A DNA stretch of 64,000 nucleotides from Telopea speciosissima (lineage: Eukaryota; Streptophyta; Magnoliopsida; Proteales; Proteaceae): NCBI RefSeq assembly GCF_018873765.1, contig NC_057925.1, positions 12,225,568 through 12,289,567 of the forward strand, in the 5' to 3' direction. Position numbers and translations under genes: made by a program. Position 1 is the stretch's first letter, and every line of letters begins with the position of its first letter. The notes under the pieces are model-generated. The model did not search any database. It was not told the origin of the DNA and saw only the letters and a list, made by a program, of their open reading frames with translations. Positions 1-64,000 of the stretch are shown in pieces.

Positions 1-376
1 TGTGCTGATTTTTCAAGTAAGACTCGGCCAACTCAATCACTTGGATGACTCTTGTGACCAGAATTAGTCATTGAGTCACGTAATTGAAAGCGTCAAGTTG
101 GAAGGGTATGACTTGATTACCGTCATTGTGCTGAATTTTCAAGTAAGACTCGGCCAACTCAATCACTTGGATGACTCTTATGACCAGAATTAGTCATAGT
201 CACGTAATTGAAAGCATCAGGTTGGAAGGGTATGACTTGATCACCTTCATTGTGCTGAATTTTCAAGTAAGGCTCGACCAACTCAATCACTTGGATGACT
301 CTTGTGATCAAAATTAGTCATTGAGTCACGTAATTGAAAGTGTCAGGTTGGAAGGGTATGAATTGATCACCATCAT
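1..376. repeat. Tandem repeat, about 125-bp unit, three copies
   Basis: Three near-identical units start at 1, 127 and 251, each opening with TGTGCTGA followed by TTTTCAAGTAAG. The copies differ by a few substitutions and small indels. The array is cut by the left window edge, so more copies may lie outside. No coding potential is visible. Confidence 0.9.
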
Positions 377-1250
377 ATTTGGGTACTTTTAAGCACTTAA
401 TGTTGGTCAAAACTATTTATTTAATAGGAATTGTCTGAATGACATCTCTATAGGAATCTATCTGAACTTCGGGACATTTTTAGAAACTGTTTGTTTACGC
501 ACCACATGCAAGAGATCAAGTCATGTGCTGACTTCTTGGTGGGGTTCTCGCACTCTAATCAGGAAGTCCATCTATGTACAGAATGTCTCCCACTAGATCT
601 TTCTTTGTTATTACAGAATGACGTTAATGGGAAGTTGTAATCCCTTTACACTATTCTTTTATTAATATAAGCTCCTTTTACCAATATATATATATAAGGT
701 TCCTAATTATTAACCGAACATTCTGGTCATATTCTTTATTCATCCCTTTTCTGATTTTAAGTCAAATAAGCTTAAAATCTGATGTTTAGATTAGACCTGA
801 ACACCGGTTCTTTCCCTTTCACACGCCTAACAAGATTGAATATCAAAATTGCAAAATAATAATAAAATAAAAAAATGACAACAGAAAAAGAAAACAACAA
901 AAAACTTAGTCTTATCCCAACTTAATGGGATCGGCTACATGGATCCAAACAAAACAAAGTAAGAAAAAAAAATGAAAGAAAAGATGGGAAAAGAAGGATG
1001 GGGAAGAGATAAGAAATGAAAAAAAAAAACCGTACACTAGAAGTAATTTTTTTAACCAAATTGCCTATGCTCTTCCCAAATCTCATCTCTCACTACAAAG
1101 AAGAATAAGAAGAATATAATGAGTCAGATCACATTTATAATTTTCAGTCAACACTTACTGAGAAACTCTAATTTCACAAAAGAAAACCAATCAAAACTCA
1201 TAAAAGACAATCAGAAGGGCAAGCATTAGTAGTTCTCCAAAACAAGAACA
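377..1250. other. AT-rich intergenic DNA, no gene seen
   Basis: No ORF with recognisable similarity is present. A short segment near 905-950 (containing AATGGGATCGGCTACATGGA) resembles a fragment widely dispersed in plant genomes, but its element boundaries cannot be seen. Confidence 0.4.
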
Positions 1251-1257
1251 GGGTTCA

Positions 1258-1412
1258 TGAGCGCGCACGCGCGCGCGCGCGAGAGAGAGAGAGAATTGGT
1301 TATTTGGTTTTCACCTTCAGTCAAGTTTGCAAGCGAGCAAGAGAAAGAGAAGGTTTTTACCTTCAATTAGGTTCGTGAGCGTGTGCACGCGAGAGAGAGA
1401 GAGAGAGTGAAT
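1258..1412. repeat. Paired CG/CA and GA microsatellites
   Basis: An alternating purine-pyrimidine tract (GCGCGCACGCGCGCGCGCGC) runs into a GA tract. A second, weaker copy (GTGTGCACGCGAGAGAGAGA) follows about 110 bp later with similar sequence between, so a short segment carrying the microsatellite was probably duplicated. Confidence 0.85.
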
Positions 1413-1426
1413 ACGGCTTTTTTTTT

Positions 1427-3175
1427 TTTTTGATGAATGGAAATTAAATAATTGAAAAAACAGAGTACAATGACAATGCCTAAAGGCTACACAAATAGGG
1501 GGACCCTATCTAAACACCAAAATTGATAATAAAATATTGATACATCAAAAACCAAGGAAGGGGAAAACAATTAAACAAGGATGATACATAAAAAAACGGG
1601 GATAGGGTAGAAACAATAATTAAAGGATTATACATCAAAAGTCGGGGATAGGGGAGAAACGAGACAAAGGTCCCATCTTGAGACAAGATGTCTATTTCTT
1701 AATGTGTTTCGACTCGCTGAACGAATTGGTAGAAGTATATTTCTGATCTCAGAATAAATGACATCACATATCTGTTCTATAATATGCGATGAAGAGGTCC
1801 ATCTTCTTTTATTTCTTTCCCATCAAATATGATGAATCACATCATTAAAGGCGAGCTTTCCAATAACACCAGAGATTGACTTATCACTGAAATTTTTTAA
1901 ATCCATCTCTATTCTCTCTGAAAAGGAAAGATAGTTCGATGGTATAACCAACACTCACTAAGGATTTCTTTTCAAACAGATCTAGAAAAATGACAAGAAA
2001 AGAATAGGTTATCCACATTTTCTTGAGAGTTCTAACATATATAGACAACAATTAAGTATAGAAAGATTTCTCTTGAGGAGGAACTACTAGGTAGGAAGAG
2101 ATACTGTCAAAGCACGCTAAATAGTAAAACTATGCCTAAGAATATTAGAATTGAACCAAATAATCCTATGCCAAGAAACTTTTGGGGATTTTGATCTGAT
2201 CAAATTCTAGGCAAAGGCAGAGGTGAATTTTTTTGAAGAATTTCCACGCCATAGCACTTGATCACCACTCCTTTTTTGGGTCAATAATGTGGAAGAGAGA
2301 ATAGACCAAACTTCAATTAACTTATTGGAAGTGCTAGGCCCTAGACTTCAAATTTTGTCTTGAATAATGGAGGAAACCTTGGCCATCCTATTAAATCCAG
2401 CATCATATATGATTTGATCCTCATATCTAGAAATGAGAACACCATTAAGATGCCAATTATCAAGTCATAAATAAGTATCACATTCATCATCACTGTTTGA
2501 ACAAATGGTATCACTAACAAGATGTGTATACTTAAGTATTTTCTTCCAAACCCAAGAGGCATCAATTGGGCAAGTGACAGTCCAAATGGAATATGATTTT
2601 AAGTATCTTGAGTACACCTAATCAGTCTAAATACTTTTTTGTTTAGACAGGATAAGTTTTATGATGCCTACAATGTTGGCTTCCTTTACTCTATGAAGCC
2701 TCAATCCATCTTCATTTTTCGAAAGGCAAATATTTGCCCAACTAATAGGATGAAAGTAATTTGGGTTTCCCGAGCTTTCAAAAAGAAAGATAACATTAAC
2801 GATACAATCTTAGCAATAATGGATGTCGGAAGCCCAAAAACATCAAACCAATAAATAAATGAATTTTGAATAACTGATCCGATGAGTTGAAGACGGCCTG
2901 CAAAAGAAAGAATCTTGCTCTTCCAAAGTTGTAATCACTTTTGAAGTCTATCTAAAATCGAGGAGCAATGATGAATAGATAGTTTCAAAGAAATCAAAGG
3001 AAGACCCAGATATTTGATAGGGAAATGACCTTTAGGAACACCCAAGATGTCTTTTAATTGGGCTTTGACATCATTAGAAACTCCAGAGAAAAAAGCCAAG
3101 AACTTGAGGAGATTAATATGAAGTCCAGATATATCCGAGAAAGTATCCAAAGCTTCCTTACTTGAAGATAAGGTT
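1427..3175 (-). mobile_element. 5'-truncated LINE fragment (3' part of ORF2)
   Basis: On the minus strand, 3150-2935 encodes a reverse-transcriptase segment with SGLHINLLKF and [13 protein letters not shown]. It aligns with [10 protein letters not shown] and [13 protein letters not shown] of the larger LINE at 51547-58195. The minus-strand 3' end at about 1427 terminates in an A-run (a T-run on the plus strand) preceded by a sequence like the tail of the larger LINE. Between 1430 and 2930 the reading frame is full of stops and frameshifts. The 5' border near 3175 is approximate. This is a dead, 5'-truncated copy. Confidence 0.8.
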
Positions 3176-3544
3176 TGAGTTTGTAATTTGAAAAAAAGTA
3201 TTAAAAAAACGAGTGTAGTTACCTATTCATCCCTTGATTTGGTGTAGTTATAACACGTGCTCATTATGTCTTTTTAATTTATTCTAATTTATGATACATA
3301 GAATAATTTATTCTAATGATTAGCCCATGTGATAGAGGACTCTACATACTTCTCAACGGCCAAATTTTACTCCAAAGTAAATAAGGAAAGTTTAGTAAAA
3401 TTATAAAACATGTCATCAAATGAGATGAATATAAAATATAAAATGGCATCTTTTGAAACCTAAGTTATTTCATTTATTGATTTTAAACTGAAATTGTACC
3501 AATGAGATGCTTGCTTGTCCTTCTATCACATGGATTAAGCCATG

Positions 3545-4050
3545 TACTGGCACAAGGCAAAGTGAAGTGATACACTTCACTACGTATAATGACAGGGAAG
3601 AAAATTCAGAAAAGAAATACAAAAAAAATATCTCTTTTATAACATTAACGTCATGTATTAGACACATGTCATGTGGCAAATAGTGAAGCATTACACTTCA
3701 CTAGGTAAAGTGATGTGGAAGAAAACCCCCCATAAAAAAAGTATTTTATAACATTAGGCATCACATATTAGCAGGGACGTAAAGAGATCGGATTCGGCTC
3801 GGATAGTGCTATATCCGCATCCGCATCTGACTTTCGGACGAATTCAGATAGTGCTAAACGGATACGGACCAAATATTTTATCCATTTACATGTAAATATA
3901 GTTTTTTGGATAGCTATAACCTATCCATATCTGCATCCATTTATCTTACAGACAGATTCGGATAGTACTAAACAGATATGAACACGGATATCGGCTATTC
4001 ATTTACATCCCTCAATATTAGACATATATAATCCACGTGTTATGTCTAAC
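3545..4050. repeat. Diverged tandem duplication of about 120 bp, second copy split by a MITE
   Basis: Two adjacent segments share TACACTTCACTA, a GGAAGAAAA block and TTTATAACATTA, followed by CATGTATTAGACACAT in copy one. In copy two the corresponding ATATTAG is interrupted by the element at 3772-4014, after which ATATTAGACATAT resumes. Copy one therefore gives an approximate pre-insertion sequence. Confidence 0.65.
3772..4014. mobile_element. hAT-like MITE, 243 bp
   Basis: The left end CAGGGACGTAAA and right end TTTACATCCCT form terminal inverted repeats. The flanks ATATTAG (3765-3771 and 4015-4021) are a 7-bp direct repeat, 8 bp if one mismatch is allowed, as expected for hAT transposition. 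The interior is rich in GGAT/ATCC words such as TCGGATAGTGCTA. It lies about 115 bp upstream of the first exon proposed for the small membrane-protein gene. Confidence 0.75.
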
Positions 4051-4130
4051 TAATACGATTTAAAACTTGCATTTAAGTAATTTTGAAAAATAAAGTCATA
4101 ACAACCCTTTCTTCCCTTTTCTTAAATCAG

Positions 4131-4196
4131 ATGAAACCCTGCGACGACCCGTTCACTCTGCGTCGTCGGATAAACCGCCGGTACTGGCCGTCGGAG
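4131..4196 (+). other. Proposed 5' leader exon with an upstream ORF
   Basis: This GC-rich segment ends in a strong splice donor (GGAG|GTAAGT, intron from 4197) and matches an acceptor at 5533 (CATCAACAG). The joined transcript places the main ATG 19 nt into the next exon. The exon begins with an ATG whose frame continues through the splice (22 codons, then KGEELRNGH) and stops just inside the main CDS. Whether the transcript starts early enough to include this ATG cannot be seen. Confidence 0.5.
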
Positions 4197-5552
4197 GTAA
4201 GTCTGTACCTCGCTCACTCTTTCTTTTAATTTATTAAGCTGTTATTTTAGTGTTTTTTTCCTTGTCGTAGCTGCTCGATTTCAATTCTCCTGCTATCGAA
4301 TTTCAGTTTCCTTGATGAAATTCTCTTCCCCACTTATTGAATTATCACTGTAGGATTTCGATAATCCGTTTTAGAGTTTTGGATTAGGGATTTGAAAGGC
4401 TTGTGTATTGTTCTGGTGCTTTTGCTTAGTCTTCTCAGTTTTAGAGTTTGCTACTGGCTTCTGTTTAAACTTAATTAGTGGTGACCATTGCCGAAAACCT
4501 AGGAGTGCAACCTCCACTGTTCCCTCAAAACACTTGCAGAGCTTCAATTCACAAATCCCTTCTGTTCCGAGACCACAGTCGTTCCCTTCATATCATGAAT
4601 TCATGAGTCATGACAACGCGAATATCTCTCCCAGTGTGAAAGATTTTCGGTGAAATCATCTTAACGTGCCGCTTCCGTCTAGACGCGGGTAAATCTCTCT
4701 CTCTCATTATCGTCCTCAAGGCCTGTGCTGCCCTTTGGGACGCCGGTTCAGTCCATTGAAGGCCTTGGAAGGCCTTGGAAGGCTGCTATACTTGGCTCAT
4801 TCAGTTCTTATTTGATGGAAGCTATATTTTGTAGTTCAAGTGTTCGACACATTGCTTCGCAATTTTTGAGCTGAACTTCAGGAGATGGATGAGGTTTGAT
4901 AGCTATTCATGTTCAATTTATTCAGATTTAGGGTCTAAATGGAGGAATTCAAGTTATGGGTTCTTCCATATTTCCTTCTTCTTCTTATGATATTTTTACC
5001 TTCTCCCGCTTATTCTGTTCATGTTATCCTTCTCTGCTATTGTATCTTTGTTTTGTTATTAGTTTCCAACAATTCCCTTTTTCTTTCGTCTCATAGATCA
5101 AGAATGAGTTCATGATAAATTATTTTTTATGTTTGATGAGATGATAAATATGCTATTGATGCATTAATATGTGTTTTATGACCATCTAGTTGAATGTATG
5201 AAGGCTCTATGTAATTATTATATTGCATTTATTTCAGTTGGGAGAGTTGGTTTAGATAAATTTGTGTTCTCCATGCTATTATTCTGTTTGCCAAATGATA
5301 CATCCCTGCTGCATAGTGAATATATGCCCGAATTTTGCCCCCAGATTTTTAAAGAGGAACCATATTATTTCTGTGCACATTTTTCTATGCCAATTTTTCA
5401 AAAATATTATGAGTTCAGATCCGTTTAATAGCCGTATGTATCTGTACCCTTTTGTTTGCCATACCCTTATTTACTAACTCTGGATCTAGCACTAATAATA
5501 ATAGCTTATTTTCTCTCTTTTATTCATCAACAGAAAGGGGAGGAATTACGAA

Positions 5553-5888
5553 ATGGCCACTGAGCAAAACAGAGAGGAAGCAGAGCAGCAGATGACGAGG
5601 CTGCCATTTCGTGCCTGGAAGGAGAAGGTGGAAGAACAGTATCTGAAGATCAGAGAACACGCAGAGACTTACCCATATGTCTGGGCTTCATATATCTTTG
5701 TTTACGGTGGACTCGCCTTATGGGCCACTTACCGATGGAGAAAGCTCCGTAGGACTGAGGATAGGGTACGAGGCCTCCAAGAGAGACTCCGAAAGCTAGT
5801 TGATGCTGAAGAGTCTGCAAACTCAGCGGCTCCATCGATTGAGAAAGCAAAGCCCGATAAACACTCAAAACAATGGTTAGGGGTTTGA
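5553..5888 (+). CDS. Small single-pass membrane protein, conserved plant family of unknown function
   Basis: The 111-residue product has a charged N-terminus (about 1-42), one hydrophobic segment near 43-61 (YVWASYIFVYGGLALWATY) and a basic WRKLRRTEDRVRGLQ stretch with heptad-like spacing (about 62-90) that suggests a short coiled coil. The tail is acidic/polar. No cleavable signal peptide is visible, so a tail-exposed single-span topology is likely; the membrane is unknown. The ATG is the first in the exon after an acceptor at 5533, and the upstream intron is 1.3 kb. A donor-like CAATG|GTTAGG at 5875 pairs with an acceptor at 5989; using it would create TGA at the junction and end the protein at KQ, two residues shorter. 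I recognise the general look of a conserved plant protein but cannot assign a function. Confidence 0.8.
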   Translation: MATEQNREEAEQQMTRLPFRAWKEKVEEQYLKIREHAETYPYVWASYIFVYGGLALWATYRWRKLRRTEDRVRGLQERLRKLVDAEESANSAAPSIEKAKPDKHSKQWLGV

Positions 5889-5989
5889 TCAAATTTTTTC
5901 CTTACTTATGCATTGTTTATTTGTTTGTAATTGACTGGGTGCTCTGTCTAAGAAGAGAATTCATTAATGGGTCTTTCTTTGTGGAGCAG

Positions 5990-8685
5990 ACCATTTTAGG
6001 ATTTGGGAGGATGAGGTATCGAAAATATTCGAAATGCGAGAAGATTCTGTGAAATGGGTAGGACCCAATTGTGGTTTCTCCCCCCTTTCTTCATAATTTT
6101 TTTTCCCTTCATTAATTTGAGGAGCTCAAGAAAATGAGTAACAGTTGAGAATGTTTGTAATTCTGTGTTCATGTTCTTGTGGTTTCTGTGGAAATTCATT
6201 TAGAGATCAATTTCAAATTATATTTGTTTGATTCACTTCACACTGACATAATTAACTAGATTGATTTATGGTTATGTACCTTTTTGAAATGTGAGAAGTA
6301 GATTAAGCAGAGATAATTATGGGCTTTTGATGGTTGATTGGGTGGATCATAAAGCAATGTGTGCGAAGTAAATTAATCACATTATACATAATGTTGGTAT
6401 TAACTAGATATTTCTTCCTTAATTGAATTACTTAAGCTTGATTTGAAGTGATTAGAGTTTTCAGTAAATCAGGTGACCATGTCTTCATCTGGGTAGTAGA
6501 GTGTAATAAAGTTGGTGTACAATGGTTTAACTTCTGAAGCAAGAATTTTTTAGATGATTATGTTTTGATTGATCTCATGCAGTGGGAAATTCCACTTCTT
6601 TTTTTTTTTTTTTTGTGTGTGTGTGTGGACCGGGGACCGGGGGGAGGGAGGGGTTGTTATGCCTTGATAGTGTTTACTTCTGGTTGTCAGTTGTTCCAGC
6701 CTAATTCTGGTGCCACTTTCACATTCTTGTTGACACCTCTGCTTACTTATACATTAATTATGTTTCCATGTTGATCTCTCTAGCTCTTCAATTGACATGA
6801 AAAAATGCTCAGGGTTATACATTTTCCAACACTACCACGTTAGGCTGTTGGCATCCAGTAATATATTTGGCCTTTTCTGTTCCAAAATATTTTTTAATCT
6901 ACAAGAACTGTACTGGAGAAATTAGGAATCTGGTTACAGATTGAGATCTCAAATGAGATTGTACGAAATTGGTTCACATGCATGTGGTAGTGGAAATTGT
7001 ATAAATGAGGACCTGCTATGATTTTTCCTCCTAGACCTTCTGTGCACATGATGCAACTATATTACTCATAGAGAAGCTAATGAAAAAATGTGTATCATTA
7101 TACCTTTAAGAAGGTTTTGACTACCATTTTTACACATTCATCCTTAGGCTAAATGTCACCATTCCTTGTTTCAAGTTTTTGTGATTGTTTTCATGTTAGG
7201 ACTCAATATAGTGCTTGACATTTCTACTTATTACAAGATTCAGATTAAGGTCAATCTGGTGCAAACCAAGCCTGTGATAGAGAGAGCATGCAACAGAAAC
7301 AGAATGAGGAGGTGGGGTTTTCTAATTTGTTTGTCTGTGGTGGATTGGAATTCTCTTGCTGCTGACATTGCCTCTGTGCCACCTGTGCAATGTGGTAGCT
7401 TCCTTGCTATTGCCCTCTTTCCATTACTGTCATGCTAATGGTTGCCAGGTTGCTCTCTCTCCCATTCTCTCAAATCTCAGCAAGAGTAAAAAGCTATAAG
7501 AACTGAAAGTCTGAAGGGGCCTAGCAGAAAGGTGGATAAAAGAAAGCTTATACATAATTCAGAATTTTTTAAGGGGGGGGGGGGGTGGTTTGGTTGTTGT
7601 TGACTATTACATGTTTATTTGCTGTTTATAGCTCAATTGCTGTTAGCATTTTCACTTGTTGTACCTGAAACCAGTGAATTATTTTCTAGCATACATAATA
7701 AGAATTAGAACAATATCTCAGGTTACCTTATCTTGAATCATTCACTCAGTTATTTTAAGTCTTTGCCAGGTTGGATGAAAAATGTTCCAAAATAAAATTA
7801 AAAAATTAAGAAAGAAAATAGTTACGTTTACAGATAATAGTTAAAAAATAACTTGTTCCATACTTTTTCTTACCAAAAGAAAAGGGGAAAAAATAAGGAA
7901 TTTAATTGTTATAAATACTTAAATGGTAAAAAAAAAATTTGAGTTAGTTATATTAATTATTGGTATTAGTTTGAAAGTATCCTTTGTTTTTTTCTACTTT
8001 GCTTTGCAACATTCTCAATCCAACCAGATGGTGCCTAAACGTTTAGTATAAATGAGTTCTTGAAGCATGTTTCAATCTATGTTCAGGTGAGTTGACATGA
8101 AATTTCCAGTGGATCTTCCCCAAGCCCCTCCCCTTTCCAATTGACATGAAAGTGGTCATGAACAGATCTATACAAATTCATACGATTCCTTTTTTTGTTT
8201 TTTTTTTTTGGGTAAGAATTCATGCGATAACTAGAACAATATTAACTTGAGTGGGAAGCTTCATTTGAAATAAATGAAGACCCAGAAACTACAAATATGT
8301 TTTATATCTTGAATCAAAAGACAAGCGTATTGCATTGGTCTGTGTTGAATCTCCTACAAACCTGAAATAGAAAACCAGAAAGGTCGTCAACCCAATTGTC
8401 TTCTGGTTTGAAGGGAAACTCCTTGGATTGTGTTTATCTCATTACAGTTTCAAGGGAGATCCTGAATGGATTTTGAAATCAAGCTTCAATAACAACACCT
8501 TCATTCATTTTACTATCTAATTAATAGGGAATGCATTATAGGGTGGGCATTTGCTCTTATCTACATTTTAGACACATTATGCAAATGAATACCTGGATAT
8601 TTTTGATATTCTTTAAGCTTTTGGGAAAGACAGCAATTGATAACTTGTGAATGCTTGGATGGACATGATAAGCCCTTAGAGCTAA
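5990..8685. other. 3' flank and intergenic DNA, no gene supported
   Basis: The part to about 6250 is probably 3' UTR of the small membrane-protein gene. Beyond that I see only AT-rich sequence, a T-run plus TG/G-rich simple sequence at 6598-6655, and a G-run at 7574-7586. A 90-codon ORF at 7166-7438 has no recognisable features. Confidence 0.4.
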
Positions 8686-8689
8686 TTTA

Positions 8690-8880
8690 AGAGGAACTCC
8701 GATACATAATAAATGCTCCTACGTAGATTGTGGAGGGGTGATTTGATTCAGATAGAATGAACTAGAAGAGCCAGAGGCAGGCCTAAAATGACTCTAGGAT
8801 AAGTGTTGAGGAAAGCTATGCATGACTTGTGACTACTCACTAATAAGTCAAGGCCTAAAATGTCTCTTTTACAAGCATTT
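8690..8880 (+). pseudogene. Probable non-LTR retrotransposon remnant (C-terminal RT tail)
   Basis: The plus strand reads, across several stops, like the Arg/Gly/Pro-rich tail seen after RTE-type reverse transcriptases: GGACTCC..., then AGAGCCAGAGGCAGGCCTAA (about RARGRPK), a TLG-like segment and a RKAMHDL-like segment. This is a short, heavily decayed match judged by eye. Confidence 0.35.
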
Positions 8881-10620
8881 TTTTTAATCATATCGGCTGA
8901 CCTGTATCAGCTCAGTATCGGTATCGGCCAATACGATACCAATACTTAATTCAATGAGTGAGACAAGGCTAATTCACTCACAGCATCCAGTATCTCCCGT
9001 GAATTTAGCTATTCACCATAGCACATAGCAGACCACTGGAAAAGCAATGATTTCCCTTCCTATTGTATTTTATACAATGATGTTTCAAAATACCTGTGTT
9101 TTTGCTCAAGTCCAGACTTGGTATGGTTTTTCTCTTGGGCCAACGTCAGATAGGGATTTTCCGACGTCGGGCAGGACCCTGCTCAACGTCAGATGTCTCT
9201 TGTTGTGTGCCAATCAGAGTGCAGGTGCTATCGGGGTTTGTCAGTACCTCTCCCGATCTGATCTGGCTCTATCTGATAACGACGGTTGGTTGGCCGACGT
9301 CTGCTAGTGTGCAACTGGCACCGGTCAATGTGCATCCGGTGTCAGTTTTGTAGTGTCTCCTGAAGGGACATGTCCCTTGGAAAGGGTGTTTTCAAGGGGG
9401 TTCTCTTCTAGACACTTGGTATGAGATTTTACAAGTGTTTAACACAATTTCTCTAGGACAAAAACTCTCACATTCTTTGATGAGTTCTTGCCTCCAATTT
9501 CACTATTTTGAGAGGTCCCGGTGTGACCCAATAAGCAAGTGCAACGGCTTCTAGAGGGCCTTCAGGACTGTTTTATCTTAGAGACTGATTCACAAGAACC
9601 CTCTTACACCATAAGAGACCTCTACAGTCTTGAGGAAAATGATCGGTAGCATGACTTAGCCCCAACAATTCCTTGACTATCTTCATGTATTTTCAAGTTC
9701 GTGACATGATGTAAGTACTTGAAATCATTGTCTTCAATCGAAGTTTGGCTACAACTCAAATAAGTAATCTAAACCCCTTGTTACACATACTTTCTTGTAG
9801 GATTTGAAATTTTAGATGATATATTTCCACAATCTTTCTTTCCACGATATTAAGGCAAAGACAGCTTGCCTGACTCTATCTAGAAATTGTAGGTAATAGG
9901 CAGTTAGAAAACACTTTTCTTACAGCAATCACTCTTTAAGTGCAGATTACCATGGCATAAAAGAAACCATGCAAAGTTCACTTGAACATGAATAACATGG
10001 CTTATACCTGATGAAGAGTTACACTTTCTCCATCAGCCCTCAGAAAGAGTAACTTCAACACTTCCTGTTACTGGTTAAAGGGTAAATCGGAAAGTTGTTT
10101 ATAGGTATGTCATAAACCTACCAGAGAATTCTAAATCACTAGTCATGCTGGAAGTTCACCACTTTCATGCAGGAAATCTCACATAATGATGGATATATTT
10201 CTCTCAGGCAAGATGTGCAGAAATCTGACTGACCAAGCTCAGTGAATGCCATACTACACTACTCTACCTTTCCCTGTTGTTAATATAACACTATGAAACA
10301 TAAATACATCATTATGACCAAGAAGTTAAAACTACTCAAACGAGATGGGGCAAAACAAGTAATCTCTCCATTATGCTAGAAGAGTTGTTTTTCCTCCAAA
10401 AGGTTTTCTCAATGGTCCTAGCTTCTAGTGCCTGTGGAATAATCAAACCTTGAACCAATATTCTCACTGTTAATAGTAGATTGAATTCAAATTACAACCA
10501 ATTCACATGCAATCTTTTTTTTTTAATCTGCAAAATGGAGATGCATGTGAGAAATAGAAACTAAGCGCACTTCTCCTGATCAAACCCAGAAAAATAGGGT
10601 ACTACTTGTGGTAGAAAGAA
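8881..10620. other. Intergenic DNA, no gene seen
   Basis: A stretch near 8895-8935 with repeated ATCGGTATCGGCC-type words looks repeat-derived. The overlapping ORFs at 9047-9353 show no domain or family signal. The 3' UTR of the MAM33-family gene (minus strand) should lie just left of 10622. Confidence 0.4.
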
Positions 10621-10621
10621 G

Positions 10622-13600
10622 TCATGCATCTTTCGCCACCATGGCTTCCAGTTTTTGCAACCAATTTACATATTGACCTTGCTCTTTCTTATGCATGTGT
10701 AAGAGGAGGAAGTTTGTCAAATCTTTTCCAATCCCCCTGGATATCAGATATTCCTTGAAAGCATCCTGTAACTGAGGGTCCAACAAGCTGCATATACAGA
10801 ATTGAAGAAAATTAGACGTTAATCTTATAATTTATGTGCTTAAGGAGCAGTAAACCAAGAGGAATTTGTTGAAAGAAGCACCAAATTAAAATTAAAAAAA
10901 ATGCCAGCAGGTTCAATATGCATAAGCATGGAAATGGCAAAGGGAAAGATTTTTAAATGTTCATGGTGAAGCCAGTACTCTCTCAGTATTTCACAAAGTG
11001 CAGGCATTCTAAGAGCCCTTAGAATATAGATTTACCTCATTATTGTAATTCATGTTCAGATTCTAATATAATGCTTCATCAGTTTTAACACAATGTTGAA
11101 TTGCAGTATTCTCCCATAACAGGAGTTTGAACAAAATACTGAGAAGAAAAAGGAAGCAAGCTACTCGTACTACTTTAACAAACAACATACTTCACACTTC
11201 TGCTTAATACTTCTGTCAAGTACTTACGGAATGAACTGAAAGACAAACAAATTACAAGTGCAAGCTTGAAGTCCAGAATCTGGATTTTGCAAAATATTGC
11301 TTCTATCCTGAAGATGCATGCCTTGCTTAAAAATTCACTGACTTCCATCTTCAGGACTGAAATGGCATCTAAAACACCAAGAAAAAATAGAAACGAAACT
11401 CTCTTAACCTTCTCTACCAGTAATATGACTAAATGAGCGAAAAATAAGACATAACACAACTGATGTGCCTCCAGAAAGAGAGATTAAAACAGGAAAGCAT
11501 CCCAAAATCCCTCCCATGAACAAAAGCGATGAAATGTATGGAATCAGTGCTCCAGAATTAACAGTACAGCAATAGGACTCTAATAACATAAATCCGGCAT
11601 TTGCATTTTTTAAAGTTCATACAGTCTAGTCCTTTGTTTTTTTTTTTTCAGGTAAATGGGATTAGTTTGGTTCCTTAGCATATGCAGTATCAGGTCACTA
11701 TGCAGTATCAGGTCAGCTTGTTTTGAAACCTTTATGAGTCCAAAGCATCCACCTACAGTTCCTTTGCATTCAAACCCCCTATAGTAACATCACTTTTTTA
11801 GTCCCCTCAATAAGTTGCAGTAAATGTACAATTAATCAAACTTGTGTCATCTAAAGACACAAACAACCATCCATAACCAAAATGACACTTACTTGGTAGG
11901 TGAATACGTTAACCATCATATGGAAGTTCAAGCAAACCAGGCATACCCATATGATTTAAAAATTAAAAAATAATATATAAATAACAGTATTGATGATGAT
12001 GACAACAAAAGAAATGGATCTAATGGTAAACCATTTTTCGCATAGGATGAGAAGTGAACATTGTATGCTGAGAACTACTAGATCCAAGACAAGAGCAAAT
12101 CTTATGTCTAAGACTATAGTTGATTAAATTTAGAGGACAACATAATTTAGAAGTTCAGGACCATAAGTCCTACCTTTGTGTTACCCATATAGAGGTTGCT
12201 CTTTGTGCTTTTCAACTTTTTTTTTTTTGGGGATGAATAAAAATTATATTACGAAGAAAAAAAGGGGAGAATATTCAAGCCCAAGGGCAAGGCAAAGAGA
12301 AAAGAGAAAGTGTTGGTTGGACCGTGGATCAAAGAGAGGAAATAAAATAATAGAATGGCTTGTATTAACGATAGAAAGGCCCCTCTAGGGGAAGTTACAA
12401 ATAATAGAAGCTAGGCGATGTGGGACTAAAACCCACATAGCCGACACAAGCTAATAACATTTAATAACATAAAAATACCCCCAAAAGGACCAGAATACCC
12501 CCACAGTATTCTGGAGTACATTATTCTAACACTCCCCCTCAAGCTGGATTATACAAATATTAAAGAAGGAAGATCCAGCTTGGACTAAAGAAAAAACTCT
12601 CTCCATAACAATGCTAACACTCCCCCTCAAGTTGGCGCATACAAGGTAATAATGCCCAACTTGAATAAAATGGGAAAAATAAGTGGTAGCAGAATCCAGC
12701 TTCAAGATGAATGCAGCTCCCAAATAAACCTTCACGAACTTTGAAAAAAAAGACCTTCAAAACTTGGATTGACTTGATCAGCAAAAAGGCATCTCTCACC
12801 AATTTGTGTCTAATAATGAATCTCTGAATTATAACCTTGAAGATAAGTAACTAGGGTAGCTAGCAGATGAGTCAAGCAGCAGTAAAGATCAAGCAGCGGA
12901 AAAAAAAACAACCCAACTGTAGAACCTCATATAGGCAAGCTATAACCAAACAAACATCTTCAAAACTTTTAACACCAGCCTCCCCCTTACAGCAAACTTA
13001 ACCCAATAACAAAGTAGATACCCATTGGCATACCCATTGGTAATGGTGCAACCTCTGACCTTCTATGTTTTGCACCAAGTGTCCCTGCATGTTCTGCTCT
13101 CTGCAATGGCTGCAGGTATACTGTATATAATCCCCCCCTCACGTGTAGTGCACGTGGACATAAGAGAGATGATTTTAGAGATAGGGCAAAACACAGCATT
13201 CCAGAATTTTTCAATGGCTGCCTAAGTGGAACGGAAAATGAAGAACTAGTAAAGAAGATAATACCATTAACTTCCAAGGTGGTGATCCCAAAGGTATGTT
13301 TTGGGAGGTGGTGAAGGAAAACCAGCAGTGGGATAAAGTAGTAGGAGTAAATGATGCAACATATAGAGTTCCAACCATCTTCCATCGACCAACCAAACAC
13401 TTTTGATGGAAACCCCTGTAGGGGAGAAACTCCTAACTCCAATATTCAAATATGAGAGGTATACAGATCTGATTTGAAGTAAGGAAATGCTCCATTCTTC
13501 AAGGCTCGATCAATTTTCAAACAAGGAGGAACAATTGTGCGAAAAACTCCAAGGTATAAACTCCCACATGCTAAACAGTACTAACGAAGGTATCTAGACA

Positions 13601-16600
13601 GCAATGGATTGAAGAGCTTCAACAGAAACTGGATCAGATCTGAATTAGTAACAATGCTAGGATTCAAGCTCCAGAGTGAGCCGGATATAAATCAAAAAAG
13701 CTCCACATAACTGAATAGGTTCGTAGGTACAACCAATAATCGTAGAACACGCTGTAGTAATCCCAAATAAGCTGATCTCCAGGGTAGCAGATGCGAGTCT
13801 TCCATAACGAAAGAAATTCGATCTCCAATAAGAGGAAACTCAGTCACAATCATAGGGCAGCAGTATTCCACATGAAGGCAGCAGTAACACATCAACCAGT
13901 CATGCTTACAGAAGCCAATCAATAACACCAGTCAGGTAGGTAGAGAAGCTCAAAATAACCAGCAAAATAAGATAAATAACCAGACAAATCCATAGGCAGT
14001 TGAAGCAGCCAGCCATAGAGGAATAAGTAAGAGAAATCGGTTGAAAATTGAAGTAACCAAGCCAACAGAATGAACTGTAATTTTTACAAAAAAAACTGAT
14101 GTAAGATGCTGAATAATGGGCTGAATACTCCTCTGATGTTTATAAAACTCTCCTCAAAAAATCAGCAATAGTGGACTGCCTTAACCCTTAGATTGATTAT
14201 GGCCAGGGTTTTGCAAAAAACCCTGAAAGTGAATATCGATTGTAGGGAAGGGGGCTTCAACAAAAGTGAGGATGACTTGTCAAAGGTGTTGGCTTATTGT
14301 AATACATGCTGACCACAACTGCTGAAATGGATCTCCAGTTCGAATGACCAATCTCCTTGGTAATTGAGACTGGATCTTCATGTGGGAGAAATACCAAAAA
14401 ATCGCAGAAAATGAGGGCAGCAGCTATCTTTTGTAGTAGACCTTCTTCAAGCCATAAATAGTTGAAGTAAAATGTCCTTCTTGATGGTAGAAACATCAAC
14501 AAAAAACTCCAATAGCAGCAAACAACCCTAACCCTAAAATCGATATGGATCAGGGTTTTGAAAAAAATACCCTGAAAAGAAGGATCGATTGGGGTTAGGG
14601 GTCTTCAAACACTTGGAAAGAGGCAAATATTGAGGTCGAGTGGTCTCTGTAGGTGGAGTAATCATCCCTCAAAAAAGGCAGCAAGAATTTAAACTTGTAA
14701 CCCTAATGTCAATTTGAGTTAGGGTTTTAACAGGGAACCATAAAAGGCAGGATGTGAAATTTTTGCTGTAGGGACAGATCCAGCCATCAGATTGTGTTCA
14801 AACTGAGGTCGATTAGGGCTTGGATTAGTTGGGAATTATCCCTGAAATATTGGCTGCATCTGACAAGGGAAACCCCAAAATCGAATGGAGTCAGGGTTTT
14901 GAAAAACCCTAACAAGGTGAAATCGATTTGGGGATTTAGGCTGGAAAACAAATAATAAAAGATGGAGATAAAGAAAAAGGGAAGTTAGGTTTAGGAATAG
15001 GATAGAATATGGCTGGAAAAAGGTTGCATAGGGTGTTCCTAAATTAGAGGATCAGGTTCATAGAGATCTGATCTCAAAGAAGGGAAACTCCAAATCGCAG
15101 ATGAGGCTCAAGCAGGTTTTTTTTAATAAAAACGATAGAAGAGAAGGGGGGGCAGCAACTAAATCATCGATATTATGTTTACCTCATTAGTGTTGCCCCT
15201 TTTGTTGGGCTGAAAAGAAGAAGAACAGGAGCAGGAGAAAACCGAGAAAAGGGAGAAGAAGGGAGAAATAGGGTTTTTTCTCTCTCTAACCTAGATCAGA
15301 CCAGCTCTGATACCATGTTGGTTGGACCGTGGGTCAGAGAGAGGAAATAAAATAATAGAATGGCTTGTATTAACGATAGAAAGGCCCCTCTATTTATAAT
15401 AGAGGGGAAGTTACAAATAATAGAAGCTAGGCGATGTGGGACTAAAACCCACATAGCCGACATAAGCTAATAACACTTAATAACATAAAAATACCCCTAA
15501 AAGGATCAAAATACCCCCACGGTATTCTGGAGTACATTATTCTAACAGAAAGAAATAAAGCTAGCCTAAGGGGGGGCTGGCTGCAAAAGGGGAATAGGTA
15601 AACCCCAGGACACAACAATGAACCTGTTCCTTGGGGAGTCCTTTACAGGAATGTGGGGAAGCGAGGCAAGCTTGGAGGAAACATCAAAGAAGATGGCATT
15701 CCAAATCTGATCTAGAGAGCGAGAGTTGGTAGTCCATCTACGAAGGTTACGTGTTCCAACTTAATTAACCCTTAACACAACAACTTGAGGTCAGCTAGAT
15801 GAATCCTGTTCTGCCCATGGTTTCAAGTTAAAGTATCAAATCAGCCAATCCCTATTGGGAATACAGCGAATATGAAACCTATACTTGAAGGTTTGGGCTG
15901 AGTTGGCTGACCTACCTTCATTTCCACAAAAGGTAGGGTGGGATCAGCCAATCCAAATCCAATCCTGGTTCCCAACTTTAAATCCTTGGTTCCAGCAGTC
16001 TATTCTACTAAAGCCATACCAGCCATACTTCTTTTTGTTATTGCAGGGAAAACAACCAAGTAAAGCATCGACATAAAACACAGAAATTGCATCAAATAAA
16101 TCACCAAAAAAAAAAAACTAACAATTAAAACTCTAGAATCTTATCTTAAGGAGGCCTAAGGAAAGGAGCTGATAAGTTGGAAAGTTAACCTATATGAGCA
16201 GCCTTTATATTCTGAAGCTCCTGAACAACTCAATGATTGCCGATAATAAGCATTATGAACAGCAAACTCAGATTCATTATCACCACTACTAGAAATACCA
16301 CAATCAAACTGCAAAGTAGGGCTCAGGCCTGGTTTTTTTATGCATATCTTCATCAAAACTTGCATGGGCAACAAACCCTCTCCTACATCTGCTTCAGGAC
16401 CCAGCAAAGCTGAAATAGCGATCTCTTCTCCAGAATCAAATCTTCTTCTCAAAACCACATCTTTGGATTGAGGGCTGTCCCAATCCAAAACAAAATCCCC
16501 CAAAGAAGCTGCTAGATGCCCCTGCAGGATATCAAAGTTAAGAGAACAGACATATTGAACCACTATGTAGTTTCAATAAAAGAAATTTGTTATGGTCGTC

Positions 16601-18983
16601 ACAGTAATTTGGGAGTAGCAATCTTCTGAAAAATTACCAAGGTAATCTTTATGAGAAGCTAGATTCCAAAAGGCTTCAAGTGGATCATATTTTTGGATTC
16701 AGTGTAATTTTAGGGAGGTGGGGGAGCAAAAAGATATATTAGCTGTTGCAAAACTGAAATCTAAAACTATGGAAGCCATGCTCCACAAATCATTCTTTTG
16801 GGAATAACTTAGTTTAGATGAAATTTGGAAAATGAGTTCCAACAGGAGGCTGCTGTTTTATTTCCAGACTGAAAAAATTTAATGTCAAGGAGAACTGCCA
16901 AGTGGTGTCCTGCAGTTCCCAAACAACTGACGCTCAAGGCAACACTAGTGACAAATTCAGACCCAACCACTACTGGAAATAGTATATCAAATTAAACAGG
17001 GCTAAGCCTGGGCTTAATGCATGTTTTTTTTTTTTTTTTAAATTGTCTTGGCTAATAGCAAATTGGCAACAAACCCTCTTCAACAAAAGCATCAGGACCA
17101 AGCAAAGCTGAAACAGCAATCTCCTCTCCAGAATAAAATCTCTCGAAAGCTGGACTGATGTGCATCCCAATTCAACAAAAAATCCACCAAAAGAAAAATC
17201 CACCAAAAGACCAACTTAATGCCACTGCCAAGGACATCAAGGTTACCATATAAGGACATGAAAAACCACTACACCATGTTATTAATATATCATCTCGTAT
17301 GATTTCTAATTTGTGAGTACAATATTTGGAAAAGTGGCAGACCTTAAATTTGAGAATAGCTAAGAAGAACAAGATGCAATCTCTACAATACAAAACTGTT
17401 TCTACGACATCCATTTTATCGTAGTTGTCAAGGCGGCAAGACGACCCAAGGCGATGGAAGGATGCCTAAGTGCTTAAGCGACAAGACATCCACCTATGCG
17501 ACCAAGGCGTCCAAGTGTTATTTTTTATTTCCCCTCTTTTCTAACATTATTTAGTATGCTACAATATATACCTTGTATCATCAAAATCAATATTTAGCCA
17601 CATCAAGTCATCAAATATCAATATTTGTCCTGGTATATCCAATCTTACATTTGGTTATACTGTTAGAAAATATGATTTTATCTATAAGTAATTAAACTGC
17701 TCTCGATTTAGAGAAATGTTTTGTTCTTTAAGAATTTTGACTGGCCAAATGATTTTATTTTTATATGAGACTTTTTATATTAGGTAAAGCACAAAACCAG
17801 CTTTCCAAAAAATCCAAGATTACTTAAATCTGATTTATATTGAAAGAGTCATGTTCCGGTCAAACCTTATTTGGTGTACGTGATTGCTTTCAAAATCGCT
17901 ATGAATGAAAATATTTTTTTAGATATCAAAACAAATGAATATTTTACCGTTCTTTTGATTTTTACAAAATCAAGATTTATGGAATTTTTAGATTTGAGAA
18001 AAACCCTAGCATTAGAAAGTTGAAAATTTCGTCCATCGTCGAAAATGCAGCTTTGGTTCATGAACTGAGGGGTCGACTTTATATCCTCTTGGAATTGATT
18101 CAAATAGGGAATATTTGCTTATTTATGAATAATATCCTAAGTAAATGATATTTTGCATAAATAAGGGCGCCAAACCTAGTTCGATATCACTAAGGCGACG
18201 CCTTGACAACTATTCATTTTATAGGTTATTGAACGACATATAAGAAAATCATTGCACAACTTTAAAAGTTGTTGGATGAGAGAAACTGCTCTGATAAATG
18301 TTCCTCAAGAACTTCCAACAGACCAATTTTTTAATTAAAAAAATCCAGCCAAAGGAAAAGAAAAAAAAAATCTTGCAAATTTTCTAAAATTGAGATGTAA
18401 CAGTATGGATGCTATCTTCGACAAAATTTTCGAATTCCCAAATAATTACTTTTCATCTGGAGTGTAATCATATTGTTCTTGTATGGAAATTGTGAAAACG
18501 GGTTCATATTGGAGCCTAATACTATGACCCCATTGGTTCCCATAGCTCAGAAGCTGCGCGGGGATAGGGGTAGGTGAGTATGCCCTGAGTTGTTTCATTT
18601 CCTTCATTAAAATCATCTTAAATTGTGACTTATACAGGTAGCCCAAGTTCAAACACCTGCCCTCATAATCGGTTTTGATTAGGAAGGAAGAGCTTTTAAC
18701 GATAAGTTACAGTATCAATTTATCGTTAAAAAAATTAACACATCAATGATTCGTTAATAGAGGCTCTGCATAGATTAGGTTTTCAAAAACAGAAAGCTCA
18801 GAAACTATTTAGCCGTAAGAATTTTTAAAAATAATTAATTTGGAATGTGTGGAGTGTAGCTTGGATCACCTGGAATGGTTTCGAAGATTCCTCATATTTG
18901 AGTTCCGACTGCAAAGCTCGAAGCAACTCCCCGTCTCGCAGAGCTCTGCAATTCCTACTGAAGAACCTAACCAACCTAGTCAT
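10622..18983 (-). CDS. Mitochondrial glycoprotein / MAM33 (p32) family protein, three exons
   Basis: The coding exons are complement 18983-18870, 16521-16190 and 10787-10622, giving 203 residues. The junctions are FQ|GHLAASLG (phase 0) and SY-S-LLDPQLQ (AG+C codon), all with GT-AG borders. Residues 1-38 (MTRLVRFFSRNCRALR...) are Arg-rich and amphipathic, fitting a mitochondrial presequence. The core has LGDFVLDWDSPQS, RRRFDSGEEIAISALLGP, VLMKICIKKPGLSPTLQFDC and YYRQSLSCSGASEYKG. The last exon has the C-terminal FKEYLISRGI and HKKEQGQYVNWLQKLEAMV. These match the plant subgroup of the MAM33/p32 (C1qBP-like) mitochondrial matrix family, which forms acidic trimers; the precise role of this subgroup is not known to me. 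Intron 1 (2.3 kb) holds a decayed exon copy and a MITE. Intron 2 (5.4 kb) holds a LINE fragment with a nested LTR element. Confidence 0.88.
12311..12531 (-). repeat. 3' LTR (in element orientation)
   Basis: It is 221 bp and differs from the other LTR by about eight substitutions and an 11-bp deletion. The missing bases, ATTTATAATAG, remove the TATA-like stretch still present in the 5' LTR at about 15393-15403. Confidence 0.9.
15304..15315 (-). promoter_or_regulatory. Primer-binding site for initiator Met-tRNA
   Basis: Plus-strand GCTCTGATACCA is the reverse complement of TGGTATCAGAGC. It directly abuts the LTR, with no spacer before TGTTGG at 15316. Confidence 0.9.
15316..15547 (-). repeat. 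5' LTR (in element orientation)
   Basis: It is 232 bp, starts TG and ends CA on either strand, and contains the palindromic CCTCTATTTATAATAGAGG, probably the LTR TATA region. Similarity to its partner is about 96% by eye, outside the indel. Confidence 0.9.
16998..17280 (-). pseudogene. Decayed duplicate of MAM33-family exon 2
   Basis: The segment aligns with real exon 2 and its upstream edge. Shared blocks are GGCAACAAACCCTCT, CAGGACC-AGCAAAGCTGAAA, TCTCCAGAAT-AAATCT, CCCAATTCAACA-AAAATCC and ACATCAAGGTTA. It has frameshifts, a T-run insertion at about 17024-17039 and a duplicated AAAATCCACCAAAAG. The acceptor and donor seen in the real exon are not conserved. It lies in intron 1, 5' of the functional exon. 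Confidence 0.75.
17420..18214. mobile_element. hAT-like non-autonomous element, 795-bp member of the TAGTTGTCAAGGCG family
   Basis: The left end CGTAGTTGTCAAGGCG and right end CGCCTTGACAACTATT are inverted repeats. CATTTTAT (17412-17419 and 18215-18222) is a perfect 8-bp target duplication. The interior is AT-rich without a transposase ORF. It is the longest of five related copies in the window and lies in intron 1 of the MAM33-family gene. Confidence 0.85.
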
Positions 18984-19223
18984 TTTCTCCGTGTCCCTTC
19001 GGAAACGTACGATAGTGAGCGTACGTTAGAGACGCAGATCGATCGCCAACGAACCTGCGTGACAAGAGTATAAAGACACTTCTGGTACCTCTCGGCGTGG
19101 ACCTGGTTGAAAACAACATGCCACGTCAGAAAACTATGAACGAGTTTTGCCAGGTGGTAAAATAACATGCCAAGTCGGAAAATCATAAACAGAGTTTACC
19201 AAATAACAAATAAATATTTGAAA

Positions 19224-19416
19224 GGAAAGAGAACGCCACCAGGTCACGCAGTGCATGCCGCCCCTACGCCCTAAGCCCCTGAAATGGGTGCATGAAATGA
19301 CCATCATATCCCCTTGAAACCCCTGAAATGACTAGGGGTGTGGTGGTCATTTTGCACACCCCTTTGTCAAGGTGCAGGAGTGGTGTGTCTGGCGTAACCG
19401 GGTGGCATTCTTTCTC
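19224..19416. mobile_element. MITE with AGAACGCCACC-type inverted ends
   Basis: The left AAAGAGAACGCCACCAGGTC pairs with the right GTAACCGGGTGGCATTCTTT as imperfect inverted repeats, about 190 bp apart. The middle contains GGTCATTTTGCACACCCC, similar to the element at 41133-41265. Exact borders and target duplication are unclear. It lies just upstream of the MAM33-family start. Confidence 0.55.
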
Positions 19417-19564
19417 CCATATTTACAAATTCAATACTAATTTCAGACTTTTTGTTACCACTTGATTAATTCTGTTTGGGTTGAAACTTGAGGTGTGAAG
19501 TCCTACAGCGTGAGGGTCAATGAGAGTGCTCGTAGGAGAATTTGTCTAGATGAGATTTTTTATT

Positions 19565-19931
19565 GGGAAAATTACATGATTAGCTACTTAAAACAAGTTA
19601 AGGTTTACAAAACTGGACAAAATAGTGTCTCTCCCTCCCACACTTACTTTTTTAGACATTTTTACCCCTGTCATTGCCTTCTTGCCCAGGCATCCTCCGT
19701 TTCCTGCAATCCTACCTTTGTCCCAGCGACCGCCATTCTCTGCTACCCCAAGTAACAGAGAAAAAAAAAAGAGATTTTTTCAGAGAAGAACTGCCGAGGA
19801 AGGAAGGAGAGTCACTGTTTTGTCTAGTTTTGTAAAACTAAACTTGTTTTTGTCTATTTTTGTTAACTCAAACATAGGGTGGACAGTTTTGTAAATGAAA
19901 ACCCAAAAGTAACTAATCATGTAATTTTTCC
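19565..19931. mobile_element. Mutator-like MITE, 367 bp, with 9-bp target duplication
   Basis: The left end GGGAAAATTACATGATTAGC and the complement of the right end GGAAAAATTACATGATTAGT match, and the arms stay related for about 55 bp (TTTACAAAACTG in both). The flanks TTTTTTATT (19556-19564 and 19932-19940) form a 9-bp direct repeat, the Mutator length. Because that repeat is low in complexity, the class call is moderate. Confidence 0.65.
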
Positions 19932-20492
19932 TTTTTTATTTACTAGGGACTGAGAGATAATTCTGCACGCTCTTATGTCTGGATGCAGAAATTAGGCGAC
20001 AGGCAACATTCTTTTTGCCTTGGTTGAATTAGATTCTGAAATCTGTCTTGTGATTGATTGAACCATTTATTCTCTCCAACATTTAAATTCCACGTCATCA
20101 ATCAACATGATAAATAATAAGGTGGGTCATGCCCAACCTTTTCTAAAGAAAAAAAATTGTTTAATGAAAGGAAAGATAAAACGTTTAGGATATGAATGTT
20201 AGAAAGGAAAAGGTTATTTACGCCGATTGAGGTGGGTATTCTAGAACTTCTCTTTATATTTCTCTCCTCCTCACATTGAAGGATCAGGATCGTCTCCAGG
20301 GAGCTCAGCACCTAGGGTGCTACCAGGGGGCATCCAGTGGTTGAGCTATGTTGCACATATTTCGGTGCATGCCTAGGAATGTGTGCGGCATAACCCAACG
20401 GCTAGCAGCACCTTGAGCGTGCTAGGCTCCCTAAAGACGAGCTAAATTTCACATTGAATGACCTACCTGCCCCTTTATGTACAATGTCATAT

Positions 20493-20764
20493 TGTCGATG
20501 GATTAAGCTCATCTACAGCTTGGGGTTGAGTGGCCATCGTGTTGTGCTCAACTCCCAGGCCGTCACGTGGATTCCATGTTGATCCAATGGTTGGTAGACA
20601 AGCTCAATTCAAAATTGACGCTCTAAATTCAAAAATGCCAAACCACCAAGGAGCTCGTCTACCAACCATTGAATAGACACACAATTCACGTGGCGGCCTG
20701 TGAGTTGAGCGCAACACAATGGCCACTGAACCCCAGGCGGCAAACATGCTCAATCCATTGTCCG
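20493..20764. mobile_element. Foldback (hairpin) element
   Basis: Two arms of about 110 bp are inverted copies. The left arm has GGTTGAGTGGCCATCGTGTT and CAATGGTTGGTAGACAAGCT. The right arm read backwards has GGTTCAGTGGCCATTGTGTT and CAATGGTTGGTAGACGAGCT. A spacer of about 45 bp separates them. No coding content is present. It lies between LPA1 and the MAM33-family gene. Confidence 0.8.
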
Positions 20765-21037
20765 TGCACTCCCCTATGCCACTTGCTCAGAGAACCCTCT
20801 CTCAAATGTTAAATAGGTTGGACTCTAGCTTGAACCATTAATATTTTTATCTAAGATAATTTTTTGTAAGGGGAAAAAATCTCTTAGATGGGATGGGATG
20901 AATCAGACTTATCGTCGTTTTCGCCTACGCTTTCCTACAATTGGCTTTACACGACCAACATTTTTATTGAGGATCTATCGATGCAGACAAGAAACCACTT
21001 CTGACCTTCAAAGCTAAATAAATACTTGAAAGAATAA

Positions 21038-21331
21038 TGAATTACATGAAATTTCATTATCTTAGTCATGTAGATCAGCAAAGAGGAAATTTTTGAGTTT
21101 TTACAGAAATAAGAATAGTTATGAAATGTCAAAAATGAATTACATGAAATTTCATCATCTTAGTCATGTAGATCAGCAAAGAGGAAATTTTTGAGTTTTT
21201 ACAGAAATAAGAATAGTTATGAAATGTCAAAAATGAATTACATGAAATTTCATCATCTTAGTCATGTAGATCAGCAAAGAGGAAATTTTTGAGTTTTCAC
21301 AGAAATAAGAATAGTTATGAAATGTGAAAAT
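21038..21331. repeat. 98-bp tandem repeat, three copies, at the LPA1 3' end
   Basis: Units start at 21038, 21136 and 21234 with TGAATTACATGAAATTTCAT and differ by only a few bases. They lie 53-346 bp past the LPA1 stop codon (minus strand), so they are probably in the 3' UTR. Each contains the palindrome ATGAAATTTCAT. Confidence 0.9.
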
Positions 21332-21383
21332 ATTCTTGAATACCAAGTACGGTAATGCAGATCGTTTTGTGTTATAGTTTCAA

Positions 21384-24300
21384 TCAATCGTCTGTCTCCA
21401 TGAATGAATCGCATTCTTCATGCGTCTGAAGAAGAGTATTCGCATTCTTAAGCTTGCTGGAACGACTTCTTCGAATAGGAAGGCTATGGACACGGCTATA
21501 GAGCCGGGCTTCACGAGTTGGTCTTCCCAGTGGTTTCATGGAGTTGCTTTTTGAGAGCTTATGCTGCCTACGAGAACCATCAACAAGATTAGTAGTAGGA
21601 TCCTGCATTTCCATGCTTGTAGCATCATCCCACAACATTCCATCCTTTGGGTCCGTCTCATACTCTTCATCTGATTTTGTCGATGACTCGGCAACCGAAC
21701 CTCCCATCTGAAAGAAACAAAAGAACATTGGAAATATGAGTATGCAGCAAAAGCTCCATAGTCCATATGAAGTTTTAGATGGCTGTTCAGCTACGATATC
21801 TCTTCCAGAGGCAATGAAAGTACCACACACATCCATGTGGTTTGTTTATACCTCATCTCCATGCTCTCCAGTTGAATCACTAGAATCATCTTCTCCTTCT
21901 TCTTGAAAAACCTCATCCTCACTTTCAGATGCTGGAACTTCTTCAGTGAGCTGATCAGAACATGAGATCATTAGGTGGAAAAGGAACCTCCAAATCACAA
22001 ATGGGGAGATGAAGTGTAAAGGAAAATCAGTTAAACGTTGAAGAACATATAAAGTAGCCTTTTCTTAGATCACATTTGTATACACTGTTACAAGCCCAAA
22101 AAGAATAATCAATTGTGCTGCAGACTATTTCAGGAGGATAGCATCAAAGATTCATTAAATCAAATACATGCAACGGACTGGCCTCTTGAAGCATCCATAG
22201 TGCTTGCCTTGAGCAGGAGAAGCTTATGCATATCTTGATTAAAAAATATTTCTTAAAAGATACCTCTCATTGGAGTTTTGTGTTTCTTCACTCGCATAAA
22301 CTTATGATGGTCTGATTTTGGACTGTTGAGAAAAATCAATGCCAATGCTGAAGCTTCTCTTGTTTCACAGGATTATCCATAGGGAATCTAGCAATCCTTG
22401 TTTGGGTGTTGTGAGGAAGGAATCAAGAAAATGCTTATCTATACCAGCACAAAAGACCAGCCTAACCTCATTACTTAACCACACAAAAGAAGTTGAGAAA
22501 AGTTCAAAAAACAAGAATCACCAATGGTACTATTTTGCTGCCCCATAAGTTTTCAACTGAAAAGTAACCCTCTATCTATATCATTTCAGAAATATACTTT
22601 TTTTTTGGGTAAAACATTTCAGAAATATACTATGATGCACGAAAGGAAGAAATGTATACAAAGCCGTTTATGAAACAAGGACTAATGTATCTGGAAACTC
22701 TGAACTTTTTGATTAATTTGGACAAAACAGAGATAAGGGGAAAAATGCAAAGTTGTCCGATTTCCTATTTCTTGTCCGCTATGTCTGATTTTAGGCACAG
22801 GAAGGATGATAAATTCATCCTCTTGTGAGTCATGTAACCACAACTCCACTTTTAAAGGATATGTCTTTTGGGTGGATAAAAAATTCATTACCAAAAAGAA
22901 AGAAATACAGGGACTACCCGAGAAAGGGGGAGAGAAACAAAAAAAAAAATACAACAATAATACAAGGAACAAAACTAAGCCCTCACAGAGAGGGGGGGGG
23001 GGGAAGGGGAGCTGCAACATAGAATGGGTAAGTCTATATATTATTCCTAGGGGTCGGCATGAGGGCACCAGATAATTTGCTTCTAAAATCAAAGAGGATG
23101 GAATCCCAAATCTGCTGAAAGGATCTATAATTAGAGATCCATCTTCGGAGGCAAGCTTACCCACGGCATCGCAACTAGATTTGCCAGCAAAGGTCATATC
23201 CATCCAGAGACAAATCCTTCTTCTCTGAGGCCAGCATTTAACAAGGCGGCCTTTCCAAACCAAGAAGGCGATGTTAACAGGGACAAGTCTGGGAAGTGAC
23301 GTAAAGATTGGAACACACTTGTCCAATCAAGTAATAAGTGAATTTGACGGCACCACATTTGATTGCCAAACTTTGATAAACATCTAATGATTTCAACTTT
23401 GGGAAGCGAAAAAGGAGACCCTGATTTACTAGGACAAAGTACACAATTCTTTTCCCATTAAAATGCCTATACAATAATGCCATGAGTCAATTGGTGAAGT
23501 GTTCAAAAGTACTCATACAAATTCTCTGTTAATGCCTGTTCATATGATCACAGGCTTTAGCTTGAAATGTGCAGTAACAATTGAATTAAATTTTGAACAA
23601 GCACACAATAATTTCTACTTTCACCAAAATCAACTCATCTAATGATACCAATAACAATAAGCTGCATCTTTTTCTTTCTTTCTTTTTTTTTTATTTTTGT
23701 TGGGGGGGGGGGGGGGGATAATCGTTGTTGCTCTGCTAACCTCTCCCAGATGTTTCTATCCATGAATTATTTAAGCAGGGTACGAGGAGGCAGGCAAGAT
23801 GTCCCAGAAACTGTATTATGCACGTAGGAAAAAAGTTCATACCAGAAAACAATTTTTTCTTCTTTTCTTCTTCTTTTTTTTTTTTTCCTTTTTTTTTTTT
23901 TTTTTTGGGGGGGGGGTGGGTGGGGAGTAGGGATACACACCAAGTCACCACTACAGACTATATTGAGTTTTGAACCTTCAGGATAAGTAGCACTGTACTG
24001 TACCTTAGTTACATGTACCCTGTTCATGAATAAACATGATGGTCATATTAATAGTATTATTTAAGAATAGTTCATTATCTATATCACTAATACCATTGCT
24101 AACTAGTATATCGTATGTGGATGGTAGTGCATTATGGCCTAAGCCAATCACTAGGGGCAACAATTCCAAAATATCTTATATCAGTATCTATATCTACTCT
24201 TCTAACAGAAGAAACAAGACCAATGAGATGCATCCATACCTCTTTTGCATGCCCCTCATGGTGCAATGGTGAACTTGAGGAAGAAGAAAACTGAGTCACC

Positions 24301-27300
24301 ACTTCATCCACTTCCAGTTTAGAATCATTTAAGCTGCCCATGTAGCTTGTACTTTCTGTGCTATTCGGCCAAGAACCTACCCCAAAATGGCCAAACTGTA
24401 AATTGACAGGCTCAGCTTCACGAACTTGGACAGGCCCATAGATTGGATTCCCAACCTCACTCGGAATAGCACCTGATGGATGGATCTCTCTAGTTCTATC
24501 TGTAGGCTGAAATGGCCATGCTCGAGCAACTGATCCATCAGAATTGACTATAGCCATGTAACGCCGTACCGACCCTTGTCTCTGGATCAGCCGGAACATT
24601 CCTTTTGAACTGATGGAATTTGCATCACAATGCTTGCGGTATTCGTCACTTATCGTTTTGACAGTGTTTGTAGCTACATCATATAAAGGAACCCCCATCT
24701 GCCTCCTTCGCAAACAGCTAAATATTGTTGAGTGTATAGATGCCACACTTCGGTCAACATTGGTGTTGTTTACCTTCGGAATCAAGTGCTTGTCAGCCCT
24801 TTTGCATAAGTAGTCTTGTATTGTACGTATATTGCTGATGTACTTTGTGTACTTATTTTTTGAAGGATCCAGGGTCATATATTTTGCTCGAATAGCAAAC
24901 CGTTCTAAGTGCTTCTCCTCATCTGAAATGTATATAAGGAAAGGAATTATGGAAGGATGCTTCTTCATAAGCCCTATCTGTAATAGAAAAAAGGCGAAAG
25001 AATGAAATCAGGACCCAATGACAACAACTAAGTGGTGAAAGGAGCAATAGAAGAAAGAAGACCATTTGAACTTGGTTTATGACAAGCCCAAGTACACATC
25101 AGCCAGGCAGCTTGGAGATTCATCATGTTTAAAAAATTAAAAACTATATAAATAATGACAACAAGGTGGCACTGCAATGGCCATTGTGCATAATGCCAAC
25201 TCATATTTGCCCCATGGCAGCCCATCTGGTACTCAGAGTTGAATAGGCCTCACTTGCCCTATCTGCATTTAAAATTTTAGCCAGTCCAAGTTTTACATGG
25301 GTAAAAAAAGAGTTACTGGAATAACGTTAAAAAATCAAAGACTGCAGTTACACACATTGGCTGTTGAAAATACACAGGGAATGGTCCAATACAAGCATGC
25401 CATATGATTGTGTTAGACCACAAAACTAGGCATGTGGTTAATCCAAGACGGAAGCTACCTATCTTCCAATTAAAAGTTTCCACATCATCCACCATGTGAC
25501 ACAATATAGTGGAAGGCTATGCCAAGTCTGTCACAATAGCTGTTGTGTCACCCTTGTGCCGAATAATAATCAATTAACTACATAGAGTAAAAAAAATGAA
25601 ACGCATGAAGTACCACAAGAGTGGATCTATCTACTTTAGGTATTAGCACCATGGCTTTCAGCTTAAATGATTTCAATTTCAACTAACCCTGTAATTAACA
25701 CTTGGGCTGATATCATCAACCATGCTAACCTTGGTATAGAAGTTATGCAGGATCCTGGGTCGCGAATGGTGATTAGAATGATAATGAAGAAAGAGAATTC
25801 CTAGTTCAATTCTCCACCTCAACGGCAGAAAAAAGATGGATCAAATTCTATAGGGTGATAATTAATCAATGAATGAAAGATATCTCAATCTCCTCAGACT
25901 CAAACTTGGGTCAGCCAAACCTCTGCAAAAATAATGTTTTCCTTTCTGGATTTACCCAATCAGCACCCAATGTACAACAATAGAAAGAATAAAAGAGTGT
26001 CCCAGTGCACGAGGCTCCCGCTACTGCAGGGTCTAGGAGAGGCAAATGTACGCAGCCTCACCCCCGCTTCGCGGAGAGGCTGTTTCCATGTTTTGAACCT
26101 GCAACCTCATGGTTGCAATAGTGCAACTTAACCGCTGTGCCAAGGCTCACCCACTGACCCAATGTACAACAATCAAAGAGTTAAAATTTTCCATAAAAAA
26201 AAATATTTAAAATCAAAAAGAAAAAGGAACCAGTAAATCTTGGTTCATATTTAGTGCAAGGACAAGCCATTTTGAGCTCTAAGACAATACCACCATCAAC
26301 AATTGAGAGAAACTCAACTTCTATGCAAAAGACAATTCCTCTTTCAGTTTACCAAATAGGTGCAACCCAAGGAGGCTAGGGTGATACCGAAATTAATGAG
26401 ATATTCCAAATACCAGACAGGGGAAACAAATCAAGAGCAAAGAGATAGAAATATTTATCAAATTAGTCAGATCCGGAACATTACTGGAAAGGCAAAAGAT
26501 ATAAATAGTTAAAAAAAAGTTTCCTCTTTCTCCGAACCTCATCCCCCCCCCCCCCCCGCCCACAAGAAAAAAAAGAAACACATCAAAAGTCAAAAGATAT
26601 TTACCACAAAATTTAGACTTAAATGTACACCCTCGATCACTACTGATTCTTTGCGCTCTTCCCAGGTTGTGATTAGTTTGTCAAGACTGTCAATAACCAG
26701 TTCACTTTGTGCTTTATATCCCTCGATTGCCAGTACCTTGGACCCAACCAGTTCAGTGGCGAGATTGGATTCAGCATCTCTTTCAACAAAATCATTTACT
26801 TCTGTATGTTTTCGATCTGCTCGACTGGCCTCTGAGAAGCTACTGGCAGGTGCATCATCTGATCTTTGTAGCATCCTATCTGATTCGAAACCACCCTGGC
26901 CATTCCAAGGTTTAGTAAACTTTTTATCTTTCCTTTTCTGCTTCGCTTTTGCTACAGCTACAGGATCGAGGAACTCTCCAGCATGGTATGTAGATGCCCA
27001 CAATAATGGGTTTTCTTTTTCATCAAAGAAGCTCCTCATCATATGGCGAATAGAGTCGGTAGAAACAACTGTGGTAATGCCAAGCCTGCTTGCCTGCACA
27101 TTAAAATAGAGGGTTATAATTCTAGGCCTGAAGTAATGCATTACTTCGAACATGAAACTGTAGATTCCTTTCTGTTAAATCCACATATTTATCTCACTCA
27201 ACTATGAGATGCAGATACAGAAATTTTCATTATCAAATCCAAAGAAAAATAAAGCACATGTGACTTCAACATCTTAAAAGTGATTGACAACAAGCAGAAA

Positions 27301-30300
27301 ACAACAATGCTGAAATGGGGCCAGAAGTAATACTAGTAAAGATGAAAGAGTTGACTTTCCACATCCACTAGTGCCACAAAGCAAAATGGTAACAGATTCC
27401 TTCCTTTCACGAAGTCTATGACAATAAACAAACAAAAATGGATCAGGAAAATAACAACATGAATTACATCTAGAAGTCTGATATAGAGATTGAAAACAGT
27501 TTAACAATTGGTAAGCCATTTCCAACTTAAAACAAAATACCAACTGATTACCTGCACTACCCCATATTTGTAATATGTGCCGGCTTAGTTTACACATATC
27601 AGGTGATCAATGAATGCTATATAAGAAATTGGCTAACCACGCTATGCGATGTCAGTCGTTAAAGAATAGAAACAGAAGTTACCAAACTAGTCATGGGAAC
27701 ATTCCATTCACTCTTTTTTACCATAAACCTGAAAGTTGCCAAGAGGCCAAGGCAAAGTACCAACCGCCATATCCAAACATTCATAGCATCCTAGTTTGTG
27801 TCAAGCACTTCTTAACTAAAGCCTCATTCCAAAGAACGAGCAGAACCAGTTAGGAAAACAAGAACAGCATTGCATTCATTGTCATGTAAGGAATTTTCTC
27901 CCATCTCATAGTTTACCATACAAATATAGAAAGCTCACAATTGCATCTTTGAATACATAATATGACCACCCTATTAAAAGGCCATCAAGCCCTTCATAAG
28001 TCTTTCATGTCACAGGAGATGGCATACCTATGTATTTATCAGTTTGGCTTCTCATTCTCTATTGACATTGTACAGCAAAAAAATTGTCTAAGTTTTCCAA
28101 ATGCTGGTTTCCATGTTTTAAGTTTAAAAATGAATTAACTTGGAAATCCTTAACAACCACTTTTGTCAATCATTTTCTAACATATGGGAAAACCATCATA
28201 TATTTAGAATTAAAAATAGAATTCACATTGGTAGCTGTTGGCATGCCGGATAACAGTTTCTACCTGAGCCCACAAAGCACCTATGAAGTTGTCAGGTTTA
28301 TTGGTCTTTGGTTTTTCTAGTATTCTCAGAGTCAAAACAGTGTGAGATTAATGTTTATGGCACTCCTGTTTTTGAAAGGATGGCAAGATTAGCTTATGAT
28401 GCAGATAAATAGCAAAATGTGGGCTCATTTTAGTGGAAATACGCCTTGGGTTGGGTTCTATTCTATACATTTTGGGCCTTTGGACCAACGGGTTTTCATT
28501 GTAATTTCAGCAAGTAATTGTTATTTCATTATAAGTTGAGGATCGGATAGAGTTTTGTATGAATAGAACTTCTATTTCTAGGTTGGATAAAATTTTAATC
28601 ATGTGTGACACTTATCCTATCTAGTTAGTTTTGTTAGAGCCCTATTTCTTTATTTTGAATTGTTATTAAAGTGTTTTAGTTAGGTTGGATAAGGTCTCTA
28701 TGAGCCAACCTTGTTATAAGTTGTTGTACTTTATTTTAGGCTAAGTTTTAGTAGCAATAGACTACCTCAAAGGTTGGCTAGAATAGTATTTTTCCTAGTT
28801 TAATTCCTGTTTTGAATTTTCTATTTAAGAATATGTAAGCATAGTTCTAAAACTCGCCGAGATCTCTGAAAACTCGAGACGAGATCTTGCAAATCTGCAT
28901 TGTTTCAAAAAACTCTGACCGAAATTTCGGCGAGATTTCAGCACTTTTGTACCGTCTCATCAAAATGGTACAAAACGCCTTATAAAAGGCAACAACTTGA
29001 CTCTAAGTTCGAAATTTCAAACGAAACTCGCCAGTTTTGTGGGTTTGGACCTAGAGAAAGGGGAAAAAACTTGGATCTTGATTTTTTTTTTGCCACATCA
29101 TCACTCAATACTACTGGGATACACTACTGGGGGTTGCCACATCACTTCAAAGAGATCAATAGTTGCTTATTGTGGAAGATTTGGCTACATTCAATTATTT
29201 CAGGTATTGTTGGGAGTTGGGATGTGGAAGACTAGGGTGTCTATGACTAATGTATTGTTCACTGTACTTGGGTTGGGTGTCTATGTAATAAGCATTGTTC
29301 ACACTTCACCTTACTTTGTAGTTTGTAGTAGAAACTTAAAGTCTATAACTATTTCTTAAATAGTTATTCAATACTATGCGTCTTCATCCATTATTGCATA
29401 ACTTACTTGTTTTACTTTCCAATTATGTCTCATATCACTCAAACAATGTGTAGAATAAGCAATATTACATTAAGGGTTTGACGTTTACTGCCAACCAAGG
29501 GTGCAAATCCAAAACACCAAATTGAATGCTTTTTTTTACAATTTGAATATTAAAATATGTTTATTAAGCCTAAAACAAGATTCCCTTAAAAGTTTCGGAG
29601 CCAACTATGGCCATTTGCCCATCGAAACATCATACCAAAACCCCAAAAAAAAAAAATTAAACTATCTCGCCGAGATCTCAGTTGTCTCGACCACACCGAG
29701 TCGAGATGAGTTTTTGAACCTTGTATATAAGGGCTATGCCTTGTACATGAATTTGAAAAAAATGAATTCAGCTTATTGCCTTTGGCTCTATGGTGATTCA
29801 GAATGCTCCTGTTGCGGCAATTCAATATGCTCCTATTGTGGTGATTCCAGGAACCCTTGGTAGTGATTCTATCCTTGTGGATCAGGTGTTGATGAAGATT
29901 CATCACCAAAATAGGCTTGTTTTATTAGGAATAAGTCTAGGGTTGGGTTATATACATGTTGGGCCTTTGATCCCATGGGTTTTCAATGTACTAGGTCACT
30001 TTTATGGACCTAAAGTATGGGTAATACGGTTGCATGCGGGATTAGATGTTTTAGTTCCATAGTTTTATTTTGGTGTTTTTGTTCTTAAATTGAATCGGTT
30101 CAACCGGTGGTTCAATTTAAGTGACTTTAGTAGTTTTTCTTCCAAGTGTTTAGTTGGGCTGGATTAGGACCATGTTTTGAGTCTATTCAGTTTCCTAGTC
30201 AGTTTAGGTTACCTAATAGGTTAAGGATTGGATTAGGCCTTTCCTTTTTAGTGTAGGAATCTATTTTTGAGTATTTTATATAAGGTTGTAACAGAAGCAA

Positions 30301-33300
30301 ATATTGGACACGAATTTTGATATTAATGAAAAGAATTTTGCTGCTCTTCTTCTCCATTGAAGATTTTTGTCTTGTGTTTGATCAAGGTTGGTGGGCTCGG
30401 TGTTTGATCCGATCGACACCTTGCAGTGGAAAGCCCGGGTGGTTCGTTTGAAGGAATCAATGTTCAATCCGATTGACACCTTGCGGTAGGAAGCCTGCGT
30501 GGTTTGTTTTGGTTCTCTTTGCATCTCCATTACTGATCTACAGACAAGCAATCTGATTTGAAGGTTCTCTTCATCAACTATCGGAAGACATATTTCAAAG
30601 ATTTTGTCTGTGACATTGGATGAGTGGACTGATGATGAAATTGACTCTATGGTTGAGGTTGGCGGTAATTCTTCTGCTAACAAAATCAATGATTTATTAC
30701 TCCCATCCCTAACCTAATATATTTGGGTTCCCATTGTTCTCTTGGTTTCCTCATATGATTTCTTGCCCATTGTTCTCTTGGTTTCCTCATACGATTTCTC
30801 GGCCCATTGTTCTCCTGGTTTTACCCTATAACTGATTGACCTTTTGATAAAAGATCCTGGCTTGGTTCCTAGTTTGATTATTCAAACCTAGGACTACATT
30901 AGGTGGTGGTTCCTGACCATATCTATTCTATCTATTCATCTTTCTTTTTTTTTATTTCAGTTTCAGTTTCAAAAAACCCAAAAAGAAATCCTATCTCACA
31001 TTGAATTCTAGTTTCCTATTTCAACTTGCATTTCTCCAAATCTTTTGTTTTAAATTGATCTCTGAATTCTGATTTCAGATCTCTATTCTAGTAATAGTTC
31101 TGAATCTTGTGACGATTTCAAAATCTGAACTTTCCAATTAAAATCTGAATTCCTACTGCAACTAGGATTCATACAATATTCAGATTTCTGGTTGTGTTTT
31201 GGAAGTTCTGTTTCTATTTTCTATTACTGTTCAGTCAGTTATTAGAGCCTTAGTTGATTTTTGTAGAGTCCCAATTCTGTCCATCAATTATGCAATTGTT
31301 GAGCTGTCTCCTTCCCCAAGTAGGATTACTCCATAAGCGTGAATCTGACCATCAGATTTTGATCACACTTTGCAGAAATCTTCTACACTAAAATTAGACC
31401 CTTTGACTTGAATATTAACCAAATCAGACCTACTGTTATTCTGTTATTAGGTTTTGTTTTAAATCTGGTTTATCTTTTTTTTCCTACGATCCTGTAGCAA
31501 GCTAATCTCCCACTGGATTTCACTGGTTTGGGATTAGCACCGCATTAGCTTTTGTCTCATGTTCATCTCAAGTCATTAGTAAATAAAAAGATCTTGTAAG
31601 ATGGATGAATATAGTATACTTCAAAGATGATTTAGGTGAAGCACGGCTTTTCTGTAATGCGTCCTAAGTCCTAACAAACTTCCAACTTTTAGCTGCTATT
31701 TATGGAGGACATTGGTTTTGTTTTACATAAGACATAAACTCAAATGTGCATCTTACTTTCAGTACATACAATTAGACCAAATTAGCTCCTTGCATCTCCA
31801 ATGATAAAAGGACCAAGAGATTTAAGGAAGTCAGTAACGGCAAATAACTACTTTATATGCAGATGAATCAGAACAAAATTAGCCTCTCAATCTGCTGTCC
31901 TGACATTACAAAAACATGCTACACCAAACCATGTCAAGACCCTTCAACTCAAGTAGGGAATGGAACTTTGAAGACTGAACTTTATAAGATTGGGGGGGGG
32001 GGAAATTTGGGGGGGTGGAGAATATGAATATTGATCAACTTAAAGAAACCAATATGATGAAGGAAAATAATTAACACAAGAAACTAAACATAGGAACTTT
32101 TAAATGCCACTTTAATTGACATGTTGTGTGGGTTGCAGAGAATATTCTACATACTCATTACCCATCTACAAGTACTACCAATAGGAGTTACGAAAGGTAC
32201 CTGCAGCCAAGGATGATATCAGCCCGCTGGCTTGGTCCCACATAATGATATTCTTCAAGACAACGACAGATGATATCTAAGAACTGCCTTCTTTCGACCA
32301 ATACAGTGGCTTGTTTCATATAAAGATCATATGGGTCATTGGATTTTCCTGTGAAGAGTTCCTTTGTCATGTCCTCTTCACATAGTTTTTTTCTAAATGT
32401 TTCAATATCCCGCAGTCCAGAAACCAAACTACCTTTCACTTCAGACATGACTGTCGATTTCAGGTTTTCTCCCTTCAAGATGTCAAAAACTCGTCTGCTT
32501 ATCTAGTGCAACAAAATAGAATCACAAATATTACAAATTGCAGATTAAAGGAAGCATTCCACCAATCATTTTGCATTTATGAGAAGTTCATCCAAGTCTT
32601 CAACCAGTTGTGTGCTGGAAAAGTAATTGAGTGATTCATACATAAAATATAACCATGAAGTACAGAGGAAATAAGGATACCAAAACAAAAGACTGACATA
32701 AGAGGCCCTTATCGAGAATTAAGGATGATAAAATGTAACAGAAAATGAGAACAAAATAAGGATCTGAAATGTTACTTTTCTCTCCTACTTGGAAAACAAA
32801 ACTTGCTACTAATTATCCTCCCTAAGGGATCTAATTATGTTACATTCCTCTCTCTACTTCGAAAAGCGAATATAGTCCAAGTAATAAATGCCCAAGTTTC
32901 TTTGGGGTCCCAATTCCAATAGGCCCCCCATGCCTCATTAGCCCATACTGCTCCCGACGCACACTTACCATCCATTTGTTTTAGATTTTAGAAATCTTAT
33001 TTCTACTTCGTTTATCGACTCACCTCATATCTCATATCATAGTTCAAGCCTTAAAAATGGGTGGCCTCTACTACTCCTTTTTCCAAATCCAAATTCCAAT
33101 TGAAATTAAATCTATAGGAGGAATAAATGAAACAGGAATCAATGAAAGGACATCAATTCAAATCCTGGATGTTCGAATTGAGAGAGATCAGCAATTCTCA
33201 CTGTTTCTTAGATTCATGGACCAAATTTGATTCAGTGGGATCTTTCACTCACATTTTTTTCCACCAAGAACGTTTTATGAAACTCTTTGACCCCCGAATT

Positions 33301-36300
33301 TGGAGTATCCTACTTTCACGCGATTCACAGGGTTCAACAAGCAAATAAATAAACAGCTGATGCAGAAGCCAAGCTGTTTGGCGAGCAATACAAGAGGGGG
33401 ACTCATGGGAGAAGGGCCGGTTCACTTCACCAATCGGTGGACCAACCCAATGGACCATACGGCCAACCAACTTAAAGTTGGCCCAGCCAACTGGGCTGAG
33501 AGTTGCTGGGTCTCTCAAACCCAGAATCGTGGGGGCATACTTGTCCAGCTATTGGCAAGATTTTATAATACCAGTGAGGGCCAAATTAGTAATTGAAAGC
33601 ATGGTACTAAATCTCGTTTCGTTTCGGTGTTTGGGTCCGACCGAAATTTCCGAGATACCAAAATTTCGTCGAAATATGGTATTTTTCTGTGGGTGTAAAA
33701 TGCCAAAAATGACCGAGATTTCCGAAATTTCCGAAACGAGATGACCGAAATTTCCGAAATATTGCATTTTTTCATATCGGACTTGCGTTCAGACAGGTCG
33801 AGATACTCGAAATATTCGATATCTCGACCGAAATTTCACGAGTTTTAGTACTATTTCCTAAAATTAGTAGTCAGTATTTAAAAGCTACTATTTCTAAATA
33901 AGTCAGTTTTATTTGCTAAGAAGTAAGTTTCTATTTTCTGTTAAGTCAGTTTCTATTTTCTATTTTTTCTTGAGGAGCAAGCTTAACCCTCTATATAATG
34001 TAAAGGCTGTTCTCAGCCATCCACACGATTTATTGAATGAAGATTGAAGCTATTTTGCTCAGCAATTTGAATTGTTTCTCAGGCTAGTACTGAAGGGTCG
34101 AGAGACCTGGCAGAGAGTGCCGAAATATCTTTATCCCTCTTCCCTTCTATCCTTCTGTTCCTTTCTCTGTTGGAGCTATTCTATTGCAGCTGCTGTGAAG
34201 ACTTCCTCTCTGATCAGAAGACATTCGAACCCTGCTGTTGCTGCTGCTGTTGAATCTCTGCTGGATACATCGAGTTCTCCTTGCTGCCTGTGTTTCCAGA
34301 TTTGAGGCTGGACTTGAGGAGCCCATAACTCTTCAACCAGCCATCATCTTAGGCTGGTTTCTGGAGGACACATCCACCCCACCAGCACTATCACTCGATC
34401 TCCACCTTCCCCCCATCTCACTGTCTCAATCTTTCATTGTGACACACTTTCTAATTTCATTCCACCCATCCATCCATAAATCTACCCACCAGAATTGATT
34501 CAAACTTGTTGGGCAGAGTCACCACACCAAGTACTACCTTCGGTTGCAGCTGGGAACATCCACAGCATATTTTGGTAGGTTTTTCCTTAACCTTCTGTTT
34601 TGGTGTTTCACTCTTATCTTCACATCAGGCCACCAGAATTCATTCGAATTTTGAAGGCAGCTTCTTCCTAGCATTCTCTACCTTCAATCCAAAGGGAGTG
34701 TCCATCTGTTGGCTGGTTTGCCTAAATCCTAAACCTTCTAATTTCTGGCCTAGTTCTATTCTGAATTTTGTGGGTTTTTTGGGACTGGATTCAGTCTTAC
34801 CTGAAGTGCGAAGTAGAGAACAACGTAACATTATTAAAGGTCTATATGATGCAGAAACATCTCCATCAGCTTCCCAAAGCCTTTGATTTTTTAAATGGTT
34901 CAAATTCAGCTAGTTTTTACTGAGGGAGTACTGATTTATGTAGGATGAATTATGTGGGATATGTTTTAACTGAAAAGAAGATCTAGCCGTAACCAACGTT
35001 GATTACAACTAGCCAGCAAGATCTCTATTCTTTTTTTACGCACAGTGCACTTAGTTTCTACACAGCAGAGAGCAAATTCGAAAAACTCCCTCATTGTGGG
35101 AGGACAAAAATGAGAGGGTAACAGCAATTGCACCAAGCTTGGTTAAAGCTACAGCCCCTTAAGCGAATAAAGGTTAAATTGTAATTTCCTTTATTTATCA
35201 AAGAGCAGTTGTCTAGCTGATTATTTGTGAAGTTCAGTAAGTTTCTATAATTATTTAAAGTGTAGACTCTAGATAGTTTAGATGTCTAGTGATGCATTTG
35301 GAGAGGTAAGATTAATTATCTCTTAAAGAAGGTTTTTCACAGTTGAGTTAGAATAGGTCTCTCAAGGGTCAAAAGTTCAAGTCAATTCGGTAACTGAAAG
35401 GGATATGAATGTTGGAGTAATAACTTATAAGTGCATTTTTCTTATCATATATTGGCAGTGATTATGGAATAAATTTTACGCAATTCGAAGGGCATTATCT
35501 TATTTCTTTCCAGGGTTTGGTGGGCAAGGTTTAGTTAACTATTCATGGTCATTTTGTTAAAAGGGGTTCAAAGTTCTAACCACCTAAGTATTAGAGTTCA
35601 GAAACCCAGATGAAACCAGAATCACAGGTAAGGGGATAAAACCAGATTCAAAAGATATTTAATAACTCAATGGAAACAAATCAGATAGAGTTCAAAAAAC
35701 CGAGATGAAACCAGGATCGCAGGTAAGGGATAAAACCCAGATTCAAAAGATATTTAATAACTAAATGGAAATAAATCAGACATGGAAGATATTCTGGTTG
35801 AAGGGTCTTTTCAGTAAGGGAAATAATCCAGCAAAGATTCATTGAAAACTGATGGTCAGATTCATTGAGAAATCGATTGCAGGATGTAAGGGAATCAAAA
35901 GAGTAAACCAATGATGATCAGATCTGGTGAAAAAACAATGATATGAAATCTTAAACAGCAACAGAAATCAGATTCAACAACTCAGATCTTAGAAAACCAG
36001 GATTTGAAAAGCTGAACATGAACAATGGAACAGGACTCTTAAATCAATTGTATTTTTAGGGTTTTAATATAATTGAAATAGAAACTAGATGTAAGGATTC
36101 AGAACAGAAACTGAAGATAATGACAGCACCAACCTAACTGATGGATTGATAAACCAGCAAAACAAAACAGAAACTAAAGAAGGGAGAAATAAACATGCAC
36201 AGCATAGTTGTCTAGGCGTCGCCTAGGCTCCTTGTTGGTGACGCCTTGATTTTTTCCCTCCTCCAACACGTACGGGCGCCTAGATGCCGTGACAACTATG

Positions 36301-39300
36301 ATGCACAGAAAGAGAAAGTGCAAAAATCTGACCTGCATGGTGGAATACAAAGTGGAGAAGGAAAGAGAGACATAATCATGAATCCCACCTGATTTACACC
36401 AGGAATCAAACCTAGGCCTAACCTGGAATACCACCAGGGTCTTCTACTGAATGTTACAGATGAGAAGGGTCTGAAGTCCATACTCCACAAAACCAGCAAG
36501 CAGAATGCTCTTGTTTAATCTGATAATCATGGGGAGGGCCTAGCCCTTGTCTTTATTTATAGAATTGCAGAGAGTCCAAATAAACTTCACAAAGGAAAGC
36601 TGGAAACATGAACCAATAAGGAAAGAAGATAAAACAAACTGAATAGGAAACTTTTCCCAACCACAAGCTGTAATTGGTGTGTCCTACCACTACTAGGACT
36701 CTATAAAAGATATTAGAAACAGAACTAGAAGTTTTAAGAATTATCCTAGCCTAAATACACAACAGAATAATAAATAAAATAAGAAAATAAACAGACTACA
36801 CAGGCCCCACGATTGGGTGAACCAGATGGCTCAGATTTGAATCATAAACTGGTCCAAACAGAGATCCTTAGGCTAAAAATCTGGCCTGGTCTTCTTCCTG
36901 CACTGGTTACTTGAGCTGGTATGTAGCATCTGCATCACTTTTTTTCTCCAAAATTCTCTGCAACTGTCTAGTAAAGATAAGTTTCTTCTTATAGGCCTCA
37001 ATCAATTCTGGTTTCTTCATTCTGGTTCATAGCTTCATTTCTGAAGCGAGATAATATTTCCAAACCCTAAATTTTCATGTGGCAGATGGAAATAGGCACT
37101 CAGCCCTTGTATGCATATTTTTGCAATTTCAAATCTAGTTTCAATTCTAGGATTTATTGGCATTTCAGTGGGGTCAATCGGCTAAAAGCTCCTATGTTAA
37201 CCCACATAACTGTGAAGGTAAACGCGCCAAAATATCTCACCTGTGGTCTGTACTTTGTTGATACATGTTTTTTTCTGCAAAGCCTCTTACAAACAGCTTT
37301 GGCACCTAAGAATTTGTTGATGCCTATCAGGTCTTAAATCAAACTTAACAAAAGTGCAGCGCACGATGTGGTACTAGTAAACCATGCTTCAAAAACAGGA
37401 GGAGCTCTAGGATGAAACATTGTCAATACTCAATCCTCCAAAGAAATTCCTTGGGCTTACTTACAAAGCCAAGTATTATACCACATCAATTAAGACCCAA
37501 AAATGGAGAGGACAGAGAAAAGACCAGCCCTTCGAATAAGAATGATGCCAAAGTGAGAGCCACGATTAGAAAAACACGAAAGAGCTACATACATCCCCTC
37601 TGTACTTTCTGAGTCATTGATTTGGGCCTCCACCCAGGCTACTCGTTGAACCTCACTGCATTCCTTTTATGGGTAATATGAACAACTGGAATGATTGCTG
37701 AACCTGATATGATCAGAAACTAATTGTATCCATTAATTTGGACAATTCAACATGTTTTACATGATTGAGTGATTGGGCATGCTCAGGTATTTGAGTACAT
37801 GGTGGCCAGTCACATTCTAAAATTATTATACGATATCAAAAAAACAGGGCAATTTTTGAATTAATCATGAGGCTATTGGATTGGCACTTATTGAAAATTC
37901 CAAGGAGTTTTTTGTTGGACTTCTTATACATTGGTTTATGAGGGGATTGAAATTAAAAATTATGCACTATCTTGGAATCAAAACCAGCATACAGATGAAA
38001 GTGTAAAGATAAGAGTGATTGGAAATACATCCATCGAAAAAAATACCTACAAGTTCTCAAACTCTCCACTACTCTCCATATTTTTTCTACTTCTCTTGGC
38101 AAGGTGTTTTTTCTACAGGTGATTTGAAAAGAATTTAACATCAACAGAATGTCATTGAATTCTGAAAGAAAGTTAGCTATGTTCCCGTTTTTTGGACATT
38201 TAAATAATGCTATATTAAAATTCCTAGTGGAAGGTTATGGTAAATCCATGTTTCTCTTCTTTCTTTGTTTACTCTTCCTTTCCAATCCAAAATTTCAACA
38301 ACTCTATCTTTTCTCTTCAATAACGTGGACAAGAAGAAGCAATATGTACATGGAATTGCTATGTTTGTCTAGCCATAGTTCAAGATCTCAGCGAGATCTC
38401 GCTTTTATCTCGGTTTCGTAGCATCTTGAGACGAGATTACATGCAATACAGAAATAATACCATATCTCGACCGAGATCTTAGTATCTCGGTCAAGCCTAT
38501 GTCTCGTTTCGGTTCGACTCGGTCGAACCAGAAATTATTAAAGCCTCATAAAACACATAACTCAACGAAATCTCGACTCGCACTCGCCTGTCTCGCCTCT
38601 GTGAAGGGGAAACTCCATCTTTGGGTGATTTGTGGTTTGATGTATTTTAGTTCCTAATGCTTATTTAAGTTGTTTTGCACTTCTAGTCTTCTACTTTAAT
38701 TATATGAGTTCTAAATATTGTGTGGAATAGCCTAGGGTAGACCTCACGCACGCTTTAGACTACCGTAGTAAAGTAACATTTTGGGTTTGAATTTGTAAAA
38801 ACTAATGGTTCCACTGTGTTTAGAAGGCCTAAAATAGGGGGAATGTCAAGTTTCAGCCCCTATCTTGGCCATATGGCCACCGAAACCTACCATCGAGTTC
38901 AGAAAAAAAAAAATACATGATCTCGCCAAGATACCGGCAGAGATCTCGGTTTCGTGGCCTGACAAAACGGAGACCTAAAACCGTGTGTCTAGCTCAAAGC
39001 CAATGTTTTCTTCCTCTTTGTTTAGAACTGAAAAATCGCATATACATACCAAACAATTATTTTAGGTCTTGATATCCCTTTTCTTCTGTTCTTCATAACC
39101 TACTGTGTTGTCTTCGATCTTCTGATTTTGTTCTCTTCAATTTAGTAAGAAACCCTTATTTTTTATCGAGGACAGCCCTCAGCGTAATGGTAAGGTTTCT
39201 TTATTACAACTTGGTGGTTGCGGATTTGAATCAGGAAACAGCCTCTCCATGAAACAGGGGTAAGGCTGCATACATATGCCCCTCCCCAGACCCTGCAGTA

Positions 39301-39898
39301 GCAGGAGTTTCATGCACTGTATACGCCCTTTTAGTAAGAAACGCATTTTTTGGCTTCAAAAAACATTTCCGATTTGATGAACCCAAAAAAATAGATACTA
39401 ATAGAAAGGATGAGAGACCCCAATATTATATAGTGGGAAGGGTGAAAGAGAAAAGCTATTCAGGATCCATAGGATTGCAGTCCCATAGATTTTGAAAAAT
39501 AAAAAGAAAACAACCTCTAACATCATCAAAGACACAACACCAGATACATATAGTGCCTCATAAGTCTCCAAAATAAACTCAATATTTGCTCAAGTTATGG
39601 AGATACCTATGATCCTAGTTGGGAATTGCAATAAGGATACTAATTTAAAGAAAAGGAGGAATAGACATTCTAGATGATTGAGAGAGGGGAGGAAAAAAGA
39701 GTGAGTCGATACCTTGAAAGCATGTTGTACTTTGCATCCCACTAACTGTAACAGACTCTGCAAACTGCTCCTTGTGTACCGAAATGATTCATTTGGATGA
39801 GAATCCCATGATGAGGCTACTACTCGGTCATTCCTAACAGTGTCCTCATTGGCATTGTCATCGAAAACAATAACGTAGCAAAGTTTCTGAACTACCAT
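21384..39898 (-). CDS. LPA1: LPA1-like P-loop NTPase (2-phosphoglycerate-kinase-related)
   Basis: Seven coding exons on the complement: 39898-39713, 32502-32201, 27415-27334, 27093-26605, 24977-24240, 21950-21852, 21707-21384, giving 739 residues. All borders are GT-AG and the phases join cleanly. The N-terminus has [15 protein letters not shown] and [12 protein letters not shown] (ATP-cone-like). The Walker A motif GTSGCGKS is at 177-184. Then come [65 protein letters not shown] and [20 protein letters not shown]. The C-terminus is acidic, then Ser/Arg-rich. This matches the plant LPA1 family (rice LOW PHYTIC ACID 1; Arabidopsis At3g45090/At5g60760), whose loss lowers seed phytate; biochemical activity in plants is not settled. 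The length is typical. Introns 1 and 2 (7.2 and 4.8 kb) and the introns around exon 5 are filled with mobile elements. Confidence 0.95.
22861..23290 (-). mobile_element. LINE 3'-end fragment in an LPA1 intron
   Basis: The minus strand reads a LINE C-terminal piece ([19 protein letters not shown]) like [18 protein letters not shown] of the LINE at 51547-58195. It continues to a tail with TTGGTAATGAATTTTTTATC, also shared. It is 5'-truncated, with a homopolymer C/G run at 22991-23002. It lies in the LPA1 intron 21951-24239. Confidence 0.75.
23660..23925. repeat. Homopolymer cluster (T-runs followed by G-runs)
   Basis: Two similar structures are present: T-rich then a G run of about 16 at 23702-23717, and T-rich then a G run of about 10 at 23907-23916. 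Both are in the LPA1 intron 21951-24239. Run lengths in such tracts are prone to sequencing error. Confidence 0.8.
25982..26156 (-). mobile_element. tRNA-derived SINE (Au-like)
   Basis: Read on the minus strand it starts with a tRNA-like head (GGTGAGCCTTGGCACAGCGG), continues through GAAACAGCCTCTCCGCGAAG and GAGGCTGCGTACATTTGCC, and ends GTGCACTGGGACACTCTTTT, the layout of plant Au SINEs. The flanks ACCCAATGTACAACAAT (25965-25981 and 26157-26173) are a perfect 17-bp target duplication. It is in the LPA1 intron between the exons at 24977 and 26605. Confidence 0.9.
28840..29723. mobile_element. hAT-like non-autonomous element, CTCG/GAGATC family, 884 bp
   Basis: The left end CATAGTTCTAAAACTCGCCG and the right end with GAGTTTTTGAACCTTG are imperfect inverted repeats. 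The flanks TATGTAAG (28832-28839) and TATATAAG (29724-29731) match at 7 of 8 positions. The sequence is dense in CGAGAT/ATCTCG words. It is in LPA1 intron 2. Confidence 0.7.
29740..30520 (+). mobile_element. LTR-like fragment
   Basis: The segment has an LTR-style layout: GGGTTGGGTTATATACATGT and GGGCCTTTGATCCCATGGGT, then TTTTATATAAGG (promoter-like), then an AATGAAAAGAATTTTGCTGC-type region. A duplicated 70-bp unit with GATC/TCGACACCTTGC lies at about 30400-30500. A weaker relative of its first part is at 28425-28500. No partner LTR, PBS or coding region was found, so this is a low-confidence call. Confidence 0.35.
32865..32958 (-). pseudogene. ccsA: Plastid ccsA fragment (nuclear plastid DNA)
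   Basis: The minus strand reads [20 protein letters not shown] then [10 protein letters not shown], the conserved haem-binding WWD region of the plastid cytochrome c synthesis protein CcsA. Similarity stops sharply on both sides (the next bases do not continue the IYLHTR segment expected in ccsA). It is only about 31 codons long and lies in LPA1 intron 1, so it is non-functional. Confidence 0.8.
33005..33345 (+). pseudogene. ycf2: Plastid ycf2 5' region (nuclear plastid DNA)
   Basis: About 120 bp of the plastid leader (TCATATCATAGTTCAAGCCT, TCTATAGGAGGAATAAATGA) precede a ycf2-like start: [15 protein letters not shown], then [17 protein letters not shown], then [20 protein letters not shown] and [13 protein letters not shown] short insertion adds residues after the first Met, and a repeat-containing piece of the normal sequence near ELREI is missing. 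Similarity ends at about 33345. It is in LPA1 intron 1. Confidence 0.88.
33600..33854. mobile_element. MITE of the CTCG/GAGATC family, 255 bp
   Basis: The left end CATGGTACTAAATCTCG and right end CGAGTTTTAGTACTAT are inverted repeats. The interior has repeated CCGAAATTTCCGAAAT and CGAGAT words, as in the copies at 28840-29723 and 38374-38985. A clear target duplication was not found. It is in LPA1 intron 1. Confidence 0.65.
33860..34500 (+). mobile_element. LTR-like fragment
   Basis: The sequence has repeated AGTCAGTTTCTATTTTCT words, then CCTCTATATAATGTAAAGGC (promoter-like), then TTTATTGAATGAAGATTGAA, a layout typical of the R/U5 part of a plant LTR. No partner LTR or PBS was identified, so boundaries are guesses. 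Confidence 0.35.
35595..35783. repeat. 94-bp tandem duplication in LPA1 intron 1
   Basis: Copies start at 35595 and 35689 and share AGTTCA, GATGAAACCAG, ATTCAAAAGATATTTAATAA and AAATCAGA with about 90% identity by eye. Confidence 0.85.
36203..36300. mobile_element. hAT-like MITE, 98 bp, TAGTTGTCAAGGCG family
   Basis: The ends CATAGTTGTC and GACAACTATG are perfect inverted repeats. The flanks ATGCACAG (36195-36202 and 36301-36308) are a perfect 8-bp target duplication. The interior contains the palindrome AGGCGTCGCCT. It is in LPA1 intron 1. Confidence 0.92.
38374..38985. mobile_element. hAT-like element, CTCG/GAGATC family, 612 bp
   Basis: It starts CATAGTTCAAGATCTCAGCG and ends CCTAAAACCGTG. 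The flanks TGTCTAGC (38366-38373 and 38986-38993) are a perfect 8-bp target duplication. The interior is rich in ATCTCG/CGAGAT, including CCGAGATCTTAGTATCTCGG. There is no transposase ORF. It is in LPA1 intron 1. Confidence 0.85.
39165..39329 (+). mobile_element. tRNA-derived SINE (Au-like)
   Basis: The head GCGTAATGGTAAGG is followed by GGAAACAGCCTCTCC, GGGTAAGGCTGCATACATAT, CAGACCCTGCAGTAGCAGG and the tail GCACTGTATACGCCCTTTT. The flanking TTTAGTAAGAAAC (from 39141 and from 39330) extends imperfectly to about 20 bp. It is in LPA1 intron 1, about 380 bp from the exon 1 donor. Confidence 0.85.
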
Positions 39899-40356
39899 CT
39901 TCAGAAATTCTCCTGAATCAAGTCAAAATGCAATATATATAACTTAGCTACTGCAATAACTAAAATTAACAATCATAAGACTTTCTTCATAGAAGAAGGG
40001 TTAGAATAACAAACCCTATATCATATCAATCACAAAATTGAAGATTCTAAATGGCATAGGCTGAACTGACTTCTGGGAATAGAGCAAAGCAAGAACATGT
40101 ACGACAAAAAAAAAATCATTTATATTCATCATATCTGTACAAACCCTTGCCATAATTTTATCTGTATCCAATAAAGAAACTAAGACTGCTACAAGTGAAA
40201 AACTATATATTTGCACAACACAAATCAATGACTGAACGTTGAATTAAATCAATTAATCAAATGAAAGTTAATGAAAAAGGGTGGAAACCTTGCATATGAA
40301 TCATTAATTTCTCATATATAAGATTTAAGTAAGAGAAATGGCAGAGAAAACCTCAC

Positions 40357-40550
40357 CTCGAACAATAACTGATACGGGCAACGGATCTTTCCCTTGAGAT
40401 TTGCTTAAATTCGCCAAAAAGAAAAAGAAAACTCGAGACCTTCCTAGGGCAAAACTGCAGCAAGTGGAAAACAAATACGATTCTTCATCAATCCTCACCC
40501 CAGAAAAAATAAAATAAAATTCCAAGTTCCAACGGGTCGTTTTCCACCCA
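40357..40550 (-). other. LPA1: Proposed LPA1 5' UTR exon
   Basis: On the minus strand a donor CGAG|GTGAGG at 40357 can pair with an acceptor TTGATTCAG|GAG at 39913, 14 nt upstream of the LPA1 ATG. This gives an intron in the leader of about 440 bp. The transcription start is not visible, so the 40550 end is nominal. Confidence 0.4.
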
Positions 40551-41132
40551 AAGGAATATTAAAATTACGCGGTCGAGTTTGGACTTTGGACGTAGAATTT
40601 TCGTAGACCATCTCGTTGTCTGACTTCCTGTACATCATGTTTCATTTGTACGTAACAACCCCAAGAATCTATTTTGGGAATTAAAAACATGGGTGACGTT
40701 GAGTGAAAAATGGATTCAAATAATAATTTTAGGGAAAGCCAATGCTACCTGGTCGCGTGCTCTGGGAGGTAAGGGTAGCTTCATTTCGTGCGATCTTATG
40801 TCTAGTTGTAGGGAGTTGTGTACCGCACACAACCAGATAGCTTTCTTTCCCCCTGTATGCATATATCATATATCAATGTGAATAGTAAACCATTGAGATC
40901 TAATCACCTCTTGCACATGAGTCCATGTCTATCTCTATAGGGTACCCATCCATGTGTATTGCTCATAGAAGTCCTTATTTGATTCATCCCCGGCTTTCGG
41001 CTTCTTGTGCTTCAAAGTCCATGCTCAAAACTAATAAAGGCTCATCCAACTAATAAAGGCTCATCCAGCTTCTGTTGTGTGTTTATTAAAGAGCCATCAT
41101 CCATAATAATAATTGAATTATCTTATGGGTGC

Positions 41133-41265
41133 ACGTTCTTTGTTTGGGAGCGCATCTAAGCGTAGGTTGTACATAGACATGTGGGACAGGACAAGGGCAT
41201 TCAGGGGGCAGGCAAGTCATTTTGCCCACCCCCATGTGTCTGATGCGCCCTCATGCAAAGAACAT
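41133..41265. mobile_element. Small MITE with ACGTTCTTTG-type inverted ends
   Basis: The left ACGTTCTTTGTTTGGGAGCG pairs with the right CGCCCTCATGCAAAGAACAT as imperfect inverted repeats. The interior GTCATTTTGCCCACCCC resembles the element at 19224-19416. No target duplication could be fixed. Confidence 0.5.
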
Positions 41266-42182
41266 TATCCCCCATCTTATTTAGCATCTCATAATGCATT
41301 ATCGACCCATAATGCATTCAAATGCAATCTTAAACGTCAATGTGTTATTAGTAATGTGTTTCTATAAGAAACATTTGTCTTGGAAAGTTGGACCAAATGT
41401 TTATCAGCTTGGTTTTTAAAGACCTCGGTCGGGGTCATGTACCCATTCGGATATGTTCAACAATTCTTTCTAAAAAATAGGAGGCGATGGCTGCAACAGA
41501 TGATACGAGACATTTTTTCTTGCATGGTGTGTGAATGCTAGAGCTTGAGTAACAGACCAATGGAAATAGTAGATAAGTACTTGGTTCTTAAACCTAAGCA
41601 TCCTACTTCCCATTTCCTTTTTGAGAAACAACAATAGAGGAAAGCATGCCAATCCCTTTATGGTTCTTCGTGACATAAAGCACATATGTGTTTTAATTGT
41701 AGAAAGAGACACATTGAAGGTATAGTTTTTTTTTTTTTTCAAAAAGAGATACTATTTATTAACTAGAGAAGAGAAATATCAAATAAGTACATGGGTCAAG
41801 GCCAAATCATTAGCCAGTTGAACAAAACCTCTATGTTGTTTAGTAATACATATATCAGGGAATGAAGTCAAACGATTTTTAATGTCCCACAAAACAGTAA
41901 AAATTTTCCATGGCCATTGCATTGTGTTATGAGTGAGCCATTAGATCAAATCACTGCAGTCAGTCTAGACGTTGAGTGTGATATCATGTTCTTTTCAAAG
42001 TTTCTGAAGGCCAATTAGTAGTCCTTTTGTTTCTGTTGAGTTGACCATGCACGATCAAAACTAACACAAGCACATACCAGCTTGAAAGAGCTTATTACTC
42101 TTCTAGCCATAGAGCTTTCCTTTCATCCTTTGCACAAGTTTTTTTAGGCTTGACATTCTTTATCTAGAGATGAATAAATTTA

Positions 42183-42299
42183 GAGTAAATTACTCCCCCC
42201 TCCCCTCGATTATGCTCTAATGACAAACCCCTCCCCTGGGTATTGAATAATGACTCTCCCCTCCCCTGTATTAACAAGATTCTATCAACCGTACCCATT
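42183..42299 (+). repeat. Pack-MULE left terminal inverted repeat
   Basis: The repeat carries three C-rich blocks (CTCCCCCCTCCCCTC, ACCCCTCCCCTGGG, CTCCCCTCCCCTG), so the opposite strand has spaced runs of four or more G that could form quadruplex structure. The complement is at 44182-44298. Confidence 0.92.
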
Positions 42300-42434
42300 C
42301 CGTTAAAAATGACTGTTAAGTGATGACATCACCCTAAAAATATTCATTTAAACCCTAAAATACCCTTATGTTTGTGATATTCCAATTATACCCCTAACCA
42401 TATCAAAACCCTAAAAACCTCATTTCTCCAGTTT

Positions 42435-42790
42435 GACTAACAGTCACCATCACCACCGCCACCACCACTTCCGTAGCCACGGTCACCACCACCATTTCCT
42501 TAGCCACGGTCACTACCATGGCTGTATCCACCACCGCCGCCCTCACGACGTCCATAACCACTGCCGCCTTCACCTCTATAGCCTCCGCCACCACCGCTAC
42601 AATAACCACCTCCACCACCACCACCACCGCCAGCACCCCTGGTCTGGGCTTGATTGACGGTAATATTCCTACCATCAAGGTCCTATCCGTTCATCCCTTC
42701 AATAGTATCCCTCATCGATTGCTCATCGCGGAAAGTAACGAAGCCAAACCCTCTGATCTCCCAGTCTCACGATTGCTGATGATCGTTTCC
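42435..42790 (-). pseudogene. Captured glycine-rich RNA-binding protein fragment
   Basis: The minus strand reads NRETGRS, then (after a 1-base deletion) RGFGFVTFRDEQSMRDTIEG, where GFGFVTF is the RNP1 motif of an RRM. Then DLDGRNITVNQAQ is followed by a Gly/Tyr-rich tail (GGGGGGGGGY, YGSGGGGGDG). Stops occur at MNG* and DRG*. This is the GRP7/GRP8-type plant RNA-binding protein layout, second half of the RRM plus glycine-rich domain. RRM and tail are contiguous. It is broken and antisense to the other two captures. Confidence 0.85.
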
Positions 42791-42921
42791 GGTGATCAAT
42801 GAGAGAACAGAGAGATTGGTAGTACAGGAAAATTCAGACCTAGCTGAAATTTTGGATATTGAAGCGAGATCTTGAAGAAAGAATAGCGACAGTAGATGTG
42901 GAATGTGATTCTGGAGCAAGG

Positions 42922-43590
42922 ATGAGGCCTTTGAGCAGTTTAGGAATTGGTCTAATTTTGGTGTTCGGTTGTCTGCTCTTAGCTCTTGTTGCAAAGCTCT
43001 ACTATTTGTTATGGTGGAAAAAGAGGGTCACCAACAGAGAGATTGAAGATGATTACAACAGTCCTACAAGAGAGCTATTTTATACGTTTTGCTGGAAAAA
43101 ATCAAACCACCGTTGTCGAGTTCCACAACACCGTTGTCGAGTTCCACAACCTTGAACCCTCAGGAACTCTGCACCTCTGTGAGAATTACAAGAGCCCATG
43201 GTCATAAAACAGAGAATTAACTTATCCTTCATTTTGAGTCACATAAGGATTTGTTACTGAAACCCTTTGAAGATGATGCCATGGATTTGGAACTCTTGAT
43301 GCGGCAGAATCTCTGTGGACCTCCACGATTCCTCTTCACCATTAAAGAAGATTTGAAGGAAGATTTGGAGTCCGATGATGGGAAATTCAGAAGTGGAAAA
43401 AGCCGAAAAGGGTCAAGAAGTAGGAGCTTGAGTGATATCCTCCCCAGTGTGGAGACCCCATTTTTAACTCCTATGCCTTCTCCACCATTTACTCCACCAC
43501 TGACTCCTATAGACTCGTATAACCACCATGGATTGACTGAAAGCCCTCTCTTTTGGTTCCTTTCTATGGAAAATACTTCATTTTGAATTG
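42922..43590 (+). pseudogene. Captured plant membrane-protein fragment
   Basis: The first part encodes MRPLSSLGIGLILVFGCLLL and ALVAKLYYLLWWKKR (one membrane span), then EDDYNSPTRELFYTFCWKK. A 22-bp unit (CACCGTTGTCGAGTTCCACAA) is duplicated and shifts the frame. NPQELCTSVRITRAHGH then precedes a stop. The frame resumes with SHKDLLLKPFEDDAMDLELL, GPPRFLFTIKEDLKEDLESD, SRKGSRSRSLSDILPSVETP and FLTPMPSPPFTPPLTPIDSY. I recognise an uncharacterised plant family with one N-terminal membrane span and this Pro/Ser-rich tail. Function unknown; the copy is disrupted. Confidence 0.7.
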
Positions 43591-43639
43591 ATTTACAGGG
43601 AACACACATACAAGTGAAGCTATGTGGGGCACAAGACGA

Positions 43640-43960
43640 CTAAGATAGTGAAGGAGGCAACCACATACATTAAAAATTGCTTAGGCGTAGGAGCAGATGA
43701 TGCATTCATATTCGTGGCTCGCACCACCGCAACAATCAAACGTCTTCAAGAGGTTATGGGAATCACAGTGATTTCAACCATGAGAGAAAGGATACTCAAG
43801 AGCCTAAAGAGAGAAGAGAGATGGGTGGTCTTTGTTGGGCCATATGACCACCACTCCAACCTCCTCTCATGGCGTAACGACTTAGCAGAGGTGATTGAGA
43901 TCGGTCTTGACGATGATGAATTGGTAGACATACGAGCTCTAAGTCTCCAACTTGAGTTTT
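43640..43960 (+). pseudogene. Captured class-V aminotransferase / cysteine-desulfurase-like fragment
   Basis: The translation has GADDAFIFVARTTATIKRLQ, then EVMGITVISTMRERILKSLK, then RWVVFVGPYDHHSNLLSWRN and DLAEVIEIGLDDDELVDIRA. The (E/D)HHSN-LSWR block is characteristic of class-V PLP enzymes (NifS/IscS fold). The expected Gly-rich SGTT segment is degenerate here (ARTT). The catalytic Lys region is absent. The open frame continues to 44130 into a Lys-run (AAG repeat at about 44036-44060) and terminal-repeat-proximal sequence, so a 168-codon chimeric ORF exists but is probably not a real protein. Confidence 0.7.
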
Positions 43961-44181
43961 ATAAGGGTTCCAATCTCTGCCGAGCTTTTTTCACACCTAA
44001 ACATGGAAACTGGTACAGCTTTCGGAGATGCATTAGGAAGAAGAAGAAGAAGAAGAAGAGTGGGGTGGCGGTGGTGCAGAGTGGTGGGGGCGGGTGGGGT
44101 TACAGGAGGAAGAAGAAAGAAGTGAGGTAGAGATGGGGGTATTATTGTCTTTTTATTTGCATTTTTAACACCGTCAGTCAA

Positions 44182-44298
44182 AATGGATACGGTTGATAGA
44201 ATCTTGTTAATACAGGGGAGGGGAGAGTCATTATTCAATACCCAGGGGAGGGGCTTGTCATTAGAGCATAATCGAGGGGAGGGGGGAGTAATTTAGTC
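44182..44298 (-). repeat. Pack-MULE right terminal inverted repeat
   Basis: It is the inverted copy of 42183-42299. The plus strand carries CAGGGGAGGGGAGAG, CCAGGGGAGGGGC and CGAGGGGAGGGGGGAG. Confidence 0.92.
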
Positions 44299-44307
44299 AT
44301 AAATTTA

Positions 44308-45575
44308 TCCTTAGGTACTTTGATTTACCAATTTGTAGGACATGACATATATTATTTTTAAGAGAGTCTAAACAATTCCTACTAAAATGAATCCCACTTT
44401 TTGAGATATTGATTTGTTGTCGCTTAAAATATTAAAATAATTGAAAGATGCCTTTTATTGTGAGAAACATCCTCTTCTTTTTTCTTTTAAAAAGAATCTG
44501 GATTGGATCTTGGGTTCTCATACATTGTTAACCTGACGCGTAGATTTCCACTACAAACCACTAATCGGATTATTCAAATTGATTTTACCTCTTTTTTTCT
44601 TCTTTCCTTCCTTCCTTCCTCTTCTTCTTTATTTAGGCTCTTTTACATTAGTAAGGGCGTATTTATTTTTTCTTGTTCAATATATATGCTTATTTCTCAT
44701 TAAAAAAAAAAAAGGCGTAAAATTGTGAGGAACTTGCATACTTCAAAGGACAGTACCGATTATGTTCACTTTTTAATAAATAAATAAATAAAAACCCCCA
44801 TGGTATTATATAGTTAGGTTTGATTACTAAATCTATTTATAAAATTAAGTTAGATATTAGCGAAACTTATCCCAAAACGCTAAACTGTGACCCAATAGTG
44901 TTGGCCTTGTTATATCTATATGTTCACCACTGGCCATGGTGTTTTACCACATTTGAATTGCACTATATTAGTGACATGTATGGGTGAATTCAGTGGCTAC
45001 TAACAATTTATTATATTTTTTGTCAAACAAAAAAAAGTGAGCAAATACAAACCAAGTGGATCTACTAGTAGTAGGTCAAGTGATGTTCCAAGTTTGAGCT
45101 TAATTTGACACAATCAATTATCAAAATAAAAGCAACGAAAATTTAAAGAAACACAAATATTTGGATAATTTTAATTATTTTAAATTACAATGAAAAGTGT
45201 GCAATACAATGTGAGTCATACATTCAAATTATAGCCCCAGATTTGACGATTAAAGATACATGGATCCCCTTTAATCTTTCAATGAATTGTATATCTGTAG
45301 TTGGTATGCCATGTGGCAGAAGGATGCATGAGTTACACACCCCACAATTATGCATTTAGTCTTTTTACAATTACAATAGTAACCTTGTGAAATGAAGGAT
45401 ACTTTTTTGTATGATTCTTATTTTAATTTCATAATTATTTCTTACAAAAAATCTGTAAGCCAAAAATATAGATTGTTTGGTTGCCATTGCATAGAATATA
45501 TTACAAAATGAGAAATAGATTTGGTATTTTTCTATTTCTCATTACAATTTGAGAGAGAGACAGAGAGTCATGCAA
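44308..45575. other. AT-rich intergenic DNA, nothing recognised
   Basis: Only simple-sequence tracts are visible, such as TTCC repeats near 44605-44620 and an ATAA run near 44775-44790. No ORF with family similarity is present. Confidence 0.4.
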
Positions 45576-45579
45576 ACCT

Positions 45580-46255
45580 TAGGAAAATTCGCTCATAAAA
45601 GCCAGCTCGTAAGATGAGGGAGCCCAAGACCATATCAACCCTCATCAAGTCTCTTACAAAGCCAATGTGGAATTAACTCTTTATATGGTTGGGATAGTAA
45701 TAAACCACCATGCTTTCAAACTGACATCTATGACGATCCAATCAAGACTAGGTAGCCCATTTTAAACAACTCTACTTTGCTCTAGGGTTTGTGTGGAGAC
45801 ATGTAATTTTTTTCTAGTGTCTTCATTGTCACACCAGGTCGCCTCTTCTATGTGAGGGTACAATGAGAATCGACTAACTTGATCCACTGATGTGAATCTC
45901 AAGAGAACTTTTCTTCAAAAGTTGGCTTATAAGGTGAGGGAGCCCAAGGCCATATTGACCCCCCACCAAGTTCTCGATGGAACCAATGCGAAATCAACCC
46001 CATATCGCTGATATGAGATCGAACCAAACTACAATGTTTTCCAAACTGATGTCCACTTGTGGGCCACTGTATATCATGTTTCCTTTTTCTAAATGGTTTC
46101 ATTCCATTATAGGGTCTCTGCATTATGACATGTAAATTTTTTCGTAATGGCTTTCACTTTAGTACTAGCAAGTTCACCCCATATATGTGATGATAAGGAT
46201 CAAGGACTGATTGCTCAGATATTACTATACGAACCCCAAGAGAACTTGCCCCTCA
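45580..46255. repeat. Two diverged direct copies of about 320 bp plus a truncated third
   Basis: Copies begin near 45580, 45895 and 46225. Shared blocks include AAGATGAGGGAGCCCAAG / AAGGTGAGGGAGCCCAAG, CATAT-GACC, GACATGTAA-TTTTTT and TCAAGAGAACTT / CCAAGAGAACTT. No ORF. This looks like a tandem array of LTR-derived sequence, but the parent is not identified. Confidence 0.6.
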
Positions 46256-46796
46256 AAATTTTAAATGTTTATATATTTTTTTTAAAAAGGAACAAAACAA
46301 AAAAAACAACACTTTTTCTGAAATAAATTGTCGATTTTTTATTTGAAATACATGCTTCTAATGTTCAAAACAATTGTAACATCCGAAATTAATCTCTATA
46401 TATATTTTATAACCTACTGTAAGTTCCAAGGCATGTCATATAATATCATCCAATATCAATTCCCAACTCATACACCATAATGTCCAAAGTTGAGCAATGC
46501 CTTTGGCTATGGTGTTGCTCATTGTTGTCAACACACTCATCGAGTGATGCGTGTTTAGTTGGATTGAGGGTGGGTGGGACTCATCGCTTTAGAAACCTTT
46601 TTCAGTAGATGCATCAATTTGTAGCTGAATTTCGGGGTCCGTACATTAACATTGAGTTGAAGGTGATATCATGAAAAATGTAGACCTTTGAGTCGTCTAT
46701 ACGTCATGAAAAGAATTAGGTCGATCAGAGTTTGGGAAAGAGAGAGATATATGGTCTTTTTTTTTTGGTAAATGAGATATATGATCAGTTAAAACA

Positions 46797-47050
46797 GAAA
46801 TGCTTGTCATTTGCCGATTTTTTAACACAAAAAAAGTGAAACATGTTTAAAACATGAATACTTGTCATTTGTCGATTTTTTAACACAAAAGAAGTGAAAC
46901 GTGTTTAAAACATGAATGCTTGTCGTTTACCTGTTTTTTACACAAAAAAAGATGAAACGTGTTAAAATATGAATGCTTGTCATTTGCCGGGTTTTTTCCC
47001 TCGGGCAAAACATGTTTAAAACGGTAAAAAACGAAATCGCGTTTAAAACG
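46797..47050. repeat. 58-bp tandem repeats just upstream of NUP93
   Basis: Four units start at about 46801, 46859, 46918 and 46974 with (T/A)GCTTGTC(A/G)TTT. Each contains ACACAAAA and GAAAC(A/G)TGTTTAAAA. The CATGTTTAAAACATG segment is an imperfect palindrome recurring in each unit. The array ends about 210 bp before the NUP93 start codon, so it lies in or next to the promoter. Confidence 0.85.
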
Positions 47051-47260
47051 AACACTGTTCGTTTTAGCAAACAATGCTCAACTGCGATATGCGGCTCACC
47101 CAAACAGTTCTCCGCGCTGGTTGAACTCTGCAAAGTACGGCTCTACAGGCCAAAACCGGTCGGGAAATTTGGTTTTGCTTGCTCTCTTACCGCTTTCCCT
47201 CCATTCAAATTAGGGCTTCTAAACGCCTGTCACTCTCTTTGGAGCTTTGTAGTTGCAGTA

Positions 47261-50200
47261 ATGGCGACTGAACCAGACCTGAGTAGCTGGACCGATCTCC
47301 TCCACTCATCTACGAAGCTTCTCGAGCAAGCTGCTCCATCTGCTCAATTCCCTACTCTACAGGTTCGTCTTATTGTTTCATGTTAGGCGACTCTATGGCT
47401 TTTGCATTATCGTTTATTTTCGTTTCTCTGTTTTGTAGATATTTGACTTACACATGAACTGTTGCAGAGAAACTTGGATCAATTGGAAGCTTTGTCGAAG
47501 AAGCTCAAGGCTAAAACCCTGAGAACTGAAGCTCCTACACAATCCATTGCCGCCACGAGGTAATGCTTCATGCAGTCAAAACAAAAGGCTATTGGCCCCT
47601 TCGGTCGATCATACAGATTGGTTCCACGGTGATAAATTTTACTTTACGTTTAGTTATTATGATCATGGAGAACGTGGTTGGCCGGGAGTAATTCTGAATT
47701 GATCATTCCATCAATCTGAGAGTGTTGATAGTATAGGGAATGTTGCCGTTATGTCGGTTGAGTTTCCACCTATTTTTTGTACGGATTAGGTTACTGGCGC
47801 GCGAAGGAATCAATGCTGAGCAGCTTGCACGAGATCTCAAGTCTTTTGAGTTGAAGGTGAGGTCACTTTGTCAGTGTTATTTATCAACTGACTGCCTTAA
47901 TTGGATTCATGTCTTTATGTTCTTTAACATTCGTTAATCTTGTACCTCACTCACTCACTGAACTAGTAATAGTTTAAGCTAGACATTATGTGCAATGTCC
48001 TAACGATGGAGGCCCTCCAGATAATGTGTTTCTAAAATTGAATTTTACTTACAATTGGTACAATAATTCTCTTGCAGTAACTCAAGACCTTAAATTGTGC
48101 CATCACTTCCCCTTGTCATGAGTAGGTCATGGAAACATCTGTGGGAGCTTTTTTGTTTTGGTTCTCTACTTTAAAAGTTTATCCCACTCAGTTGGGGCTT
48201 GGGGCCCAAGGGAGGTTCCATCAATGCTCTGTTTACAAATATTAACTTCTGCCTCGGAAAAATCATACTAATGAATACTTCGAAAAATTATATGGGATCC
48301 ATATCAAGATTTCGAACTTATTGCAGGAGTACAAATATTCAATATGTGCTGCTTTCCATCATAACACAAGAGAAATGGGCGGACAAAAGTCACAAAATTA
48401 GTGTTATGGATCAAGCCACTAAAAGTAAAAGGAGCAACCACTCATATCTCTGTTACTACTAGAAAAAATCTATTTTTATAGGACACGATCCCAGCAATGA
48501 AATATAGAATGGGAATTTGGACTAATGGTCTGTTGCATAATACTCAAATTGTTTAATTGACTCCCCTAATGATGAGTGATTGATGGGGAGTGGCTTGTCA
48601 CCTATTGCCCTCAATTTGAAGACAAATACTTTGGATTTTTCATTCCGGTGATAGCTACAGAAGTCAATCTTCTTCGTAAGTTTTTAATTGAAAATATTTG
48701 ATTAATGTTCCATACTTCCATATCATATTGGATTATTGGTACCAACCAAACCAAATAGCAGCTTCATCAAGTCCAGCAAAAACGCAGTTCGGGTGCATGG
48801 TGTAACACAAAACCGAGGACTCCTAGTTACCCCCTAGACCATCTCTCAAGGAGGAGATAGGTGTCTACACCCCCTCAATCACCATCTGTAATAGTACTGC
48901 AGATGCTGCTACAACAAAAAAAGGGCGTACCCAGTGCATGAGGCTTCCGCCACTGCGGGGTCTGGGGAGGGTCATAATGTACGCAGCCTTCCCCCTGCTT
49001 TTGCAGAGAGGCTGTTTTCAGACTTGAACCCGTGACCACTTGTTTACAATGGAGCAACCTTACCGTTGCACCAAGGCCCACCCTCTAACTGATGCTGCTA
49101 CAACATATGGGCGAAATTTGAACCCATTGAGGTTAAACATAGTGGTCTTGCAGTTTTTTAGATTGACTAATTCACACTTTTGATATTCTTCAACAATATA
49201 ACTTCTTTTGAAAATTAAAATGTAAAATTTTATTGCTATGAGGGGGAAAATGAGGTAAAAGAAATCATAATTAGGGTGTGTTTGTTTGGGGTATCTATGG
49301 AGCAAATCAGCTGTTTTGAACAAAAAAATTTGAAAAGGATGTCTCCTAAACACCTTTGGGAGATGGGCCAAAAATAACCAATGCGTTTCTCTCTCCCTAA
49401 GAGTCCTCCATATCTCCAACTCTGTTGTGAGCTCAGTAAAAATTAGGAGAATTAAAAAAACTAGCCTAACCACATGGTTCTTCCAAGAAAAAAGGTAAAA
49501 GAAGATTAACCTGTTTTGCTAAAACATAAAAAGGGGTACGAGTACCCAGTGCACAAGGCTCCTGCAACTGCAGGGTCTGGGGAGGGTCATAATGTATGCA
49601 GCCTTACCCCTGCTTTCACAGAGAGGCTGTTTCTAGACTCGAACCCGTGACCACTTGGTCCCAATGGAGCAACCATAGTTATCAGGGTGGCAAGGTGACC
49701 AAGGTGATGGAGAGGGTCAATCAAGGCGATACCAACAAAATGGACCGAGGCGTCCAAGGCGCCGGCCTAGGCGACACCTCGATAACTGTGCTGTGACCCA
49801 TGATCATTTGTTTTGCTAATACATATGATCATGAAGTTTTATGCTGGGGAAAACTTGAGGGTCTGGTAATTAGGAGCGTATATTAATTTTCTTCTGATTG
49901 GTAAGAAATACATGGATTTGCATCATTTGATATTAGAGAGAGACATATAATATGATGCAATGTGAGTAGTGGGTTGGCATAGATTTCATTCGATCAACTT
50001 GAATATTTGAAATGCTTTTCAAGGTTTTGCTACTTGAGGAATAGTATGGTTTTCATGGTTTGTTACTTGAGGAATAATATAATTTTTCACTGCTTATATT
50101 CTGCATGGTCTGATTCTAAATCTGGTATAGTTTTGACCTCTGTGCACTAATTCGTTGCCATTGATATAATCTAATACATGCTTTTACTTGAGGAATAGTA

Positions 50201-53200
50201 GGGTTTTCATGGTTTGTTACTTGAGGAATAACATATTTTTTCACTGCTCATATTCTGCATGGTCTGATTCTAAATCTGGTATAGTTTTGACCTCTGTGCA
50301 CTAATTCGTTGCCATTGATATAATCTAATACATGCTTTAACTTGTGCTTCTTTCAAGTTCCCCTCCCCCAACACCCTTTTCATCTCTCTCCCCCTCATCA
50401 GACTATGTTATTGGATTTTGTCTTCTGTGGCAAGTGTTTTCTTGACTTATCTTCATTCTGTCTACTTTTTCTTGAAGACAACATTTGAGGATGTGTTCCC
50501 TGCTGAGGCAACAAGTGTCGAAGAATATCTGCAGCAGGTAGATTTACACCTATTTAACCAACGCCATTTAGTTGGGATAAGGCTGAGTTGTTGTTTTAGT
50601 TTTATACCTATTGTTGCTCAATGAAAAAATTTCAAGTTTTTGAGTTCTCATTTCCATTGAGATATTGAAGGTTTTTCTTACTTTGTTGTTCTGTCTAGTT
50701 ACATTGATCGCTGAAAATAAGGATGAACACCGGCAGAAGTTTCAAGCTTTACTCATTCTATATAGTAGTGAGCCTCGTGTTAGAAAAGAACCTTACCTGG
50801 AGCCATCTGCTAACAATGGCATCCTGAAGTGTCTAATGATTTAAAATCTAGGAGTTGGTTGACTTTAATGGTTAACAACTCAACATTGTTAAGAAATTGC
50901 AATTGTGGGTTGCTCCTCCACGGTTGCACTGAGAGAACTTTGAACTGTGGCAATATAATCTGGTTTTGGGATAACTCTTCCTAATTTAAGAAATCGAGCT
51001 GGAAGTGTGTAGTTTGAGCCATTTGTTATGCTGCATGTTAAATCTTGTTTTGTGCTTGGTGCCCATATTGTTTAGTTGAGTGGAGCGGGAGTTCTGAAAA
51101 ATGGAAGAAAAAAAATGCTGGACCGATGAATTTGGAAAAGTTCAAAGTTCTGGAGTTTTCTAGAAGGGTAGTTTATTGTGATGATCAGACAATATAAATT
51201 ATGTTCCGAGTAGGAATGTTAGTATCATCTATAAGATGTTTGGGGTAATGCTGAAACAGGATAAGGTGCCATTTGAGACAATAAACCCCACTTGAAAACT
51301 AAAAACCAATTTTTTCTATAGAGCTTCGACATATCAGTTGTCAGTGACAGGAGCAATGAAGGCTTTGCCTTTTTCTTGGACATTGATATTTGATTGAATA
51401 GTGCTAGAACACCAATATCAGAAATGATTTTTGATGGGGTTAACATATTTGTTTAGAGGTGTGACTTGGTTGGGTTAGCAAAGCAGCAAGATTCTCAGGG
51501 GTTCGGTATGTACCAAAGAATCTTTACTAACAAGATAGCTTGATCTCAGGTGAATCGGCCAATTCAGATTGGAATAGACCATGATCAATTTTGATTTCTA
51601 CCGATTTTGATATGATCGATTCACACCCAAAAACCCTAGAAATTCCTTGTTTTTGTTTCTAAGAACCAATTCTAGGGTTCTTGAAGACTCATGAGTCACG
51701 TGCTCCCGGCCTCCAGTTCTTCGCTCCTTTGGTAATGTCTTTCCCTCTTCTCCGGTAATCTATTGCCGGTAATTCTCGACCTCCGATGTTTCTCTCTCTC
51801 CAAACCCTTCTCCACCCTCTCCTTCCTCCTAGATCCACCCGCCACAAACCCCGTTCAACACAACACCTTCTCACTGGAAAGCACCCTTTGAGCCTGCCCC
51901 TCGTGCTTCTCGTGAAGGCCTCTCTCTTCGTTTTATTGCACCTTTCCATGATGGTGCCTCAAAATTTGCCCTTTGTCCTCCTGGGCTGCTCGATGATGAA
52001 GCAAAGCTTTGGAAGAGCTGCCTGGTAGGCCATTTCCCGGGCTCTAGACCCCCATTCCATATTTTGAAGTTATTTCTGTCAAAGAATGGCGGCCTCAAGG
52101 AAACCTTCAACCCACCCTTTTGGACAATGGTTTTTTCATCTTTAAATTCTCCGCTGAACTTGACAAGATTTGTGCCCTTGAAGGAGGTTCCTGGCAAGTG
52201 GGGAAGAACAAATATTTCTTCGTCAATGGAATCGTCAACTTCAGCTGAACAGCGTGGATTTATCTATCATCCTTTTATGGATATCTCTCCCTGGCTTTCC
52301 TCTTCACTTCTGGTGCTCCGAAGGACTTAGCACATTGGGCTCTGTCGTGGGCACTCCTCTCTTCTCTGATGCTAGAACCATGAGAAAGTATAGACTAGCC
52401 TATGCCAGAATCTGTGTCGAAGTATCGGCAGAGGATGCTCTTCCCTCCTTCATCAAGGTTAATGATGGGAATGATTTCTCCTTCGATCAAGATGTGCACT
52501 ACGACTGGAAGCCTCCACACTGCCTCCATTGCAAAACTTTTAGTCATGACTCTAGCTTCTGTGCGCCTAAGGAAGTCTCGGTTCCTCCTGATGATCACCG
52601 AAATGAAGCAACAATTGGTCTCACCTCTGTTGATGAGATACAACAACATGAACCAAATCAGGTGCAACATCTACCTTCTTGAGGAAGAACCAGGGCTAGA
52701 CCTCACCAGAATAAGCAGCGGCTGAAGGAAACGCCGGCATCCAAGACTCCTTTTCATGGGACCGATGGTCTCAACCTTTCTTCAGATTTGCCCTCTGGGT
52801 AGAATCGAATTGTGATTCTGTCATCTGACATTGAAGTACTGCCAAACCCCCTGCTGCCTGCCCTAGACGATCGAGAAATCTTCCTTCAGAGATACCCTGA
52901 TGCGTCGCTCTCGCTCTGCTTCCCCAGCAGTTGACCTTGGAAAGGTGCTTTTGGAAAATCGACCTGCTTCTCTGAGGACTTCCTCCTCTTCAGCTTTGTT
53001 GTCTCCTTCGAAAAGGCAAGCTGCTCCTCCTCTTGATGATGCGACTCCAAATAGGGTGTCGAGTGCTTTCTTCCCTTTTGTTCCAGCTTCCCTGGTGGGA
53101 CCCATCCTTTCCCTTTCTCCCTCTTTGCCTGTGGACCATTCTCGAACCATTGTGTGAACCATTATCCCTGGTTCAACCACTTCTTCCCATCTTTCTATCA

Positions 53201-56200
53201 ATCGGACCTCTACCTCTGGGCTATCCACTAACCCAAACCCGATTGCCACTTCGCCTCTCACCCGAATCTTGTTTGGCTCCCTCTTCTTCTACCAACCATT
53301 ATGGCCTACGTTCCTTCCAAAGGTGCCATAGAAGCTCCTCTCAAGCTCGGAAACTCCTCCCCAACCCTTGGGCTTGATTGCACCCCCCTCCACTTCCCTA
53401 TGAACCAGGTTGTTATTTGGAACATCAGTGATGTAGTCCTTGGTAGGAGTAATCCCACTAGGAGCCAGGGTAATGGGGTCACACACAAGGGCTAGCCAAT
53501 TGGGTTAGGGTTTACTAATTTAGGGCAAAACTAGGGTTAGGGTTGGATTTTGAGAAAGGGGTTTATAGGGTATTAATGGGCAGGTCTAGGGGACTAAAAT
53601 GGAATAAAGAAGTTAGGGTTTGGATGAGTTTCGAAATTTTGCAATATTGGGCAGAATTGATTTTAGGGTTTTTTTTGGGTTTTATGGGAGATGAGGGGAA
53701 TTAGGGTTTGAGTGGTTTGATTGGACTGAAAGTAGGATCGAGTGTAGGGGGAAATGTGGGGGATGTATGCTGGAAGTTTGGGCCAGATTTGATGGTGGGA
53801 TGATGGCTGCTTAGAAACTGAGCTATGGTTCGAAGGTAGAAGTTGCAGGTTTAATGGAGGGGATGTAAAACTGGTTTTGAGATCTGATGGGGGAAAGGAT
53901 GGCTTAGGTCGGAGGATGAAGGAGAGAAGGATGTCAGGAATTGAGAGTAAACTTACTGATTTGAAGAACCAGCAAGGCAGCAGCTAGAAAGTTGAAGAAA
54001 CCTCCCGATCTTCACGATGCAAGGGGTCGTAGGAGTCCACCCACCCTGTACCACCTTGAGATCCACAAGGATGCAAACTCAGAGACCAATCGGCTATGGC
54101 TGCAGCAAGCTAAAAACAAAAATTATTTAATTGAACTGTGGGGGAGCCTCCCACGAATTGCTTTATTTATAATGGGGGCTGATCCATCAATCAGCCAATC
54201 AGTCCTATTCAGAGGAGTTGTAGTCCTAGCTCTGAATCCTAATTACAATATGATCAGATCTTATAATCTGATTTAAAAAAAAAAAACAAATCCTCCTTTA
54301 GAAATCGTGGAGGGGGAGAAATAAAACAGTAGCTAATAAAAAAGGTCAAATGACCATTATACCCTTAACTAAAGTACTGAAAAAAAACTACGTATGGAAG
54401 CTCCAACGAAAAATAAAAACAGAAACAAATCAACAGCCCTTTCAAGGCTTCTTATTCCTCTTCCTAGTGCTTGGACCTGCATCAATCAGGGGTCTCAACT
54501 CCCCTTCCAAACAGTCTGCTGTCTATTCTTTCATCAAGCTCCATCGTCCCAGTCTTTGCTTCCTCCTTGAGACTCATATCAAAGAAGCAAATGCCCCAAA
54601 AACTTCAAGCTCCATTGCCCCTGGTTGGTCTCTGCAGACCAAATATAGTCACCATCCCAATGGCCGAATATGGGTCATTTGAGATCCCTGTAAAATCAAA
54701 GTCTCCATCCTCTCTTCCTCTTCCCAGTTTCTTCATCTTTGCATTTCTGACCTTTTGGGTCTATCCAGCTCTTTGTTCACTGTCATTTATGCTTCTAATA
54801 TCCCTGCTGAAAGGCTCTCTTTATGGAATGATCTTCGATCCTGCTCTGGGCAGATTGACTCTCTCCCCTGAGGGTTGGGAGGTGATTTTAATGTGGTTCA
54901 CTATGATCACGAGAAGCAAGGAGGGGATCATTTAGACAGGGATTCAGTGGAAGCTTTTAACTCTTGTATTGAGGATATTGGCACCAGTGACTTGAGATGG
55001 TCTGGCCCAAAGTTCTCTTGGAATAACAAAAGAGCTGGTACTGCCCGTATTGCCTGCAAGCTTGATAGAATCCTTGTGAACGAAGCTTGGCTCTCCACCT
55101 ATCCTTCCTCCCATGCCACTTTTCACAACCCTGGTATCTCTGACCATAGCCCTATCTCTTTGTTCATTCAACCTTACATATCCTTTGGCCCAAAGCCCTT
55201 TAAATACTTTGACATGTGGTCCTCTCACCCCTCTTTCCTTCCTACTGTTAAAGAAGCCTGGGATAAGCGAATCCAAGCTTTTTCTTCTCCACTTATAGCA
55301 GTTGCAAGGAAACTCAGAAATGTCAAAAGTGCTTTCAAGGATTGGAACTCTCTCCACTTTGGAAATATTTCCCAGCGTGTGCTTGATTGTAGGGACAAGC
55401 TTTCAGGTATTCAGAATCGGTTGCAGACTGACTCTCTAAATGTTCCTCTGGTGGAAGAAGAAAAAGAGGCTATTTCTGAGCTCTCAGTTCTTCTCTCTCA
55501 AGAGGAAAGCTTCAAAAGGCAAAAGTCCAGAATCAAGTGGCTGGATTTAGGGGACTCTAACACGGCCTATTTCCATCGATCCATGAAGTCTAGAATAAAC
55601 ATCAACTCTATTTTGCAGCTTACCACTTCTGATGGATCTCATGTTCATAGAGTCAAGGACATCAAAGACGTGGCTGCAAATTATTTCACGGAGCTATTCA
55701 ATGACTCTTCTAGGGAGGCTGGGCCAATCCCTGACCATCTTCTCAACAATTTCATTCCAAGTGAGTATCTCTCTTCTTTGCAGGTCATCCCTTCAGAAGA
55801 TGAAATTGTGGGAGCCATTCGATATCTTAAAACTAACAGGGCTCTTGGGCCAGATGGATTCAGTTTGGGTTTCTTTTTTGCTGCTTGGGACATTGTCAAG
55901 GAAGACCTTATTAAAGCTATCAAAAGTTTTTCCCTCAACCCTAGTCAAATTAAAGGAGTGAACCACACGTTTCTCTGCCTCATCCCCAAGAAGGAAGGTG
56001 CCTCGGCCATGACTGATTTCGGTCCTATAGCTCTTTGTAACTTGCTCTGCAAATTTATAGCTAAGATCATAGCATTAGGCTAAAGTCAATTGTGGACATT
56101 CTGGTTAGTGCAAATCAATCTGCTTTCATCCCTGGGAGAAGTATAGCAGACGACATTCTTCTTTGCGTCGAAGTAGTTAGAGGATTTGACGAGAAATCCC

Positions 56201-59200
56201 ACCCCCAACTGCTCTAATGAAGATTGACATCCACAGGGCTTTCGACTCTCTGACATGGGACTTCATTTGTAGGCTGCTAACCAAGATGGGCTTTCCTCCA
56301 GTGTTCACTCATTGGATTCATTAGTGCATATCGACGGCAAAATTTTCGGTCCTTGTCAATGGCAGCCCAGTGGGTTTCTTTGCTTCTTCAGTGGGTATTC
56401 GTCAGGGTTGCCTCTATCCCCTTACATTTTCACTCTGGCTATGGAAGTTCTTTCTAGAAACATCCAATCTTGCATTGATTGTCAGCTCATTGTCCCTATT
56501 CCCAAATGCAAAGCTCTCAGTTATCCCATTTGGCTTTTACGGACGACCTCATGATCTTCTCAAAGGCATCCAAAGAATACTTCGAATCCATTATGTTCTG
56601 TTTGCAGCACTTTGAAGATCTCTCAGGCCTGAGGATTAACCCTACGGAATCTCTCCTATTTCTTGCGGGGGTTTCTGAATTTGTGAAAGCTGCTTTGGAA
56701 ATATCGGGTTTCTCTCTTGGCCATTTTCCAGTTAAATACTTGGGGCTGCCTTTGATTCCGGCCAAGCTTACTGTGCATCACTGCTCTCCTATGTTGGATC
56801 TCATTAGGAAAAAACTACAGCTTTGGAAAGGCAAGCTGCTCTCATATGCAGGTCGGTTGGTTCTCATTAAGTCAATGCCTCAATCTTCTTACATCTACTG
56901 GACTGGTATATATGGTCTTCCATCCTCAACTATCAAGGCTCTAGAATCTCTTATGGCCTCCTTTCTTTGGAAAGGCGCTGAAACTTCTAGATTTCTCCAT
57001 CCCACCAGCTGGGCTTCTATGTGTCTCCCTAAGGAAGAGGGGGGGGGGGGTATAGGTTTTCGCCGCATTAAAGATGTGAACTCAGCAGGCATCATTAAGT
57101 TGATATGGAAGATTGCTTCTAAAGAAAGCAACATTTGGGTTGACTGGATCTACTTAGAAATTCTTCGGTCTGACTCTATTTGGATTGTCTCTTCCACTTC
57201 AGATGCTTCTTTGGTCTGGCACAAGATCCTCTCCCTTAGACAAACTGCTCTTGGAGCCATACACTCTAAGATTGGGGATAGTTCATCTACTGTTCTTTGG
57301 TTGGATCATTGGCACCCAAAGGGTATTCTCATTCACTCGGTTAATTCCAGAGCTATCTACAACTGTGGTTTAAGTAGACAATCGCTGGTTGCAGACATTA
57401 TCTCCAACGGAGACTGGGACCCATCGCCCTCTCTCCACCCAGTGCTCAATGAAGTTTGGAATGCTTTGCCCTCTATCCCTAGAAGATCTCTTGGATCCCT
57501 TCTACCTCTGGTTTGTTTAGATCTAAAGATGCTTGGAATCTTGTTTGGCTCAGAAATAATTTGGCTCCTTGGAGAAAGCTCGTCTGGTTCAAAGGCCACA
57601 TTCCCTGCCACAACTTTATTGTTTGGAATGTCTTCTCAAACAGTCCTCCCAATGCAGTCCTTCCTTCGTCTTTGTCAAATCCCAGTCTCCCCCATTTTGC
57701 TGCCTTTGCTGGAATGCAGTGGAAGATGCTGATCATCTCTTATTTGATTGTACGCTTTCCTTGGCTATCTAGAAGGGAATCCTTGACAAATGCTGGCCTC
57801 AAGGGAATGGTTATGGATAGAAATGACTTTCTCTGGCTCTTCGACTTGTGATACAGTTGGTAAACTGGCTTTTTGTGCTTCCATTAACCAGATTTGGATG
57901 GAGCGTAACATTAGGAAATGGACTTCCAACTCCAGGCCTCTTAGCCAGATTTGGGTCTCCATCTCTTTTGACATTAAAGCAAAGCTCTCAGCTGTTACTT
58001 CCCCCTGTATTGATTCCCCAAGGAACAGGCATGTTGTTGTCTCCTAGGATCTCCCCCTCTTCTATCTCCAGCCGATCACCTCCTCTGTTTGAGGTTGAGT
58101 TAGCTTGTGTATTTGTGTTTTTTCTCCCCCCCGCTTTTGGGTCTCTGTAGTTCTTTCTCTTTGGTAATGAATTTTTTATTCACCTAAAAAAATAAAAGAT
58201 AGTTTGATCTTCTGTTGGGATGCCATCCTGGCTAAAAGGAGCTTTCAGATTTGTCTGGAAAAAATTGAGACGACTCATTTTCTATGACGAATTTGAGTTT
58301 AAATTGTCAGTGGGTAGAAGAGAATGGATGAATTGAGCAGGCTCTTCTATTTGTGTCTCCCCACTGTGAGAATAGTGGCTTGAAGTGAATCTTCTCTTCA
58401 GAGGATGTTCTTTTCCCTTGAGTCTCTTGCATTCAAGTGTCTTTGTAGATAGGGATCTCTCTTTTCTTATGTTACTTATTTATGAAAAGGCCAATGCTGA
58501 TCTCCTTGAGAAGGATCCCCTTGACTTGTCATTTTGGTCTCTATCCTTCCTTATCGCCAAGTCTCTTTGCGCTGGTGAATTTATTGCCACCAATTCCAAT
58601 TGACCCCTGCTTGTCTTTTGATTCCATAGTCACCAGACCATAACAAGGAAGACGTGAACAAAATGAGCATTGTTAAGGGAACTGTAGTCTGGAGGAAGAA
58701 TTACATTTCATTTGGTGGAAGAATATATTGATAAAATCTGCTATGGTTAGACAATCTTGTTAAAATGCCTTGGTGATCCTATGCAATAGCCTGGCTGCTA
58801 AAAGAAAAAGATCTTGCCTATGCCCTTCTCTAATCACCTAGGTGCATTCTGATGCAGCATGCAAGGAATTCTAGCAGCATAAGTGTGGACAGAGAATAGA
58901 AACTGTTGCCCACAGCTGATGTGGCCTATACTACACATCCAAGTATGAAAGTAATCATGAATATTAGGTCTGCAATAGAAAAGGAAATGGGTCTGAGATA
59001 AGGGTTTAGTTTTAGGGTGTTGGACGGAGTTTAGGGAGATATAAGTCTATAACTGTGTTAGGTGGGAAAAGGCTCATCTGTGAAGAGTCCACCTCTTTGG
59101 AGTCTTTGCACTCAGGTCTGATCCTGAGTTTCTAAGAATCTTCATTCTCAAATATAGATTTCAGTATCAGAGCAAAATACTTGCTACTCCCGCTGATCCG

Positions 59201-62177
59201 CAAAGACAGTCCTTCCCTTTTTTGGCTGTTCCAAATTATTTGTTCTTGAAACAAATTAATTTGTTGGGGTTCGTAGGAAATTTAACACATTAGTACTGGC
59301 ATTTTTTGCCATTTGGCACTTCTTATCCAATTTGAAATTTTGTCCCAAGTAATGGGAAGGCAATTTTGGAAACAGGAGGCTTTTAAATGTTTTACCCACA
59401 CTTGTACTTTGGGCTTTTCTCAAAGGGGACGGTCATTGCAGGGCACAGGGAATAATACATACTCCCATATAGTTGTGACGGGTTATAGCTGTAGTAAACG
59501 AAAACCTAAAACGAGGAATGGAAATTGCAAACAACAATCACACAACACAAAGATTTATGTGGTTCGGCAAGATTGCCTATGTCAACGGTGAAATAAGACC
59601 TGCTTCACTATCAATGGAGAATTGGGTTACAGCCGCTCATCCTCACACCTCTCTTAGATACATAGAATTGCCTTCTTAGCAACAAAGTTGCAAAAAACAT
59701 TATATACAGTTTTACCGAAGTACCCATATAATCCTAAAATAAATTTTCCTCGGGGTCTTGGGCTCTATGGCCTTTTAATGGCCCTTCGGAATCAGCCCAC
59801 AAACAAAAGCGACGGAATACAAGACATCGTAACCCAACAATAGTATCATAGAACACCCAGAAATTAATTGATTTGCTTTTGGCGAATGTTTTCAAATGAA
59901 GTTTGTCCCTCTATGTAATTAAAGGCTAACAAACTTATTATACTAATAACAGAATCTAGTGAAGCCTCATTTTCTGAGATATTTATTAACATGGTTAGCT
60001 GAATGTGATATGTGGACTGATGAGCTGGTTCTTGATGGCGGCATACGATGCCCTAGTCTATAATAATGGTTAGGCACTTGGCTAATATAACACACTTCGA
60101 CTTTTGGAAGCCAATGTTAGCATATTCATCCATACTTTTGACCCCAAGTTAGGTTAGATGCATCACATAAGTAGGCACATTATTGGGGCAACATTGTTGG
60201 CCTTAAACGATAAACTGGAGTTTGATGAGCACTCTTTCCCCAATTTCTGCTTCAAATTGTAAGCCTAGGAGCTTAGCTGATTGCGTAGTTATACCACACC
60301 TAGGCTATTCCTTAGACATCCTTAGGCTGCCTGGTCTTTTAGGCCACTCCTAGGTGTTACCTTGAGCCCTTGACTTCTTGTGCCCCCACAAAGTACCTGT
60401 GTCAGCACGACACAAGATGGATATGGATATGGATATGAGACTGATAATTGGACCCTCAGCTGTATAACTTGAATGTAGATATTGATTTTCCCCATAAAAA
60501 GGCACAGTATTTTGCTTAAAAGCTCTTATGATTAAGTTCGTGTTATTTATTTCACATTCTCAACCGTAGTTGTCAAGGCGTCGCCTAGCGTCCAGGCACC
60601 CTTTGCTGGAAGGGTGCCTTGGTCGCCTAGGCAACGCTTTGATACCTTGTTCGTGTCACCTTGATTTTTCCCTCCAACCCATATGATTGCCTAGATGCCG
60701 TGACAACTATATTCTCAAAATATTTTATGATCTTTGAATTTATACCTGTATGAAAATAAAATAACCATTTTTTTTTATATCTTTAAGAGTAATTGATCAA
60801 AATACTCAGACAACCAGTAGCAAGTAACTTCCTGATATTTGAACAACGTGTCGTAATCAAGTCATTGACAGAATAGGCTAACATATCGGTCAGTAAAATA
60901 TGTTTGGATCATGTGTTCCTTTCCTGATACTTGCTGATGAAGGGAAAGATTAGATAGAGGCAGCTGGTTTGTGGGCCTGTGGTGTCTTCCTCCTCAGGAT
61001 TCCCACACCCCCTGAGAACTGGTACCAGCAAACATTGGTATGGCCACTTAAAAGGCTTTTGTTTAGCAACTAAATCTTGAAGTTGGCTGGTTCACTTTAG
61101 AAGTTTTCCATAGGAGCTGAAGATCCTGTTATGCTAAAGTACTGGTGCTATACTTTTCATGTCCATCTTTGTGTCCTTCATTTGATATTATGATTCAGAA
61201 CTTACTCACTTGGAACGTTCTGCTGCAGCAATAATCTGTTTTTACTGAATAGATGACATTCTTTTTGTTTCAAAAGGTGGAATTTTAATTTATTGCAGAA
61301 GTTTTGATGGAAAGCAACCCACTGAGAGAAACTTATTATGATTCAAATCTTTTAGGTTTAACAACTTTTTCACTTGGAACATTCTACTGCAGCAATAATC
61401 TGTATGTACTGATTGAATGGCATTCCTTTTTGTTTCAAAAGGTGAAATTTTATTTTATTGTAAAAGGTTTGGTGGACGACAGCCCACCAAGAGAATCGGT
61501 GGACCAGCTCACCTTGTTCCGTCAGGTGGAAAAGTGATATGACAAATCTGACCGTTGGATATCTAGGGAATGGTATAGATTGGCCATTTGATAAATTTCA
61601 GCCTCAAATTCAATTATTTGCCCTACTATCTAAGGGCATGCCATCACCTGTATGTTCATGCTCCCCCTTGGTAGCCCCGTGTATCCTTTGGCAGTCCTGG
61701 ATTTTTCGGTGTTCTCTTTTGCCACTTGGCCAACTCAGATTGGGCCAAAAGTTGACATGTGAGCAGTGGACCCTGGGGTCTACCAGTCCACAAAATTTCG
61801 CCCCCCCTCTGATCTACCATGTGATCCATGGATTTCATTTCTAGGCCTCCATCCACGAAAACTGCTCCCTTATTTATTTTGTTACTTTCCCATAATATAG
61901 AATATGTGAATTTTATTTTCCCGATCGCATGCTGCCTCCCACCCCCAGCCACTCCCCAGAATAAAAGGAAAAGGAAAAAGAATGTCTATATTACCTTTGC
62001 ATCTTCTTTAAAAAAATTCCGGATATGGAAAGTGGTGTTTATGCTTCACCAGAGTTTAATAGGTTTGCTTTAATATGTGCACCACAGGTTCATGAAATGG
62101 CTATGGTTTCATCTATCCAAGAAGCGCAAAAGGATAATCTTAGAAGTTTCAATGATTACATGATGCAAGTTTTGGAG
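47261..62177 (+). CDS. NUP93: Nuclear pore scaffold protein NUP93 (Nic96 family), 5' five exons, continues beyond window
   Basis: Coding exons are 47261-47362, 47468-47559, 47790-47856, 50478-50537 and 62088-62177, all GT-AG and in phase, giving the first 137 residues of a protein usually near 860. Sequence: [99 protein letters not shown] and [11 protein letters not shown]. This is the conserved N-terminus of plant NUP93 (Arabidopsis NUP93A/B), a coiled region that in Nic96/Nup93 binds other inner-ring and channel nucleoporins. The start has context GCAGTAATGGCG. Intron 3 (2.6 kb) carries two SINEs and a MITE. Intron 4 (11.55 kb) carries a LINE, a MITE and tandem duplications. A good donor (GAG|GTTAGT) follows exon 5, and the next exon lies outside. 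Confidence 0.95.
48917..49090 (-). mobile_element. tRNA-derived SINE (Au-like)
   Basis: Minus-strand head GGTGGGCCTTGGTGCAACGG, then GGTCACGGGTTCAAGTC (B-box-like), then AACAGCCTCTCTGC and a tail GCACTGGGTACGCCCTTTTT. The flanks GATGCTGCTACAACA (48902-48916 and 49091-49105) are a perfect 15-bp target duplication. It is in NUP93 intron 3. Confidence 0.92.
49529..49808 (-). mobile_element. tRNA-derived SINE (Au-like) with a MITE in its head
   Basis: Minus-strand body GGTCACGGGTTCGAGTC, AACAGCCTCTCTGTG, GGTAAGGCTGCATACATTAT and tail GCACTGGGTACTCGTACC. The flanks TGTTTTGCTAAAACATA (49512-49528) and TGTTTTGCTAATACATA (49809-49825) match at 16 of 17. The tRNA-like head is interrupted at 49673 by the MITE at 49674-49790, and the rest of the head is not recognisable after it. 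Confidence 0.85.
49674..49790. mobile_element. hAT-like MITE, TAGTTGTCAAGGCG family, inside a SINE
   Basis: The ends CATAGTTATCAGG and CTCGATAACTGTG are diverged forms of the family ends. The interior has CAAGGCGATACC and AGGCGTCCAAGGCGCC. No target duplication is visible (GGAGCAAC versus CTGTGACC), which suggests flank loss on one side. Confidence 0.75.
50032..50341. repeat. 154-bp tandem duplication in NUP93 intron 3
   Basis: Copies start at 50032 and 50186 with ACTTGAGGAATAGTA and are about 96% identical, sharing GGTCTGATTCTAAATCTGGT and TTCGTTGCCATTGATATAAT. Within each copy ACTTGAGGAATA also appears twice. Confidence 0.92.
51870..53495 (+). pseudogene. LINE ORF1 (nucleic-acid-binding protein), frameshifted
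   Basis: Pieces in different frames give [45 protein letters not shown] (DUF4283 pattern), [10 protein letters not shown] and [14 protein letters not shown]. Then [11 protein letters not shown] precedes the zinc knuckle [14 protein letters not shown] (C-x2-C-x4-H-x4-C, near 52520-52562). The remainder is Ser/Pro-rich. Several frameshifts and stops break the frame; it would have packaged the LINE RNA. Confidence 0.8.
53496..54435. other. Unexplained 0.9-kb spacer between LINE ORF1 and ORF2
   Basis: No LINE coding similarity is visible. The left part is rich in TAGGGTT words. The right part has GCTTTATTTATAATGGGGGC and GTGGAGGGGGAGAAA, which resemble an LTR TATA region and a polypurine tract. 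Related LINEs normally have a short gap here, so a nested, truncated LTR-type insertion is plausible, but no repeat pair or target duplication was found. Confidence 0.4.
54440..57985 (+). pseudogene. LINE ORF2 (endonuclease-reverse transcriptase), disrupted
   Basis: Order: endonuclease start (RGLNSPSKQ..., [13 protein letters not shown]), then [16 protein letters not shown], then [20 protein letters not shown] and [11 protein letters not shown]. The reverse transcriptase has [25 protein letters not shown] and an active-site FTDD at 56536-56547 (usual YADD), followed by [10 protein letters not shown] and [11 protein letters not shown]. The C-terminal zinc-binding domain includes CHNFIVWNV. Lesions include a TGA in place of Trp after GRIWVI near 54680, frameshifts near 56083, 56220 and 57500-57560, and a G-run of 10 at 57041-57050. 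The long open stretch 54875-56083 (402 codons) is the best preserved part. Confidence 0.9.
58211..59490. other. NUP93 intron 4 sequence, no element identified
   Basis: No ORF or repeat boundary is visible. TATCAGAGC at about 59165 resembles part of a Met-tRNA primer-binding site, but no LTR can be defined beside it. Confidence 0.35.
59495..59770. mobile_element. Transposon-derived fragment
   Basis: The segment with ACACAAAGATTTATGTGGTT, CGGCAAGATTGCCTATGTC and ACGGTGAAATAAGACC resembles a sequence dispersed in many plant genomes next to retroelements. Boundaries and class are not visible. Confidence 0.35.
60564..60710. mobile_element. hAT-like MITE, TAGTTGTCAAGGCG family, 147 bp
   Basis: The ends CCGTAGTTGTCAAGGCG and CCGTGACAACTAT are inverted repeats. 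The flanks ATTCTCAA (60556-60563 and 60711-60718) are a perfect 8-bp target duplication. Its right half (CCTCCAACCC...CGCCTAGATGCCGTGACAAC-type) is close to the copy at 36203-36300. It is in NUP93 intron 4. Confidence 0.88.
61187..61498. repeat. 148-bp tandem duplication in NUP93 intron 4
   Basis: Copies start at 61187 and 61335 and share ATTATGATTCA, CTGCAGCAATAATCTGT, TTTTTGTTTCAAAAGGTG and CCCAC(T/C)(G/A)AGAGAA. Identity is roughly 80-85%. Confidence 0.8.
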
Positions 62178-62519
62178 GTTAGTATTCATCAATAGGTTCA
62201 CGTCTCACAAAAGTTTAAGTTCGAATTCAGTTATGGTTCTAGAGGCTTTCTTTTGTTTGTCATATTCTTATGGCTGGCATGTTGTGTATCATTCAGAAAA
62301 TTTTATTTCCCTTCAACACTTTCTGGTGGTGTGCTTGTTCTGTTGTGGCCTGCTTTGCATTATAGGCCAATGCTTCAGTTTGTAATTCATATGTTGACGA
62401 GTATTTGCCTATTTGGCGTTAAATCTGTAAATCCTTGATTGCCAAAGGCAGTGTGACGCATTTAGATGTTGGATTCATAAAGAAATATTTGAGATTAACA
62501 TGCAATAATTAGTTTATTT

Positions 62520-62960
62520 TATTGTCTTTGTTTTAGAAGGTTGGGTAGAATACGTAGGATTTCTTTGGTAGTTTCTTTATTTGAGTCATTGCCTACTTTG
62601 TTTAGTGTCTTTTTAGTTGGTTTCCAATTTAGTTAGATTTTGTATTTTCATGCAAGAGAGTATTCTATATATTCAATGTAACACGGTTGAGAGAACCAGA
62701 TTTGAAGAATGAAATATGAATTGAATTATTTGGGTTGAAGTTCGTGTGGCTAATTGTGCGATCTCCCTTCCTCTTCTTCTCTTCCGTTCCCTGCGACACC
62801 TCATCTTCTGTCTTCTTCTCTCTAACCTTTAAGATCTCCTTTAATTATGATACTGCCATCCCATTATAACCTTCCGTTATTTATCATTCTGCCATTGCTC
62901 CTATACAACTTCAATAGTTACTGTTTTGCCACTTGTGCTTATGATTTGAGTTACCTAACA
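62520..62960 (+). mobile_element. LTR-like fragment in NUP93 intron 5
   Basis: The layout TATTCTATATATTCAATGTA (promoter-like) followed by GAATGAAATATGAATTGAAT and a pyrimidine-rich stretch resembles the R/U5 part of a plant LTR, like the region at 33860-34090. No second LTR is in the window. Confidence 0.3.
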
Positions 62961-63746
62961 CTTGGGTGGGCCCGTAAGCGATCTGAGTCGGGTTTTTGAA
63001 CCCTGGATCCTTATCACAGTGAGGATTATAGTTAGTCAAAACAGAAACTACAAAAAAACTTTGTTCAGGACTGAACGTTTAAAACAGCTAAAAAATTAAA
63101 TGGGACAGCAAAAAAATTGTCAAACATTCTGAAAATGGCAAAAAAATGAAAACGGATGGTAGGCATTTTAAACGTTTAGATTTTCCAAGTTTGGGACCGG
63201 AAAAAAAAAACTGGCAATATAGGCCAATAAATTGAGGAAATATTATCTAACTGCTTGTATCCAAAGTTCAATGCAACTATATTATCATGCACCTTTTGAA
63301 GAAGAGGATATATCTTTGGGACATTCATCACCCCCCCCCCCCAAAAAAAAAAAAATAAAAAAAGAAAAAAGACCACCATGAGTTGAAGAACTGCCCTCAA
63401 AGCTCTGATATCATTTTAAACTAATTAAAAGAAAAAAAAAAAATGATTTCAGCCTTGCAGTTACCCAATTTTGTAGGTCGGTTACATAACCATTCCAGCC
63501 CTTGTGGTTACCCTGTTTTGCACTTAATTTACAAAGCAATCCACCATTTGACACCTTAAGGGGAACCTCAAGAATTTGAACACATGAGAACATGATTTTT
63601 TCAAAAGTCTCTAACCTGTCATAGAAATTAAAGCTAACATTTAACTCTTCCGATTGCTTGGAGCTGAGACATCCCTCCTTTATCTTTTATGAGAAACAAA
63701 GCTTAAATCATTCAATCATATGCACTTGGGCTCTAGCACTGGACTG

Positions 63747-63877
63747 CATGGTTGTCAAAGTGTCTAGGCGACCCAAGGCGTTGGAGAGGGCCTAAATGTA
63801 AGATAACCAAGGAGTTCAAGGCACCCGTCTAGGCGACCAAGGTGCTTGGACGCCAACGCATTGCCTTGACAACTATG
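63747..63877. mobile_element. hAT-like MITE, TAGTTGTCAAGGCG family, 131 bp
   Basis: The ends CATGGTTGTCAAAG and CTTGACAACTATG are inverted repeats. The flanks CTGGACTG (63739-63746) and CTGGAATG (63878-63885) match at 7 of 8. The interior has GTCTAGGCGACC twice. It is in NUP93 intron 5. Confidence 0.85.
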
Positions 63878-64000
63878 CTGGAATGACTCCAACAGAAATT
63901 CCTTTGGATTTGCTACATAGAATGAATAATTTTTTCTAGGATGAGTGACAGATGAGGTAGATCATAAGATGCATAGGATTTGGTAGCAGTTTCAACCAGA

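Follow-up and report, generated by a model that had tools for sequence, protein, structure and literature searches.

How does a short transposon that carries no transposase come to hold pieces of three unrelated host genes, and by which route did each piece enter it? The question is raised by a stretch of 64,000 nucleotides, called the window below (C10:12225568-12289567), in the 823-Mb genome of the plant Telopea speciosissima; all element positions are counted within it. A preliminary description had proposed a young Pack-MULE which had itself captured the three genes. We find a multi-copy Pack-MULE family whose members have the same ends, the same three-gene filling and target site duplications of their own, and we consider it very likely that a fragment of a glycine-rich protein (GRP) gene came first, by way of an alternatively spliced RNA, that the other pieces were added later and that the composite spread in trans.

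The element occupies positions 42183-44298 on the forward strand, 2116 bp in total. Its terminal inverted repeats (TIRs), 117 bp each (42183-42299 and 44182-44298), align gap-free with 114/117 positions identical, and the 9-bp target site duplication ATAAATTTA stands on both sides (42174-42182 and 44299-44307; 9/9), as the preliminary description had stated for ends and duplication alike. On the forward strand of the window ATAAATTTA occurs at the two element flanks only, and an adjacent 9/9 match would arise by chance at about 1e-5, as calculated from the flank composition. A 20-mer of the TIR, with up to three mismatches allowed, has four matches in the window, every one within either TIR, and none in 100 shuffles. 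The long inverted ends, the flanking duplication and the lack of chance TIR matches in the shuffles establish the observation as real. The parts of the element are as follows:

42174..42182, no strand: left target site duplication ATAAATTTA, identical to the right one
42183..44298, + strand: whole Pack-MULE, with TIRs and target duplication
42183..42299, + strand: left TIR
42300..42394, + strand: left sub-terminal sequence; together with the left TIR, similar to the end of a same-ended element of 4642 bp
42392..42831, - strand: GRP fragment, with a 3' UTR piece, exon 2 (RRM part and Gly-rich tail) and 47-48 bp of retained intron, from Pfam, solved-structure and gene comparison
42784..42785, - strand: exact splice junction, where two GRP genes hold 129 and 126 bp (GTATGT...CAG)
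42829..43534, + strand: membrane-protein gene fragment, with upstream sequence and N-terminal part
43532..43551, - strand: trace of GRP exon 1, a 20-bp exact match on the GRP strand, between the membrane-protein and PLP fragments
~43553..43974, + strand: class-V PLP enzyme gene fragment, with an exon end, an intron remnant (~43569-43598) and the start of the next exon
43975..44130, + strand: tail with GAA run; its first 86 bases occur in element copies only
44131..44181, + strand: right sub-terminal sequence, from comparison of copies and elements
44182..44298, - strand: right TIR
44299..44307, no strand: right target site duplication ATAAATTTA, identical to the left one

The 9-bp duplication lies within the 9-11 bp expected of a MULE and the 117-bp TIR agrees with a published description of MULE TIRs as typically 100-500 bp long (PMC3310237). 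No transposase frame was seen in a six-frame translation inspected by eye, nor among four element peptides compared with Pfam, in agreement with what had been claimed. Host gene fragments are present, candidate donors lie elsewhere in the genome and copies carry duplications of their own. The window element belongs to a multi-copy family of non-autonomous Mutator-like elements (Pack-MULEs), and the identity first given to it is upheld by its ends, its duplication, its gene fragments and its relatives. Searches for Rfam matches in the window and for a TIR 19-mer in viral contigs returned none.

Querying the genome with the TIR gave 1005 candidates, of which 40 places were scored, 40/40 at 95-100% identity; exact matches to the 24-base tip of the TIR number 229 (125 on one strand, 104 on the other), and the reversed control has none. 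We fetched 20 stretches around TIR matches, together with further loci bearing the fragments. Ten full-length copies were obtained, the window's included, and all ten have the order TIR, GRP, membrane protein, PLP, tail, TIR. Pairwise identity is 93.9-99.5% among nine of them and 86.5-88.5% for C3_13, which has an additional insertion in its right part. An eleventh copy, at C10:51.30 Mb, is split by an insertion of about 10.9 kb whose terminal direct repeats (2.9 kb, 98.3% alike) resemble those of an LTR retrotransposon, and two copies, at C9:15.09 Mb (L038) and C1:30.45 Mb, look truncated. The sister copies that had been suspected therefore exist, and the shared order in 10/10 full-length copies speaks against capture of the three genes by this very element.

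Among the eleven copies with both ends (the ten full-length ones and the interrupted one), eight have a perfect 9-bp duplication; that of C10_27 is 8 bp long beside a shortened right end, that of C10_61 matches at 8/9 positions and that of C10_60 is poor. The duplications contain 7 G/C among 143 letters, counted in 16 of 23 copies, with the seven whose duplications are mismatched omitted. From the family majority, which was built with the compared copies included, the window copy differs at 5/2095 sites, its two nearest sisters (C6_58 and C10_27, 99.5% identical to it) at 6 each and the other seven at 42-226. Because it stands so near this majority, the window copy is young, among the youngest copies fetched. 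The recent movement claimed at the outset is thus retained and the evidence offered for it, the near-identity of the ends, is given up: two of the three TIR mismatches of the window copy are common to its sisters and so inherited, which makes end identity a poor clock, and the 99.5% sisters show youth better. Dating by the TIRs was discarded for this reason.

Three unrelated host gene fragments on two strands, of GRP, membrane protein and class-V PLP enzyme, had been named in the preliminary description. Their identities hold, GRP lying on the reverse strand and the other two on the forward strand, and their limits had to be adjusted slightly to 42392-42831, 42829-43534 and ~43553-43974, respectively. 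The search of the genome that it had suggested yielded candidate donors for 3/3 fragments as well as further same-ended elements. It had also set against capture the possibility that the segments lie collinear in an ancestral locus of related species, without the ends. Within the plant's own genome, the membrane-protein and PLP fragments are indeed joined at C9:15.09 Mb, yet they match the element at 96% and 98%, respectively, for which reason this locus is read as a truncated copy; the other places that hold both fragments in the own-genome searches are element copies.

The membrane-protein fragment is about 94% identical to C1:26684525-26685206, and the candidate donor there (C1:26.68 Mb) has an open frame of 346 aa. 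Further relatives lie at C6, C2 and C5, and the peptide has no Pfam and no NCBIfam match. In the PLP fragment, the intron remnant measures 30 bp, shorter than the introns of PLP genes; the next exon is entered at 43599 and broken off in mid-exon at ~43973-43975, where the genes continue. Since the remnant is kept, this fragment derives from DNA or from unspliced RNA. Its peptide falls short of the cut-off both in Pfam (E=0.064) and for NCBIfam SufS (E=0.0015), a search of solved structures (PDB) gave no meaningful relative, and in a bacterial genome scan 83 stretches fit the pattern and 0 were confirmed; 79 plasmid records match, and 9/10 of the matches listed are annotated aminotransferase class V-fold. 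In the plant itself, the search found six loci at 79-82%, and candidate donors lie at C7, C1 and C5, the best at about 86% in full alignment. The tail has no donor among the 12 places of its first 86 bases, all of which are element copies (a truncated one in one case). Over a whole fragment, the candidate donors reach about 94% at most; the genes truly copied may therefore be absent, or the captures may be old.

The GRP fragment is the one which bears on the route of entry. Its peptide matches RRM_1 in Pfam (E=2.9e-6), and its best solved relative is a glycine-rich RNA-binding protein (4c7q, E=3e-16). A candidate donor at C5:8.22 Mb is 89% identical overall and 93% within the RRM part; a second GRP gene, at C4:13.85 Mb, reaches 82%. 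The introns of these genes (C5/C4) are 296 and 295 bp long and contain an internal second 5' splice site, GTATGT. Splicing from this site is predicted to keep 167 and 169 bp of the intron and to remove 129 and 126 bp, and translation of the predicted isoform would stop at 69 aa, versus 159 and at least 181 aa. From the element these 126-129 bp are missing, with both limits of the gap falling precisely at GT...AG, and 47-48 bp of the retained intron part are joined to exon 2 at the predicted alternative junction. The preliminary description had missed this precise intron removal. In Telopea speciosissima the isoform is predicted from the gene sequence alone; in Arabidopsis, an alternative AtGRP7 isoform is described in which use of a cryptic 5' splice site leaves the first intron half in place and which has a premature stop (PMC3610657, PMC5663106). 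The GRP module is like it in these respects and unlike it in being a DNA copy within a transposon, its own isoform coming from prediction.

The splice join is present in 10/10 aligned full copies, some with base changes adjacent to it. A query of 107 bases across the junction gave 23 candidates, all scored, and 25 places; 13 of these run across the junction, namely 11 family copies and two older elements, L076 and L078. The two GRP genes (4 of the 25 rows) are split there by their intron. Four places (L086-L089) hold exon 1, both intron parts including the removed one and the start of exon 2. At L083 (C10:57.119 Mb) and L085 (C6:13.242 Mb) exon 1 is joined to exon 2, so that both copies are fully spliced. 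Of the sequence ahead of the junction, L084 has no more than a few bases left; L090 (C10:57.161 Mb) is decayed and has the retained intron beside exon 2, the removed part being absent. A plain donor, that is, an intact GRP gene lacking the removed intron part in its DNA, was sought and found at 0/8 remaining places, in the 0.55-0.85 kb fetched. With a longer query, the alternative junction, retained intron next to exon 2, was also met at L077 (C5:67.42 Mb). No TIR was seen in the 0.75-0.8 kb fetched at L083 and L085, in 3.7 kb at L077 or in 0.55 kb at L090.

The exactness of this join leads us to the view that the GRP module passed through RNA. The contrary reading, that the missing stretch is an ordinary deletion which matches the splice sites by accident, can point to the 1-base ambiguity at the junction and to indels, which are common among the copies. 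Against it, only one of 49,005 single-deletion placements in the C5 gene yields the product seen in the element (two with the 1-base ambiguity), a count which is confined to single deletions within the intron and close to it and gives each of them the same likelihood. The join recurs in every aligned full copy and in L076 and L078, and the stretch that is kept corresponds to that of the AtGRP7 isoform as described in the two reports cited above. We therefore regard an accidental deletion as very improbable. How the RNA-derived sequence reached the element is a finer question. We lean slightly towards capture as DNA from a pre-existing processed copy of the alternative transcript, so that the MULE itself never used RNA. 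Fully spliced GRP copies at C10:57.119 Mb and C6:13.242 Mb, and the alternative junction at L077 and the decayed L090 with no TIR in the fetched sequence, argue for such a source. Set against this, the C5 gene is at least as close to the element as any of these candidate retrocopies, L083 and L085 have about 300 bp in common ahead of the GRP part (273 identities, 16 mismatches) and may sit in another repeat, and L077 and L090 could be decayed elements. RNA-derived GRP copies exist where no element ends are seen, and the capture of such a copy is simpler than direct cDNA capture.

Direct capture from RNA or cDNA, at the repair of a break in the MULE, would agree with the exact splice junction, with 3-bp overlaps at two junctions and with the presence of RNA-derived and intron-bearing modules within one element. 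We hold it to be doubtful, as the element has no direct trace of reverse transcription and an RNA-derived go-between copy, for which L090 adds one such place, accounts for the same facts. The fuller scenario seems to us unlikely; in it, the transposon lineage would have acquired straight from RNA or cDNA the poison isoform through which a GRP gene restrains its own expression, and would have multiplied it before DNA-derived pieces were added. No A tract, as expected of the poly(A) of a retrocopy, was found where the GRP fragment ends (~42392, in the 3' UTR, against the parent terminal sequence); ending inside the 3' UTR without such a tract, the module would be a partial copy rather than a complete retrocopy.

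Elements with related ends suggest an order for the captures. Family B1 and C10_55 have the same ends with other interiors, and share with the window element the sub-terminal sequence and a GRP tail with a 3' UTR piece; B1 additionally has a piece of the retained GRP intron. In L076 and L078 the retained intron stands beside the GAA tract and the right end, and the insert is absent; in L076 it joins the GAA tract directly, and exon 1 was not seen. The single TIR fetched at each is 81-82% like the window element's. What C2_27 and C1_35 have in common with it is limited to the ends and a portion of the sub-terminal sequence. Among the elements fetched, the membrane-protein and PLP genes occur in the window element's family only. 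As GRP sequence is thus also found in same-ended, differently filled elements without the other two genes, capture was probably stepwise, GRP first and the other two later, inside it. The overlaps at the joins, AAA at 42829-42831 (GRP/membrane protein) and ATT at 43532-43534 (membrane protein/exon 1 trace), fit template-switching repair and, at two junctions only, are weak evidence for it.

The reading that we prefer, RNA passage of the GRP module followed by later insertions, can accordingly be set out as a conditional sequence of events. A MULE lineage would first have gained a GRP fragment made from alternatively spliced RNA, either as cDNA or via an RNA-derived copy already in the genome; the piece would have comprised the intron's first half, exon 2, a portion of the 3' UTR and perhaps exon 1, of which the 20-bp trace is left. 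Later, in the branch leading to the window family, the membrane-protein and intron-bearing PLP pieces would have been added within GRP, perhaps by template-switching repair, and transposase supplied in trans would have spread the composite. Possible relatives of its source are present. The 4642-bp element at C5:887577-892218 has a 9-bp duplication and ends of about 590 bp (95% alike); its outer 212 bp are 90.6% identical to the left end of the window element (192 identities, 20 mismatches over 42183-42394), and it contains a zinc-knuckle piece which shares 48% identity with the corresponding part of a MULE transposase (E=7e-6). At C1:2.94 Mb lies a FAR1/MULE transposase frame (Pfam MULE 5.5e-28, FAR1 3.4e-21), after which come six same-strand copies of the TIR tip. 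A genome-wide search for PF10551 gave 827 candidates, of which 150 places were scored.

The captured pieces are probably cargo and unlikely to be expressed or functional as genes. A working product is improbable because the GRP frame is broken by a stop and, in the window copy's subgroup, by a frameshift as well, and the start of the PLP part has a 1-bp deletion private to the window copy among ten. To the idea that the element is evolving into a chimeric gene we give next to no weight: its 168-aa frame (43624-44130, + strand) is open, and MULE TIR promoters are described as able to drive inserts (PMC3310237), yet the same lesions in the PLP and GRP parts weigh against it, and the tail of the frame is of low complexity.

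A piece that looks like spliced RNA hints at the way in which host genes are acquired by elements of this sort, and splice junctions within captured fragments offer a simple mark of an RNA step. The family provides a series, from GRP-bearing elements without the adjacent insert, through other fillings, to the three-gene form, so that the order and route of capture can be tested in relatives. If direct capture were true, Pack-MULEs would have RNA-templated repair as a second means of capture, and isoform sequence dispersed over the genome could interfere with the self-regulation of the host gene.

As a Pack-MULE family with serial capture, the family is of a known kind. In rice, 5-10% of MULE-derived putative genes are reported to draw on two or more parents (PMC4858842), and rice Pack-MULEs, multi-gene ones included, likewise have long TIRs, a 9-bp target site duplication, no transposase and amplified fragments from several loci (PMC4858842, PMC8903248). 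Unlike those, the window element has a GRP module that bears the precise splice junction of an alternative isoform. Spliced isoforms in Pack-MULEs were not found described in the literature searched, by title, and the statement is limited to that search. What appears to be new is that a DNA transposon bears the precise imprint of an alternative isoform of the NMD type. The Pack-TYPE fusion model, in which neighbouring elements are co-mobilised (PMC8903248, PMC13317346), similarly places newer cargo inside and older cargo near the ends; in the outline given there it moves neighbouring chromosomal DNA and, unlike the history proposed here, removes no intron. Maize Bs1 is comparable in holding three host genes per element, and is described as an LTR retroelement which captures RNA (PMC13317346), whereas the window element is a DNA transposon.

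The target duplications of this terminal inverted repeat (TIR) family consist almost entirely of A and T, with G or C at only 7 of 143 letters, as against a G+C content of 38.6% in the window; this composition was counted in 16 of the 23 copies carrying the TIR, the 7 with mismatched duplications being left out. By its A/T-rich target duplications, the family has a strong insertion preference.

Twelve elements (L011-L016, L019, L022, L023 and L025-L027) share the TIR of the Pack-MULE and differ from it in their interiors, which are of at least three kinds; these elements measure 1.76-2.43 kb, and the cargo recognised among them is the tail of the glycine-rich RNA-binding protein (GRP) gene. 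One family copy (L017/L018, C10:51304507-51317587) is interrupted by about 10.9 kb of inserted DNA, which has direct terminal repeats of 2.9 kb that are 98.3% alike. From this structure the insert is of the LTR type, and it could provide a date for that family copy.

GRP sequence also recurs elsewhere in the genome. In two stretches, L083 and L085, exon 1 is joined to exon 2, i.e., the copy is fully spliced, and the two have about 300 bp of upstream sequence in common; possibly they represent another repeat carrying an RNA-derived GRP copy. Four further copies (L086-L089) retain the intron, resemble one another and lose their exon 2 match at the same base (position 53), and they appear to be a further repeated GRP fragment.

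Within the window, a LINE-like stretch (52254-57851) contains a DUF4283 match above the cut-off, together with endonuclease and reverse transcriptase matches that both fall under the curated cut-offs. The reading frame at 46973-47386, about 2.7 kb downstream of the Pack-MULE end, presumably encodes the N-terminal part of a NUP93-like nuclear pore protein; a Pfam search of this frame returned no match.

Copies of the TIR tip are also found near MULE domains. Six of them (42-54 bp), all in the same orientation, form an array (571-2002 of L082, C1:2939600-2946600) located 3' of a FAR1/MULE transposase gene, and at C1:70.48 and C3:13.32 Mb a distance of approximately 2.4-2.5 kb separates exact tips from MULE domains.
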